A DNA stretch of 39,256 nt from a virus. Both the position numbers and the translations under genes were made by a program. This document shows positions 1 to 39,256 of this stretch, piece after piece. Where the stretch lies: positions 1-39,256 of the IMG/VR virus record IMGVR_UViG_3300037247_000424. One strand, given 5' to 3'. The notes beneath the pieces were generated by a model that was not told where the DNA came from, searched no databases, and saw nothing but the letters and a program-made list of their open reading frames with translations. Each line of letters starts with the position of its first letter. Position 1 is the stretch's first letter.

Positions 1-96
1 CCCAGTATTAAAACTTTTAATCAAACTATTATTGCCATCACCTGCAATGGTTTCACCTTTTTCAATACTCTGATCTAGTGTTTCAAATATTCCCAT
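1..96 (-). CDS. 5' end of a virion-module gene, cut by window edge
   Basis: Only the first 32 codons are visible; the frame starts MGIFETLDQSIEKG and stays open to the window edge. The ATG lies three bases after the stop of the upstream ejection-type gene and is preceded by a purine-rich GAGAAAGATAAA stretch that can serve as ribosome binding site. It continues the minus-strand structural operon. MG(I/L)F starts are common in small phage virion proteins, but the visible part is too short for a family call. Confidence 0.6.
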   Translation of the reverse strand, partial: MGIFETLDQSIEKGETIAGDGNNSLIKSFNTG

Positions 97-99
97 AGT

Positions 100-1419
100 T
101 TATCTTTCTCTGGTAAACCCTAAAACCGAGGCTCTTTGCGCAACCTGTCGTTTTTGCTTTTCATTAAGAGAGTCAGCCACTTCTGGATGTGTTGCAATAA
201 AATTAATATCTTGTCTTGAAAGCTGAGTTAAGTCTCTATTTCTAATTGGCTCTAAAGCAAAATCAAGCTCTTGGAGTGTAGGCAATATTAGAAATACACT
301 TTCTCTCGTTGCAATATTATCCAGTAATTCCTTCCTCTTCTCAGCCGAAATTCTTTTTGTAGATAATGTGTTTCTGTCTGCAAGATTCCGAGCTTCTGAA
401 AAAGCCCTGAAGTCTCTTACTTTCCTGATTGCATTAGGTGGATCTGTAAAGAAAGCAGTTGGATTAGCAGTTACTTGATCTACTAGCTTTCTTTCAGCCA
501 CAGGAAATCTTTTATTATTAGCAATCATTGTTGTTAATGCGAAATTAAGCTGTCTCACTTGTTGTCTAGCAGATGCAGTCTCAGGAGCTTGTTCGCCTCG
601 CAAGAAACCACCAAAAAGATTTGCAGTCCCTTGTCTTATACCCGAAAGAGGCCCTGAACTTAACAGTAATTCGTCAGTAGTTATATTGCCTCCTGTTTCC
701 GCTATTTTATCTCTAATATCAAACAATTCCGATTGTAAATTTGCAGTTGATGCCTGCTCTCCTTCAGTAGTGCTTAAAGTAGTCGCTACTGGCGGGGTTA
801 CTGGTTGCTGTTGGCCACCAAAATTAATTGGAACTACAAGCGCATTTTGGTCTAACTTATCTGCAAATGACAATTCTCCAGTAGTAGGATCTGAAACTTT
901 GATAAATCTTCTAGGGTCAAGTTTCTCACTAGAAGGCTTTCCCTCTGTTACAGTAACAGTATTTCCACCTGACCGACTTGTCCTTATTCCACTACCAAAT
1001 GGAACCTTTACGTTTCTAGTGCTAATCACCTTTCCTCTTCTATCTTTTATTTCGGCAACTCCATTAACAAGTTGCGGCCTTGTTGTAGCCCCTGTCGGAA
1101 TCGCCTTACCCTGTATCTCTGCCGCTGCCAACAAGCGGTTTTTATCCCGTTGTGTAATTCTAGGATTAAGCGCACCTCTTAATAAAACATCAAGCCTCTG
1201 ATTTGGATCAGTTATTGGCTGTGGTAAATCAGGTTGCCCAGGCTGTACAGGCCCTGCTTGCCCTGTTAAACTATTAAGTAGATTAATAGTTTCAATATCA
1301 CTTTGCTTCTGCTGTCTCTGATTGCGAATGCCACTGACAATCTGCCCTAGCCCTCCAAGGATTCCTGACAAATCCTGTTGTGGCAAATTTATTATTCTAC
1401 CGCCAACTACTATGGCCAT
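100..1419 (-). CDS. putative internal virion / DNA ejection protein
   Basis: 439 residues. The N-terminal third (about 1-100) is rich in Gln, Pro and Gly with a hydrophobic LSGILGGLGQIVSGI segment at about 17-31. A low-complexity Thr/Ser/Pro-rich middle is followed by a charged, helical C-terminal half (about 230-439). No enzymatic motif is seen. It is next to a second Gln-rich protein at the distal end of the structural operon, after the tail genes, where podoviruses usually encode ejection proteins. The role is inferred from position and composition only; a fibre-associated or unknown virion protein is also possible. Stop TAA. Confidence 0.5.
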   Translation of the reverse strand: MAIVVGGRIINLPQQDLSGILGGLGQIVSGIRNQRQQKQSDIETINLLNSLTGQAGPVQPGQPDLPQPITDPNQRLDVLLRGALNPRITQRDKNRLLAAAEIQGKAIPTGATTRPQLVNGVAEIKDRRGKVISTRNVKVPFGSGIRTSRSGGNTVTVTEGKPSSEKLDPRRFIKVSDPTTGELSFADKLDQNALVVPINFGGQQQPVTPPVATTLSTTEGEQASTANLQSELFDIRDKIAETGGNITTDELLLSSGPLSGIRQGTANLFGGFLRGEQAPETASARQQVRQLNFALTTMIANNKRFPVAERKLVDQVTANPTAFFTDPPNAIRKVRDFRAFSEARNLADRNTLSTKRISAEKRKELLDNIATRESVFLILPTLQELDFALEPIRNRDLTQLSRQDINFIATHPEVADSLNEKQKRQVAQRASVLGFTRER

Positions 1420-1436
1420 AATTAATTACCTCCTAT

Positions 1437-2249
1437 TTATGAAAAAAACGAACCCACGCCACTAAGAAGACTCCCAATACCTGATGCTGGTGACTGACCA
1501 AATGTCGTGTCTGGAATCTGAATAAGATTTTCAAATGGTTGCGATGGTGTTGATCCTAACCCCAAAGCAGCTAATTGAGTCAATGCCGGATCAGGCTGTT
1601 GCTGTCTTAAGAAATCCTGCAATATCCTATCTAAATCCTGCTGACCTCCTATCCCGGTTTGTCTCTGTACGGCTCCACCTGCTAATCCTTGAGACTGTGC
1701 GCCAAAAATAGTATTTATGCCCGCAAGGTTCCTGTTAAGACCAAATTGTTCATCAAAATTTAATTGCTGCCCAAGCTGTGACTGTAAACCAAGATTGAAT
1801 TCAGTCTCCCCTCTGTTTAACGATCTTAATAAATCACCGCTTTGAAAACCACCTGTCCCTGCAAAGCTTTCAAGTATATTCCGCCTTGATTCCGCCTGAT
1901 TGCTTTGTGCAAACGGCAACTGAAACTGATTAAACCTGTCAATGCTTGCCTGTTGGTCAAAAGGACGAAGCGATCTCTGTGCAAATTGTTGTGTCTGCCC
2001 TGAAGGGTCAAGCAAATCACTTATAGAACCAAATGCCTGTTGCTCAAGCCCCGAAGTGGGTGCTGTAAATTGCCCTTGAAATCCAGGAATAGTACCACCA
2101 CCTTCAGTTCTTGCCTGAGCATTACCAAGTAGCGATTTTAACAATTGCTCCTGTTCAGGGGTTTGCTGTGTTATCTGATCTACTCTCGGAGTAAAATTAC
2201 CCCCTGTCGTATCTTCTGTTCTTCCAAACAAACTATCAAATAATCCCAT
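1437..2249 (-). CDS. putative Gln/Gly-rich internal virion (ejection) protein
   Basis: 270 residues starting MGLFDSLFG, extremely rich in Gln, Gly, Leu and Phe, ending in a hydrophobic glycine-rich tail (GIGSLLSGVGSFFS). Similar compositions, with a short hydrophobic N-terminus and a GLL/GSL-type C-terminus, occur in phage proteins annotated as ejection or DNA-transfer proteins. The ATG follows an aggagataagtt ribosome site. It sits between the PurD-like gene and the 439-residue protein, with short gaps, in one transcript. There is no catalytic motif; the assignment is inferred. Confidence 0.5.
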   Translation of the reverse strand: MGLFDSLFGRTEDTTGGNFTPRVDQITQQTPEQEQLLKSLLGNAQARTEGGGTIPGFQGQFTAPTSGLEQQAFGSISDLLDPSGQTQQFAQRSLRPFDQQASIDRFNQFQLPFAQSNQAESRRNILESFAGTGGFQSGDLLRSLNRGETEFNLGLQSQLGQQLNFDEQFGLNRNLAGINTIFGAQSQGLAGGAVQRQTGIGGQQDLDRILQDFLRQQQPDPALTQLAALGLGSTPSQPFENLIQIPDTTFGQSPASGIGSLLSGVGSFFS

Positions 2250-2260
2250 AACTTATCTCC

Positions 2261-3304
2261 TCAATTTACACATATATTCCAGTCATTAAGTTTTTTCAAT
2301 TTTTTATTGCTTTCCTTTGCACCATCTATTCTAAACTGTAACGGCACTTCAATATCAAGCTTGCGGATGGATTTATATATCTTGCCAAACCCATCTTCTA
2401 TTTTTTTACCCACAGCAGTCATAACCCCAATCACTCCGTCATTGCCGGCACATGCTACTTCGCCGTCATCACTTTTAATATCCTGTCCCCAAAACCCATT
2501 CATATCATTTAGGTCAAAATTAAGCCTCTTGTCTCTGGCCATCCCACTAAGTAACTCTTCATTTGTATACGGATAAGGCGCAATCGTTACTCTTTCGGAA
2601 CAAGCGAAGCCATTGTCTTGAACCATATAAGCCTTTGTAAAGAATTCAGTTACAGAACTGCCCAATAAAGACAAAAGACAAAAAATACTGTCATACTGAA
2701 AGCCAAAATGCCAAGAATTGAAATACGGCTTCTTGTCCTTGGAATTAAGCGTACAGTCCACGCTAACGGCTCCAACATAGCCAGAGCTAGTCAAGATAGG
2801 AACAAGGCTCTTGAGGCTGTCTACAAGAGGCCCCGACTCTCCTGTAACCCACAAACAATTAGACTGGCTGCCCATTTCAAGCCCTAAGTCACCGGTAAGC
2901 CAATGCCTGTTAGGTAAAGAATGGGTAAAAAATGTAGGTTCCTTACCGTTAAACCACATCTCAGTAATGAGTTGTATGCCAGAAACAGGCTTCTTACTTA
3001 CTTTTATGCCTGCTTCTTCTGCAATTTCTTTATCTTGAGTCTTTCCAAATAACAATGGTCGATTAATGGTCTTGAATTCCATATTATCGTTCAATCTCCC
3101 AAGTTGTACATTAGAGTCATATATTATTTTTTCAGCATCAATCATGGTAGTTTTTAAGCCTTTGAGATCCACCTTCTCTATTATTCCGTCATAACTATTT
3201 TTATACCGGCTATTATGAATATAGATTCTCACATCCGTTCCTTCCTGTCTCATTTTATAAACTATAGGAAGAGAACCGCCAAAGTCACTTATAAACAAGA
3301 TCAT
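2261..3304 (-). CDS. PurD-like ATP-grasp protein, catalytic residues apparently altered
   Basis: About 347 residues from ATG (an upstream TTG adds four). The pattern follows phosphoribosylamine-glycine ligase: a Rossmann-like start (ILFISDFGGSL), an ATP-grasp middle with a HSLPNRHWLTGDLGLEMGS stretch resembling the PurD segment that ends in GGMG, a GYVGAVSVDCTL strand, and a C-terminal domain with DGVIGVMTAVGKKIEDGF and PLQFRIDG, resembling the PurD tail. The metal-binding segment read as EfNxRfGDPE in true PurD appears here as NSWHFGFQYDS, so the Mg-ATP ligands look changed. The ATGA start overlaps the stop of the previous gene, inside the virion operon, so a purine-synthesis role is unlikely; an inactive or repurposed fold is inferred. 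Confidence 0.6.
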   Translation of the reverse strand: MILFISDFGGSLPIVYKMRQEGTDVRIYIHNSRYKNSYDGIIEKVDLKGLKTTMIDAEKIIYDSNVQLGRLNDNMEFKTINRPLLFGKTQDKEIAEEAGIKVSKKPVSGIQLITEMWFNGKEPTFFTHSLPNRHWLTGDLGLEMGSQSNCLWVTGESGPLVDSLKSLVPILTSSGYVGAVSVDCTLNSKDKKPYFNSWHFGFQYDSIFCLLSLLGSSVTEFFTKAYMVQDNGFACSERVTIAPYPYTNEELLSGMARDKRLNFDLNDMNGFWGQDIKSDDGEVACAGNDGVIGVMTAVGKKIEDGFGKIYKSIRKLDIEVPLQFRIDGAKESNKKLKKLNDWNICVN

Positions 3305-3759
3305 ACACTTTCCCAATTTGTAGTATCATACGCCTTGTATACAACATTGCTCCCGCTTGCAAGGGTGGTCAGGGTATCAACGCCAGCTCCTAAATCATCA
3401 CCACTCGCAGGATATATTCTCAATGTATTGGCTCCGTTATTAATCACAATCGCCGTCAGTCCTGCCTTTGCGGTTGGCAATGTAACTGTATCGTTTGCAT
3501 TGGCTACCGTAGAGATTTCATTCATTCTTGATATTAAAGGCTGTTGCCCCTGCGTCTGAGTGGTACTTGCTGTAATACCGGAAGTCACAGAATCAATGTC
3601 ATCATTTATATTTACGATATTAGCAATATCAGAATACATTACCCTGACTTCTTTGATTAATAATCTAAAATATTCAAGTAGTGGTTGATGATCTTTATTT
3701 TCACTAGATAAAATCAAGTCACTGTCAAGTGGCAATATTTTTTGACTTGAAAGTTTCAT
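3301..3759 (-). CDS. hypothetical virion-associated protein
   Basis: 152 residues. The N-terminal third is helical and charged; the rest is Thr/Ala/Gly-rich beta-type sequence (TVANANDTVTLPTAKAGLTAIVINNGANTLRIYP-like pattern) as seen in small phage tail or fibre-associated proteins. Its start overlaps the stop of the 597-residue tail protein (ATGA), and its stop overlaps the start of the PurD-like gene, so the three are translationally coupled. No family recognised. Confidence 0.55.
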   Translation of the reverse strand: MKLSSQKILPLDSDLILSSENKDHQPLLEYFRLLIKEVRVMYSDIANIVNINDDIDSVTSGITASTTQTQGQQPLISRMNEISTVANANDTVTLPTAKAGLTAIVINNGANTLRIYPASGDDLGAGVDTLTTLASGSNVVYKAYDTTNWESV

Positions 3760-5549
3760 ACTCCAAATTTTCCTTTTACCGGTAAAAAATATGGAACTAT
3801 AGCGTGTATTTTAGGCGTCTGGCCTAAAGCATTCTTGCTTAATTGTATTTGGTGAAACTCCCCGATAGCCCCTGAATAAACCCTCTTCCACACCTTGTCA
3901 TCATCACCATCAAAAATCAAGGTATCTGTCTGGTAGGCAACAGTATCTTGATTTATAAAAAGAGCAACGTCCAGGGTAACGGCAGGATCTTTATCCACAA
4001 GAAAATCAACCCAACCCAACCTTGCTTTAAACCCCTTTTTAATATAAGGGTTAAACCTTTTTGTTTTTACTGAGAACTCAAAACTAGAACCGTTATCAGC
4101 ACTTGTATCATTCAACTTGTAAATCACACCTGAAATAGATCCGGCAATAACCAAAGGGAACTGTGCGCCTGATGTATTCGCATCCCATATCTGTTCCGTT
4201 TCGTCCCATGTAGCCTCTCCAAAGGTATCCCATGTAAGGTCATTGTCAACTACCCATTTGCCAAAAACATGAAACCCTATACTATTTGTTGACCATGTCT
4301 TGTTAATTCGATTGTATACAATCATCCTGTCATTTGTATTGGTAGTACCAAAATCAGGATAACTGGTAAATTGCAAATCTAATTCTTCAACAAAAACAGC
4401 ATAAATAAGATCAAATACCTCTTGATCGAATTCCTGCACTATATCGGGAATATCAATATTTTTTGTTTTTACGCTAAGACCGTCAGTGGATATAATCTTT
4501 GACGATGCCACAGCAGTAATCTCTTCCGAATAAGACAAAACAGAATGTGTAGAAAACGAACCGCTAAAGTTATCTATCCTCTCCCATCTGAAAGGCAAAC
4601 TCACATCTTGCGTATGCTTAAATATCCATGTAGAACGATCAAAAAATATAATAAGATCATCTCCAAGAAATCCCCCGCCCTTTATAAACTCTGAAGTCGG
4701 AGCATCGACAAAACCATCATTAGTGAAATCAATCCCGCCTGCCGTAGCCCACCTCGCTCTCTGTGCATGTAAAGTTCCGCCCTCTGTGGACCTGAAGCAC
4801 ACAAGATGATCTTTGTATGCAAATACCAGTAAGCAGGTAAAGGCAATTGCGCCTGCGCCTATATCAACTGAAGGCTTGGAAAGACTCGATCCATCATAAG
4901 AATCTAATACGTCATTATTATTGGTAAAATATAAAACACCTGCCCAATTAGCCCAGTGAAAATGCTGCGAAGACGTACCTGAGAATCTGTCAGCCCCTAC
5001 TATGTCAGTAAACAAAGAATTAGCTACAACCCATTTACCAACCCTGCGCGTATCAAAAACAAGAAGAGTAGACCCCCCTGCCGAAGATTTATGGTTTGCA
5101 ATGCCCATAATAGCATTACCCGGCAAAAAAACATAATCTACTGTTATCGGGCCTGTTGGCCCTGCGTCCCATGTCAGACTATAAACGCCTGTTGCTACAT
5201 CCAAAGTACCAGTGCCGTCACCTGTAAATCCACCTGCGCCATCGTATCTCATTACTTGTGGGGTTCCCGTTGAATCAGTAAAGATAGCAGCAAACACCGA
5301 ATTTCTAACCGGAAAATTCGACAAAGTGCCTTGCACCGGATTGGTAGTATCTGCAACTGCTTCATTAAGTACACTATGAGACATTTCTCCAAACTGACTA
5401 TACCCAAGTCGCTTCTGAAGAACACCTTTTCCTATAAACCCATTAGATATCGACTCAAATGCATCTTCGGATATAAGCCAAGGCTGCTTACTATCAACCC
5501 TGCCTTTTCTGAAATCCATAATAGGAAACGCTTGATAATTAACTACCAT
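3756..5549 (-). CDS. large tail / head-completion protein
   Basis: 597 residues, beta-rich throughout with repeated aromatic and Asp/Gly/Thr turns (WDTFGEATWDETEQIWD), suggesting a beta-propeller or beta-sandwich structure. It begins MVVNYQAFPIMDFRKGRVDSKQPW and soon reads KGVLQKRLGYSQF, a start style common in phage tail proteins sitting below the portal and adaptor (P22 gp10-like tail stabilisation proteins are one analogue). Position after the adaptor and fibre genes supports a tail-tube or nozzle role. The fold assignment is inferred; no enzymatic motif seen. Confidence 0.5.
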   Translation of the reverse strand: MVVNYQAFPIMDFRKGRVDSKQPWLISEDAFESISNGFIGKGVLQKRLGYSQFGEMSHSVLNEAVADTTNPVQGTLSNFPVRNSVFAAIFTDSTGTPQVMRYDGAGGFTGDGTGTLDVATGVYSLTWDAGPTGPITVDYVFLPGNAIMGIANHKSSAGGSTLLVFDTRRVGKWVVANSLFTDIVGADRFSGTSSQHFHWANWAGVLYFTNNNDVLDSYDGSSLSKPSVDIGAGAIAFTCLLVFAYKDHLVCFRSTEGGTLHAQRARWATAGGIDFTNDGFVDAPTSEFIKGGGFLGDDLIIFFDRSTWIFKHTQDVSLPFRWERIDNFSGSFSTHSVLSYSEEITAVASSKIISTDGLSVKTKNIDIPDIVQEFDQEVFDLIYAVFVEELDLQFTSYPDFGTTNTNDRMIVYNRINKTWSTNSIGFHVFGKWVVDNDLTWDTFGEATWDETEQIWDANTSGAQFPLVIAGSISGVIYKLNDTSADNGSSFEFSVKTKRFNPYIKKGFKARLGWVDFLVDKDPAVTLDVALFINQDTVAYQTDTLIFDGDDDKVWKRVYSGAIGEFHQIQLSKNALGQTPKIHAIVPYFLPVKGKFGV

Positions 5550-5575
5550 AACACCCCTTAATTCAGTTTTTTGCC

Positions 5576-6682
5576 CTATGCAACCTTCCAGAATTCAGCA
5601 ACAGTATAAATTTCATTTTCAGGATTAGTAGCAAGATCAGCTGCTATACCAAGCCCATCTGTGTTTCGTGTTGTAGTACATTGATGTTCTATTTGAAAAT
5701 CCTTTTGTGCTGCGATAGTAAACCGGCCTCTTATAGTTGATGTAGTTATTAAATTGCTTGCACCTAGATTCCTTGCGGTTGAACCTATTCTTACAGTTAC
5801 ACCATCTGATGTATTTTTTAAACGTGCCTGATGATTATTTACTCTATTTGCAGGACAAGTAATTAAACAATCATAAGTACCAGCATCTAGTGTTATTACA
5901 CTTGAAGCAACAGAAACGTGATTCCCTGTATCTTGATCTTCTGTTACTGTTCGCTTTCGCCAGGCATCTTTTGTAAATGTACCACCATCCGTACCAGCGG
6001 CTTTAGAATCATGTAACCTGATATAAGGAATATTTGTCGGGATATCTATTAACTCACCGTTGGCATCATCGCTATGGTCGTGATTGGCCTCTTCAAACGT
6101 CATTACGGGTTTTGTTGAATGCGCAGACAGTATATGGAAGTTACTGCCATCACATACGATCTGTTTTACATCATCGGAGGACAAGAGCGTGATAGTCGTA
6201 GACCCGTCTATTGTCTCAGAACCATCGCCATCTACGGTCACAGTATCGCTGCCATTATTCTTTATGTAGATATGCCATCCATCACCTAACGTAGCAGCCG
6301 CAGTTAGCGTGATTGTGGTCGTATTCGTAACAAGAATACATTTACCGAAATCAGCAAGGACGGCAGTATAAGCACCGGTCTTTGCCAGCGTAACCACCTC
6401 GGTTTCAAGTCTTATTATCCTCCCGCTACTTGCCAGCCTTGCCTTTAACACATTACCGTCATTGTAAACACCTATAACACTTGCGGGAGTAGTTTGATCG
6501 CCAGCTTGGTCTTGAAGCTCTACTACAGTATGCTCCCCCGCATCAGTATTCTCATTGCCGGGGAAATTATGATTCCTACTAAGAGCATCTTCCAACGCCG
6601 TATTATTATCCCTGATCTCTTCATCACTTAATCTGATCTTCTGCGTTCCCGCAGGATTTGTTTTATCCCAATTAGTTGCCAT
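5576..6682 (-). CDS. putative tail fibre / spike-head protein
   Basis: 368 residues. An N-terminal helical anchor (MATNWDKTNPAGTQKIRLSDEEIRDNNTALEDALSRNH region, about 1-40) is followed by short beta repeats (TLAKTGAYTAVLADFGK, TITLTAAATLGDGWHIYIKNNGSDTVTVDG) and a C-terminal domain of about 150 residues (HVSVASSVITLDAGTYDC to AEFWKV) with the beta-strand rhythm of C1q/TNF-like fibre heads. This design fits a short trimeric fibre or appendage that contacts the host surface. It lies between adaptor and tail genes. The receptor cannot be predicted. Confidence 0.55.
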   Translation of the reverse strand: MATNWDKTNPAGTQKIRLSDEEIRDNNTALEDALSRNHNFPGNENTDAGEHTVVELQDQAGDQTTPASVIGVYNDGNVLKARLASSGRIIRLETEVVTLAKTGAYTAVLADFGKCILVTNTTTITLTAAATLGDGWHIYIKNNGSDTVTVDGDGSETIDGSTTITLLSSDDVKQIVCDGSNFHILSAHSTKPVMTFEEANHDHSDDANGELIDIPTNIPYIRLHDSKAAGTDGGTFTKDAWRKRTVTEDQDTGNHVSVASSVITLDAGTYDCLITCPANRVNNHQARLKNTSDGVTVRIGSTARNLGASNLITTSTIRGRFTIAAQKDFQIEHQCTTTRNTDGLGIAADLATNPENEIYTVAEFWKVA

Positions 6683-6693
6683 AATTTATTCCT

Positions 6694-7347
6694 TTAAAAA
6701 CTCGGTTCTGCCGATCTCCCTACCTCAGATATAACATCTTTTCTGAATATTAAAGTTATATAGCTTTCCAGAATAGATCCCTTATCGGTTGCCTGCTCCG
6801 TCTCCCCCTTGTCCAAATGAATGTCTATCGCTGCACCATACGCCAAAGCAGGCCCCCATAATTCCTCAGCTGGTTGATCTCCATCCGCAGACAAAGATGT
6901 GGGAACGTCAATCTTTGGCATTTCAAAGGCGTAATTAGAACCGTCATTATCATCAGGTAACGGTCTTAAGTAGAGCTTCCTCTCCCATAATAAACCGTGA
7001 GTCGGTTTGGACTGCGTAGTATTACTCGGTGGAAAATCCAGTAAAAACGAATCCAGATCATACGATAACGGTATCTCTTCGTTATCAAAGATAAGAGGTT
7101 TTTTAACGCCAAGGACATCAGATCCCAAGGCATACTCCCCCGTACCCGCTACCGTAGTTCCGGTAAACCCTGCAGACGAAGCAAATTTATCAAACCCTAT
7201 AGACCCCGTCTGCAAAGGCAAAACATTCCTATAGTAATTATCTATGTAATCATCTATATCGGTATCCGTTATTTGTACCGTAGTCGGCCTTCCGGTAAGA
7301 ATCCTTACCTTTGCCCTTATTTCTGCAAGAGTCCATGTCTGCGCCAT
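6694..7347 (-). CDS. phage adaptor / head-tail connector protein
   Basis: 217 residues. The N-terminus (TLAEIRAKVRILTGRPTTVQITDTDIDDYIDNYYRN) is the helical pattern of phage adaptor proteins that dock under the portal: a first helix, a TGR turn and a D-rich helix. The C-terminal helix (AYGAAIDIHLDKGETEQAT) also suits this family. It follows the capsid gene block and precedes fibre and tail genes, the usual place for a gp4/gp6-type connector. Likely a ring below the portal to which tail proteins attach. Confidence 0.6.
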   Translation of the reverse strand: MAQTWTLAEIRAKVRILTGRPTTVQITDTDIDDYIDNYYRNVLPLQTGSIGFDKFASSAGFTGTTVAGTGEYALGSDVLGVKKPLIFDNEEIPLSYDLDSFLLDFPPSNTTQSKPTHGLLWERKLYLRPLPDDNDGSNYAFEMPKIDVPTSLSADGDQPAEELWGPALAYGAAIDIHLDKGETEQATDKGSILESYITLIFRKDVISEVGRSAEPSF

Positions 7348-7350
7348 ACG

Positions 7351-7986
7351 TTATCCCTGTTTAAGTCCCACTTTCTTATCTCCGGTATTAACTTTTGCCT
7401 GAACTTCCTTCACTTCTTTCAATTCACCCCTGACCTTATTCAAAGTAAAAGTCATGTCCTTTATCGTCTCCACCAACTTACTATTATGATTAGCCATCTT
7501 CTCATTCTCTGTCATCAACTCAGTCTGCTTTTTCTCCGTCATTATATTACCGGAACTTTGAATGTTTGCCGTATCTAATCTAGGCGAATTCTCAAGCGCA
7601 CCGGGCATCACCTTTTGATTCAGCTTTTCCCGCAAATGTTCATAGACAGCAATCTTCGGGTCGCTGACAGGCATAAGAACGAACCGGTATTGATAACCTA
7701 CTATCTTTGAAGTCTTGACTCCCTGAACAGGAGAGTCTGGATCGTCCACATCTTTGTATATCGGATATTTCAAACCGGTAACATGATCCCTTAATCTCTT
7801 CGGAAGATTATAACAAAGCCCGTCTTTCAACACATAATTCCTGATATTCTGAGAAATAGGCGCACCCGCACTAAACTCAAGGGGGATCCCCTTCTGCTCC
7901 TGATTCATAAACCTTACAACCTGTAAATCGGTATCTTCCTCTATAACAACTCTTTTAACCTTTGGTTTTTCTAATACTGCTTCCAT
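7351..7986 (-). CDS. hypothetical capsid-module protein with C-terminal coiled coil
   Basis: 211 residues. About 1-130 is a globular region beginning EKPKVKRVVIEEDTDLQVVRF and containing QNIRNYVLKDGLCYNLPKRLRDHV. About 140-205 is helical with heptad-like spacing (ETIKDMTFTLNKVRGELKEVKEVQAKV), probably coiled coil. It is located between the capsid-associated 203-residue protein and the adaptor. A virion or assembly role is inferred from position; no family recognised. Confidence 0.5.
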   Translation of the reverse strand: MEAVLEKPKVKRVVIEEDTDLQVVRFMNQEQKGIPLEFSAGAPISQNIRNYVLKDGLCYNLPKRLRDHVTGLKYPIYKDVDDPDSPVQGVKTSKIVGYQYRFVLMPVSDPKIAVYEHLREKLNQKVMPGALENSPRLDTANIQSSGNIMTEKKQTELMTENEKMANHNSKLVETIKDMTFTLNKVRGELKEVKEVQAKVNTGDKKVGLKQG

Positions 7987-8073
7987 CTTTTCTCTCCTTT
8001 ATAAATTTTGCCAAGATTATAAGACTCTGCGCAGAAAGCACAGCCATGTACTCTCCACGCCGAGAATTAAGCT

Positions 8074-8685
8074 TTAAGCTACAAACTGAGTTCCAAGTGC
8101 CATAAAATGAATAACATCGCCTGCTGTAGTAAGAAAATTAGAAGGCAATGTAAATCCCTTGAATCCTGATCGCGTTACTAACGCCCCTGCTGCAAACTTA
8201 GTAGTAGAAGTATCGCTTGCCGTTACAGTAAATGCAAAATCTACTGTTAAAGCGGTATCGCTTGCAATAGCAATAACCCTTCTTGTCTCAACGCCAATCT
8301 GGATAATGTCATCAACTGCAAGCTCGGTTGTATACAATGACCCGGCACTTCCGGCAACCGCAGTTCCCGTTGGAGTAGATGTTCCGGTTAGCTCTGAGGA
8401 AGCCGCACTTGTAGACCCTGCATCATAATCCGATAGTCCGTTTGAGGTTTCATTGACAATGGATGTTGCATCGCTTCCATTATCATTAAGTACGGATTGA
8501 AGGGCAAGAGCTTGTGCTGCTGCCATTCCACCAAAACGGATAAGTACGCCATCTTCTGTTGTTGCAACATCTTCATTAAATGCCATTACGAATTCAGGAA
8601 CGAATCCGCAGTCAACATTTTTACCACCACTAGCTTCTGCCGTAGTGACTGTAATTTTTCCTACTTTCATCTGAAGCAAACCCAT
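8074..8685 (-). CDS. putative capsid-associated (decoration-type) protein
   Basis: 203 residues, low in Lys and Arg, rich in Ala, Thr, Ser and Gly, with an unstructured Ser/Thr-rich insert at about 85-115 and a beta-rich remainder. It starts MGLLQMKVGKITVTTAEASGGKNVDCGFVPEF and contains a strand-turn IQIGVETRRVIAIASDTALTV typical of small phage beta-barrel proteins. It directly follows the major capsid gene, the common position of decoration proteins. Function inferred. Confidence 0.5.
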   Translation of the reverse strand: MGLLQMKVGKITVTTAEASGGKNVDCGFVPEFVMAFNEDVATTEDGVLIRFGGMAAAQALALQSVLNDNGSDATSIVNETSNGLSDYDAGSTSAASSELTGTSTPTGTAVAGSAGSLYTTELAVDDIIQIGVETRRVIAIASDTALTVDFAFTVTASDTSTTKFAAGALVTRSGFKGFTLPSNFLTTAGDVIHFMALGTQFVA

Positions 8686-8723
8686 AGTTTATCTCCCATC
8701 TAAATTGTTAAATCTTAATAAAA

Positions 8724-9665
8724 TTAAGTCTGTTTTGTGACCTTAAGAATATGAAGGAAACTGTCATTCAATATTCTTGATACATAAGGGAACTTCCAGC
8801 CCGAAGTAGCCCTTTGATTCAGAGGATCTTCACCGGAACCAAAGTTCTTCACGATATTATTCAAAATACCGCCTGTTATGGAAGTGATAGCATAACCATT
8901 TCTGCCTATAATAGGCAGCTTATATGTATCAGGTGAACCGGAAGTTTTTTCGGCATTAGTAGAATAAACCCACCTCACGTTACCAGTTGATCCCCATTCG
9001 GATTCAAGGATAGTTGATTGCGTAGGATACTTAGAAGTGTGCAGGAATTCCGACACATCTTCCAGATCAGGCGTAATCAGGTCGCTATGAAGGATTCCCC
9101 AGAAAGCCGCCCTCACAGGTGTTGTTCCGATACCTCTTCCGGCAGTAACGACATTCCTTATCATCCTTGCCTTATTACCAAGCAAGGCCTGGACGATACT
9201 CTGGATGTCCGCCTTGTTGATTTCTGTCGGAGTAGCGCCGTTAGTGCCACTGGAAGCATTTGTCAGCGATGCCGTAGCCGCAAGCATATCCTTTGTTAGT
9301 TCGTCCCTTGTCTCTCCAGACTGCTCACCAAGAAGCTCGGCTTCTACCGTCAAGACGGGATCTTCCACAGTAAGGTCTATAACATCTGTTATAGTCACGA
9401 AATCTCCATAGTAAGCTATCGTTGCGGTCAGGTCTAATTTTGCAAGCTTCTGACCGTTTGGAGTCTGCCCTTCTGTTAATGGTGTAGTCGCCGTTGTCAA
9501 CGAACTATACCTTCTGAATTTAATAGTATTACCGCTTTTAGACGGTATATTCCTCTGCTCCGCAAACTGATCGTGAACAAGGAATGGTAAAGCCCTCTCC
9601 AACAGCACCCTGTCATAATACGTGGACACCGCAGGATCGACTTCAGTAGTAGTTGTAATTGGCAT
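8724..9665 (-). CDS. major capsid protein, N4-gp56 family
   Basis: 313 residues, HK97-fold capsid of the N4-gp56 type. Family features seen: an N-arm with STYYDRVLLERALPFLVHDQF, a GNTIKFRRYSSLTTATTPLTEG beta segment, DLTATIAYYGDFVTITDVIDLT, a long spine-like helix (LGEQSGETRDELTKDMLAATAS), RNVVTAGRGIG, and a C-terminal KNFGSGEDPLNQRATSGWKF. Length is in the usual range. The scaffold gene lies immediately upstream in transcription order. ATG is preceded by aaggagact. This is one of the surest calls in the window. Confidence 0.9.
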   Translation of the reverse strand: MPITTTTEVDPAVSTYYDRVLLERALPFLVHDQFAEQRNIPSKSGNTIKFRRYSSLTTATTPLTEGQTPNGQKLAKLDLTATIAYYGDFVTITDVIDLTVEDPVLTVEAELLGEQSGETRDELTKDMLAATASLTNASSGTNGATPTEINKADIQSIVQALLGNKARMIRNVVTAGRGIGTTPVRAAFWGILHSDLITPDLEDVSEFLHTSKYPTQSTILESEWGSTGNVRWVYSTNAEKTSGSPDTYKLPIIGRNGYAITSITGGILNNIVKNFGSGEDPLNQRATSGWKFPYVSRILNDSFLHILKVTKQT

Positions 9666-9686
9666 TTGTCAGTCTCCTTGCCGTAC

Positions 9687-10439
9687 TTATGCGCCCGCCT
9701 TTGCCTTTACGGCATTTACTCTTTTCTGAAAGTCTTCAGACGATTCATTCGCAATGATCTTGGCCATATCAGTGTCATCGGCAGTACCGCCAACCTGATT
9801 CACGGAACCGGGCTTTTCGTTATTAGCCTTCAGTCGATCCTTGATCTCGGTCACGGTGCTGTCATTTGACTTTTTGATATAAGCCTCGTCCATCGTTGCT
9901 ATCGTATACGCCAATAACGGCCTGAATTCTTCAGACGCACTACTCAGTGCAGCCTTCATTTTCGGGTTAGCATTAAGTACGTTTACTAGGTTAGTATTAA
10001 TAACTTCATCATAATCAGGATGTTCCGACCTTACCTGTAAGAGTGCCGTACTGATAGAATTAACAGACCCTATTCTTGCAATCTCATTGCCAAACTTCTT
10101 TTCGAGTCCACCAATAATAACCTTAAGCTCTCTACCAGTAATAACATCGTCATCACCGGCACCGCCAGAAAGTTCTTGTTTTGGTTGCGACTCTAGTTGC
10201 AACGTCTTAAGGTGCTCAGTCAACGCAACCACATTTCCTTCTGCATGTTGACGCCTCTGCCTCTCACTCTCAAGTGATGCCAGAGGAACCGTCTTTTCTT
10301 CAGGCGGAGTCTCCTCAGGTGGAGTCTCTACAGCTTTCGCATCGCCTTCAGGCAGAGCATCTTTTTCTACAACAGCATCTCCTCCATCAGTAAAACAATC
10401 GTTATCATCCCAATCTTCCTCATACGCATACTTCTTCAT
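9687..10439 (-). CDS. scaffolding protein
   Basis: 250 residues, acidic and mostly helical: a Glu/Asp/Pro-rich N-terminus (PPEETPPEEKTV around residues 40-52), a central helical segment (SLESERQRRQHAEGNVVALTEHLKTL) and a basic C-terminal helix (EDFQKRVNAVKAKAGA). This composition and its place just before the capsid gene match phage scaffold proteins, which template procapsid assembly and leave before packaging. It is the first gene after the hairpin terminator at 10550-10619. Confidence 0.75.
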   Translation of the reverse strand: MKKYAYEEDWDDNDCFTDGGDAVVEKDALPEGDAKAVETPPEETPPEEKTVPLASLESERQRRQHAEGNVVALTEHLKTLQLESQPKQELSGGAGDDDVITGRELKVIIGGLEKKFGNEIARIGSVNSISTALLQVRSEHPDYDEVINTNLVNVLNANPKMKAALSSASEEFRPLLAYTIATMDEAYIKKSNDSTVTEIKDRLKANNEKPGSVNQVGGTADDTDMAKIIANESSEDFQKRVNAVKAKAGA

Positions 10440-10549
10440 AACTTTATCCTTTATTAAAAAGGTTTTTTGTTGCTGCCGGCGGCACAGCTATCTCACGCCC
10501 GATTTAGTCGTTCATGCCATTCGTCAATGGTCTTGGTACACGAAAATGT

Positions 10550-10619
10550 AGGCATAAAAAAAGGGTAGCCGTGTCATAATGGTCATAGCACTATGACTGC
10601 TACCCTAATTTTTATGCCT
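10550..10619 (-). terminator. rho-independent terminator hairpin, possibly two-way
   Basis: On the minus strand a GGGTAGC / GCTACCC stem (10563-10569 with 10599-10605) encloses a smaller GTCATA-GUGC-TATGAC hairpin and is followed by seven T. Flanking AGGCATAAAAA and TTTTTATGCCT are also complementary, so the plus strand would form a similar structure. It separates the scaffold/capsid genes from genes upstream. The 230-base gap around it holds no gene that I can see. Confidence 0.7.
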
Positions 10620-10671
10620 TATCTCAAAATCACTGAAGGTGAATAGTGAGATTATTTAATTATATTTGTAA

Positions 10672-11022
10672 TTATCTATTCGGAGCCTTTCCGTGATAAA
10701 AGATTTCGTCTGAGAAATCACCTACCCGATTTATGGTAAGGTCGGGTTGCAGGATATCTCTAGGGAATACCCATACTCTTGTAAGCACACCCTTCCGGTT
10801 ATCCACATGGAACAGTATCGTGCCGATTGTCGGCTGTGGCTTGTCTTTCTCTTTAAGCAATATCAGCTTATTCCTGATAATATCAGTATCAATGTTATCA
10901 ACTTGACTCGCAACCAGAATATAATAGTTCGGCAAAGCCTTTCTCTCCTCAACCACTTTGGATATATTCCGTTGCAAGTCCTCGGTAAGCTCATTCCTGC
11001 CTTCACGAAAATTCATTACCAT
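10672..11022 (-). CDS. hypothetical protein in structural operon
   Basis: 116 residues, mixed alpha/beta, beginning MVMNFREGRNELTEDLQRNISKVVEERKALPNYYILV and containing TIGTILFHVDNRKGVLTRVWVFPRDI. An AGAGGATAAA ribosome site precedes ATG. It lies four bases after the basic 80-residue gene and just before the terminator. No family or catalytic motif recognised. Confidence 0.55.
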   Translation of the reverse strand: MVMNFREGRNELTEDLQRNISKVVEERKALPNYYILVASQVDNIDTDIIRNKLILLKEKDKPQPTIGTILFHVDNRKGVLTRVWVFPRDILQPDLTINRVGDFSDEIFYHGKAPNR

Positions 11023-11025
11023 ATT

Positions 11026-11268
11026 TTATCCTCTTGGAGTTCCGCCATGCGGAGTATTAAGATTATTATTAGAAACCCTTCTGTCTTTGTTTTTCCTACG
11101 ATTTATTCGTGCGACATTTGTTTTGTTTTTTGCTCCCCTGTCATTTACTATTCTAACAGGAAATTCCTTGCCGCCTTTTGCAACTTTGAATTGTACAGTA
11201 TCTCCTTCATTAACTCCTGCATGAGCACCAACTACCCTAGTCGTTGTACTGCCAGGTTTTCCTGCCAT
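11026..11268 (-). CDS. small basic hypothetical protein
   Basis: 80 residues, strongly basic in its second half (ARINRRKNKDRRVSNNN), with a beta-type first half (GDTVQFKVAKGGKEFPVRIV). The CAGGAGAATATAGT ribosome site gives a firm start. Possible roles such as a small capsid-binding or nucleic-acid-binding protein are guesses from charge only. Confidence 0.5.
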   Translation of the reverse strand: MAGKPGSTTTRVVGAHAGVNEGDTVQFKVAKGGKEFPVRIVNDRGAKNKTNVARINRRKNKDRRVSNNNLNTPHGGTPRG

Positions 11269-11282
11269 ACTATATTCTCCTG

Positions 11283-12188
11283 TTAATAATTTACGTGAAT
11301 AGAATCTAACACCTTACCCACCCCTAAATCCTTAATACAAAATCTATGTAATTTTGGGTGCGTTTGTTTCATGGTTTGAAATTTATTCTTATTAAATAAA
11401 TCTGATTTTTCCATGTGAACACCAAAGGCACAGAAGGCGCAGCCAGTGTTTTTATATCCCATGTCATATATTGAAGATATTTCCAAACTTTCTTTTTTGA
11501 TATATTCCCATATATCTTCTTCTGTCCAGAACGACAAAGGCCTTGACATTGGCCTTTTACTGTCAAAAGCATTGCAACCGTTTCTTACATACCTTTGGTT
11601 TCGCAAATGACTGTTTTGTGTCATTGTTCCGTCATAACCCTTTTGACCAGACTCTTTTTCGTATCTTATAAAAGGTTCTTTTTTTAATACATCACAACAC
11701 TTATGAGATATTTTAAACGGTTGATACTCACCTCGCTTAATTAAATATTGCCACTTGTTCGGTATCTTACCAGATTTATATGGATTGTCATCGCCATGTA
11801 ATCTTTTATGTAATAACTTTGCAGACTTAGTTGTTCTTGCCTCGCTTATCTTTTGGCTTACCTCTTTAGAAATAATTGGATATCCATATTTATCAATAAC
11901 CTCATTAAACTTCATCTTTGGCTTGATAACGACGACATTATCAGTAGCCTTTGCAAACCTTCTTACTTCAGGATATTCTAACCCCGTATCGCAGAACACT
12001 GAGACGACCTTAGGAAATAATTTACGGATCATATGTAACAAAACAGTGCTATCCTTGCCGCCTGAGAACGATATATATATTTTCCCATAATGATATCTAT
12101 ACCACTCAATAATTCTAAGACTACTCATCGCCACCTTTAATTCAAGGGGATATGCTTGTCTTGTTTTTAGCAGTTTAGCTTTATCCAT
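11283..12188 (-). CDS. PAPS-reductase-family PP-loop protein
   Basis: 301 residues with the PP-loop SGGKDS at residues 42-47 in the context KIYISFSGGKDSTVLLH, followed by VVSVFCDTGLEYPE, the signature of the phosphoadenosine phosphosulfate reductase / DndC-like ATP-pyrophosphatase superfamily. A CAFCAFGVH cluster near the C-terminus may bind metal or iron-sulfur. Phage members of this family are common, and their substrate is generally unknown; sulfur transfer to DNA or tRNA has been proposed for relatives. It is a non-structural gene in the virion operon, with a good CGGAGGATTAG ribosome site. Confidence 0.8.
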   Translation of the reverse strand: MDKAKLLKTRQAYPLELKVAMSSLRIIEWYRYHYGKIYISFSGGKDSTVLLHMIRKLFPKVVSVFCDTGLEYPEVRRFAKATDNVVVIKPKMKFNEVIDKYGYPIISKEVSQKISEARTTKSAKLLHKRLHGDDNPYKSGKIPNKWQYLIKRGEYQPFKISHKCCDVLKKEPFIRYEKESGQKGYDGTMTQNSHLRNQRYVRNGCNAFDSKRPMSRPLSFWTEEDIWEYIKKESLEISSIYDMGYKNTGCAFCAFGVHMEKSDLFNKNKFQTMKQTHPKLHRFCIKDLGVGKVLDSIHVNY

Positions 12189-12225
12189 CTAATCCTCCGT
12201 TTCCCCTGCTTGATCTTCCAGGCAA

Positions 12226-12426
12226 TCACAACTGCAAATTACTCTTGTCAATAACATAGCCTTCGTCCTCCGTCATATCAGTACAGATTCTTATATTGCC
12301 CTTTGTTCCGGACAGCATTGCTTTCATCATTAATCCTATCCCTACCACCCCCTTAGACGGAGTTCCGGGATAACAAAAATTTATTTCCTTGGTTTTAACT
12401 ATCTCTTTGAAATCTTTAACATTCAT
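12226..12426 (-). CDS. small hypothetical protein
   Basis: 66 residues (MNVKDFKEIVKTKEINFCYPG start). ATG overlaps the TGA of the upstream 45-residue gene (ATGA), showing translational coupling. No motif or family recognised. It precedes the PAPS-reductase-like gene. Confidence 0.55.
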   Translation of the reverse strand: MNVKDFKEIVKTKEINFCYPGTPSKGVVGIGLMMKAMLSGTKGNIRICTDMTEDEGYVIDKSNLQL

Positions 12427-12560
12427 TTACCCCGCCTGCTCATTAAAATCTTCCAATAATAATACATTAATGGTAAAAAACCTAATCTTTTGACTACGCC
12501 CTTATGAACTCTATCAGTAATTATTTGTAATTGCTTTGTTATTAAATCAGAGTCTGTCAT
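12423..12560 (-). CDS. very small hypothetical protein
   Basis: 45 residues (MTDSDLITKQLQIITDRV start), ending in an aromatic/basic segment (LMYYYWKILMSRRGK). A good ribosome site (AGAGGTGAAA) precedes ATG, and its TGA overlaps the next start. It fills the gap between portal and the 66-residue gene. Function unknown. Confidence 0.5.
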   Translation of the reverse strand: MTDSDLITKQLQIITDRVHKGVVKRLGFLPLMYYYWKILMSRRGK

Positions 12561-12562
12561 TT

Positions 12563-14476
12563 TCACCTCTGCGTAACTAATTGTTTAGGTTCGGAATTAA
12601 CTATCTCATCTATATCTTTTGCAACCGCCACGGCAGTTGTGAGTTTATCGTTTTCAATCTCTGATGCAGCCTTGATACCTAGTATCTTATTCAAATCAGC
12701 TTTAGAACTATTTACTTCCGCAGCCGTCATGTCTTTTACAGCCTTTGCATTTGTAGATTTGATTGCTGCCTGATTTACCTGATTTTGAATCTGTTGCGAC
12801 TGCTTTGCCGCCTCTGCCTGTCCCTGTACTATCTTTGCCAATTCATCCTTATTCTCAAGATTAGAAGACTGTATTATTGCAGCATCAGGTATATTTATTC
12901 CCGCACGCTTCATGCCAATCAACTGCATGTGATTCATTTGTTTCTGAGAATCAGTCAAGACGCCTTCTGTAACCTCTAAATCGTACAATGCAAGGTCAGG
13001 ATCAAAGAATCGGGGAGAAGGCTGCCTGTTGGTTATCTTGAATATCTTTGCCGCATCCCAATTATTCCTGATGATAGACATGGAATTTCGCCCCAACAAC
13101 TCCTTGGAAATGCCATAATTATCAAATAAGTCCTGAAGCGTGGTAAGTGCCTGCCCTGTTCTTATTTTAGCAAGTATCCCCGCAACTTCAACATCATCTT
13201 TATCTGCAAGCCCTAAAAGTTCGTTATTCGCACCCGATATCTCGATCAGGTCATTGTCCATCGTCTTCTGCATCTCAAGATTGCCGGGTGGTATATCAGG
13301 CGGTACAATCTTTTTCAGTCGCTCCTCTATGCTTCTTCCCGATTGCTGCTTCAGCCAGATAACACCTCCCTGCCCCGTTTGATACAAAGACTCTTTATTT
13401 ACAACCGCTTTTTCCTCTGCTATATACCCTGTGTTAAGCTGCGAATCCAATATGTCCATATTCTTACTACGCCTCTTATTTATCTCTCTTTGAGGATCAA
13501 TAATATCCCTGATAATACCCTGTAGCTTCTTATCCAATTCAATAAACTCAGAATCGAAATATCCCATCACAGGCACAAATCTGTAATCTTTTGTTCCAAG
13601 CGGATCAGGGCCATGATACACTTCTTCGTCTTCGAGGAATATAGTCACCTCAACATCTCTCTCAAATCGCTTTATAATCTCAAGGAACGGAAACTGACGT
13701 TTAACCTCTCTTGCATCTTTGTCTTTTCCGGTAAATTTAAACATCCGGCCATTAGTAGTATCAAAGAACACTGTTATTGGCTTAGAAACCCTAACCCAAT
13801 GCTCGTCATACCTAAGTAAATCCTGATGTAAAAGGTTTTCATTAAAGTTTGACGTTATGTATTTATTATCCTGTGCAGGGCGTGTTTCAGGCTTCAACTT
13901 ATCTATCTGACCTGCAAAAAACGGTAAAATAGACTTTGCAGCACTCCTTGTTATCCATTCCCGTCTTAATATTTCAGGGCAATCACTCAAATCCCTTCTC
14001 GTAAATGACGGATGCAACAAAAACCGGTTATGTGGTATTCTCGTGTATTTAAGTTCACCATTTAAAGGATCAGTACTGAAATCAAGCCAAGGCTCTACCA
14101 GGTTAAGCCCTGTCTTTAGCGTGCCTTGCTCAAACGCCTCTGACATAACATTGTAGCCCCTGCTATGTCTCATAACGTATTGCAAGGTCTGGCTCCATAT
14201 AGAGGCGTCCTGAGTATCAGAATTCTCATTGGGATCAACTTTATAACTTAAGCGGTTTTTGCGCTGATAGCCACTAATAATCTTAATGACTCTCTTAATC
14301 TTATTAAATACAAAGGCATTTCGTCGCTTGTTCTTGAGATATCCCTTTTCGCTTGAACTCCACTGATCGCCGAGAGAGAACCGCATGTCATTATCGGCCT
14401 GTTTAATCCACTTATCCCAGATAACAATAAAGTTGTTATACGTTTCATTGTATTTATCTATTCTGCGTTCTGCCAT
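12563..14476 (-). CDS. portal protein, P22-like
   Basis: 637 residues. The N-terminal third shows the P22-like portal pattern: DKWIKQADNDMRFSLGDQWSSSEK, NKIKRVIKIISGYQRKNR, and EQGTLKTGLNLVEPWLDF, followed by RIPHNRFLLHPSFTRRDLSD. The middle includes a wing-like VPVMGYFDSEF and a stem helix region (DPQREINKRRSKNMDIL), and the C-terminus is a long Gln/Ala-rich helix (QGQAEAAKQSQQIQNQVNQAAIK), like the P22 barrel. The portal forms the dodecameric packaging channel. Position next to terminase and before the scaffold fits. Confidence 0.85.
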   Translation of the reverse strand: MAERRIDKYNETYNNFIVIWDKWIKQADNDMRFSLGDQWSSSEKGYLKNKRRNAFVFNKIKRVIKIISGYQRKNRLSYKVDPNENSDTQDASIWSQTLQYVMRHSRGYNVMSEAFEQGTLKTGLNLVEPWLDFSTDPLNGELKYTRIPHNRFLLHPSFTRRDLSDCPEILRREWITRSAAKSILPFFAGQIDKLKPETRPAQDNKYITSNFNENLLHQDLLRYDEHWVRVSKPITVFFDTTNGRMFKFTGKDKDAREVKRQFPFLEIIKRFERDVEVTIFLEDEEVYHGPDPLGTKDYRFVPVMGYFDSEFIELDKKLQGIIRDIIDPQREINKRRSKNMDILDSQLNTGYIAEEKAVVNKESLYQTGQGGVIWLKQQSGRSIEERLKKIVPPDIPPGNLEMQKTMDNDLIEISGANNELLGLADKDDVEVAGILAKIRTGQALTTLQDLFDNYGISKELLGRNSMSIIRNNWDAAKIFKITNRQPSPRFFDPDLALYDLEVTEGVLTDSQKQMNHMQLIGMKRAGINIPDAAIIQSSNLENKDELAKIVQGQAEAAKQSQQIQNQVNQAAIKSTNAKAVKDMTAAEVNSSKADLNKILGIKAASEIENDKLTTAVAVAKDIDEIVNSEPKQLVTQR

Positions 14477-14484
14477 AATGGATA

Positions 14485-15003
14485 TTATACAGATTCATTA
14501 AGTTTGCTTGCCATTTCCTTACGCTTGGCATCAATTACGTCAAGCTGGCCCTGCTTCTTTTTAATTTCATCACATAGAGACTCGCAATGTTGTTCGTGAT
14601 CCTTATCACGACTAATCCTGTCGTTATTAAGTGCTTGTTCAAACGCATTAAACTCTGATTCAAGCTTTAACCTTCTTTTGTCAATATTTGTCCTGATCAA
14701 CTTATCAAGACCTTCAACCCTTGCCTGCTTCTCCAGAATATTACTATTAATCGCTGCAAGATACACAGTTCGATCATCTTTCTCCTGCAATAACTCGGAA
14801 TTAACGACTCTAAGCCCATCGTTATCAGAAAGAAGATCATCTCGCAGCCGTACCGCTTCTTTTATCCCGGCATCAAGGCGACTCAATTTAACAACCATAT
14901 TGTTAAGCATTTCCGCATTCTTTTGAAGTTTCAGATTCTTTGCGGAAAAAGACAACATCAGGTCCCAATCAAAATCTTGCAATACATTTTTATTGTCAGG
15001 CAT
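14485..15003 (-). CDS. coiled-coil protein between terminase and portal
   Basis: 172 residues, nearly all helical with Leu/Asn/Lys/Glu heptads (LQKNAEMLNNMVVKLSRLDAGIKEAVRLRDDLL and KKKQGQLDVIDAKRKEMASKL). A long coiled coil is likely. No known family; an assembly or internal virion role is inferred from location. The ATG overlaps the TAA of the preceding gene by one base (TAATG). Confidence 0.55.
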   Translation of the reverse strand: MPDNKNVLQDFDWDLMLSFSAKNLKLQKNAEMLNNMVVKLSRLDAGIKEAVRLRDDLLSDNDGLRVVNSELLQEKDDRTVYLAAINSNILEKQARVEGLDKLIRTNIDKRRLKLESEFNAFEQALNNDRISRDKDHEQHCESLCDEIKKKQGQLDVIDAKRKEMASKLNESV

Positions 15004-15374
15004 TATGATCTCCCATAAAGTAGTAAGCGGACATCTATATCAGTGGAACCACCTCCACCGGTAAGAATAGGTTTATATGCCAGGGGGTGATCCAGGACTT
15101 GTCTGTGAGAAAGCCCTAGCCCCGTTAAAGCTGTTTCTGTGATATCTAACAGAACAAGAAAATCAGTATCCGTAGGGTTATTGCTGCCATGCAATGCTAT
15201 AGTACCTCCATTAAGAGTACCGCCAACACTAACGATACCGGCATTCTGAGCGGGCATGATAATCCTCGCACAAGTATCACCCTGCGTTATCGTTTTCCAT
15301 TCCACAAGGAATGCCTGTTGTGTTCCCCACCCTCTTTTATCATAAGTTGTAACCGTTGGTGTAATTACTCCCAT
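15003..15374 (-). CDS. small beta-rich virion protein (decoration-like)
   Basis: 123 residues, beta-rich with a KRGWGTQQAFLVEWKTITQGDTCARIIMP start pattern, GTLNGGTIALHGSNNP turns and a glycine run (GGGG) before the last strand. Small proteins of this style next to terminase and portal genes are often head decoration or fibre-associated; that role is only an inference here. Confidence 0.5.
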   Translation of the reverse strand: MGVITPTVTTYDKRGWGTQQAFLVEWKTITQGDTCARIIMPAQNAGIVSVGGTLNGGTIALHGSNNPTDTDFLVLLDITETALTGLGLSHRQVLDHPLAYKPILTGGGGSTDIDVRLLLYGRS

Positions 15375-15383
15375 AATATACTC

Positions 15384-15605
15384 CTAAATAATATTTACAT
15401 GCACAATTATATTTTTTTCAAAAGGCGTTAATTTTTTTTGAACTGGATCTAAAGTCCACCAATGTTTCGGTTTCATTCCAAAAACTCTAATACGTATAAA
15501 CTCCCATGTGGGACTATACCATCTAAATTCACTGTGATTATCTCTAAATAATTCATAACGTAAAACTATCCACAAATTAAACCAGAAAGCTGATTTTTTT
15601 ATCAT
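15384..15605 (-). CDS. small aromatic-rich hypothetical protein
   Basis: 73 residues, with ten Trp/Tyr residues (FWFNLWIVLRYELF; RWYSPTWEFIRIRVF). It begins directly after the terminase stop with GGAGCA upstream as ribosome site. No clear membrane helix and no family recognised. Confidence 0.5.
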   Translation of the reverse strand: MIKKSAFWFNLWIVLRYELFRDNHSEFRWYSPTWEFIRIRVFGMKPKHWWTLDPVQKKLTPFEKNIIVHVNII

Positions 15606-16937
15606 TTACATTGCTCCCTTAGAAGCGTATTGAGATTCCAAGTCCTGTGCCTCCTGTGCTGACATACTGGCAGTCGCAAGGTCGCCGTGTATCTTCATCG
15701 CTACCGCCGCAGTCTCAAAGGCATCGGCTCCGTGTATCGCCCAATTCTTTAACGGATAATTGGCATGTACTTTGTATTTAAAATTATATACCTTCTGGAA
15801 GTCATATAACGCCTTTATCCCGTCCTTACACTTCTTCTTATCAAATCTTACCAATGGTAATAATGCCCGTACGCAATCAATCCCATCCTGTTTTATTTTA
15901 ACTTTTGGAATCTTTGTGAAATTAATGCCAAGGTTCCGTGCTGTTTCTATTCTTTTAGCTGCCTGTTCCGCGCTCCACTCTCTCACTTCTATATCATGGG
16001 GAGCATAATGTGCAATATAATTATATCCCTCGTCAATCTCTTTACGTCTACAGATATTTGCATAATGATCTATGCCTACATTACTCATTTCATAATAGTC
16101 TATAGCATGTACCCAATTACCTATCTGCTGCAGCCACCATATAGCATTGGCATCATTTACCCCGATATCCCATGCAGTAAATACCCCATAAGACTTATCG
16201 TGGGGAACTTCGCCTATTCTACCATCCACAGACGCCTGAGCCATCAACTGTGCATAATAAGAACCTTCAAGGCCGAACTCGAAATTGCAGTAAAATTCCT
16301 GCTGTATCATCTCCACGCTCATGCCATCCTGCCGTTCATTCTCTATCTCTTGAAGCGGTATAGCCCGGGTATCATCTACCGTAAGCACTTCAGAAAACCA
16401 CCGGTCAGACAATCTTGCTGTCTGTAGCAAGTCATGCAGGTGGTTCTTGCCTCTGGGGGTTCCGTTAAACCCCGCCCATCCACCATTCTCTGCCAGTATA
16501 GGACGTATAAAGTCCCATACTCTGGGGTCTTGCTGCGCATACTCAGAAAACATGCAGCCTATTGGATTAACACCCACAACATCAAGCCTGTCAGTACCAA
16601 GGATCTGGAATGTAGATCCCGTACCAAACGTAAGCTTCATTTCGTGTTCGTTCTTCTTTGCAATCATATTGGCAGGAAAATGCTCTAAAAACTTCATGCC
16701 ATCCTTATCCCTGCCGTCCCATAATATCTTCCTGCCAAGCGCCAGGGTCGGAAAGTAATAAAAATAAGCCCCAAGCCTCTGAGGAATCTTGGACGCCATA
16801 ATATTTATAAAAGTCTTGTCCTTGCCGCCCCGTCTGTGAACTACCCATAGAAACCTCTTTATACCCTGTTCTACAGCATTAAACACAGGCACCTGATAGT
16901 CCCTGGGAACAAACTTATGTGGTAATGTTATCGCCAT
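15606..16937 (-). CDS. terL: terminase large subunit
   Basis: 443 residues, an ATP-driven DNA-packaging motor with nuclease. Seen: PRDYQ adenine motif (11-15), Walker A HRRGGKDKT (34-42), a Walker-B-like segment ending CMFSEY near 130-135 with the catalytic Glu, a coupling NGTPRGKNH, and an RNase-H-type nuclease half with AWDIGVNDANAIWWL, HAPHDIEVREW and NWAIHGADAFET carrying the expected acidic residues. Length is normal. It is the first gene after a terminator hairpin, so it may have its own promoter or depend on readthrough from terS. Confidence 0.93.
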   Translation of the reverse strand: MAITLPHKFVPRDYQVPVFNAVEQGIKRFLWVVHRRGGKDKTFINIMASKIPQRLGAYFYYFPTLALGRKILWDGRDKDGMKFLEHFPANMIAKKNEHEMKLTFGTGSTFQILGTDRLDVVGVNPIGCMFSEYAQQDPRVWDFIRPILAENGGWAGFNGTPRGKNHLHDLLQTARLSDRWFSEVLTVDDTRAIPLQEIENERQDGMSVEMIQQEFYCNFEFGLEGSYYAQLMAQASVDGRIGEVPHDKSYGVFTAWDIGVNDANAIWWLQQIGNWVHAIDYYEMSNVGIDHYANICRRKEIDEGYNYIAHYAPHDIEVREWSAEQAAKRIETARNLGINFTKIPKVKIKQDGIDCVRALLPLVRFDKKKCKDGIKALYDFQKVYNFKYKVHANYPLKNWAIHGADAFETAAVAMKIHGDLATASMSAQEAQDLESQYASKGAM

Positions 16938-16945
16938 AATTTACA

Positions 16946-17010
16946 GCAATAAAAAAGGATAGCAATGCGAGGGGTGCAGCCCTGCACGGCTATCCTTATA
17001 CTTTTATTGC
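16946..17010 (-). terminator. rho-independent terminator hairpin before terL
   Basis: On the minus strand a GGATAGC / GCTATCC stem encloses a GTGCA-GGGC-TGCAC hairpin and is followed by TTTTTT. Outer GCAATAAAA and TTTTATTGC pair as well. The architecture copies that of the hairpin at 10550-10619: same seven-base outer stem style, an internal hairpin with a tetraloop ending GC, then a T tract. It would limit transcription from the terS side into terL. Confidence 0.7.
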
Positions 17011-17022
17011 TTTATATTCTGC

Positions 17023-17460
17023 TTATCTCCCCATAAAAACAAACGTCTGATCTTTTCCTTGTCTGCATATCCTTATGTAAAACTCAGTCAAGGCTTTATG
17101 ACTATCAAAAATCATAAACGGTTCATCAACCCATATAGTTTTAAAATCACCACTTTTGCCAAGCAACCACTCCGGCTTATTCAAATCCCCCATCGTTATA
17201 ACATCGCAAGGCATATTTGCAAACAGTGAAGATTTGAGCATTTGACTTGAAGTAACAATTAAGTCACTCTTTCCTGCATTCTGTTTTATATATTCTGTTT
17301 TCCCCGTCCTCCTACCAATATCACATCGGACAGTACAAAGTTCTATAGCATACATGACGGGATCACAACCATCTAACCCATTCTTGAGTTTTATTCTATT
17401 CGCCTTATTCAAAGAAATAAGACCATCTATTAGTTTGTGAAATTCCTTATATCGTTCCAT
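17023..17460 (-). CDS. small P-loop NTPase-like protein
   Basis: 145 residues. GRRTGKT (49-55) resembles the short Walker A of terminases and helicases, and FKTIWVDEP (106-114) resembles Walker B with a DE pair; SDLIVTSSQMLKSSLF lies between, as a strand-helix unit. The chain ends at VFMGR, immediately after what would be the next core strand, so only a minimal ATPase core is present. It sits between terS and terL. It could be an accessory packaging ATPase or a remnant of a larger enzyme; no nuclease motif is visible. Confidence 0.55.
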   Translation of the reverse strand: MERYKEFHKLIDGLISLNKANRIKLKNGLDGCDPVMYAIELCTVRCDIGRRTGKTEYIKQNAGKSDLIVTSSQMLKSSLFANMPCDVITMGDLNKPEWLLGKSGDFKTIWVDEPFMIFDSHKALTEFYIRICRQGKDQTFVFMGR

Positions 17461-17463
17461 AAT

Positions 17464-17844
17464 TCAACGATCTATAGACACTCCATTAATCTTAATATCC
17501 TTCAGCTTATCGCCAGCAGCCTTTCCTAACTTAGAAGCATTGGTAATGTTATCGCCATTATATTTTAAAGATTCCCCGCAAAGGGGGCAATAGTCAAACT
17601 CTTTTTCTATGTAAGATTTATAATCTTCGGTACTGTCTGCATAACATAACCACCATTCATCAACTCCCTCTCCAATGCCAATTATATGATTACATTTTTC
17701 CTGTGTCACTTTATCGCTTTTACCCATTTCATCAAAAGGCCTGCTTTTACTCAAATCAACCCTCGGTATTTTAATTTTATTCGGAGCGCAACATATATCA
17801 CATTTAGAATCATAATACTGATGCCTTGAACATATTCCACTCAC
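17464..17844 (-). CDS. zinc-ribbon-type hypothetical protein
   Basis: 126 residues from GTG, with AGGGAGAAGCT as ribosome site. Cys pairs occur at the N-terminus (CSRHQYYDSKCDICC) and in the middle (DEWWLCYADS; FDYCPLCGESL), so one or two zinc sites are likely. The C-terminal 40 residues are helical and basic. It lies two genes from terL; function unknown. Confidence 0.5.
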   Translation of the reverse strand: MSGICSRHQYYDSKCDICCAPNKIKIPRVDLSKSRPFDEMGKSDKVTQEKCNHIIGIGEGVDEWWLCYADSTEDYKSYIEKEFDYCPLCGESLKYNGDNITNASKLGKAAGDKLKDIKINGVSIDR

Positions 17845-17866
17845 AGCTTCTCCCTATCATAAGTTT

Positions 17867-17952
17867 TTAGGCATAGTCCGTTTGTAGCACTTACGGCCAT
17901 AGCTTCAACTGTAATAGTATAATCCATACTAGACTACCGTGACTATGCCTAA
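17867..17952. repeat. long imperfect hairpin between terS and next gene
   Basis: Perfect 12-base arms TTAGGCATAGTC (17867-17878) and GACTATGCCTAA (17941-17952) enclose 62 bases that contain smaller hairpins, such as AGTAT/ATACT. There is no T tract on either side, so it is not a simple terminator. It could be an RNA processing or regulatory structure in the late transcript. The 153-base gap holds nothing else I can see. Confidence 0.55.
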
Positions 17953-17997
17953 TGCCATTTTAATTAGTAGGCAAATGACTAAATCCCTAACTATCAA

Positions 17998-18585
17998 TTA
18001 CCCTTTATCTTCCAGCCGGTTAATAACCGCAGCCTTTACGCTCTTAATTGCGCTTGCGCTGTCACCATTCTTCTTGCCATCACCAAACTGATTTATTATA
18101 AACGTAGTCTCAACATTACTAATGTCCTTAGATACATCCAACTTACCATACTTTTCCTTATTTCTTATCGCACACATCCATCGACGGGTCTCTATCCGCA
18201 ACTTGTCCCTTTGCACATTAGCATTGTTAGGCCGACTTACAGTCACACCCTTACTATTAACATCATCATATACATCACCCTCAGAATTATCCGCTATCTC
18301 CTTACACTCCGCCGATATCACATCAGCACCATCCTTGTAAGCAATCTTATACTGCTCCGCAAACTCCTTCTTGTAATAAGGACTCTTCTCGTTCTTCCAT
18401 GCACATAATGTAACCGATGTAATACCAACCTCATTACATATCTCCACCTGCGTCTTACCCATGCCTACCAGATAAATCAAATGCTCACCCATATCATCAG
18501 TAAACTTGCCCCTGTCCTCACGGAAGACAACAATACCCTTTTTGCTTACAATATAAGCGCCATTAGTATCTGTATCTGTTTTCAT
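17998..18585 (-). CDS. terS: terminase small subunit
   Basis: About 195 residues from the ATG at 18585; an upstream TTG would add eight residues but is less likely. It has an N-terminal helix-turn-helix (LVGMGKTQVEICNEVGITSVTLCAWK) that recognises packaging DNA, a middle helical region (KEFAEQYKIAYKDGADVISAECKEIAD), and RDKLRIETRRWMCAIRNKEKYGKLD, a strong small-terminase pattern. It is the first gene of the minus-strand virion operon, next to the control region. Confidence 0.8.
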   Translation of the reverse strand: MKTDTDTNGAYIVSKKGIVVFREDRGKFTDDMGEHLIYLVGMGKTQVEICNEVGITSVTLCAWKNEKSPYYKKEFAEQYKIAYKDGADVISAECKEIADNSEGDVYDDVNSKGVTVSRPNNANVQRDKLRIETRRWMCAIRNKEKYGKLDVSKDISNVETTFIINQFGDGKKNGDSASAIKSVKAAVINRLEDKG

Positions 18586-18768
18586 TGTTATATAAAAAGC
18601 TCTTACCAAAACATACTATCAGGAGTCTGAGGGTTCTATGAAAATATTTGAACATTACTATATAGGGATTCGGATATTTACCCCCCGGCCTTAACTACCA
18701 CAACTAAAACACTTACGATCTAAACGTCCGATAATCAGTTATTATGTTATGTTGAATTCCAGTATCAA

Positions 18769-18801
18769 TTGACATATATCTAACTATACAGTATATAGTT
18801 A
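18769..18801 (+). promoter_or_regulatory. plus-strand promoter overlapped by a perfect inverted repeat
   Basis: TTGACA (18769-18774), a 17-base spacer and TATATA (18792-18797) form a good sigma70-type promoter. An inverted repeat TAACTATA-CAGTA-TATAGTTA (18781-18801) covers the spacer and -10 element, as expected for a repressor operator. It would drive the plus genes from 19497 onward. The regulator is not encoded in this window. Confidence 0.55.
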
Positions 18802-18811
18802 CAGCAATAAT

Positions 18812-18826
18812 AAGTCATGATGACTT
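18812..18826. promoter_or_regulatory. 15-base inverted repeat, possible operator
   Basis: AAGTCAT-G-ATGACTT is a perfect 7+1+7 palindrome just downstream of the promoter at 18769, about 25 bases from its centre. It differs in sequence from the first inverted repeat, so a second regulator or another half of the control region is possible. Confidence 0.4.
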
Positions 18827-18839
18827 TAGTTATTACGAG

Positions 18840-18848
18840 TTATCCACA
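18840..18848 (+). promoter_or_regulatory. consensus DnaA box
   Basis: TTATCCACA is a perfect match to the bacterial DnaA box, within AT-rich DNA upstream of the plus genes. A single box is weak evidence for an origin but fits host-DnaA-dependent initiation or regulation. Confidence 0.45.
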
Positions 18849-19027
18849 ATGAATACAGGCTTAAATGTAATCATTATTAGGTAACATTCAATCTATGCAC
18901 GCAAGAAACATAAGAGTGGGTAGATGAGAGTACCTACTATCACCACACATCCTGATCAATCACAATCATATCATATTAGACTTACGTTGAATAGTCTATC
19001 ATTTATGACATACTGTATATGATCGGT

Positions 19028-19056
19028 ACATATCACACTATTAATTATTTGTCAAG
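19028..19056 (-). promoter_or_regulatory. second minus-strand promoter candidate
   Basis: The same CTTGACAAATA -35 context followed after 17 bases by a poor -10 (TATGTA). With such a weak -10 it would need an activator. It lies closer to terS than the candidate at 19244. Confidence 0.3.
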
Positions 19057-19243
19057 TGTTAAATCTATGATATACATAATCTATTATGCCATACGCAATG
19101 ATTAAGCTATAGACTATTGTATGTATCCAGGTATCAGGGAATAATTTGATATTGTAGGGTAGTTTCATAATATTGATGATGTTTAGTATGATTTTTACAA
19201 GCCAGAAAGAACGGCTTGCTCTACGTCCAACCTCCGACGTCCA

Positions 19244-19272
19244 AGTATCTTGTATTGATTGATATTTGTCAA
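19244..19272 (-). promoter_or_regulatory. minus-strand promoter candidate toward terS
   Basis: Read on the minus strand: TTGACA, 17 bases, GATACT (4 of 6 matches). The -35 lies in CTTGACAAATA, which also occurs at the strong promoter near 24.55 kb and at 19050-19060. It points toward the structural operon. Confidence 0.35.
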
Positions 19273-19496
19273 GTGTTTAATTATAGGGGTGGCGGAGTAT
19301 ATCAGCCAATTGGTTGTATTGGACCGCATTTGTTTTGCATTTTATTTACGGGTATTTGAGGGTTGTAAGTTTTATGCCGTTGCCTTGTTTAGGGTTACAA
19401 AGTATTTAATTATTTTTATGGTTTGTGGTATGTGGGTTGCTTATATTCATAATCAAAGAAGTTAAAATTTTATCACTTTATTAATGGAGGGATATT

Positions 19497-19682
19497 ATGG
19501 AAAATGTAAAGGATTATATGAACATAAAAGAAGGGGCTGACAACAAGGCCATTGAACTAAAAGAGGAAATACAATTTCATATAGATGAAGGTATGGAAAA
19601 AAGCAAAGCGGTTGAAATGGTATTGGATGGAAGCTGTATCGGCACTGGTTATAAAGCTCAGATTAGATGGGATTTTACATAA
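19497..19682 (+). CDS. small hypothetical early protein
   Basis: 61 residues (MENVKDYMNIKEGADNKAIE start), acidic and helical at the N-terminus. Start supported by a near-ideal ATGGAGGGATATT leader. First plus gene after the control region. No family recognised. Confidence 0.6.
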   Translation: MENVKDYMNIKEGADNKAIELKEEIQFHIDEGMEKSKAVEMVLDGSCIGTGYKAQIRWDFT

Positions 19683-19717
19683 TATTTTGTTAAACCTTTT
19701 GATTGGAGGATTGAGTT

Positions 19718-19894
19718 ATGAGTAGAACATTTATTGACAGTGATAAGACCAGGCAGAGTTATGACTATGAGAATCAAGTCTGGATCATAGACGGTAAATA
19801 TACACGTTGTAATCATCCTGACGCCATGAACTGTGGTTGTTATGGCAAAACACATGCAGGCAAAACAGCAGTCATCACAGAGCATTGTAGATAG
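19718..19894 (+). CDS. small Cys/His-rich protein
   Basis: 58 residues, starting MSRTFIDSDKTRQ, with a C-terminal cluster RCNHPDAMNCGCYGKTHAGK and a final HC that could bind one zinc. GATTGGAGGATTGAGTT provides the ribosome site. It lies between the 61-residue gene and radC-like gene. Function unknown. Confidence 0.5.
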   Translation: MSRTFIDSDKTRQSYDYENQVWIIDGKYTRCNHPDAMNCGCYGKTHAGKTAVITEHCR

Positions 19895-19937
19895 TATAGT
19901 ATATTATTTTATAACACTTTATTGGAAGGGGTGGAAG

Positions 19938-20411
19938 ATGGAAAATGAATATTATACAAAAACAATTAAAACAATAACCTTGAAAGTCAAAGAGCCAGAA
20001 GCCTGCCACGGGATTGCCAGTGGTAGCCGTCAATGTTTTAATATAGCAAAGGAAATATACAAAAGCCTAGACGATGATCAAGAACATTTTACAGCGTTTT
20101 TTATGAATTCACAAAACGAAATTAAAGGCTACAAAACCCTGTTCACAGGCGGACAAACTACTGCAAATGTTGATGCAAAGGTTGTGTTTCGGAACGCTCT
20201 ATTATTTGGTGCCACAGCGATGATTGTTGTACATAATCACCCATCTGGAACGACAACGCCATCAAGTGAAGATAAACAAATAACAGAGGAATTGGTTAAT
20301 GCTGGAAAGATTTTAAAAATAAAGGTATTGGATCATTTGATTATAACTAACAATGATTATTTCAGTTTTGCAGATGAAGGATTAATTAAACGTTATAATT
20401 TTAATCATTAA
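19938..20411 (+). CDS. RadC-like JAB/MPN domain protein
   Basis: 157 residues from the ATG at 19938, chosen because GGAAGGGGTGGAAG lies just upstream. It carries the JAMM metal motif HNHPSG (H99 and H101) with Asp112 in TTTPSSEDKQIT, the RadC signature; the FFMNSQNEIKGYKTLFTGG and DAKVVFRNALLFGA segments also match. The N-terminal helix-hairpin-helix half of cellular RadC is absent. The RadC role is unclear; many mobile elements carry such JAB proteins. Its stop overlaps the stop of the convergent gene at 20408. Confidence 0.85.
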   Translation: MENEYYTKTIKTITLKVKEPEACHGIASGSRQCFNIAKEIYKSLDDDQEHFTAFFMNSQNEIKGYKTLFTGGQTTANVDAKVVFRNALLFGATAMIVVHNHPSGTTTPSSEDKQITEELVNAGKILKIKVLDHLIITNNDYFSFADEGLIKRYNFNH

Positions 20412-20737
20412 TTTAACAACGTCTCGCTTATCTTTTTTAACCTCAACCGCTTAGCAGGTTTAACGCATAACTTACGTTTATGGCTGCAGGTCTGATTATA
20501 AGTGCAGAGATTTTTATAAACATTTACTATTCTTTCTTCCAACTTAAATTGATAACGCATGTCTTTGAAGTGTTTGTTGCAATGACCGTTGAAATACTCT
20601 TTGTTTATTGGTTTTCGCCTTGACAATAAGCCGGTAAACTGCTGCCATGCCTCGCCCTTGAGCCGGGCGTAGATTATATACGAATGATTGGTGTGAGTGT
20701 AATAAAGTTTAGTGTTTGTCTTGTTTTTTCTTATCAT
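20408..20737 (-). CDS. hypothetical basic protein, end of the tRNA/HNH operon
   Basis: 109 residues, very basic (ending KPAKRLRLKKISETLLN), with Cys/His residues (FNGHCNKHF; CTYNQTCSHKRKLC) that may form a small zinc site. GGGGGAG precedes ATG. Last gene of the minus-strand operon that begins near 24.5 kb. Family not recognised. Confidence 0.5.
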   Translation of the reverse strand: MIRKNKTNTKLYYTHTNHSYIIYARLKGEAWQQFTGLLSRRKPINKEYFNGHCNKHFKDMRYQFKLEERIVNVYKNLCTYNQTCSHKRKLCVKPAKRLRLKKISETLLN

Positions 20738-20760
20738 TGTCTAATATCTCCCCCACCTTT

Positions 20761-21195
20761 CTACCACATACACGCAGGCGCATAGTTAAGTTTGCGAAGT
20801 GACTCTGCTTTATGCCATGCTTTAGATAACTTAAGCCTTATATCACGCTGACAGTCCACGGAGAAGCTATATCGTACTTGCTCACGTTCTGCTTCAGTTA
20901 GTGGTTTTACTCGCTCGCTATTATTTATTATCTCTTGTGATCTCTGCTCAGGCTTGTAATTGGTCCAATCCTGCCAGGAATTAAACCAGGTGCTTCCCGA
21001 CTTACATTTACGCCATGACTCTACTTTGAGCATGCTTAAGTAGTTGTCTAACGCCTGAGTAATATCCATGATATCTTTATATGTCTTGATCGTGTTGTGA
21101 TAGATTTGGCATGACTTTTTTCTGCTGTCTTTGTTAGGCCATCGCTTCCATAAGATCTCAAATTCATTTTGAAGTTGCTCTTTGGTTATTGACAT
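20761..21195 (-). CDS. replication-associated protein, C-terminal-domain type
   Basis: 144 residues. FEILWKRWPNKDSRKKSCQIYHNTIKTYKDIMDITQALDNY followed by WRKCKSGSTWFNSWQDW matches the small domain at the C-terminus of many phage replisome organiser or primosome-like proteins (F..W..YP.K..K..A pattern and a late WF..W.DW). The winged-helix half of these proteins is absent. A role in replication loading is inferred from this similarity. Confidence 0.55.
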   Translation of the reverse strand: MSITKEQLQNEFEILWKRWPNKDSRKKSCQIYHNTIKTYKDIMDITQALDNYLSMLKVESWRKCKSGSTWFNSWQDWTNYKPEQRSQEIINNSERVKPLTEAEREQVRYSFSVDCQRDIRLKLSKAWHKAESLRKLNYAPACMW

Positions 21196-21210
21196 AATTA
21201 ACTGATTCTT

Positions 21211-21555
21211 TTAAAGAATAGTCCACTTGTCATTTTCTAAGCCTTCAATTTTAAGGTTATGGCTTGCCATCATCTTATCTACTTGCTCATTAAAATCTTC
21301 TTTACTTAGTACTTCTGCTGTTCTTTTTGCATGCCACACTTTAAACTTAACAGCATTGACTAAATTATTTAAAGCCTCTTTAATATTCGATCGTACTTCT
21401 TTGTGGGATTGACCAGTTACCATAGTTCCAGAATCCTTGTGGTTGATTCTGACACAATTCATATGTCTATTTCTGTTTTGACCGCCTGCGCCTTTTCCAG
21501 AAAAATAAGTCAAGTTCATATCTTTTTTTGTAACACTAAATAATAATTCTTTCAT
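21211..21555 (-). CDS. RF-1-domain peptidyl-tRNA hydrolase (GGQ protein)
   Basis: 114 residues. FSGKGAGGQNRNRHMNCVRINHKDSG carries GGQ at about 24-26 with the surrounding residues of class I release factors and ArfB/ICT1. The codon-recognition domains of RF1/RF2 are absent, so it should hydrolyse peptidyl-tRNA without reading a stop codon. The C-terminal 60 residues are helical and basic in part, like the ribosome-entry tail of ArfB. Related small GGQ proteins occur in other phages. Its operon also encodes tRNA-like genes. Confidence 0.85.
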   Translation of the reverse strand: MKELLFSVTKKDMNLTYFSGKGAGGQNRNRHMNCVRINHKDSGTMVTGQSHKEVRSNIKEALNNLVNAVKFKVWHAKRTAEVLSKEDFNEQVDKMMASHNLKIEGLENDKWTIL

Positions 21556-21564
21556 AACTCTATA

Positions 21565-21981
21565 TTAAACTGATTCAGTTTTAAAACTAAGCCATGGATG
21601 TATTAAAGCATGGCAATTATTACAAAGAAAAATAACATTACGACCACCTTTAAATCCTCCGTGTTGTAACTGCACTACATGATGCCTGCATTGGGCATAA
21701 TCTATCTCGCATAATCTACAAGTTTCAAAGCTTCCATCAGTATCAGTTATTGAAATATAGCTTTTAACTTTTCGGTTATTAAACCGTTTTCTTCGTCTTG
21801 CCAATACATCTTTATTAACATGAATATATTTCTTGTTGGCGTATTTTTTTAATATCTTTAACCTGAATTCAAATAAAGTATGATTCTCAAAATATAGTTT
21901 ATGAAACTTAATTAAGTCAGCCTGAACTTTTATAGTAACAGGCCGTGTATCATTTCTTTTTCTTGTAAAGTATTTAGACAT
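21565..21981 (-). CDS. HNH endonuclease
   Basis: 138 residues from ATG at 21981. An upstream GTG at 22020 has a better ribosome site (AGGGGA) but adds 13 atypical residues. The C-terminal half is a zinc-bound HNH domain: C88-x2-C91, HH at 100-101, QHGGFKGGRNVIFLC with Asn115, C120-x2-C123 and H128. The basic N-terminal region may bind DNA. It lies beside the tRNA-like and ncRNA cluster, where free-standing homing-type nucleases are common; that role is inferred. Confidence 0.8.
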   Translation of the reverse strand: MSKYFTRKRNDTRPVTIKVQADLIKFHKLYFENHTLFEFRLKILKKYANKKYIHVNKDVLARRRKRFNNRKVKSYISITDTDGSFETCRLCEIDYAQCRHHVVQLQHGGFKGGRNVIFLCNNCHALIHPWLSFKTESV

Positions 21982-22052
21982 TACATTAAAGAGTAAAGCA
22001 TGGAGGAGAGGGTACGACACCCCCCTCCCCTAAATGCTTTTAAGGTTAAAAA

Positions 22053-22793
22053 AAGTAGTTGGTAGCCTAGTTCGTAAACATAGCTTGTTATTTTTTTGTC
22101 CAACTAAAACATTGTCCTAGACTGTCCCAGTATCGCCAATGGTTTCCTCATTGGGAAGGATACCACCTTGATTATCAAGGTCGCTAAATAACTTAGGCAC
22201 CAACTACAATTAAAGCACGGAGCCGGTGACAGGATTTGGATTACCTGTATTTCTGCGTAGAATTAGACATTCTGCACTAACTATAATACAGAAATTAAAC
22301 GCAGCACATTAGTAATATGCTATACCGACTCCTCTTAAGCACGGAGTTTTCGGGTTTTCGTTCAGTAGCCTTTTTAACGTGTTTCGGCTTTAACCCCCTT
22401 CCACGGAGCCTTCGTAAGCTTTCGGCTCATTAACTTTGTTATATTATGCCAAAGATGTCCAGGTCGTTCAAAAAAGCAAAAGTGGTATGATTCGGCAACG
22501 CGAAGCCCGTCATTTAGCTAATAGCTTCACGAATACATTAGCCCTGCACTTTACTTCTCAGCCCTCAATGCATCTTTGGCATTCATTTATGTTTTTTAAG
22601 CGTTAAGCGTTGCAGGACGCGGAAGGAATCTAACCTTTCCTTTACTGCCAATGCTAACTTGGTTTATCTCGGACTTTCACCCAACAGCCATCTATTTTCA
22701 TCGCCAGCTAGCGACTAAGCATCCTCAAATCCTCCACAAGCTCTCAGGTATACCTGGCCTGCTTTGTCTTTGATTAGCTACTCTGCAACGCTT
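22053..22793 (-). ncRNA. large structured non-coding RNA candidate (ornate-RNA-like)
   Basis: About 740 bases with no gene on either strand but several long-range complementary pairs that would close separate domains: GTAGTTGGT/ACCAACTAC (22055-22063 with 22199-22207), extended by GCCTA/TAGGC; GGAGCCGGT/ACCGACTCC (22219-22227 with 22324-22332); ATGCCAAAGATG/CATCTTTGGCAT near 22447-22459 and 22569-22581; AAGCGTTGCAG/CTGCAACGCTT (22605-22615 with 22783-22793). Short hairpins lie inside each. Size, phage location and tRNA neighbours recall GOLLD and ROOL ornate large RNAs. Minus orientation is inferred from neighbours. No covariance model was run. Confidence 0.5.
22219..22332 (-). ncRNA. tRNA-like domain inside the large RNA candidate
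   Basis: The minus strand begins GGAGTCGGTATAGC and ends with a T-arm-like ACAGG / CCTGT stem followed by CACCGGCTCC. The T-loop is ten bases (TAATCCAAAT) instead of seven, and the acceptor is extended to nine pairs with one wobble. Its ends resemble the tRNA gene at 23089-23187, so it may be a tRNA-derived domain. The anticodon arm cannot be assigned with confidence. Confidence 0.35.
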
Positions 22794-22808
22794 ATATTAT
22801 ATTTTAAA

Positions 22809-22979
22809 GGGGACAGGCAGGGATTTGACGAGAGGAACTTACCATACCTACTAACCTTTGTATCTGGGGGTTTTTATAGTAGGTTACTCGTATAGTCACC
22901 CTGCTTTGAAATCGCTTCATGGCTAGGATTTATTCATTACCTAGCTATTGCGGTATGGCTTTCTGCCACAACTGCCCCC
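22809..22979 (-). ncRNA. tRNA-like element with 69-base T-loop insert
   Basis: The minus strand runs from GGGGGCAG to CTGTCCCC (8-pair acceptor with one wobble). A short D-type arm (TGGC/GCCA), an anticodon-type stem GCTAGG/CCTAGC with a 12-base loop, a class-II-like variable hairpin TGAA/TTCA, and a T stem GCAGGG/CCCTGC follow in tRNA order. The T-loop is split by an insert (22829-22897) that starts GAC.ATACGAGTAA and ends CTCG. Removing it restores TTCAAAT. No credible anticodon; may be a tRNA relic or a tRNA mimic. Confidence 0.45.
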
Positions 22980-23006
22980 TAATATCTAACCAACATTATA
23001 TTTAAA

Positions 23007-23072
23007 GGGGGCAGGCACGACCCCAAGTTGGTGACATACCAAATTGTTATTCATGCATGTCAAACTGCCCCC
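23007..23072 (-). ncRNA. short element with acceptor-like ends
   Basis: 66 bases bounded by GGGGGCAG and CTGCCCCC. A TGACAT/ATGTCA stem and a CCAA/TTGG hairpin lie inside, but no proper D, anticodon or T arm is visible. It belongs to the same family as its neighbours by its ends only and may be a degenerate copy. Confidence 0.35.
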
Positions 23073-23088
23073 TACATTATATATTGAT

Positions 23089-23187
23089 GCCGGTGACAGG
23101 ATTTGAACCTGTGACCTCACGGGAATGCTATTCCCAATACGAGCTTACTGTACGCTCTACTTTGCCATGGCACTGAGCTACACCGGC
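23089..23187 (-). tRNA. tRNA gene with oversized D region (Ala-AGC tentative)
   Basis: GCCGGTG/CACCGGC acceptor, TA at 8-9, a GCTC/GAGC D stem with an unusually long 17-base loop, a TGGGA-ATAGCAT-TCCCG arm that reads AGC with U33 and A37, and a perfect T arm ACAGG-TTCAAAT-CCTGT with discriminator A. About 17 extra bases lie between the D stem and this anticodon arm. Alternatively that arm is a class II variable arm and the anticodon lies in the extra bases. CCA is not encoded. Confidence 0.6.
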
Positions 23188-23200
23188 ATTATATTTTAAA

Positions 23201-23364
23201 GGGGACAGGCAGGGATTTGACGAGCCAATTTTTAATTCGCTTGTGCCTGCAGGTAGGTATCCTGCCAATTACTCGTATCTGTCACCCTGCATGAGCCATA
23301 TCGCATAACACCCTAAAAGTGCTGGCTCTCATTTTGTTAGCGTCTACATTCCGCCACTGTCCCC
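23201..23364 (-). ncRNA. tRNA-like element, copy of the 30.4 kb tRNA with 63-base T-loop insert
   Basis: GGGGACAG/CTGTCCCC acceptor. From 23286 to 23359 it is base-for-base identical, on the opposite strand, to 30376-30449 of the plus-strand tRNA. It then differs exactly in the T-loop, where 63 bases (23221-23283) are inserted between T and TCAAAT. The insert begins GACAGATACGAGTAA, ends CTCG, and contains a GCAGG/CCTGC hairpin. Both acceptor strands carry the same extra base pair compared with the 30.4 kb copy. Confidence 0.5.
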
Positions 23365-23375
23365 GATGTTATTAA

Positions 23376-23618
23376 CTACATTACATAATACTTAAGTGTC
23401 CTTAAAAGCCGGACAATATATCCTTTTAATCCCCTTTGGAATATCTTTGATAATAATTGTTGACATTCATATACAGTTTTATAATCCCAAATTTCAACAT
23501 AATCACATTTGTATTTATTAGGATTTTTATCAAAAAACAAACTGTAATATGGTCTATTGAAGGGACAACTACCACTACCCACAACTTCTTCATTGTATAC
23601 ACATTTTGGGTTATTCAT
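23376..23618 (-). CDS. small Cys-containing hypothetical protein
   Basis: 80 residues from the ATG that overlaps the previous stop (ATGAATAA), starting MNNPKCVYNEEVVGSG. It has four Cys, many Tyr, and a basic C-terminal helix (IFQRGLKGYIVRLLRTLK). Stop TAG. It immediately precedes the tRNA-like element at 23201-23364. Family not recognised. Confidence 0.5.
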   Translation of the reverse strand: MNNPKCVYNEEVVGSGSCPFNRPYYSLFFDKNPNKYKCDYVEIWDYKTVYECQQLLSKIFQRGLKGYIVRLLRTLKYYVM

Positions 23619-23724
23619 AGATACCTTCAAAGAATTCATCACTACCACATTCTGGACACTCTTCTACTTCTCTATCCCCTATCCACTCACACCATTTACA
23701 TTCTTTTGTTTTGGTTTTATCCAT
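23611..23724 (-). CDS. tiny zinc-ribbon protein
   Basis: 37 residues: MDKTKTKECKWCEWIGD followed by REVEECPECGSDEFFEG. Two CxxC knuckles 13 residues apart make a minimal zinc ribbon. The stop overlaps the next start by eight bases. No strong Shine-Dalgarno is visible, because the upstream DNA is the hairpin element at 23739-23827. Confidence 0.5.
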   Translation of the reverse strand: MDKTKTKECKWCEWIGDREVEECPECGSDEFFEGIYE

Positions 23725-23738
23725 AATTATATGTTAAA

Positions 23739-23827
23739 GGGGGCAGGCAGGGAATTACGCCCTACGGATACGACAACGCTTAGTACCATGTGGCCGTCGA
23801 CACATGCGACTTTTCGCCACTGCCCCC
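23739..23827 (-). ncRNA. compact tRNA-like element
   Basis: 89 bases with GGGGGCAG/CTGCCCCC ends, a D-type arm GCGA-AAAG-TCGC, a CATGTG/CACATG stem with an eight-base loop, and a T-type arm GTAGGG-CGTAATT-CCCTGC. The order of arms is that of tRNA, but the anticodon-type loop lacks U33 and the T-loop lacks the TTC consensus. Probably not an active tRNA; a decoy, relic or processing element are alternatives. Confidence 0.4.
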
Positions 23828-23889
23828 TAATATCTACCCATAATTCACTCACAAAGCATTGCTTTATGGGCGTGTTGGGTTAATTATTA

Positions 23890-24066
23890 TTAAACCCTCC
23901 TGTTCCAGGATCTTTTAAAATCATCCGACTGTAAGTATGTGTGCTTACCGTATAATATTCTGATCGCACAATCTTCTTTGTGTAATATTCTGTATTTCCA
24001 GCAAGGGTAGTCATCACCCATCACGCCTTCGCCACAAAAGGGACAAGGTTTTATCGGTGTTTCCAT
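23890..24066 (-). CDS. Lar-like restriction-alleviation-type zinc protein
   Basis: 58 residues: METPIKPCPFCGEGVMGDD at the start and SDDFKRSWNRRV at the end. The KPCPFCG opening, a later Cys pair and the closing WNRR match small Lar-type phage proteins. Lar modulates type I restriction in the Rac prophage, but for most small homologues no function is shown. GAGAGGGA lies before ATG. Confidence 0.65.
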   Translation of the reverse strand: METPIKPCPFCGEGVMGDDYPCWKYRILHKEDCAIRILYGKHTYLQSDDFKRSWNRRV

Positions 24067-24104
24067 AATTCCCTCTCAATCAACAAAAAAAGGTGAAGCC
24101 GTTA

Positions 24105-24392
24105 CTATGCTACTAGAATTAGACGACTTCTATTTGAGCAGTAATCTTCACTTTGGCCATGTCCATACCACCGCAATATCCAGTTACCATTGTAAGTTTT
24201 TGATTTCCACATTTTCCCTTCATACACTGCTGTTGGAAAAGAACAAGAATATTCCATTAATTGTTCTAGTGTTTCTTGCGTCATCAATGCGTGCTTGTTG
24301 TCTATTTCTATATCAGAAACCTTTGGCTGTCTCCAACCACTGCTCAGAGGGTGAATCATTGGCGGTATAGTAATCTGTTCAGCTTCTTTCAT
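24105..24392 (-). CDS. conserved phage hypothetical protein
   Basis: 95 residues. MIHPLSSGWRQP, then DNKHALMTQETLEQLMEYSCSFPTAVYEGKMWK and WILRWYGHGQSEDYCS are a pattern I recognise from uncharacterised phage proteins. It begins at an ATGA overlap with an 11-codon upstream reading frame and is the first substantial gene of the minus-strand operon. Confidence 0.6.
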   Translation of the reverse strand: MKEAEQITIPPMIHPLSSGWRQPKVSDIEIDNKHALMTQETLEQLMEYSCSFPTAVYEGKMWKSKTYNGNWILRWYGHGQSEDYCSNRSRLILVA

Positions 24393-24424
24393 ATTTTGCT
24401 CATTGAACTTGGCACTTCACACAT
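24389..24424 (-). CDS. 11-residue leader peptide candidate
   Basis: MCEVPSSMSKI, with GGAG seven bases before the ATG and its TGA overlapping the next start (ATGA). It follows directly after the terminator-like hairpin in the leader RNA. It may couple translation into the 95-residue gene, or be a leader peptide for attenuation. Translation is not proven. Confidence 0.4.
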   Translation of the reverse strand: MCEVPSSMSKI

Positions 24425-24435
24425 AATTTACTCCA

Positions 24436-24478
24436 TTAAAAAACCCCAATTCCGCAGTTAGAGTGCGAAATCAGGGTT
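24436..24478 (-). terminator. terminator-like hairpin in the operon leader (attenuator)
   Basis: On the minus strand a 15-pair stem with three G-U wobbles (AACCCTGATTTCGCA and TGCGGAATTGGGGTT), a seven-base loop CTCTAAC and six T. It is about 60 bases after the predicted start of the promoter at 24547-24574 and before any gene, so it would stop most transcripts unless overridden. Confidence 0.65.
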
Positions 24479-24480
24479 AG

Positions 24481-24502
24481 TGTGTGTCCAGCTAAAGACA
24501 CA
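24481..24502 (-). promoter_or_regulatory. leader hairpin upstream of attenuator
   Basis: On the minus strand GTGTC-TTTAGCTG-GACAC forms a small hairpin, directly before the terminator-like hairpin. It may pair alternatively with other leader segments or act as a recognition site for an antitermination factor. Role inferred. Confidence 0.35.
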
Positions 24503-24546
24503 AGGTTTAACTCGCTTCTCTAACAAACGGTTGTTTTCAATTACGC

Positions 24547-24574
24547 ATTATATCCATTGCCTTATATTTGTCAA
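24547..24574 (-). promoter_or_regulatory. strong minus-strand promoter
   Basis: TTGACA and TATAAT are both perfect sigma70 elements, with a 16-base spacer (+ strand 24569-24574 and 24547-24552). It faces the tRNA/ncRNA/HNH operon, with transcription predicted to begin near 24540. Confidence 0.75.
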
Positions 24575-24619
24575 GCACAATTCTTTATTTGTTTTGGTAC
24601 GTTAATTGCACAACATTTT

Positions 24620-24665
24620 CTTTTCACATCTGAAAGATTTTCCTTGCAATACTTTTCACATCTGA
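24620..24665. promoter_or_regulatory. pair of 14-base direct repeats between divergent promoters
   Basis: CTTTTCACATCTGA occurs at 24620-24633 and 24652-24665. The 32-base offset is about three helical turns, so two bound protein copies would face the same side. The second copy touches the -10 of the plus promoter. Confidence 0.5.
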
Positions 24666-24671
24666 TACAAT
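24644..24671 (+). promoter_or_regulatory. plus-strand early promoter
   Basis: TTGCAA, a 16-base spacer and TACAAT (5 of 6). The leader then contains a GTCCC-TGAG-GGGAC hairpin (24697-24710). It would drive the early genes from 24812. Confidence 0.5.
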
Positions 24672-24811
24672 GCCCACGTAATCAAGTTCGAGTTGTGTCC
24701 CTGAGGGGACAAGCTGAATTGATTATAAGCAAGTCATAGATTCAAGTCTTATATATTAATAGCGTAGTGTTTATTTTGTGGGGATGGTGTGTTTATTATA
24801 AGGAGCCGGAA

Positions 24812-25231
24812 ATGGGGAATTGGATGACAGTTAATATCAAAGGAACTTGTAGCTCGGAGGATGTGGAAATATTACGAGAAGCGCTTGATACTGGAAAGGA
24901 TTATGAAAATTTTCATTGTTTGGTTTGTGGGGGAGCTTGTGGTTTGCCAAATTGGGCAAAAGAAGATATTGATGTTACTGGCAATCTAGCCGAAAGGGAT
25001 TATGATTACGAAGATATTGCTAAACAACTAGAAGAATTAGGAAAAATTACGCCATCTCTTGTTGTGGATATTCATTGTGGTGGTGACTATGAATCAAAAG
25101 AATGTGTTAAGACCGTGAGGCTTCACAAAAATGGTAAAACTGAAATTGTTGCTCCATTACAGGAAAAGATACCAGAAATAAATCCTGTTCAAATGGCAGA
25201 TAATATAAGGAAACAATTGAATCAGCTATGA
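24812..25231 (+). CDS. conserved phage hypothetical protein
   Basis: 139 residues from ATG at 24812, chosen for the AAGGAGCCGGAA leader. MGNWMTVNIKGTCSSEDVEIL, FHCLVCGGACGLPNWAKEDI, GNLAERDYDYEDIA and SLVVDIHCGGDYESKECV make a pattern I recognise from uncharacterised phage proteins. Several Cys/His residues may bind metal. First gene after the early promoter. Confidence 0.65.
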   Translation: MGNWMTVNIKGTCSSEDVEILREALDTGKDYENFHCLVCGGACGLPNWAKEDIDVTGNLAERDYDYEDIAKQLEELGKITPSLVVDIHCGGDYESKECVKTVRLHKNGKTEIVAPLQEKIPEINPVQMADNIRKQLNQL

Positions 25232-25365
25232 AACCAAAAACACCTAAGAAATGTAAATGTAAGAAGTGTGGTATGATGTGGTGGTCTAAGTCACGCACAG
25301 ATTGGCCTGTGTCTTGCCTGTATTGCAAGTGCAGGACATGGCGAACATGGAAAAAGAAGACATAA
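25228..25365 (+). CDS. small zinc-ribbon protein
   Basis: 45 residues, very basic: CKCKKCG near 9-15 and SCLYCKC near 29-35 give a zinc ribbon; the end is RTWRTWKKKT. ATG overlaps the preceding TGA (ATGA). Possibly nucleic-acid-binding. Confidence 0.55.
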   Translation: MKPKTPKKCKCKKCGMMWWSKSRTDWPVSCLYCKCRTWRTWKKKT

Positions 25366-25399
25366 CATTTAATAAACACTTTATTGGAAGGGGTGAAAG

Positions 25400-25621
25400 A
25401 TGTTGACAGATGAAGAATTGAAACATTGCGACAAGATGTTACAAGATGACTGGCAAAAAGAATTTAATTATGCTGGTAGTTTTCAGGCCAGTTTAATGAT
25501 GACGTTTCAGACCAGTTTAATGATGACGATTGAAAGGGCTGACCATATTAATCTAAAAAAACTAGAGACAGTTTATCCTAATTTAGTAAAAGCTTATAGA
25601 AAGGGCAACTTAAATGCGTGA
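25400..25621 (+). CDS. small helical protein with an internal 8-residue duplication
   Basis: 73 residues. FQASLMMT and FQTSLMMT are encoded by a 24-base tandem repeat (25481-25504 and 25505-25528) with one difference. GGAAGGGGTGAAAG precedes ATG, in a leader nearly identical to that of the radC-like gene. Function unknown. Confidence 0.55.
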   Translation: MLTDEELKHCDKMLQDDWQKEFNYAGSFQASLMMTFQTSLMMTIERADHINLKKLETVYPNLVKAYRKGNLNA

Positions 25622-25766
25622 ATTCATTGCGTTTATCGTAATAATGCTAATGTGTGCCGGGTTTTTTAGCTTATACCATATGTGGTGCCTGGATAGCGTT
25701 AGGCCGGTTGTTATTGAATTATGCCATTCCCAATGGAACGAGTGGGAAATGATAACGATAAATTAA
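25614..25766 (+). CDS. single-pass membrane microprotein
   Basis: 50 residues, starting MREFIAFIVIMLMCAGFFSL: one hydrophobic helix at about 4-24 and a short hydrophilic tail. It overlaps the preceding gene by eight bases. Confidence 0.5.
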   Translation: MREFIAFIVIMLMCAGFFSLYHMWCLDSVRPVVIELCHSQWNEWEMITIN

Positions 25767-25781
25767 AGGAGTCAGAACAAA

Positions 25782-25988
25782 ATGAGTTTAGACAAAGATG
25801 TAAAATTTCCTGAATTAAAGTTTGTGATTCGAGGGGACGACATTAATACTATTCGTAGTGTATTATCCTTGGCTGTAGGACATTTTATGTTAAAAGAAGA
25901 CGGCCAGAAGATAGGCATACAAGCAGGGAATAATTTTAATTTTGTATGGAAATTAACAGATGAAACTGATAGAAAAAACAATGAATAA
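25782..25988 (+). CDS. small hypothetical protein
   Basis: 68 residues (MSLDKDVKFPELKFVIRGDD start), alpha/beta in character. AAGGAG lies ten bases before ATG. No family recognised. Confidence 0.55.
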   Translation: MSLDKDVKFPELKFVIRGDDINTIRSVLSLAVGHFMLKEDGQKIGIQAGNNFNFVWKLTDETDRKNNE

Positions 25989-26166
25989 ACCGAAAGGGCA
26001 TTTGATTAAATGCAATCTAAAAGTTGTAGATACAGAATTCAGAGACCATTTAGTATCGATTATGGGTAAGGTTGCATCTAGGTATCCACGTCCAATGATA
26101 TTTGAAGAGGATTTTATGGAGGTAGCTATTTTAATCGAAGAATATAGATCGGATAAATACGCTTAA
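25981..26166 (+). CDS. small hypothetical protein
   Basis: 61 residues from the ATG overlapping the preceding stop (ATGAATAA); an earlier in-frame ATG at 25960 is possible. MNKPKGHLIKCNLKVVDTEF start. The same eight-base overlap style is seen on the minus strand at 23611-23618. Function unknown. Confidence 0.5.
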   Translation: MNKPKGHLIKCNLKVVDTEFRDHLVSIMGKVASRYPRPMIFEEDFMEVAILIEEYRSDKYA

Positions 26167-26170
26167 CAAA

Positions 26171-26530
26171 ATGAATAAACCTTTACTAATCTTAATCATG
26201 TTACTTTATGGCTGTACTGTCCTAGATCCACAAGTTAAGCAAGCGCAAGCAATAGCCAGACAGGTACAACGTGACTACAGTAACAAGCCTGATTATAATT
26301 GCATAGAGCATACAGCCGAGATTATCCGTAGATGTGCTGTCCAGGGCATCGCCTTAGTGCCTGCAACCTTCACCAGAGACTATCATAAATCTCCAGTATG
26401 GTTTGACAAGCAAACACATGAGGCGTGGGTTATAGACAGTACAGGAGTGATGAGTCGATGGCCTGTGAGGTTAGATCACATATACGAGGAAACTGGCTTT
26501 AAATTGCGGAAGATGAAGGTAAAAAGATGA
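26171..26530 (+). CDS. lipoprotein with a transglutaminase-like Cys-His-Asp pattern
   Basis: 119 residues. A short signal ends in the lipobox LLYGC (Cys15), so it should be lipid-anchored. DYNCIEHTAEI (Cys44) and QTHEAWVIDSTG (His83, Asp89) have the order and spacing of the catalytic triad of transglutaminase/papain-like domains, although the domain is very small. Might act in the periplasm or in exclusion. ATG follows four bases after the previous stop. Confidence 0.5.
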   Translation: MNKPLLILIMLLYGCTVLDPQVKQAQAIARQVQRDYSNKPDYNCIEHTAEIIRRCAVQGIALVPATFTRDYHKSPVWFDKQTHEAWVIDSTGVMSRWPVRLDHIYEETGFKLRKMKVKR

Positions 26531-26697
26531 ATAAACACGCTATATTTAAGAAATATTGTAGGCAACTAACACATAATAAAAAGTATTGTTGGCATATTTT
26601 TCATAACTCAAATTTCAGGGAGTTGCAAGATACTCGGTGTAAATGCGATGAAAAGAATTGCCCATTTTGGAAAGAATTAAAGAAAAGTAGTGAATAA
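26527..26697 (+). CDS. small Cys/His-rich protein
   Basis: 56 residues with CRQLTHNKKYCWHIFH and CKCDEKNCPFW clusters, consistent with one or two zinc sites. ATGA overlap with the lipoprotein gene. Function unknown. Confidence 0.5.
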   Translation: MNKHAIFKKYCRQLTHNKKYCWHIFHNSNFRELQDTRCKCDEKNCPFWKELKKSSE

Positions 26698-26722
26698 ATT
26701 ATAACAATTCAATAAACGGAAA

Positions 26723-26920
26723 ATGACAAATAGAAATAAGAATCACAAGAGTGTTCATTGTTTGGTTAGATATATTCTTCCTACTGATATAACAGGTTGG
26801 CTTTTTATAATTATGGTTGCTAGTTGGTGTATTGATTATGGTATCTATATAAATATAATAATTACTATTATTTGGATGGTACAAGTTATCAGAAATATCT
26901 ATATAGATACATTTACTTGA
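26723..26920 (+). CDS. small membrane protein
   Basis: 65 residues with two hydrophobic segments: about 22-37 (ITGWLFIIMVASWCI) and 41-58 (IYINIIITIIWMVQVI). Basic N-terminus (MTNRNKNHKS). Weak ribosome site (ACGGAAA). An inner-membrane early protein, perhaps for exclusion; inferred. Confidence 0.5.
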   Translation: MTNRNKNHKSVHCLVRYILPTDITGWLFIIMVASWCIDYGIYINIIITIIWMVQVIRNIYIDTFT

Positions 26921-26923
26921 AAA

Positions 26924-27112
26924 ATGACAATTTTAATAGCAACTTTAAACAAATTCGGTGATCTTGTTTGTCCGAACGACTGTAATACTAATATCATCAG
27001 GCCGATTAATGCACATTATGTTGCAGGGTATGGCAGATGCGAACGTTGTGACAGAGAGTTTGAATTAACACAAGCGGAAATTGATAAGTTTAACGAAGGG
27101 TTAAAGAAATGA
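26924..27112 (+). CDS. small zinc-ribbon protein
   Basis: 62 residues. VCPNDCNTN and RCERCDREFELT each contribute a Cys pair, and the rest is a helical tail. It starts four bases after the membrane gene and overlaps the YopX gene (ATGA). Confidence 0.55.
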   Translation: MTILIATLNKFGDLVCPNDCNTNIIRPINAHYVAGYGRCERCDREFELTQAEIDKFNEGLKK

Positions 27113-27498
27113 GAGAGATTAAGGTAAGGGCGTGGGATAAATGTAGCAAAAGAATGTTATATACCGATTTACACGATCCGTGGTGGTATTCAACTGCCCG
27201 TATGGATAATGACCATGCTGTCATCACTAAACGACCAGAAAATGTTATGAATTATATTCTCATGGAATACACTCCCCTTAAGGACAAGAATGGTGTTGAA
27301 ATATGTGAAGAGGATTATTTTAAGGCTTTTTCTCATGTTTATAAAATAGTATTTGTCGAAAAACTGGCTTGCTTTCAAATGTTTAATCAAAACAAAGAAA
27401 TGCTAAACGACTCAGGCTTTATAATGAATATGAATGGTGAAGTAATCGGCAACAAATATGAAAATCCTGAATTGAAAACTTTAAAAGGGGGTAAATAG
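27109..27498 (+). CDS. YopX-family protein
   Basis: 129 residues. MREIKVRAWDKCSKRML, MNYILMEYTPLKDKNGVEICEEDYFK and GEVIGNKYENPEL are typical of the YopX family, common in phages of many hosts and without a firm function. The middle section is longer on the N-terminal side than average. Confidence 0.85.
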   Translation: MREIKVRAWDKCSKRMLYTDLHDPWWYSTARMDNDHAVITKRPENVMNYILMEYTPLKDKNGVEICEEDYFKAFSHVYKIVFVEKLACFQMFNQNKEMLNDSGFIMNMNGEVIGNKYENPELKTLKGGK

Positions 27499-27499
27499 A

Positions 27500-27646
27500 T
27501 TGAGTCAGCCAAGTAAAATTAAGCGTCTGATCGTTCAAAATGACAATGCAATTGCAGAGTTAAAGAATGATAATATTAGAAATACCGTTGAGACGAATGC
27601 CAAGATAGCAGAAAGAATACTGATAGCAAGGACGAAAAATGACTGA
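27500..27646 (+). CDS. small helical protein, TTG start
   Basis: 48 residues (starting SQPSKIKRLIVQNDNAIAEL after TTG), one long amphipathic helix. GGGGG precedes the TTG by eight bases, and its TGA overlaps the ATPase start. Possibly a translational coupler or an accessory subunit; inferred. Confidence 0.45.
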   Translation: MSQPSKIKRLIVQNDNAIAELKNDNIRNTVETNAKIAERILIARTKND

Positions 27647-28658
27647 CTTTAAAATAATACCTGCTGAACGTCACGGAATCAAGCCATTGATCGGACTATA
27701 TGGTAAAAGCGGAGGAGGCAAAACCCATTCTGCCCTGTTGCTTGCAAGGGGAATAGTGGGCATGAAGGGCAAGATTGTGTTGATTGACACAGAGAACAAG
27801 AGGGGACATATTTTCTCCGATATCGTACCGAATAGTTATCATGTTATTGATTTCGATATACCTTTTTCACCAGAGCGTTATATAGAGACATTTAAAGAAG
27901 CCTCAAATGCTGATATTATAGTTGTGGATTCGATGACTCACGAATGGTCGGGTTCTGGTGGAGTGTTGGATATGCAGGAAGCAGAGTTTGCCAAAATGGG
28001 AAGCCGAGAATCTTGCCGGATGATGAGTTGGATTAAACCAAAAATGGCACACAAGAAAATGGTTAGCGAAATACTTAGACTGCCCATGCCGGTTATTTGT
28101 TGCTTGAGAGGCGAAGAAAAAACCCATTCGGTTAAAGATCAAAAAACGGGCAAGAATACCGTTGTAACTGATGATTTCAGCACACCATTATTTGATAGCA
28201 GATTTATCTTTGAAATGTTAATCAATGGAGAAGTCTTTGCAAATGATAAAGGGGAAGGTGGGTTTTTAAGGATAGGCAAGGTCACGCATCCGAAGCTGAG
28301 GCCATGCTTACCATCACAAGACACGCAGATAAGCGTAGAACACGGCAAAATGATTGCTGAATGGTGTGCATCACCAGGAACCAAGCCTGTCGAGACGGTG
28401 CCTGAATTTCATCCCTCGCAATTTGACGATGAATTGAAAACGGTGACTACCGGCGTGGCAAAGGTATTAAAACATAAGAGGGGGAATGATTTCATCTTCC
28501 GCATATTAGGAAATGGGGATACAATTTATACAGTTGATAGCGAGGAGCTTGCGACACTGGCCAAGACAGCGCAAGGGGCAGGGATTGAGATAAAGATTCA
28601 GCATCGAGATGATAAATTTAATTCAGTTGTAAGCCTTGATTTGGTGGAACCGGAATGA
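27639..28658 (+). CDS. RecA-like ATPase (Sak4/AAA_24 type)
   Basis: 339 residues. Walker A GKSGGGKT at 22-29, followed by a helix; VLIDTENKRGH near 47-57; Walker B ADIIVVDSMT at 91-100; and CCLRGEEKTHS as a possible sensor/arginine region. The C-terminal 80 residues, after an acidic linker, form a small beta domain. This matches phage Sak4-like single-strand-annealing ATPases. The next large gene is a PD-(D/E)XK exonuclease, the usual partner in phage recombination. Confidence 0.8.
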   Translation: MTDFKIIPAERHGIKPLIGLYGKSGGGKTHSALLLARGIVGMKGKIVLIDTENKRGHIFSDIVPNSYHVIDFDIPFSPERYIETFKEASNADIIVVDSMTHEWSGSGGVLDMQEAEFAKMGSRESCRMMSWIKPKMAHKKMVSEILRLPMPVICCLRGEEKTHSVKDQKTGKNTVVTDDFSTPLFDSRFIFEMLINGEVFANDKGEGGFLRIGKVTHPKLRPCLPSQDTQISVEHGKMIAEWCASPGTKPVETVPEFHPSQFDDELKTVTTGVAKVLKHKRGNDFIFRILGNGDTIYTVDSEELATLAKTAQGAGIEIKIQHRDDKFNSVVSLDLVEPE

Positions 28659-28858
28659 AGTGGATAAGCGTTAAAGATGAACTGCCGGCTATTAAAGAGA
28701 AAGTATTGGTTTATAGTACAGGATATTTTAAGAAAGATCAAAATACTGAAAAGCAAATCAGAATGGCATGTTTAAGGGATGATGGCAATTTTCAAGCTAA
28801 CCCTGGTATGTATTGGTTAAAAGTTAGCCATTGGATGCCATTGCCGGAGAAACCATGA
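28655..28858 (+). CDS. DUF551-family protein
   Basis: 67 residues. WISVKDELPAIKEKVLVYSTG at the start and VSHWMPLPEKP at the end are DUF551 signatures. Widespread in phages, function unknown. ATGA overlaps on both sides place it in the recombination operon. Confidence 0.85.
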   Translation: MKWISVKDELPAIKEKVLVYSTGYFKKDQNTEKQIRMACLRDDGNFQANPGMYWLKVSHWMPLPEKP

Positions 28859-29760
28859 CAATCCAAAACGCTAAGATAATCAGTACGCAGACCGATCCTG
28901 CAGTTTATCATATATATGGTAACGGTGAATATAGGGTAGGCGATAAAGAATATACTATGTCCCGAAGCGATCTCATGGAATTCAGCCATTGTCCGCACCG
29001 ATGGGTAAGTGGATTTGAGAAGAAGCGGACTGATGCGTTGAGTTATGGGAATCTCCTGGATGCGTATGTTCTGGATAAGGAGCGATTTAATAGTCAATTT
29101 GTTATTTGCCCTGAAATATATGTAAACGATAAGGGTGAAGATAAACCTTGGAACTGGAACACAAAGAGATGTCAGGAGTGGAGAGCGAATCGAGAAAAAT
29201 ACAATAAAACAATTATCAAGGCATCTGAAGCAGAAGAATGCCAACAAGCAAGTATTGCTCTATATAATGATCCAATTATAACATCATTCATTGAATCATC
29301 TGATAAACAGGTTATGATCGTGGCAGAATGGAAAGATGAATCGGGAATCATAGTACCGCTTAAATGCTTGATTGATTTGGTGCCAAAGAAAGGGCAATAT
29401 CTGGGGGATCTCAAAACGTGCAGAACCGCTTCAAATAGCCAATGGCCTAGAGAAGTATTCAATTACGGCTATCACGTACAGGCGGCTTTCTATGGCAATA
29501 TGTATTACATTGCAACTGGTGAAGCAAGAGACGGTTTCGTGCATATCCTACAGGAGAATTACCCACCTTATGAAACAGGGCGCAAGCTAATCAGCGAGGA
29601 ATTCATTGAAATAGGCAAGTCGAGATACGAGAACGCACTAAAACGATACTGCCATTGCCTGAATACTGGCAAATGGGGCGGATATGAAGATGATACAAAC
29701 AGGCAGATTGATGGATTTACAATTACAGAACCCTTACCTTATATGATGGAGCCGGAATGA
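28855..29760 (+). CDS. PD-(D/E)XK exonuclease, RecE/exonuclease VIII type
   Basis: 301 residues from the ATG at 28855 (CCGGAG upstream; coupled to DUF551). SRSDLMEFSHCPHRW opens the nuclease domain. Y-GNLLDAYVLD at 64-74 supplies the early helix; D174 in CLIDLV and the D185-x-K187 of YLGDLKTCR form the catalytic core, followed by a helix with YGYHVQAAFYGNMY, the usual Gln/Tyr motif IV. Likely degrades DNA to give single strands for the neighbouring annealing ATPase. Confidence 0.85.
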   Translation: MTIQNAKIISTQTDPAVYHIYGNGEYRVGDKEYTMSRSDLMEFSHCPHRWVSGFEKKRTDALSYGNLLDAYVLDKERFNSQFVICPEIYVNDKGEDKPWNWNTKRCQEWRANREKYNKTIIKASEAEECQQASIALYNDPIITSFIESSDKQVMIVAEWKDESGIIVPLKCLIDLVPKKGQYLGDLKTCRTASNSQWPREVFNYGYHVQAAFYGNMYYIATGEARDGFVHILQENYPPYETGRKLISEEFIEIGKSRYENALKRYCHCLNTGKWGGYEDDTNRQIDGFTITEPLPYMMEPE

Positions 29761-30263
29761 AGCCGATAATAAAATATTTTTTATTAACAATGAAACATAA
29801 GTGGTTTGTCTTTCTGGAAGGGCTGAGAGTTGGTGTACCAATATGGAGATTGATAATCCATGATTGGACTAAGTTTATGCCCTCTGAATTACCTCATTAT
29901 GGCAAGCAGTTTTTTGGAAAGGCCGATGATGCCGAAGGGTTTATTGGTTGTTGGGTTAAACACCAGAATAGACATCCACACCATTGGGAATATTGGATAC
30001 CAAGAACTGGACATAACAGGTGTACTCCACCTTATAAAGATAACGAGCCAATCCCCATGCCACACTGGGCTGTTAAGGAAATGTTGGCAGATTGGTTAGG
30101 TGCAAGTTGGGCGTATGGTGGTACAAGAATTATTGATGTAGATATATGGTTCTGGTTTGATAATAATTATGAGAAAAACATTAAAGATAGATTACATATA
30201 ATAACACAACTTTTATTATATCAATGTTTATGTTCTTTAAAAGCAAAAGAAAGATATAAATGA
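29757..30263 (+). CDS. DUF5662-family protein
   Basis: 168 residues. LIIHDWTKFMPSELPHYGKQFFG and WVKHQNRHPHHWEYWI show the conserved HD..K/F and H..N.HHW elements of DUF5662, an all-helical, probably metal-binding fold related to HD domains. Function unknown. ATGA overlap with the exonuclease. Confidence 0.8.
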   Translation: MKPIIKYFLLTMKHKWFVFLEGLRVGVPIWRLIIHDWTKFMPSELPHYGKQFFGKADDAEGFIGCWVKHQNRHPHHWEYWIPRTGHNRCTPPYKDNEPIPMPHWAVKEMLADWLGASWAYGGTRIIDVDIWFWFDNNYEKNIKDRLHIITQLLLYQCLCSLKAKERYK

Positions 30264-30391
30264 CAATGCCAATAAATATAGCACTAACATTAATAATCTT
30301 ATTCATATACGTAACAATGGCGACATTCGCATATGGCCTGATGCATTGGGTCAGGCTGGAATTTAAGAAGCGGGGCAGTGGCGGAATGTAG
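30260..30391 (+). CDS. membrane microprotein ending inside a tRNA gene
   Basis: 43 residues, starting MTMPINIALTLIILFIYVTM: one membrane helix at about 5-27. The last six codons and the TAG stop lie inside the tRNA gene beginning at 30372, so translation and tRNA processing would conflict on one transcript. ATGA overlap with the previous gene. Confidence 0.5.
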   Translation: MTMPINIALTLIILFIYVTMATFAYGLMHWVRLEFKKRGSGGM

Positions 30392-30468
30392 ACGCTAACA
30401 AAATGAGAGCCAGCACTTTTAGGGTGTTATGCGATATGGCTCATGCAGGTTCGAATCCTGCCTGCCCC
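30372..30468 (+). tRNA. class-II-like tRNA gene (Leu-like), insert near the anticodon arm
   Basis: GGGGCAG/CTGCCCC acceptor, TG at 8-9, a Leu-type D arm GCG-GAATGTAGA-CGC, and a canonical T arm GCAGG-TTCGAAT-CCTGC. A perfect arm AGCAC-TTTTAGG-GTGTT would place UUA (reading UAA) in the anticodon. Alternatively TAACA/TGTTA pair around TTTAGGG, giving UAG for Leu codon CUA if about 17 bases are removed. The extra GAGCC can pair with GGCTC in the variable region. CCA is not encoded. Anticodon unresolved. Confidence 0.55.
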
Positions 30469-30495
30469 CTTATTTTAACTTAATTGATTGAAGGT
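30466..30495 (+). repeat. 30-base direct repeat, copy 1 (gene leader)
   Basis: From CCCCTTATTTTAACTTAATT through the AGGT ribosome site; repeated with one difference at 30713-30742. Each copy ends in the Shine-Dalgarno of the next gene. It begins in the 3' end of the tRNA. Confidence 0.7.
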
Positions 30496-30500
30496 AAATT

Positions 30501-30704
30501 ATGGAAGAAGCTAAATACCCTTGTTGGTTTCCACAGGATCCTTATCCAATAAAAATGTGCAGTATTAAAAACGATAAAGATTTAAGAATTGCCGTACCTG
30601 AAGATGATAAAATTTCGGCAGTTGCATGGTATTTAATGGGCAGAGCATATAGAATGGCATTAAGGGATGTATACAAGGCACTTAAAGAGAATTTAGAACC
30701 ATAA
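30501..30704 (+). CDS. small hypothetical protein
   Basis: 67 residues (MEEAKYPCWFPQDPYPIKMC start). Sits between the two copies of the 30-base repeat, so it may have arrived with one of them. GATTGAAGGT is its ribosome site. No family recognised. Confidence 0.55.
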   Translation: MEEAKYPCWFPQDPYPIKMCSIKNDKDLRIAVPEDDKISAVAWYLMGRAYRMALRDVYKALKENLEP

Positions 30705-30712
30705 CCAGTAAT

Positions 30713-30742
30713 CCCCTTATTTTAACTTAATTGATTGGAGGT
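30713..30742 (+). repeat. 30-base direct repeat, copy 2 (gene leader)
   Basis: One base (G for A) differs from copy 1, making a stronger GGAGGT site for the GTG start at 30749. The two copies flank the 67-residue gene. Confidence 0.7.
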
Positions 30743-30748
30743 GAAATT

Positions 30749-31102
30749 GTGATAAGAATTAATAAGCCTAAAGTAATTACTATATGTGGTTCAACGAAAT
30801 TTGCAGATTTACATGCAATTAAAAGATGGGAATTTGAACAAAACGGCGAGGCAATTTGCTTAATGATTAATTATTTGCCTGCTTGGTATGCAGAAAAGCA
30901 AGACTGGAAAGGAAATGACCATCATGGTGAAGCTTCCGGCAATAAAAAGGCACTTGATGATCTACATTTTAGGAAAATTGATATATCAGATGAAGTATAT
31001 GTTGTAAATGTAGACGGCTATATAGGCGAATCAACAAGGGCCGAGATTGATTATGCTGAAAAAATAGGAAAGCCAATCAAATATTTAGAACCTATTAAAT
31101 AA
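30749..31102 (+). CDS. nucleoside 2-deoxyribosyltransferase-like protein
   Basis: 117 residues from GTG, favoured by the GGAGGTGAAATT leader. VITICGSTKFADLHAI opens a Rossmann-like fold; DISDEVYVVNVDGYIGESTRAEIDYAEKIGKPIKYLE is a signature of the nucleoside deoxyribosyltransferase-like / DUF4406 superfamily, with the catalytic-type Glu in STRAEIDYA. Possible role in nucleotide metabolism or in cleaving nucleotide signals; inferred. Confidence 0.75.
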   Translation: MIRINKPKVITICGSTKFADLHAIKRWEFEQNGEAICLMINYLPAWYAEKQDWKGNDHHGEASGNKKALDDLHFRKIDISDEVYVVNVDGYIGESTRAEIDYAEKIGKPIKYLEPIK

Positions 31103-31191
31103 CCAATAATCCCCACGGTTCGAAGGCTGGCTATTCCCTTCCAACAAATAGTCTTTGGGCTTGTGGGTGGATTTAGAGAGGAGATAAATAT

Positions 31192-31407
31192 ATGGCACAT
31201 CATTCAAACGAAGAATTAGAAAAAAGGTTTGGAATGGAAGTTGAGGATAAACTGGGAGCTACTGGAAAGTTTCCACAAGGCAAGCTTGTAAACCATGATG
31301 AAGGCGAAATAAAATTTGCGGTAGGAGTGAAGGACAGAAAGGTAATAATAGAATTTGGCACTTCAGTTAAATGGATGGGAATGGATAGAAGCAATAGAAT
31401 TAGCTGA
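31192..31407 (+). CDS. small hypothetical protein
   Basis: 71 residues, beginning MAHHSNEELEKRFGMEVEDKL, with a beta hairpin (EIKFAVGVKDRKVIIEFG). AGAGAGGAGATAAAT precedes ATG. No family recognised. Confidence 0.55.
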   Translation: MAHHSNEELEKRFGMEVEDKLGATGKFPQGKLVNHDEGEIKFAVGVKDRKVIIEFGTSVKWMGMDRSNRIS

Positions 31408-31421
31408 TTTGTTAATTAAAC

Positions 31422-31496
31422 ATGCAACAACAATTTAGCGGATTAGAAGCAAGGCGAATGTATGACGAGGAAATAGAACATGAACACAAAACATAG
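31422..31496 (+). CDS. 24-residue reading frame, doubtful
   Basis: MQQQFSGLEARRMYDEEIEH, overlapping the next gene start. Similar short LEARRMYDEE-type peptides occur in phage operons, but no ribosome site is visible. Confidence 0.25.
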   Translation: MQQQFSGLEARRMYDEEIEHEHKT

Positions 31497-31776
31497 AATT
31501 AACGCTAAAATAGACGAAAATCAACCTGAGATAGTAAGGGCATTGCGCAAGATACCAAATCTAAGCGTTGAGGTAGGGCATGACGACATTCTAATCGGAT
31601 ACAGGGGTAAAACCTACTGGATAGAGATAAAATCGCCTGACGAAGCAAATAAGAGGACTGGGAAGGTGTTTCCGAGTAAGATAAAGGACTCACAGAAGGA
31701 TTTATTGGCTAATTGGAAAGGTCATTATGCTATTTGCGTCAATTTAGATCAGATTTTTAAGGAGATTGGGATATGA
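31480..31776 (+). CDS. VRR-NUC-like PD-(D/E)XK nuclease
   Basis: 98 residues. NQPEIVRALRKIPNLSVEV, then VGHDDILIGYRGKTYWIEIKSP: Glu17, Asp35/36 and E49-x-K51 match the minimal PD-(D/E)XK core of small VRR-NUC / resolvase-like phage nucleases. The following SQKDLLANWKGHYAICVN supplies the Gln helix. Probably cleaves branched DNA during replication or packaging. Confidence 0.7.
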   Translation: MNTKHRINAKIDENQPEIVRALRKIPNLSVEVGHDDILIGYRGKTYWIEIKSPDEANKRTGKVFPSKIKDSQKDLLANWKGHYAICVNLDQIFKEIGI

Positions 31777-32186
31777 CTATTACGTATACTTCTATTGGTA
31801 GTTTTGTAACTGAAAATTGCTATAAATGCGGAATATCGTTTGGCTTACCAAGTGGATTCCAGAAGGAAAAGCTTGAAAATGGGGGCAATTTTTGTTGTCC
31901 AAATGGTCATGGCCAGTATTATGGTGAGTCTACTGTAAAAAAGCTTGAACAGCGTATAATAAGAGAGCTGTCTCAGCATGACCAAACAAAGGCAAATCTG
32001 CGAGATACTAAATTAAGCCTTATAGCCGAAAAAGGGCATAGAACACGTTTGAAAAAGCGTATAGTTCGTGGTATCTGTCCGTGTTGTAATCGGTCGTTTC
32101 AGAATCTTAAAAGACATATGGATGGTCAGCATCCTAAATATACGGATAAAAAGAAGAATCAGAAAGGATTAAAGGCAATAAAATGA
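31773..32186 (+). CDS. double zinc-finger protein
   Basis: 137 residues. The N-terminal CYKCGISFGLP ... FCCPNGHGQYYG can form one zinc ribbon; a central coiled-coil follows (about 55-100), then a C2H2-type finger CPCCNRSFQNLKRHMDGQHP near the C-terminus. I recognise this layout from uncharacterised phage proteins; DNA or RNA binding is likely. Confidence 0.65.
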   Translation: MTITYTSIGSFVTENCYKCGISFGLPSGFQKEKLENGGNFCCPNGHGQYYGESTVKKLEQRIIRELSQHDQTKANLRDTKLSLIAEKGHRTRLKKRIVRGICPCCNRSFQNLKRHMDGQHPKYTDKKKNQKGLKAIK

Positions 32187-32326
32187 CTATCGGCAAAACA
32201 CGTTTAATCTGGTATTTAGGCAAATGGCGGGGGGTTGGCTGGTTTGTTGAAAGTCATCCAGCTTTTTGTTATACCTGGGAGATCAGAATACCTTGGATTT
32301 GTGAAATAAAAAGGGTTAGGGAATGA
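32183..32326 (+). CDS. small Trp-rich hypothetical protein
   Basis: 47 residues (MTIGKTRLIWYLGKWRGVGW start) with six Trp. ATGA overlaps at both ends show coupling. May associate with the membrane, but has no clear transmembrane helix. Confidence 0.5.
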   Translation: MTIGKTRLIWYLGKWRGVGWFVESHPAFCYTWEIRIPWICEIKRVRE

Positions 32327-32499
32327 GTGAAGAATTGAATTTGTTACTAGACGAATACGCTTTCCAGATATTAGATAAGGGCGGTCTTGTATCTAACGAT
32401 TTTACGGTTGATGTGTTAAAAGCAAGGCAAGATATACTTAATTATATTGATAAGCAAAAGCAAGAGATACTTGCTCTTAGACTTAGGATTGGCGGGTAA
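32323..32499 (+). CDS. small acidic helical protein
   Basis: 58 residues (MSEELNLLLDEYAFQILDKG start), two amphipathic helices. Coupled to the previous gene by ATGA. Function unknown. Confidence 0.5.
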   Translation: MSEELNLLLDEYAFQILDKGGLVSNDFTVDVLKARQDILNYIDKQKQEILALRLRIGG

Positions 32500-32524
32500 A
32501 AAGAATTAGGGGGTAAATAAAGAA

Positions 32525-32965
32525 ATGCCATATTCGGGAGCTAAAGATGGAAAGCATTATTGGCTTACGCCAAAGAAATTGATGGACGAATTACAAGAAG
32601 AATTTGGATTTACATTTGATCCTTGTCCCTATCCAAAACCAGATGACTTTGATGGCCTAGAGGCTGAATGGGGTGAGTCAAACTATGTAAATCCTCCATT
32701 TGGAGTTGTGTTGCATAAAGGGAAAAAGAAAGGGGCTACCGCATGGGTACGGAAGGCAATCAAAGAATATGAAAAAGGGAAAAAGGTTGTATTGGTATAC
32801 CCTATAGACAAATGGGTATTAATGTTAATAAAAGCAGGCGCAGAGATTAGAAACCTTTACGATGTGAAATGGTGTTCAACTGAAGACGGCCTTCCGGGGA
32901 AAGGAACAGGACGGCATATAGCTTGTTTCATTTTAGACCCCAAGAAGATTAATTCAAAAGGATAA
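32525..32965 (+). CDS. phage N6-adenine DNA methyltransferase (Dam type)
   Basis: 146 residues. HYWLTPKKLMDELQEEFGFTFDPCPYP, then YVNPPFG (NPPF at 56-59) and VVLVYPIDKWV plus GRHIACFIL match the phage DNA_N-6-adenine methyltransferase family. Small size is normal for it. It probably methylates adenines in phage DNA to resist restriction; the target sequence is unknown. Confidence 0.85.
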   Translation: MPYSGAKDGKHYWLTPKKLMDELQEEFGFTFDPCPYPKPDDFDGLEAEWGESNYVNPPFGVVLHKGKKKGATAWVRKAIKEYEKGKKVVLVYPIDKWVLMLIKAGAEIRNLYDVKWCSTEDGLPGKGTGRHIACFILDPKKINSKG

Positions 32966-32977
32966 GGGAATGAATAA

Positions 32978-33088
32978 ATGATATTCTGGTTTATAGTCGG
33001 ATTCATTGTGTGGTTATTATGTATTTTATTTATATTAGCAATCCTTAAAGGCGGAAGCAAGAGAGGGAATAATGAGTCAAATGAGTGA
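32978..33088 (+). CDS. single-pass membrane microprotein
   Basis: 36 residues: MIFWFIVGFIVWLLCILFIL, then ILKGGSKRGNNESNE, so one helix with a positively charged cytoplasmic tail. It overlaps the next gene. Confidence 0.45.
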   Translation: MIFWFIVGFIVWLLCILFILAILKGGSKRGNNESNE

Positions 33089-33248
33089 TATTGAAATAGA
33101 ACATGATAGATTAAAAAACCTGCTCGCAAGCGGTGAAATTGATATGAATGAATATAATAGAGAACTCAAAGAACTCGAACAATTCTATGAAGCCGAAGAG
33201 GAATGTCCTATGTGTGGCAGAACAGAAAACCACGTCCACAATATATAG
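33072..33248 (+). CDS. small helical protein with a Cys/His tail
   Basis: 58 residues. Helix-turn-helix-like front (EIEHDRLKNLLASGEIDMNEY) and a C-terminal ECPMCGRTENHVH that could bind a metal. GAGGGAATA precedes ATG. Function unknown. Confidence 0.5.
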   Translation: MSQMSDIEIEHDRLKNLLASGEIDMNEYNRELKELEQFYEAEEECPMCGRTENHVHNI

Positions 33249-33257
33249 GGGGGAATT

Positions 33258-33446
33258 ATGTACAGAATAAATAAACAAACGCAAACGTTACAAGCTTTTA
33301 TTGATGCAGTTAAAGATGGGAAAACTGCAATAATGGCAGGTATGGAATATGTTGTGTTAAGTCGCAATTATTATGAGAAGCTTGTTAAAAGTAAAACAAA
33401 AGACATGGAAGAAACCAGCAAGGACAGCAATGGCGGTTGGGTGTAG
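33258..33446 (+). CDS. small hypothetical protein ending in an attC half-site
   Basis: 62 residues (MYRINKQTQTLQAFIDAVKDG start), with a strong GGGGGGAATT leader. Its last residues, SNGGWV, are encoded by the left part of the first attC-like half-site, suggesting its original 3' end was replaced by cassette DNA. Function unknown. Confidence 0.5.
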   Translation: MYRINKQTQTLQAFIDAVKDGKTAIMAGMEYVVLSRNYYEKLVKSKTKDMEETSKDSNGGWV

Positions 33447-33459
33447 TGGGTTGTTATAA
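33429..33459 (+). repeat. attC-like half-site a (start of cassette array)
   Basis: TGGCGGTTGGGTG followed by GTTATAA (33453-33459). It matches the right halves of attC e; no left half is present upstream. It marks the left edge of the first cassette, whose right R'' is TTATAAC, its exact complement. Confidence 0.6.
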
Positions 33460-33481
33460 ATCTTTATAGGAGGAGATAAGA

Positions 33482-33700
33482 ATGCTGTTAAATGAAATAA
33501 AAACTTATGAGGAATTAAATGATTATTTATTAGCAAAGATAGATATTGCAGATGGTAAAACTTCCAAAGTAAATCCCACATTTACAAAAAAACAAATGTG
33601 GGATCATTTCATGGGGCAATGTATGACAGGCAAAGACAAAGAAATATCAATACGCACAAAAGACATTCTTATTAAAAATATAAAAAAAGACTTTAGTTAA
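33482..33700 (+). CDS. cassette 1 hypothetical protein
   Basis: 72 residues (MLLNEIKTYEELNDYLLAKI start), helical with a Lys-rich end. AGGAGGAGATAAG gives a firm start 22 bases after the left cassette edge. KKQMWDHFMGQCMTGKDKE is the most distinctive stretch. Followed by attC b. Function unknown, as for most integron cassette genes. Confidence 0.6.
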   Translation: MLLNEIKTYEELNDYLLAKIDIADGKTSKVNPTFTKKQMWDHFMGQCMTGKDKEISIRTKDILIKNIKKDFS

Positions 33701-33706
33701 GAAGAT

Positions 33707-33838
33707 TTATAACAGGTATGAATCAGCCGCCAGCAAGGAGAAGGGCATGGGCACTGAAAGCGTTGGTGATGTATGCCGTAATACGTGATTAGGATAAACC
33801 GCATATCTTTGCTGGTTGGCTGTATGAGTTTGTTAGAT
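33707..33838 (+). repeat. attC site b
   Basis: R'' TTATAAC (33707-33713), R' GTTAGAT (33832-33838). L''-side CAGCCGCCAGC pairs imperfectly with L'-side GCTGGTTGGCTG. 132 bases, in the upper range of known attC lengths. Confidence 0.7.
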
Positions 33839-33856
33839 GTAGAGGTCATTTATAAT

Positions 33857-34066
33857 ATGAATAATATGGAATACATACGGACAGCTTATAATGTGCCAGC
33901 AAAACGTGGTATGCGTGTTGAGTATCAACCTGAACACAAGAAAGCATGGCAAGGCAAAATTATTTATGCTGAAAAGGGATATTTACGCATTCGAAGAGAT
34001 GGCGATACGAAAACATATCCAGCACCATTTCATCCAACATGGAATTTAAAATATTTAAGCATCTAA
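33857..34066 (+). CDS. cassette 2 hypothetical protein
   Basis: 69 residues from ATG at 33857 (GAGGT upstream), with a beta-barrel-like pattern: GMRVEYQPEHKKAWQGKIIYAEKGYLRIRRDG. An upstream extension in frame would run through attC b and is unlikely. Its TAA is part of the R'' box ATCTAAC. Confidence 0.6.
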   Translation: MNNMEYIRTAYNVPAKRGMRVEYQPEHKKAWQGKIIYAEKGYLRIRRDGDTKTYPAPFHPTWNLKYLSI

Positions 34067-34168
34067 CGCTTGAAGTCACTTGCTGGCCAGAGAAAGGAGA
34101 AATATGAAAGACAATAAAACTGAACAGAAATCGAATGGCGGCCAGTCAAGTGGAGCGAATTGTTATAA
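34061..34168 (+). repeat. attC site c
   Basis: R'' ATCTAAC and R' GTTATAA. The inner arms CACTTGCTGGCC and GGCCAGTCAAGTG pair with one extra base, like the extrahelical bases that direct strand choice in attC. It contains a ribosome site and the ATG of the next reading frame. Confidence 0.75.
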
Positions 34169-34388
34169 GTTTTTGTCCAAGCTGAAAATGAAAACTGCTG
34201 ACTACGATTACCTTATTAATGATTACATTCCACAGCAAGGCGAAAAGGATATGGAAATGTTTATTACATTGGGATTTTCAGATTACAATTATATATTATG
34301 GAAATTGTTTGATACGGGGCATATGAAAAAGAGTTTTATAGAACCCTTCAAAAAAAGAATAAATAAAGTATTTAGCATAAGCTTATAA
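34104..34388 (+). CDS. cassette 3 hypothetical protein, start inside attC c
   Basis: 94 residues from ATG at 34104, which has a good AAAGGAGAAAT site but lies in attC c; an alternative ATG at 34188 is inside the cassette proper but has no ribosome site. The first 20 residues (NKTEQKSNGGQSSGANC) are therefore encoded by the recombination site. The rest (YDYLINDYIPQQGEKDMEMF) is helical. Stop overlaps R''. Confidence 0.55.
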   Translation: MKDNKTEQKSNGGQSSGANCYKFLSKLKMKTADYDYLINDYIPQQGEKDMEMFITLGFSDYNYILWKLFDTGHMKKSFIEPFKKRINKVFSISL

Positions 34389-34463
34389 CGTCTGAGGTGA
34401 GCTACCGTACATGGCTGCCGAACAGTGAACGGCACCACGGTTGGCTCCAGTGAGTTGTTAGGC
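34383..34463 (+). repeat. attC site d
   Basis: R'' TTATAAC, R' GTTAGGC. Arms ACCGT/ACGGT with an internal GCCG/CGGC hairpin. Core very similar to sites f and h. 81 bases. Confidence 0.8.
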
Positions 34464-34482
34464 TTTTTGATTGGAGATAGAA

Positions 34483-34692
34483 ATGGATGAAAGAGAAAAG
34501 GATATTTTTGAAGAACAAGTTAGAGGGATGTATAAAGAAGATATTCCCCTTCCTCTTGTTTCGATTATGAGGGTGTGCATGGAGTCCAGTGTAAATAGAT
34601 TGGTGAGAAAGAGAATGATTGAAATTGCTGAAAATTTTGCCAAAACTGATGATAAAGATGCTGAAATTTTAACTTTACTGAAAGAAGCCTAA
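34483..34692 (+). CDS. cassette 4 hypothetical protein
   Basis: 69 residues from ATG at 34483 with TTGGAGATAGAA in front. Acidic, all-helical (MDEREKDIFEEQVRGMYKED; RMIEIAENFAKTDDKDAEIL). Its TAA is within the R'' box GCCTAAC. Function unknown. Confidence 0.6.
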   Translation: MDEREKDIFEEQVRGMYKEDIPLPLVSIMRVCMESSVNRLVRKRMIEIAENFAKTDDKDAEILTLLKEA

Positions 34693-34756
34693 CGCCTGAG
34701 GTCACCTACCGCCAATCAGCAATACAATGGCGGTTGGGTGGAGTGCTTTGTTAGAT
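34687..34756 (+). repeat. attC site e
   Basis: R'' GCCTAAC, R' GTTAGAT. A perfect ACCGCCA/TGGCGGT stem with CACC/GGTGG pairing outside. 70 bases, the most canonical site of the set. Confidence 0.85.
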
Positions 34757-34787
34757 TGCATATTTACAGAAAGGAGAACTATTAAAA

Positions 34788-34988
34788 ATGGATATGGCTT
34801 ATGTAGGAATAAAAGCTTGTGGATGTATAGTAGCTGCGACCGTAGACAACCCTCAACATAAAAGAGAAGTGGCAAAGGATATTGCCGGTTTTATAAGGCA
34901 AGGATTAAGCGTGGAAAGAATAACAGTGGAGAGAGTAAGAAAAGAATTAAAAAGATGTGAATGTGAAGATAGCAAAATAGCAATCTAA
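34788..34988 (+). CDS. cassette 5 hypothetical protein
   Basis: 66 residues (MDMAYVGIKACGCIVAATVD start). The sequence reads like a small alpha/beta protein, with VAKDIAGFIRQGLSVERITVERVRK in the middle and Cys residues at both ends (CGC; RCEC). AAAGGAG precedes ATG. TAA lies in the R'' box. Confidence 0.6.
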   Translation: MDMAYVGIKACGCIVAATVDNPQHKREVAKDIAGFIRQGLSVERITVERVRKELKRCECEDSKIAI

Positions 34989-35063
34989 CGCTTGAACTGA
35001 GCCACCGTGCTAGGCATACGAACAATGAATGGCACTACGGTTGGTTCCAGTGATTTGTTATAA
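34983..35063 (+). repeat. attC site f
   Basis: R'' ATCTAAC, R' GTTATAA, arms CCGT/ACGG with GAGCC and GGTTC outside. Core nearly the same as d and h. Confidence 0.8.
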
Positions 35064-35087
35064 ATCGTATTTCTTTAAGGAGAAAAC

Positions 35088-35279
35088 ATGCAAACAGAAA
35101 CACAAAAAATAACGATAACTATTGACAAGAAAGAAGCTTTGTCAATTTATAATGCTCTGTTGCCAAACATAAACCCGGGTTCGGGTTGTGATACCCCAGA
35201 AACCAAAGGGGCGTCTGACCTGAAAAGGTTGTTGCAAGGTAATTTCTTTAGTGACAAAAAAGGCATACACATGCTGTAG
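35088..35279 (+). CDS. cassette 6 hypothetical protein
   Basis: 63 residues (MQTETQKITITIDKKEALSI start) with a strand-helix pattern (ITIDKKEALSIYNALL). TTAAGGAGAAAAC is a strong ribosome site. Function unknown. Confidence 0.6.
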   Translation: MQTETQKITITIDKKEALSIYNALLPNINPGSGCDTPETKGASDLKRLLQGNFFSDKKGIHML

Positions 35280-35281
35280 CT

Positions 35282-35481
35282 TTATAACGTGGAGCTGAGC
35301 TGCTACGGACAGAAAGGATAAAATATGGGAAACAAAAAACCAACGATTGAAGAACTGGAAAAGATACTGAGTGGGCCAGAACGATCCATTAGAATTAATC
35401 CTGACGGATCGCTAGGTACAGCAGAAAAAGAACCTGAAAATAGCACAGACGCTAGTAGTCAGGTCGAGCGCATTGTTAGCA
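35282..35481 (+). repeat. attC-like site g, unusually long
   Basis: R'' TTATAAC (35282-35288) and R' GTTAGCA (35475-35481). The right arm (AGTCAGGTCGAGCGCATT) resembles that of site c. At 200 bases it is longer than typical attC and contains a ribosome site, start codon and about 50 codons of the next reading frame. Confidence 0.55.
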
Positions 35482-35693
35482 CTAAAACTGGCAAGCTAAT
35501 AGCCTTAGTTGACAAAAATACTGGCAATACTATGAATGGTGATATATGGAGGCTTGCAATGGAATGTAAAGAGCGCCTTGAAAGACAAGCACAAAGTATG
35601 CATATGGATATAAAACAGATAGAAGTTGACTTAAGAATATTAACAGACACAATTGCTCGCATAGAAAAGAGATGGGAATCTGAAGAGTGCTAA
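35325..35693 (+). CDS. cassette 7 hypothetical protein, start inside attC g
   Basis: 122 residues (MGNKKPTIEELEKILSGPER start), acidic front and a long helical rear (ECKERLERQAQSMHMDIKQIEVDLRILTDTIARIEKRW), probably coiled coil. AAAGGATAAAAT precedes ATG. About the first 50 residues lie left of the cassette boundary, so the gene may be a fusion made by cassette insertion. Confidence 0.55.
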   Translation: MGNKKPTIEELEKILSGPERSIRINPDGSLGTAEKEPENSTDASSQVERIVSTKTGKLIALVDKNTGNTMNGDIWRLAMECKERLERQAQSMHMDIKQIEVDLRILTDTIARIEKRWESEEC

Positions 35694-35768
35694 CGTTTGA
35701 AGTGAGCTACCGTGCTAGATGTACGAACAGCGAATGGCACTACGGTTCGCTCTAGTGATTTGTTATAA
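35688..35768 (+). repeat. attC site h
   Basis: R'' TGCTAAC, R' GTTATAA, GAGC-TACCGTGC and GGCACTACGGT-TCGCTC arms. R'' complements GTTAGCA at the left edge of the same cassette. Confidence 0.8.
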
Positions 35769-35787
35769 TTTTTACGGAGGAAATAAA

Positions 35788-36000
35788 ATGACTTTAAATC
35801 AAGAAGAAGAAGAAGAGGCAGCAACTAGAAATTATAATCTTGGAATATCTAGAGGATTAGATCAAGCGTCAAAAACCCTTATGAATGCTGCTGTAGGATT
35901 TTTTGAAAGAGGCAAGGATGATATAGCTAATATTTTAAGGGAACAAGCAAAAAGGTTTGAACTTGATTCGGCGAAAATACATCCTGGTATACCAAATTAA
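35788..36000 (+). CDS. cassette 8 hypothetical protein
   Basis: 70 residues from ATG at 35788 (ACGGAGGAAATAAA). Starts with a Glu run (QEEEEEAA), then helices (GISRGLDQASKTLMNAAVGF; DIANILREQAKRFEL). Last gene of the array and of the plus-strand set. Confidence 0.6.
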   Translation: MTLNQEEEEEAATRNYNLGISRGLDQASKTLMNAAVGFFERGKDDIANILREQAKRFELDSAKIHPGIPN

Positions 36001-36012
36001 ATAAGTAAAAGA

Positions 36013-36055
36013 TTATAACAATAGATATACGAAGTTCGTATTTGCAATAACAAGT
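36013..36055 (+). repeat. attC-like half-site i (end of array)
   Basis: TTATAAC complements the left R' of cassette 8, followed by an ATACGAA/TTCGTAT hairpin. No matching R' box follows, so the site is truncated where the minus-strand genes begin. Confidence 0.45.
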
Positions 36056-36057
36056 AG

Positions 36058-36321
36058 TTAATGTACAGATATTTTAAGATAAATCCATCTACCAATAACA
36101 GCAAGTCCTGTTAATGTAAAAGCGCTACCTACCCACGTAATAATACCTATTTTTGTTTCAGATTTAACCTGTCTTTTATCTAAATCTCCAATCTTTCCAT
36201 ATATATCTTTACGATCTATAACATAATCTTTTTGAATTTCGTTACTAAATATCATGTGCTGTTCTACCTTGCCCATAAACTTTAGAAGTTCTGCGTTATT
36301 TTCCCTACGTTCATCTTTCAT
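36058..36321 (-). CDS. small membrane protein, holin-like candidate
   Basis: 87 residues: a long charged helical N-terminal part and one C-terminal membrane helix (TKIGIITWVGSAFTLTGLAVIGRWIYL, about 57-82). Phage proteins with this topology are found near lysis genes. Start overlaps the fibronectin gene stop (ATGA). Lysis role is inferred. Confidence 0.5.
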   Translation of the reverse strand: MKDERRENNAELLKFMGKVEQHMIFSNEIQKDYVIDRKDIYGKIGDLDKRQVKSETKIGIITWVGSAFTLTGLAVIGRWIYLKISVH

Positions 36322-36638
36322 TCAAATACCAATCCTGTTACTGTATTTACCTTAACGTCTTTAACAATCTCATAGCTGAGATCCGATTCATTTCCTGACG
36401 TATCATAAGCCGTCACGCTTATGTAGTACGTTCCCGCATTTAAGCCTGTCAGCGTGTAAGCCGTTACGTCAGCCACATCTACGTTACTATCGTATACCCT
36501 ATGGGCAAAGCCGTAATATACCTTGTAGCCTGCAAGATCAGATTCGGTATTCGGATTCCATTTCAAATTGATTTCCGCCCCGAACACAGTACCCACACTT
36601 AACAACGCAAATAATAATACTGCTATCAATACTTTCAT
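36318..36638 (-). CDS. exported fibronectin type III protein
   Basis: 106 residues. A Sec signal peptide (MKVLIAVLLFALLSVGTVFGA) is followed by one complete FnIII domain: INLKWNPNTESDLAGYKVYYG, YTLTGLNAGTYYISVTAYD and GNESDLSYEI. AAAGGAGAATTAA precedes ATG. Small secreted FnIII proteins may bind surfaces or modify host envelope; exact role unknown. Confidence 0.75.
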   Translation of the reverse strand: MKVLIAVLLFALLSVGTVFGAEINLKWNPNTESDLAGYKVYYGFAHRVYDSNVDVADVTAYTLTGLNAGTYYISVTAYDTSGNESDLSYEIVKDVKVNTVTGLVFE

Positions 36639-36751
36639 TTAATTCTCCTTTCTTTAATAAGAACTGTCACTAATTAAGTTTTTAGCCATAATCTTTAATA
36701 GACCCCCTGCTCCCCCTCAGGGGGCGGTGATGTTCCCAGCTTATTCTGAAC

Positions 36752-36958
36752 TCACCTTTTCGGCTCTGCTCCGATTTGCGCACGGGGAGGATTTAACGAT
36801 TTCGCTATTTTAATCTTAAATGCAAAATCTACTATCTTCGTTGCAAATATACCACAAAAAAACATCTTCATCTCTTTGTCTCCATCAACAATGACAAGAT
36901 ATGCCAACATACCCGCAACAAATACAGCTATCCCTATCTGCATCCAATCCCTTTTCAT
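36752..36958 (-). CDS. small two-helix membrane protein (holin candidate)
   Basis: 68 residues: helix one QIGIAVFVAGMLAYLVIV (about 7-24), a short charged loop, helix two KMFFCGIFATKIVDFAF (about 31-47), and a basic C-terminal tail. This is a class II-like holin layout. Adjacent to DUF1353 and a lipoprotein, in a module often linked to lysis. A CCCCCTG/CAGGGGG hairpin lies at about 36703-36725, downstream of the stop. Confidence 0.55.
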   Translation of the reverse strand: MKRDWMQIGIAVFVAGMLAYLVIVDGDKEMKMFFCGIFATKIVDFAFKIKIAKSLNPPRAQIGAEPKR

Positions 36959-36968
36959 AATTAAACCT

Positions 36969-37346
36969 CTATTTCTTAAAAGTCGCTATCGAATAACTTC
37001 TAACGCCTATATACATAGTCCTTCTCTTAAACCAGCCTACCCCTAATATAGTCATTGCTTCAAGAAATAGTTGGTCTGCCTCTTTACGTGATACAATTTT
37101 ATACTGACATAGCCAATCATGAAGAACAGCAGCCTTTCCATATTTACCTACTCTTGAAATCATTGCCCTGAACATACGTGGAATAGAAGCGAAGTCAGTT
37201 CCTATCTTTCTTGGAATAACAAATAGAAACTCATCCTTGCTCATATATTCAAGAGGTTCGTATAATTCAAACCACTTGCCTTTAATAGGACTGTCTCGGT
37301 ACTTCAATATCAATTCACCTTGAAATCCTTGTTCCCTCACTCTCAT
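36969..37346 (-). CDS. DUF1353-family protein
   Basis: 125 residues. GTDFASIPRMFRAMI, AAVLHDWLCQY and KEADQLFLEAMTILGV are hallmarks of DUF1353, common in tailed phages near lysis genes. The conserved HDW and Asp suggest a metal site, but function is unproven. Confidence 0.85.
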   Translation of the reverse strand: MRVREQGFQGELILKYRDSPIKGKWFELYEPLEYMSKDEFLFVIPRKIGTDFASIPRMFRAMISRVGKYGKAAVLHDWLCQYKIVSRKEADQLFLEAMTILGVGWFKRRTMYIGVRSYSIATFKK

Positions 37347-37618
37347 AACCCACCCATTTTCTTCGTCATATTAAGTACTGCCTCTGATGTGTTCTTTAGT
37401 GTTTCTCCAGCATTACTTTCCTGCTTGCCAACCTCTATCGTTGTACCGTCAGGCATTACAACTTTAAGGTTTACTATTTTCTGTGGCCCAATCCTCCAAT
37501 AACTACCTTCTCCGTCTCTAAACGATATCCTGGCACACCCCGCCAATGCAGCTACTACCACCAACACACAGGCAATGTATATCCATCGTTCTATTATTCT
37601 TACACTTTTATGTTTCAT
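37343..37618 (-). CDS. lipoprotein, possible outer-membrane spanin-type
   Basis: 91 residues: basic N-terminus, hydrophobic YIACVLVVVAALAGC ending in a lipobox (LAGC), then a short periplasmic domain (WRIGPQKIVNLKVVMPDGTTI) and a helical tail. In the lysis-like module it might act as an outer-membrane component. ATGA overlap with DUF1353. Confidence 0.55.
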   Translation of the reverse strand: MKHKSVRIIERWIYIACVLVVVAALAGCARISFRDGEGSYWRIGPQKIVNLKVVMPDGTTIEVGKQESNAGETLKNTSEAVLNMTKKMGGL

Positions 37619-37626
37619 GGTTGTCC

Positions 37627-38490
37627 TTAATTATATAAAAATTCAAAGCCTTTGAATAGCTGGCTTATTATTATTATTCTTCTTGCAGCCGGTGCGCCCG
37701 CCGGTGGTTTTACCAGAATCACATCTCTAGGCTCAAACATTGCATTTGGATATTGATACATATCTGCAATTTCACTGGGCAACAGTATGCGTCTATGCAT
37801 ACCACAAAGACCAATTAATCCATTAAAACTAAAAGCTGTTCCCCTGCCACCGAGAACAAGATTTGTTGCATCAGGGCCGATAAATCCATGTGTTGCCGTA
37901 AGTGAATCTATAAGTATTCCGTTTTCATATAACTGAGAGCCGTTTGTTACACCACTGTTATAGGTCATAACAACAAAATTCCACACATTATCGGTCGGCG
38001 CACCTGTATAATTTATCTCGGAATTATTAATCCTCAATGAATAATCATTACTGCTACTTTCCCGAACACTCATTTCAAAAGTAGCATCTTTAGAAAAAAG
38101 AATATTAAAAGAATCCCCATCACCTGTTTTTTTAAACCATATCCAAAATGATGCCTTAGTCGCTCCAGTCATTGTAGTAACATTACCTATATTAATATTA
38201 TTACTGACACCATCAAATGAAAGTGCATATCCTGGAACAAGAGAGTTGCCACCAATAACCCAACTTGCACCTGAAAACACACCATCATTTTTGAATTGAG
38301 AAAAATCTTTAAGTGTATTACCGGTAACACCCAATGAAGGATTCCAACAACCACCTAATTGGTTCCAGAGGTTAGGCCGTTTACTCAAACTTCTTATTGC
38401 AAACCCCTGATGATATGATGGCCTGACTTGTGCAATGGCAGGGTAGGCAATGAATAATGATAGAAGAATATATAATAGGTATTTTTTCAT
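37627..38490 (-). CDS. exported LamG/concanavalin-like protein
   Basis: 287 residues. Sec signal MKKYLLYILLSLFIAYPAIA, then a LamG-like jelly roll: FKNDGVFSGASW, ALSFDGVSNNINIG, ASFWIWFKKTG, NVWNFVVMTYNSG, QLYENGILIDSL and FNGLIGLCGMHRRIL follow the family pattern. It probably binds sugars or cell surfaces. A signal peptide on such a domain is odd for a virion protein. Coupled to the next gene by TAATG. Confidence 0.7.
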   Translation of the reverse strand: MKKYLLYILLSLFIAYPAIAQVRPSYHQGFAIRSLSKRPNLWNQLGGCWNPSLGVTGNTLKDFSQFKNDGVFSGASWVIGGNSLVPGYALSFDGVSNNINIGNVTTMTGATKASFWIWFKKTGDGDSFNILFSKDATFEMSVRESSSNDYSLRINNSEINYTGAPTDNVWNFVVMTYNSGVTNGSQLYENGILIDSLTATHGFIGPDATNLVLGGRGTAFSFNGLIGLCGMHRRILLPSEIADMYQYPNAMFEPRDVILVKPPAGAPAARRIIIISQLFKGFEFLYN

Positions 38491-39128
38491 TACTGAATTT
38501 CTTGAACTATCGGATTAAAACTAACTGCAAATTCTACTGCATCATCGTGAAAGAGATCAGCAACACTGCCATTTACAACAACTAAAGACCCATAACGATC
38601 TTGTGGAGCAAAAACGGCTATAAACTCCAATTGAGGAACACCATCAGCGTCATTCATAACAGCCAATATCATTGAACCGATAAATGTTAATCCCGTCAAT
38701 CCCTCTGCAAGTGTCGAAGCTGCATAACCTGCATAGGCTGCATCAGCACCGCTACATCCTCCGGCATTGGCAACAGCAGCCGAACTGTCAACAGAAGGAC
38801 TCCAGTAAATATCAACCCTCTCTCCAGCTACCGGATCAGTAGCCATTTCCAGTGACATCATAACAGCAAAAGAAGCATTTCTTACCGAACCCAAATCAAT
38901 CTTCGCTGATTGCCTTGCGGCGCCAGCCCCTAAAGAAGTAACATCAATTTGAACATCCGTTGACCCTGCAATCTCTAAACTGTTATTTCCAGTTCCCCCT
39001 ATATAATCAGTTCCATGATCGGCAAACACAAATTGAGGCGTGTCTACCTTGGTTAATACTTCATTTGCAGCACCACACGGAAACGCAATAAAACAAACAA
39101 ATAAAAATAACAGTAAGTATCTTTTCAT
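38490..39128 (-). CDS. exported beta-rich hypothetical protein
   Basis: 212 residues. Signal peptide MKRYLLLFLFVCFIAFPCGA, followed by a beta-rich domain (QFVFADHGTDYIG; GAARQSAKIDLGSVRNASFAVMMSLEMATDPVAGE; VDIYWSPSVDSS). I recognise the FADHGTDY / SAKIDLG / YWSPS pattern from uncharacterised phage proteins, usually placed near fibre genes. AAAGGAGAGAAAAC gives the start. Confidence 0.6.
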   Translation of the reverse strand: MKRYLLLFLFVCFIAFPCGAANEVLTKVDTPQFVFADHGTDYIGGTGNNSLEIAGSTDVQIDVTSLGAGAARQSAKIDLGSVRNASFAVMMSLEMATDPVAGERVDIYWSPSVDSSAAVANAGGCSGADAAYAGYAASTLAEGLTGLTFIGSMILAVMNDADGVPQLEFIAVFAPQDRYGSLVVVNGSVADLFHDDAVEFAVSFNPIVQEIQ

Positions 39129-39140
39129 GTTTTCTCTCCT

Positions 39141-39254
39141 TTAAGGAACATCCCTGTCCTTACCCCAAAATTTTAATATAGTTTTTATTTTATTTAAAAC
39201 ACTTACAGATAAAGACGTATACCTATCGTCAATTGTAGTTTGTTTTTGTAAGTC
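39141..39254 (-). CDS. 3' end of a gene cut by the window edge
   Basis: 37 codons to TAA with a plausible protein composition (ending ILKFWGKDRDVP). It lies just before the ribosome site of the 212-residue gene. Too short for a family call. Confidence 0.45.
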   Translation of the reverse strand, partial: DLQKQTTIDDRYTSLSVSVLNKIKTILKFWGKDRDVP

Positions 39255-39256
39255 AG

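Follow-up and report, generated by a model that had tools for sequence, protein, structure and literature searches.

A bacterial virus record, analysed here over its full length of 39,256 nt (the window), contains eight small integron-type gene cassettes in a row, whose attC sites face opposite to the genes, so that the cassettes are inverted units in which attC precedes the gene. We conclude that this is very probably a true attC array without an integrase (CALIN), built of inverted cassettes (each unit being an attC and the gene that follows it) and served by an IntI that acts in trans or has been lost. Integrons have been studied as bacterial devices, with cassettes read from a promoter beside intI. 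An attC array without an integrase in a phage is already known; the inversion of the cassettes is new, and the literature searched yielded no description of inverted phage cassettes. The array comprises the features below, where R1 is the covariance model described further on.

33426..33459, minus strand: truncated attC of cassette 1, left half (canonical R'' side), box TTATAAC on the minus strand
33482..33700, plus strand: cassette 1 gene, ORF of 72 aa, AGGAGG 8 nt before ATG; no family
33707..33838, minus strand: attC of cassette 2 (unit 33713-34066), left box 33707-33713, right box 33832-33838; R1 31.1 bits, E 3e-5
33857..34066, plus strand: cassette 2 gene, 69 aa; phrog_2730 (function unknown), E 1.2e-15
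34061..34168, minus strand: attC of cassette 3 (unit 34067-34388); R1 39.6 bits, E 3.5e-7
34104..34388, plus strand: cassette 3 gene, 94 aa from ATG 34104; start inside its own attC
34383..34463, minus strand: attC of cassette 4 (unit 34389-34692); R1 41.7 bits, E 1.1e-7
34483..34692, plus strand: cassette 4 gene, 69 aa; no family
34687..34756, minus strand: attC of cassette 5 (unit 34693-34988); R1 44.6 bits, E 2.6e-8
34788..34988, plus strand: cassette 5 gene, 66 aa; no family
34983..35063, minus strand: attC of cassette 6 (unit 34989-35287); R1 34.6 bits, E 4.9e-6
35088..35279, plus strand: cassette 6 gene, 63 aa; no family
35282..35481, minus strand: long attC (200 nt) of cassette 7 (unit 35288-35693); R1 20.2 bits, E 0.009
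35325..35693, plus strand: cassette 7 gene, 122 aa; start inside its own attC
35688..35768, minus strand: attC of cassette 8 (unit 35694-36018); R1 34.6 bits, E 4.8e-6
35788..36000, plus strand: cassette 8 gene, 70 aa; no family
36013..36048, minus strand: final box TTATAAC (on the plus strand), then AATAGAT and the inverted repeat ATACGAA-G-TTCGTAT

All 16 boxes lie where the original prediction had placed them, with R' boxes at 33453, 33832, 34162, 34457, 34750, 35057, 35475 and 35762 (n = 8) and R'' boxes at 33707, 34061, 34383, 34687, 34983, 35282, 35688 and 36013 (n = 8). The cassette-wise pairing that it described was likewise confirmed: right and left boxes of the same cassette are exact reverse complements in 8/8 cassettes, whereas pairs within a site (R'' of one cassette and R' of the next) match in 0/7. 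Complementarity extends to 12, 8, 8, 9, 10, 8, 9 and 8 bases in cassettes 1 to 8, and all eight match in just 48 of 40,320 random box pairings (p = 0.0012). The GTTA..TAAC box pattern alone was not enriched in the window (28 seen vs 22 expected), so the evidence resides in the cassette pairing together with the structure of the sites. The claim of eight sites stood for seven complete attC; the remainder proved to be half a site on the left and a lone box on the right. The half-site (AGCAATGGCGGTTGGGTGTAGTGGGTTGTTATAA, 33426..33459) resembles the R' half of the site at 34687-34756, and in place of the missing other half of the cassette 1 attC it is joined to a phage gene at 33258-33446. The eight short ORFs are all on the plus strand, every one with a Shine-Dalgarno-like motif. 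For two of them the start signals lie in the loop of the cassette's own attC, with AGGAG 4 nt before ATG 34104 in cassette 3 and a Shine-Dalgarno motif and ATG 35325 in cassette 7.

To score the sites we used R1, which was built from 19 bacterial or plasmid attC sites with no phage sequence in its training. An attC covariance model had been named as a check on the array, with the lack of any scoring site counting against it; run with R1, the seven complete sites are the seven top matches of the window (44.6 to 20.2 bits, E 2.6e-8 to 9e-3), coincide with the exact box boundaries in 7/7 cases and are followed by a next-best match at E 0.76. The lowest-scoring site is the 200-nt attC at 35282..35481 (20 bits). 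A search of Rfam gave no attC match. All seven R1 matches are on the minus strand, opposite to the eight genes, and no plus-strand match was found at these sites up to E = 5. A position matrix gave the same strand: 6/7 sites score 11 to 18 bits on the opposite strand and -8 to -12 on that of the genes, and the 132-nt site scores -2 and -26, respectively. The sequence and structure of the attC sites, their strand and the pairing of their boxes are direct observations. The usual layout, with attC 3' of a gene that lies on the attC strand, was thus found at none of the sites. The original prediction of an integron-type array in a phage was upheld, but it had missed that attC lies opposite to the genes.

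Hairpins between genes on the same strand could also be transcription terminators or mRNA processing sites that only look like attC. We give this reading a negligible chance and reject it, because the boxes pair by cassette and not by site, and because matches to an attC-specific model fall on one strand with exact box boundaries.

The record encodes tailed-phage proteins (phrog_156 portal, phrog_1357 major head protein and tail genes), and the array sits at the 3' end of a rightward phage gene block, facing leftward structural genes. A search of the rest of the genome for intI, also proposed at the outset, returned no tyrosine recombinase (PF00589) and hence no IntI in the record. The model matches, the box pairing and the lack of a PF00589 recombinase in the record together make the array a CALIN in a phage, and its seven sites within 2.1 kb, in a record without intI, form a cluster of at least two attC. 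Neither Pfam nor PADLOC gave a match that explains the cassette cargo, and for the cassette 2 protein there is a single, distant relative from a virus. The contigs of the nearest relatives, found by portal and major head protein (MCP 84-85%), stop short of the array. A general link between arrays and the neighbouring Dam gene does not hold, as most relatives with the Dam gene lack attC.

At the right end of the array, where an integrase-side site would sit, the segment 36013..36048 may be an attI relic; the resemblance is suggestive only. In viral IntI clade B, the DNA that separates intI from the last box has the same layout, for example AAC-AGTTCAAGT-ATACCGAC-CTGA-GTTGGTAT in L082. Such a relic, the truncated left site and the absence of IntI from the record would all fit an inverted array that was made by an integrase since lost by the lineage and is now fixed, its genes kept just as operon genes. 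We regard this fossil state as possible but rather unlikely, as box pairs complementary over 8-12 bp and seven intact sites speak against long decay, and related systems are active (the L067/L068 and L055/L100 units described below).

We also compared the orientation of cassettes in other arrays. Chains found by box pairs only were weak in several Planctomycetota loci and no better than reversed controls, so the covariance model was used; a first R''-half pattern had no match in the viral contigs. Gene strand was called by codon usage, and longest-ORF calls were dropped because they are unreliable in GC-rich contigs. By these calls, 6/6 interior cassettes of the window are inverted, and the other viral arrays hold 42 inverted, 5 canonical and 8 ambiguous cassettes, vs 6 inverted, 38 canonical and 4 ambiguous in bacterial arrays, the bacterial controls being one phylum and a few plasmids. 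The difference is strong (Fisher p 7e-14), with the reservation that cassette counts are not independent (duplicates L060/L061, shared cassettes). Three of the five canonical viral calls are in L061, whose identical DNA in L060 is called differently. In Rctr41k the one canonical site, close to an integrase, is weak and did not suffice for the comparison. The same inversion is directly observed in other phages with and without IntI.

The closest bacterial likeness is to sedentary chromosomal integrons of Ca. Scalindua and other Planctomycetota (L101, L156-L159), which share with the window R''/R' boxes, L arms, an extra unpaired base and a similar attC sequence. Unlike the window, they have intI and carry genes on the attC strand in 38/44 called cassettes; the known, canonically oriented attC of Ca. 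Scalindua is similar to the window sites when these are reverse-complemented. CALINs in phages are already known, e.g. in Tetrasphaera phage TJE1, and phage attC sites have been shown to be IntI1 substrates (Qi et al., 2023; PMC9892861). Like these phages, that of the window combines attC sites with short cassettes and lacks intI, but TJE1 has three attC sites, on the gene strand and after the gene, whereas the window has eight cassettes with attC opposite to and before the gene. The TJE1 array is canonical, and inversion is therefore not universal in phages. These precedents, along with known captured integron pieces (PMC9892861), would allow the window array to be an ordinary canonical array taken whole from a bacterial chromosomal integron and carried as a passive passenger. 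This is improbable and already mostly refuted by strand, seven of seven window sites being opposite to the genes: a captured bacterial array with 6/6 inverted cassettes is unlikely given the 38:6 canonical bias of bacterial arrays. In addition, a phage with the same attC type has its own IntI and phage-type cargo (Dam, PAPS reductase).

IntI is present in G005, G010 and further viral relatives, and the viral IntIs form two virus-only clades. The match in G010 (locus L109) scored 412.7 bits (cut-off 265); that in G005 (locus L100) scored 255.7 bits, and its attC are of the window type and closely similar. In both loci the array lies upstream of intI, attC is 5' of the genes and the cassette genes point at the 5' end of intI. 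In L174, two arrays on opposite strands are each inverted relative to their own operon. Complete integrons have been reported in temperate phages (Vibrio phage Va_90-11-286_p16, Shewanella M16-3 and a P1 mosaic), of which the Vibrio and P1 integrons were read as pieces of host or mobile integrons (PMC9892861). The viral relatives are like these in having IntI in a phage genome, but differ from the Vibrio and P1 cases in their two virus-only IntI clades with inverted phage-type cargo.

Because intI and the cassette genes of L100 run the same way, as in the reverse integron of Treponema denticola, a flipped intI with ordinary cassettes could be proposed. In Treponema, however, the cassettes are downstream of intI with attC at the gene 3' end (PMC7691350); there intI is turned and the cassettes are ordinary, whereas in the viral arrays the genes themselves are turned, the array is upstream of intI and the geometry of intI, attI and attC is usual. 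With attC 5' of the genes and on the opposite strand, we reject this reading, to which we assign a very slim chance.

A fixed gene order in related phages, with no gain or loss of cassettes, had been named at the outset as the other finding that would refute the array. What was seen in related viral arrays, though not in the window phage itself, is insertion and sharing at the level of cassettes. The viral contigs L067 and L068 are an empty/occupied pair whose flanks of 580 and 1095 bp show 100% identity, and one inverted 520-bp unit (attC and gene) is inserted exactly at attI beside intI, between ..GGGCTAAC and attI AGGAATTCG. One inverted-unit insertion at attI is thereby directly observed in a viral relative. 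L055 and L100 have in common, at 92%, one unit of attC and the following PAPS reductase gene, and their upstream genes differ.

In our preferred reading of the window as a CALIN of inverted cassettes, an integron integrase would recombine the folded attC strand and exchange cassettes with a phage cassette pool. This integrase could come from a related or co-resident phage or from the host, or its gene may have been lost by the window phage. Since attC and attI fix the direction of insertion, the inversion was probably selected, as only reversed genes would be co-read with the phage operon and intI. Start signals beside or inside attC would permit translation from the operon transcript. The cargo would consist of small proteins with accessory roles, perhaps in taking over the host or in counter-defence.

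The inverted genes in the window and its viral relatives suggest that phages run their own version of integron gene swapping. We think it reasonably likely that phages have evolved an integron class of their own, in which the integrases are phage-specific and the inverted cassettes form a dedicated pool, and to which the window phage belongs with its integrase supplied in trans. In such a class attC would be the gene's 5' leader and in some cassettes code for the N-terminus of the protein, and cassettes could be swapped into phage operons in the direction in which they are read. Should phages maintain their own integrases and a distinct pool of reversed cassettes, they would have a programmed reshuffling of genes beyond general mosaicism, with the predictions that the recombining strand is the coding strand, that the unit is attC and the following gene, and that the start codon can travel with attC. 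The strand of attC relative to the gene would be a simple separator of phage-type from captured bacterial arrays in large virus collections. These arrays also point to a reservoir of small uncharacterised phage genes that would be worth testing for counter-defence.

The window record is linear (39,256 bp) and carries portal, major head, and tail genes. The original prediction described an integron-type array of eight short genes on one strand at 33429-36055, and all 16 of its boxes were found at their positions. Its claim that the boxes pair by cassette rather than by site also stood, as the two boxes were perfect reverse complements in eight of eight cassettes and none of the seven sites matched across. 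This complementarity reached 8-12 bp per cassette, and 48 of 40,320 random box pairings matched all eight cassettes. The short box pattern alone was not enriched in the window. The array contains seven complete attC sites and two partial ones.

Partial sites at the ends of the window array
33426-33459, left half-site
36013, right single box

We evaluated these sites using a covariance model trained on 19 attC sites from plasmid class 1 integrons and chromosomal integrons of Planctomycetota genomes, with zero phage sites in the training set. Training sites were set in canonical strand relative to intI and, for the plasmid sites, also relative to named resistance genes; their arm covariation far exceeded that of shuffled and slid controls. 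With filters off, the top seven matches in the window were the seven complete sites, with match ends coinciding with box boundaries. Because this phage-free model placed the complete sites first and ended on their boxes, the check settles that the window sites are attC sites.

The seven matches were on the minus strand, while the eight genes are on the plus strand. No plus-strand matches were found at the seven sites up to E = 5, and a position matrix favored the strand opposite to the genes by 22-29 bits at every window site, with the 132-nt site scoring poorly on either strand. Taken in canonical orientation, one of the window sites has the sequence TAACAACTCACTGGAGCCAACCG...GCTCACCTCAGACGTTA, which is close to a Ca. 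Scalindua attC (TAACAAGTCAGTGGAGTTGACGCC...CACCTCACTTCAGTCGTTA). Recombination at attC occurs at the canonical R' box, so the cassette unit in the window is predicted to be an attC plus the gene after it (an inverted cassette). This unit would also explain why the ribosome site and start codon of genes 3 and 7 lie within an attC loop: under the inverted reading each gene and the attC holding its start would form one cassette, whereas the canonical reading, with attC 3' of its gene, would make them two-cassette chimeras. The genes themselves are predicted ORFs backed by codon usage and in some cases by families; one belongs to phrog_2730, a family without assigned function.

Viral relatives allowed us to see which unit moves. 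Contigs L067 and L068, empty and occupied at attI, respectively, have fully matching flanks of 580 and 1,095 bp. The extra DNA in L068 is a single 520-bp unit, an attC followed by a 151-aa gene, lying between ..GGGCTAAC and AGGAATTCG.. immediately upstream of intI; relatives of this cassette occur in L109 and L061. Similarly, L055 and L100 have in common one unit (92%) that starts at the box and consists of an attC with a PAPS reductase gene, while the upstream genes differ. In these viral relatives, therefore, what moves is the attC plus the following gene, as the inverted reading predicts.

A search with the R' half of window-type sites identified six more viral contigs and three genome-collection contigs; one of the latter, L056, is of phage type and had been placed in the bin of a Verrucomicrobia MAG. 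In several of these the start codon falls inside the attC, and the reading frame stays open across the box, giving the peptide V[RG]SS[DE]LL (translated by eye). Across L050-L056, the gene after the attC has its start codon in the attC loop, so that the attC codes for this protein N-terminus. Between L050 and L056 the attC alone is shared (97.6%), and the genes to its left and right differ.

An IntI alignment scan found about 30 viral contigs, two of which were clearly resolved. One, L109 (G010), is a tailed phage with a tape measure gene and a true IntI (412.7 bits, cut-off 265); its approximately 10 cassette genes, two of them DNA methyltransferases, are all directed at the 5' end of intI. 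The inverted cassettes in L109:13126-18914 (IMGVR_UViG_3300049489_000585) include Dam and N6/N4 DNA methyltransferases, and a separate phage tyrosine integrase adjoins this region. The other, L100 (G005), has window-type attC sites, PAPS reductase and Dam among its cassettes, DnaB helicase and terminase-like genes, and a 322-aa IntI scoring 255.7 bits, slightly below the cut-off. In L100:1-5241 (IMGVR_UViG_3300049830_000248), an exonuclease-like gene directly follows intI. In both viruses the attC sites face intI as usual and the genes alone are reversed. The viral IntI tree contains two virus-only clades (support 100/100 and 100/99), and inverted arrays occur in both; L100 joins the second weakly. 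An integrase-like gene annotated xerD (L161, KX853513, Virus Rctr41k, 4680-5678) also clusters with IntI, with one weak attC match 3 kb off.

In the window, a Dam-like methyltransferase gene (32525-32965, plus strand) lies right before the array and shares 75% DNA identity with Pelagibacter phage HTVC100P; Dam-type genes are cassettes in L100 and L109. A PAPS reductase gene (11283-12188, minus strand) lies within the structural block; PAPS reductase is an attC cassette in L100 and L055. Separately, 30372-30469 (plus strand) has an Rfam tRNA match (34.3 bits over 98 bases) and no ARAGORN call, and may represent an unusual or degenerate tRNA gene.

No integrase was found in the window record. 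After the last box come AATAGAT and the inverted repeat ATACGAA-G-TTCGTAT. At the equivalent place ahead of intI, members of viral IntI clade B carry AAC followed by 8-9 bases and then an inverted repeat of the form ATACCGAC-n4-GTCGGTAT. By this analogy, to which we give low weight, the right end could be an attI relic; the short perfect inverted repeat ATACGAAGTTCGTAT (36026-36042) lies within it, beside the last box. An integrase acting in trans could keep the array active; alternatively, the array could be a recent fossil.

Phage CALINs (attC clusters without integron integrase) have been described before, with some of their attC sites serving as substrates of IntI1 (PMC9892861). The CALIN of Tetrasphaera phage TJE1 is canonical in orientation, whereas the window array is inverted; in the Treponema reverse integron, intI is turned but the cassettes are not (PMC7691350). 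Our text searches of published open-access papers turned up no description of phage cassettes with this inversion.

With cassette strand called by codon usage trained per record, viral arrays gave 42 inverted, 5 canonical, and 8 unclear calls, versus 6, 38, and 4, respectively, in bacterial arrays drawn from a single phylum plus a few plasmids (Fisher p 7e-14, on counts that are not independent given the L060/L061 duplicates and shared cassettes). L061 contributed three of the five calls that were canonical in viruses, and identical DNA in L060 was called otherwise. L174 provides a natural control: its two arrays occupy opposite strands, and each is inverted with respect to the operon it belongs to. 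The window array, that of L166, and the second array of L174 each lie where two gene blocks converge. We infer that the selective reason for the inversion is the reading direction within the phage operon.
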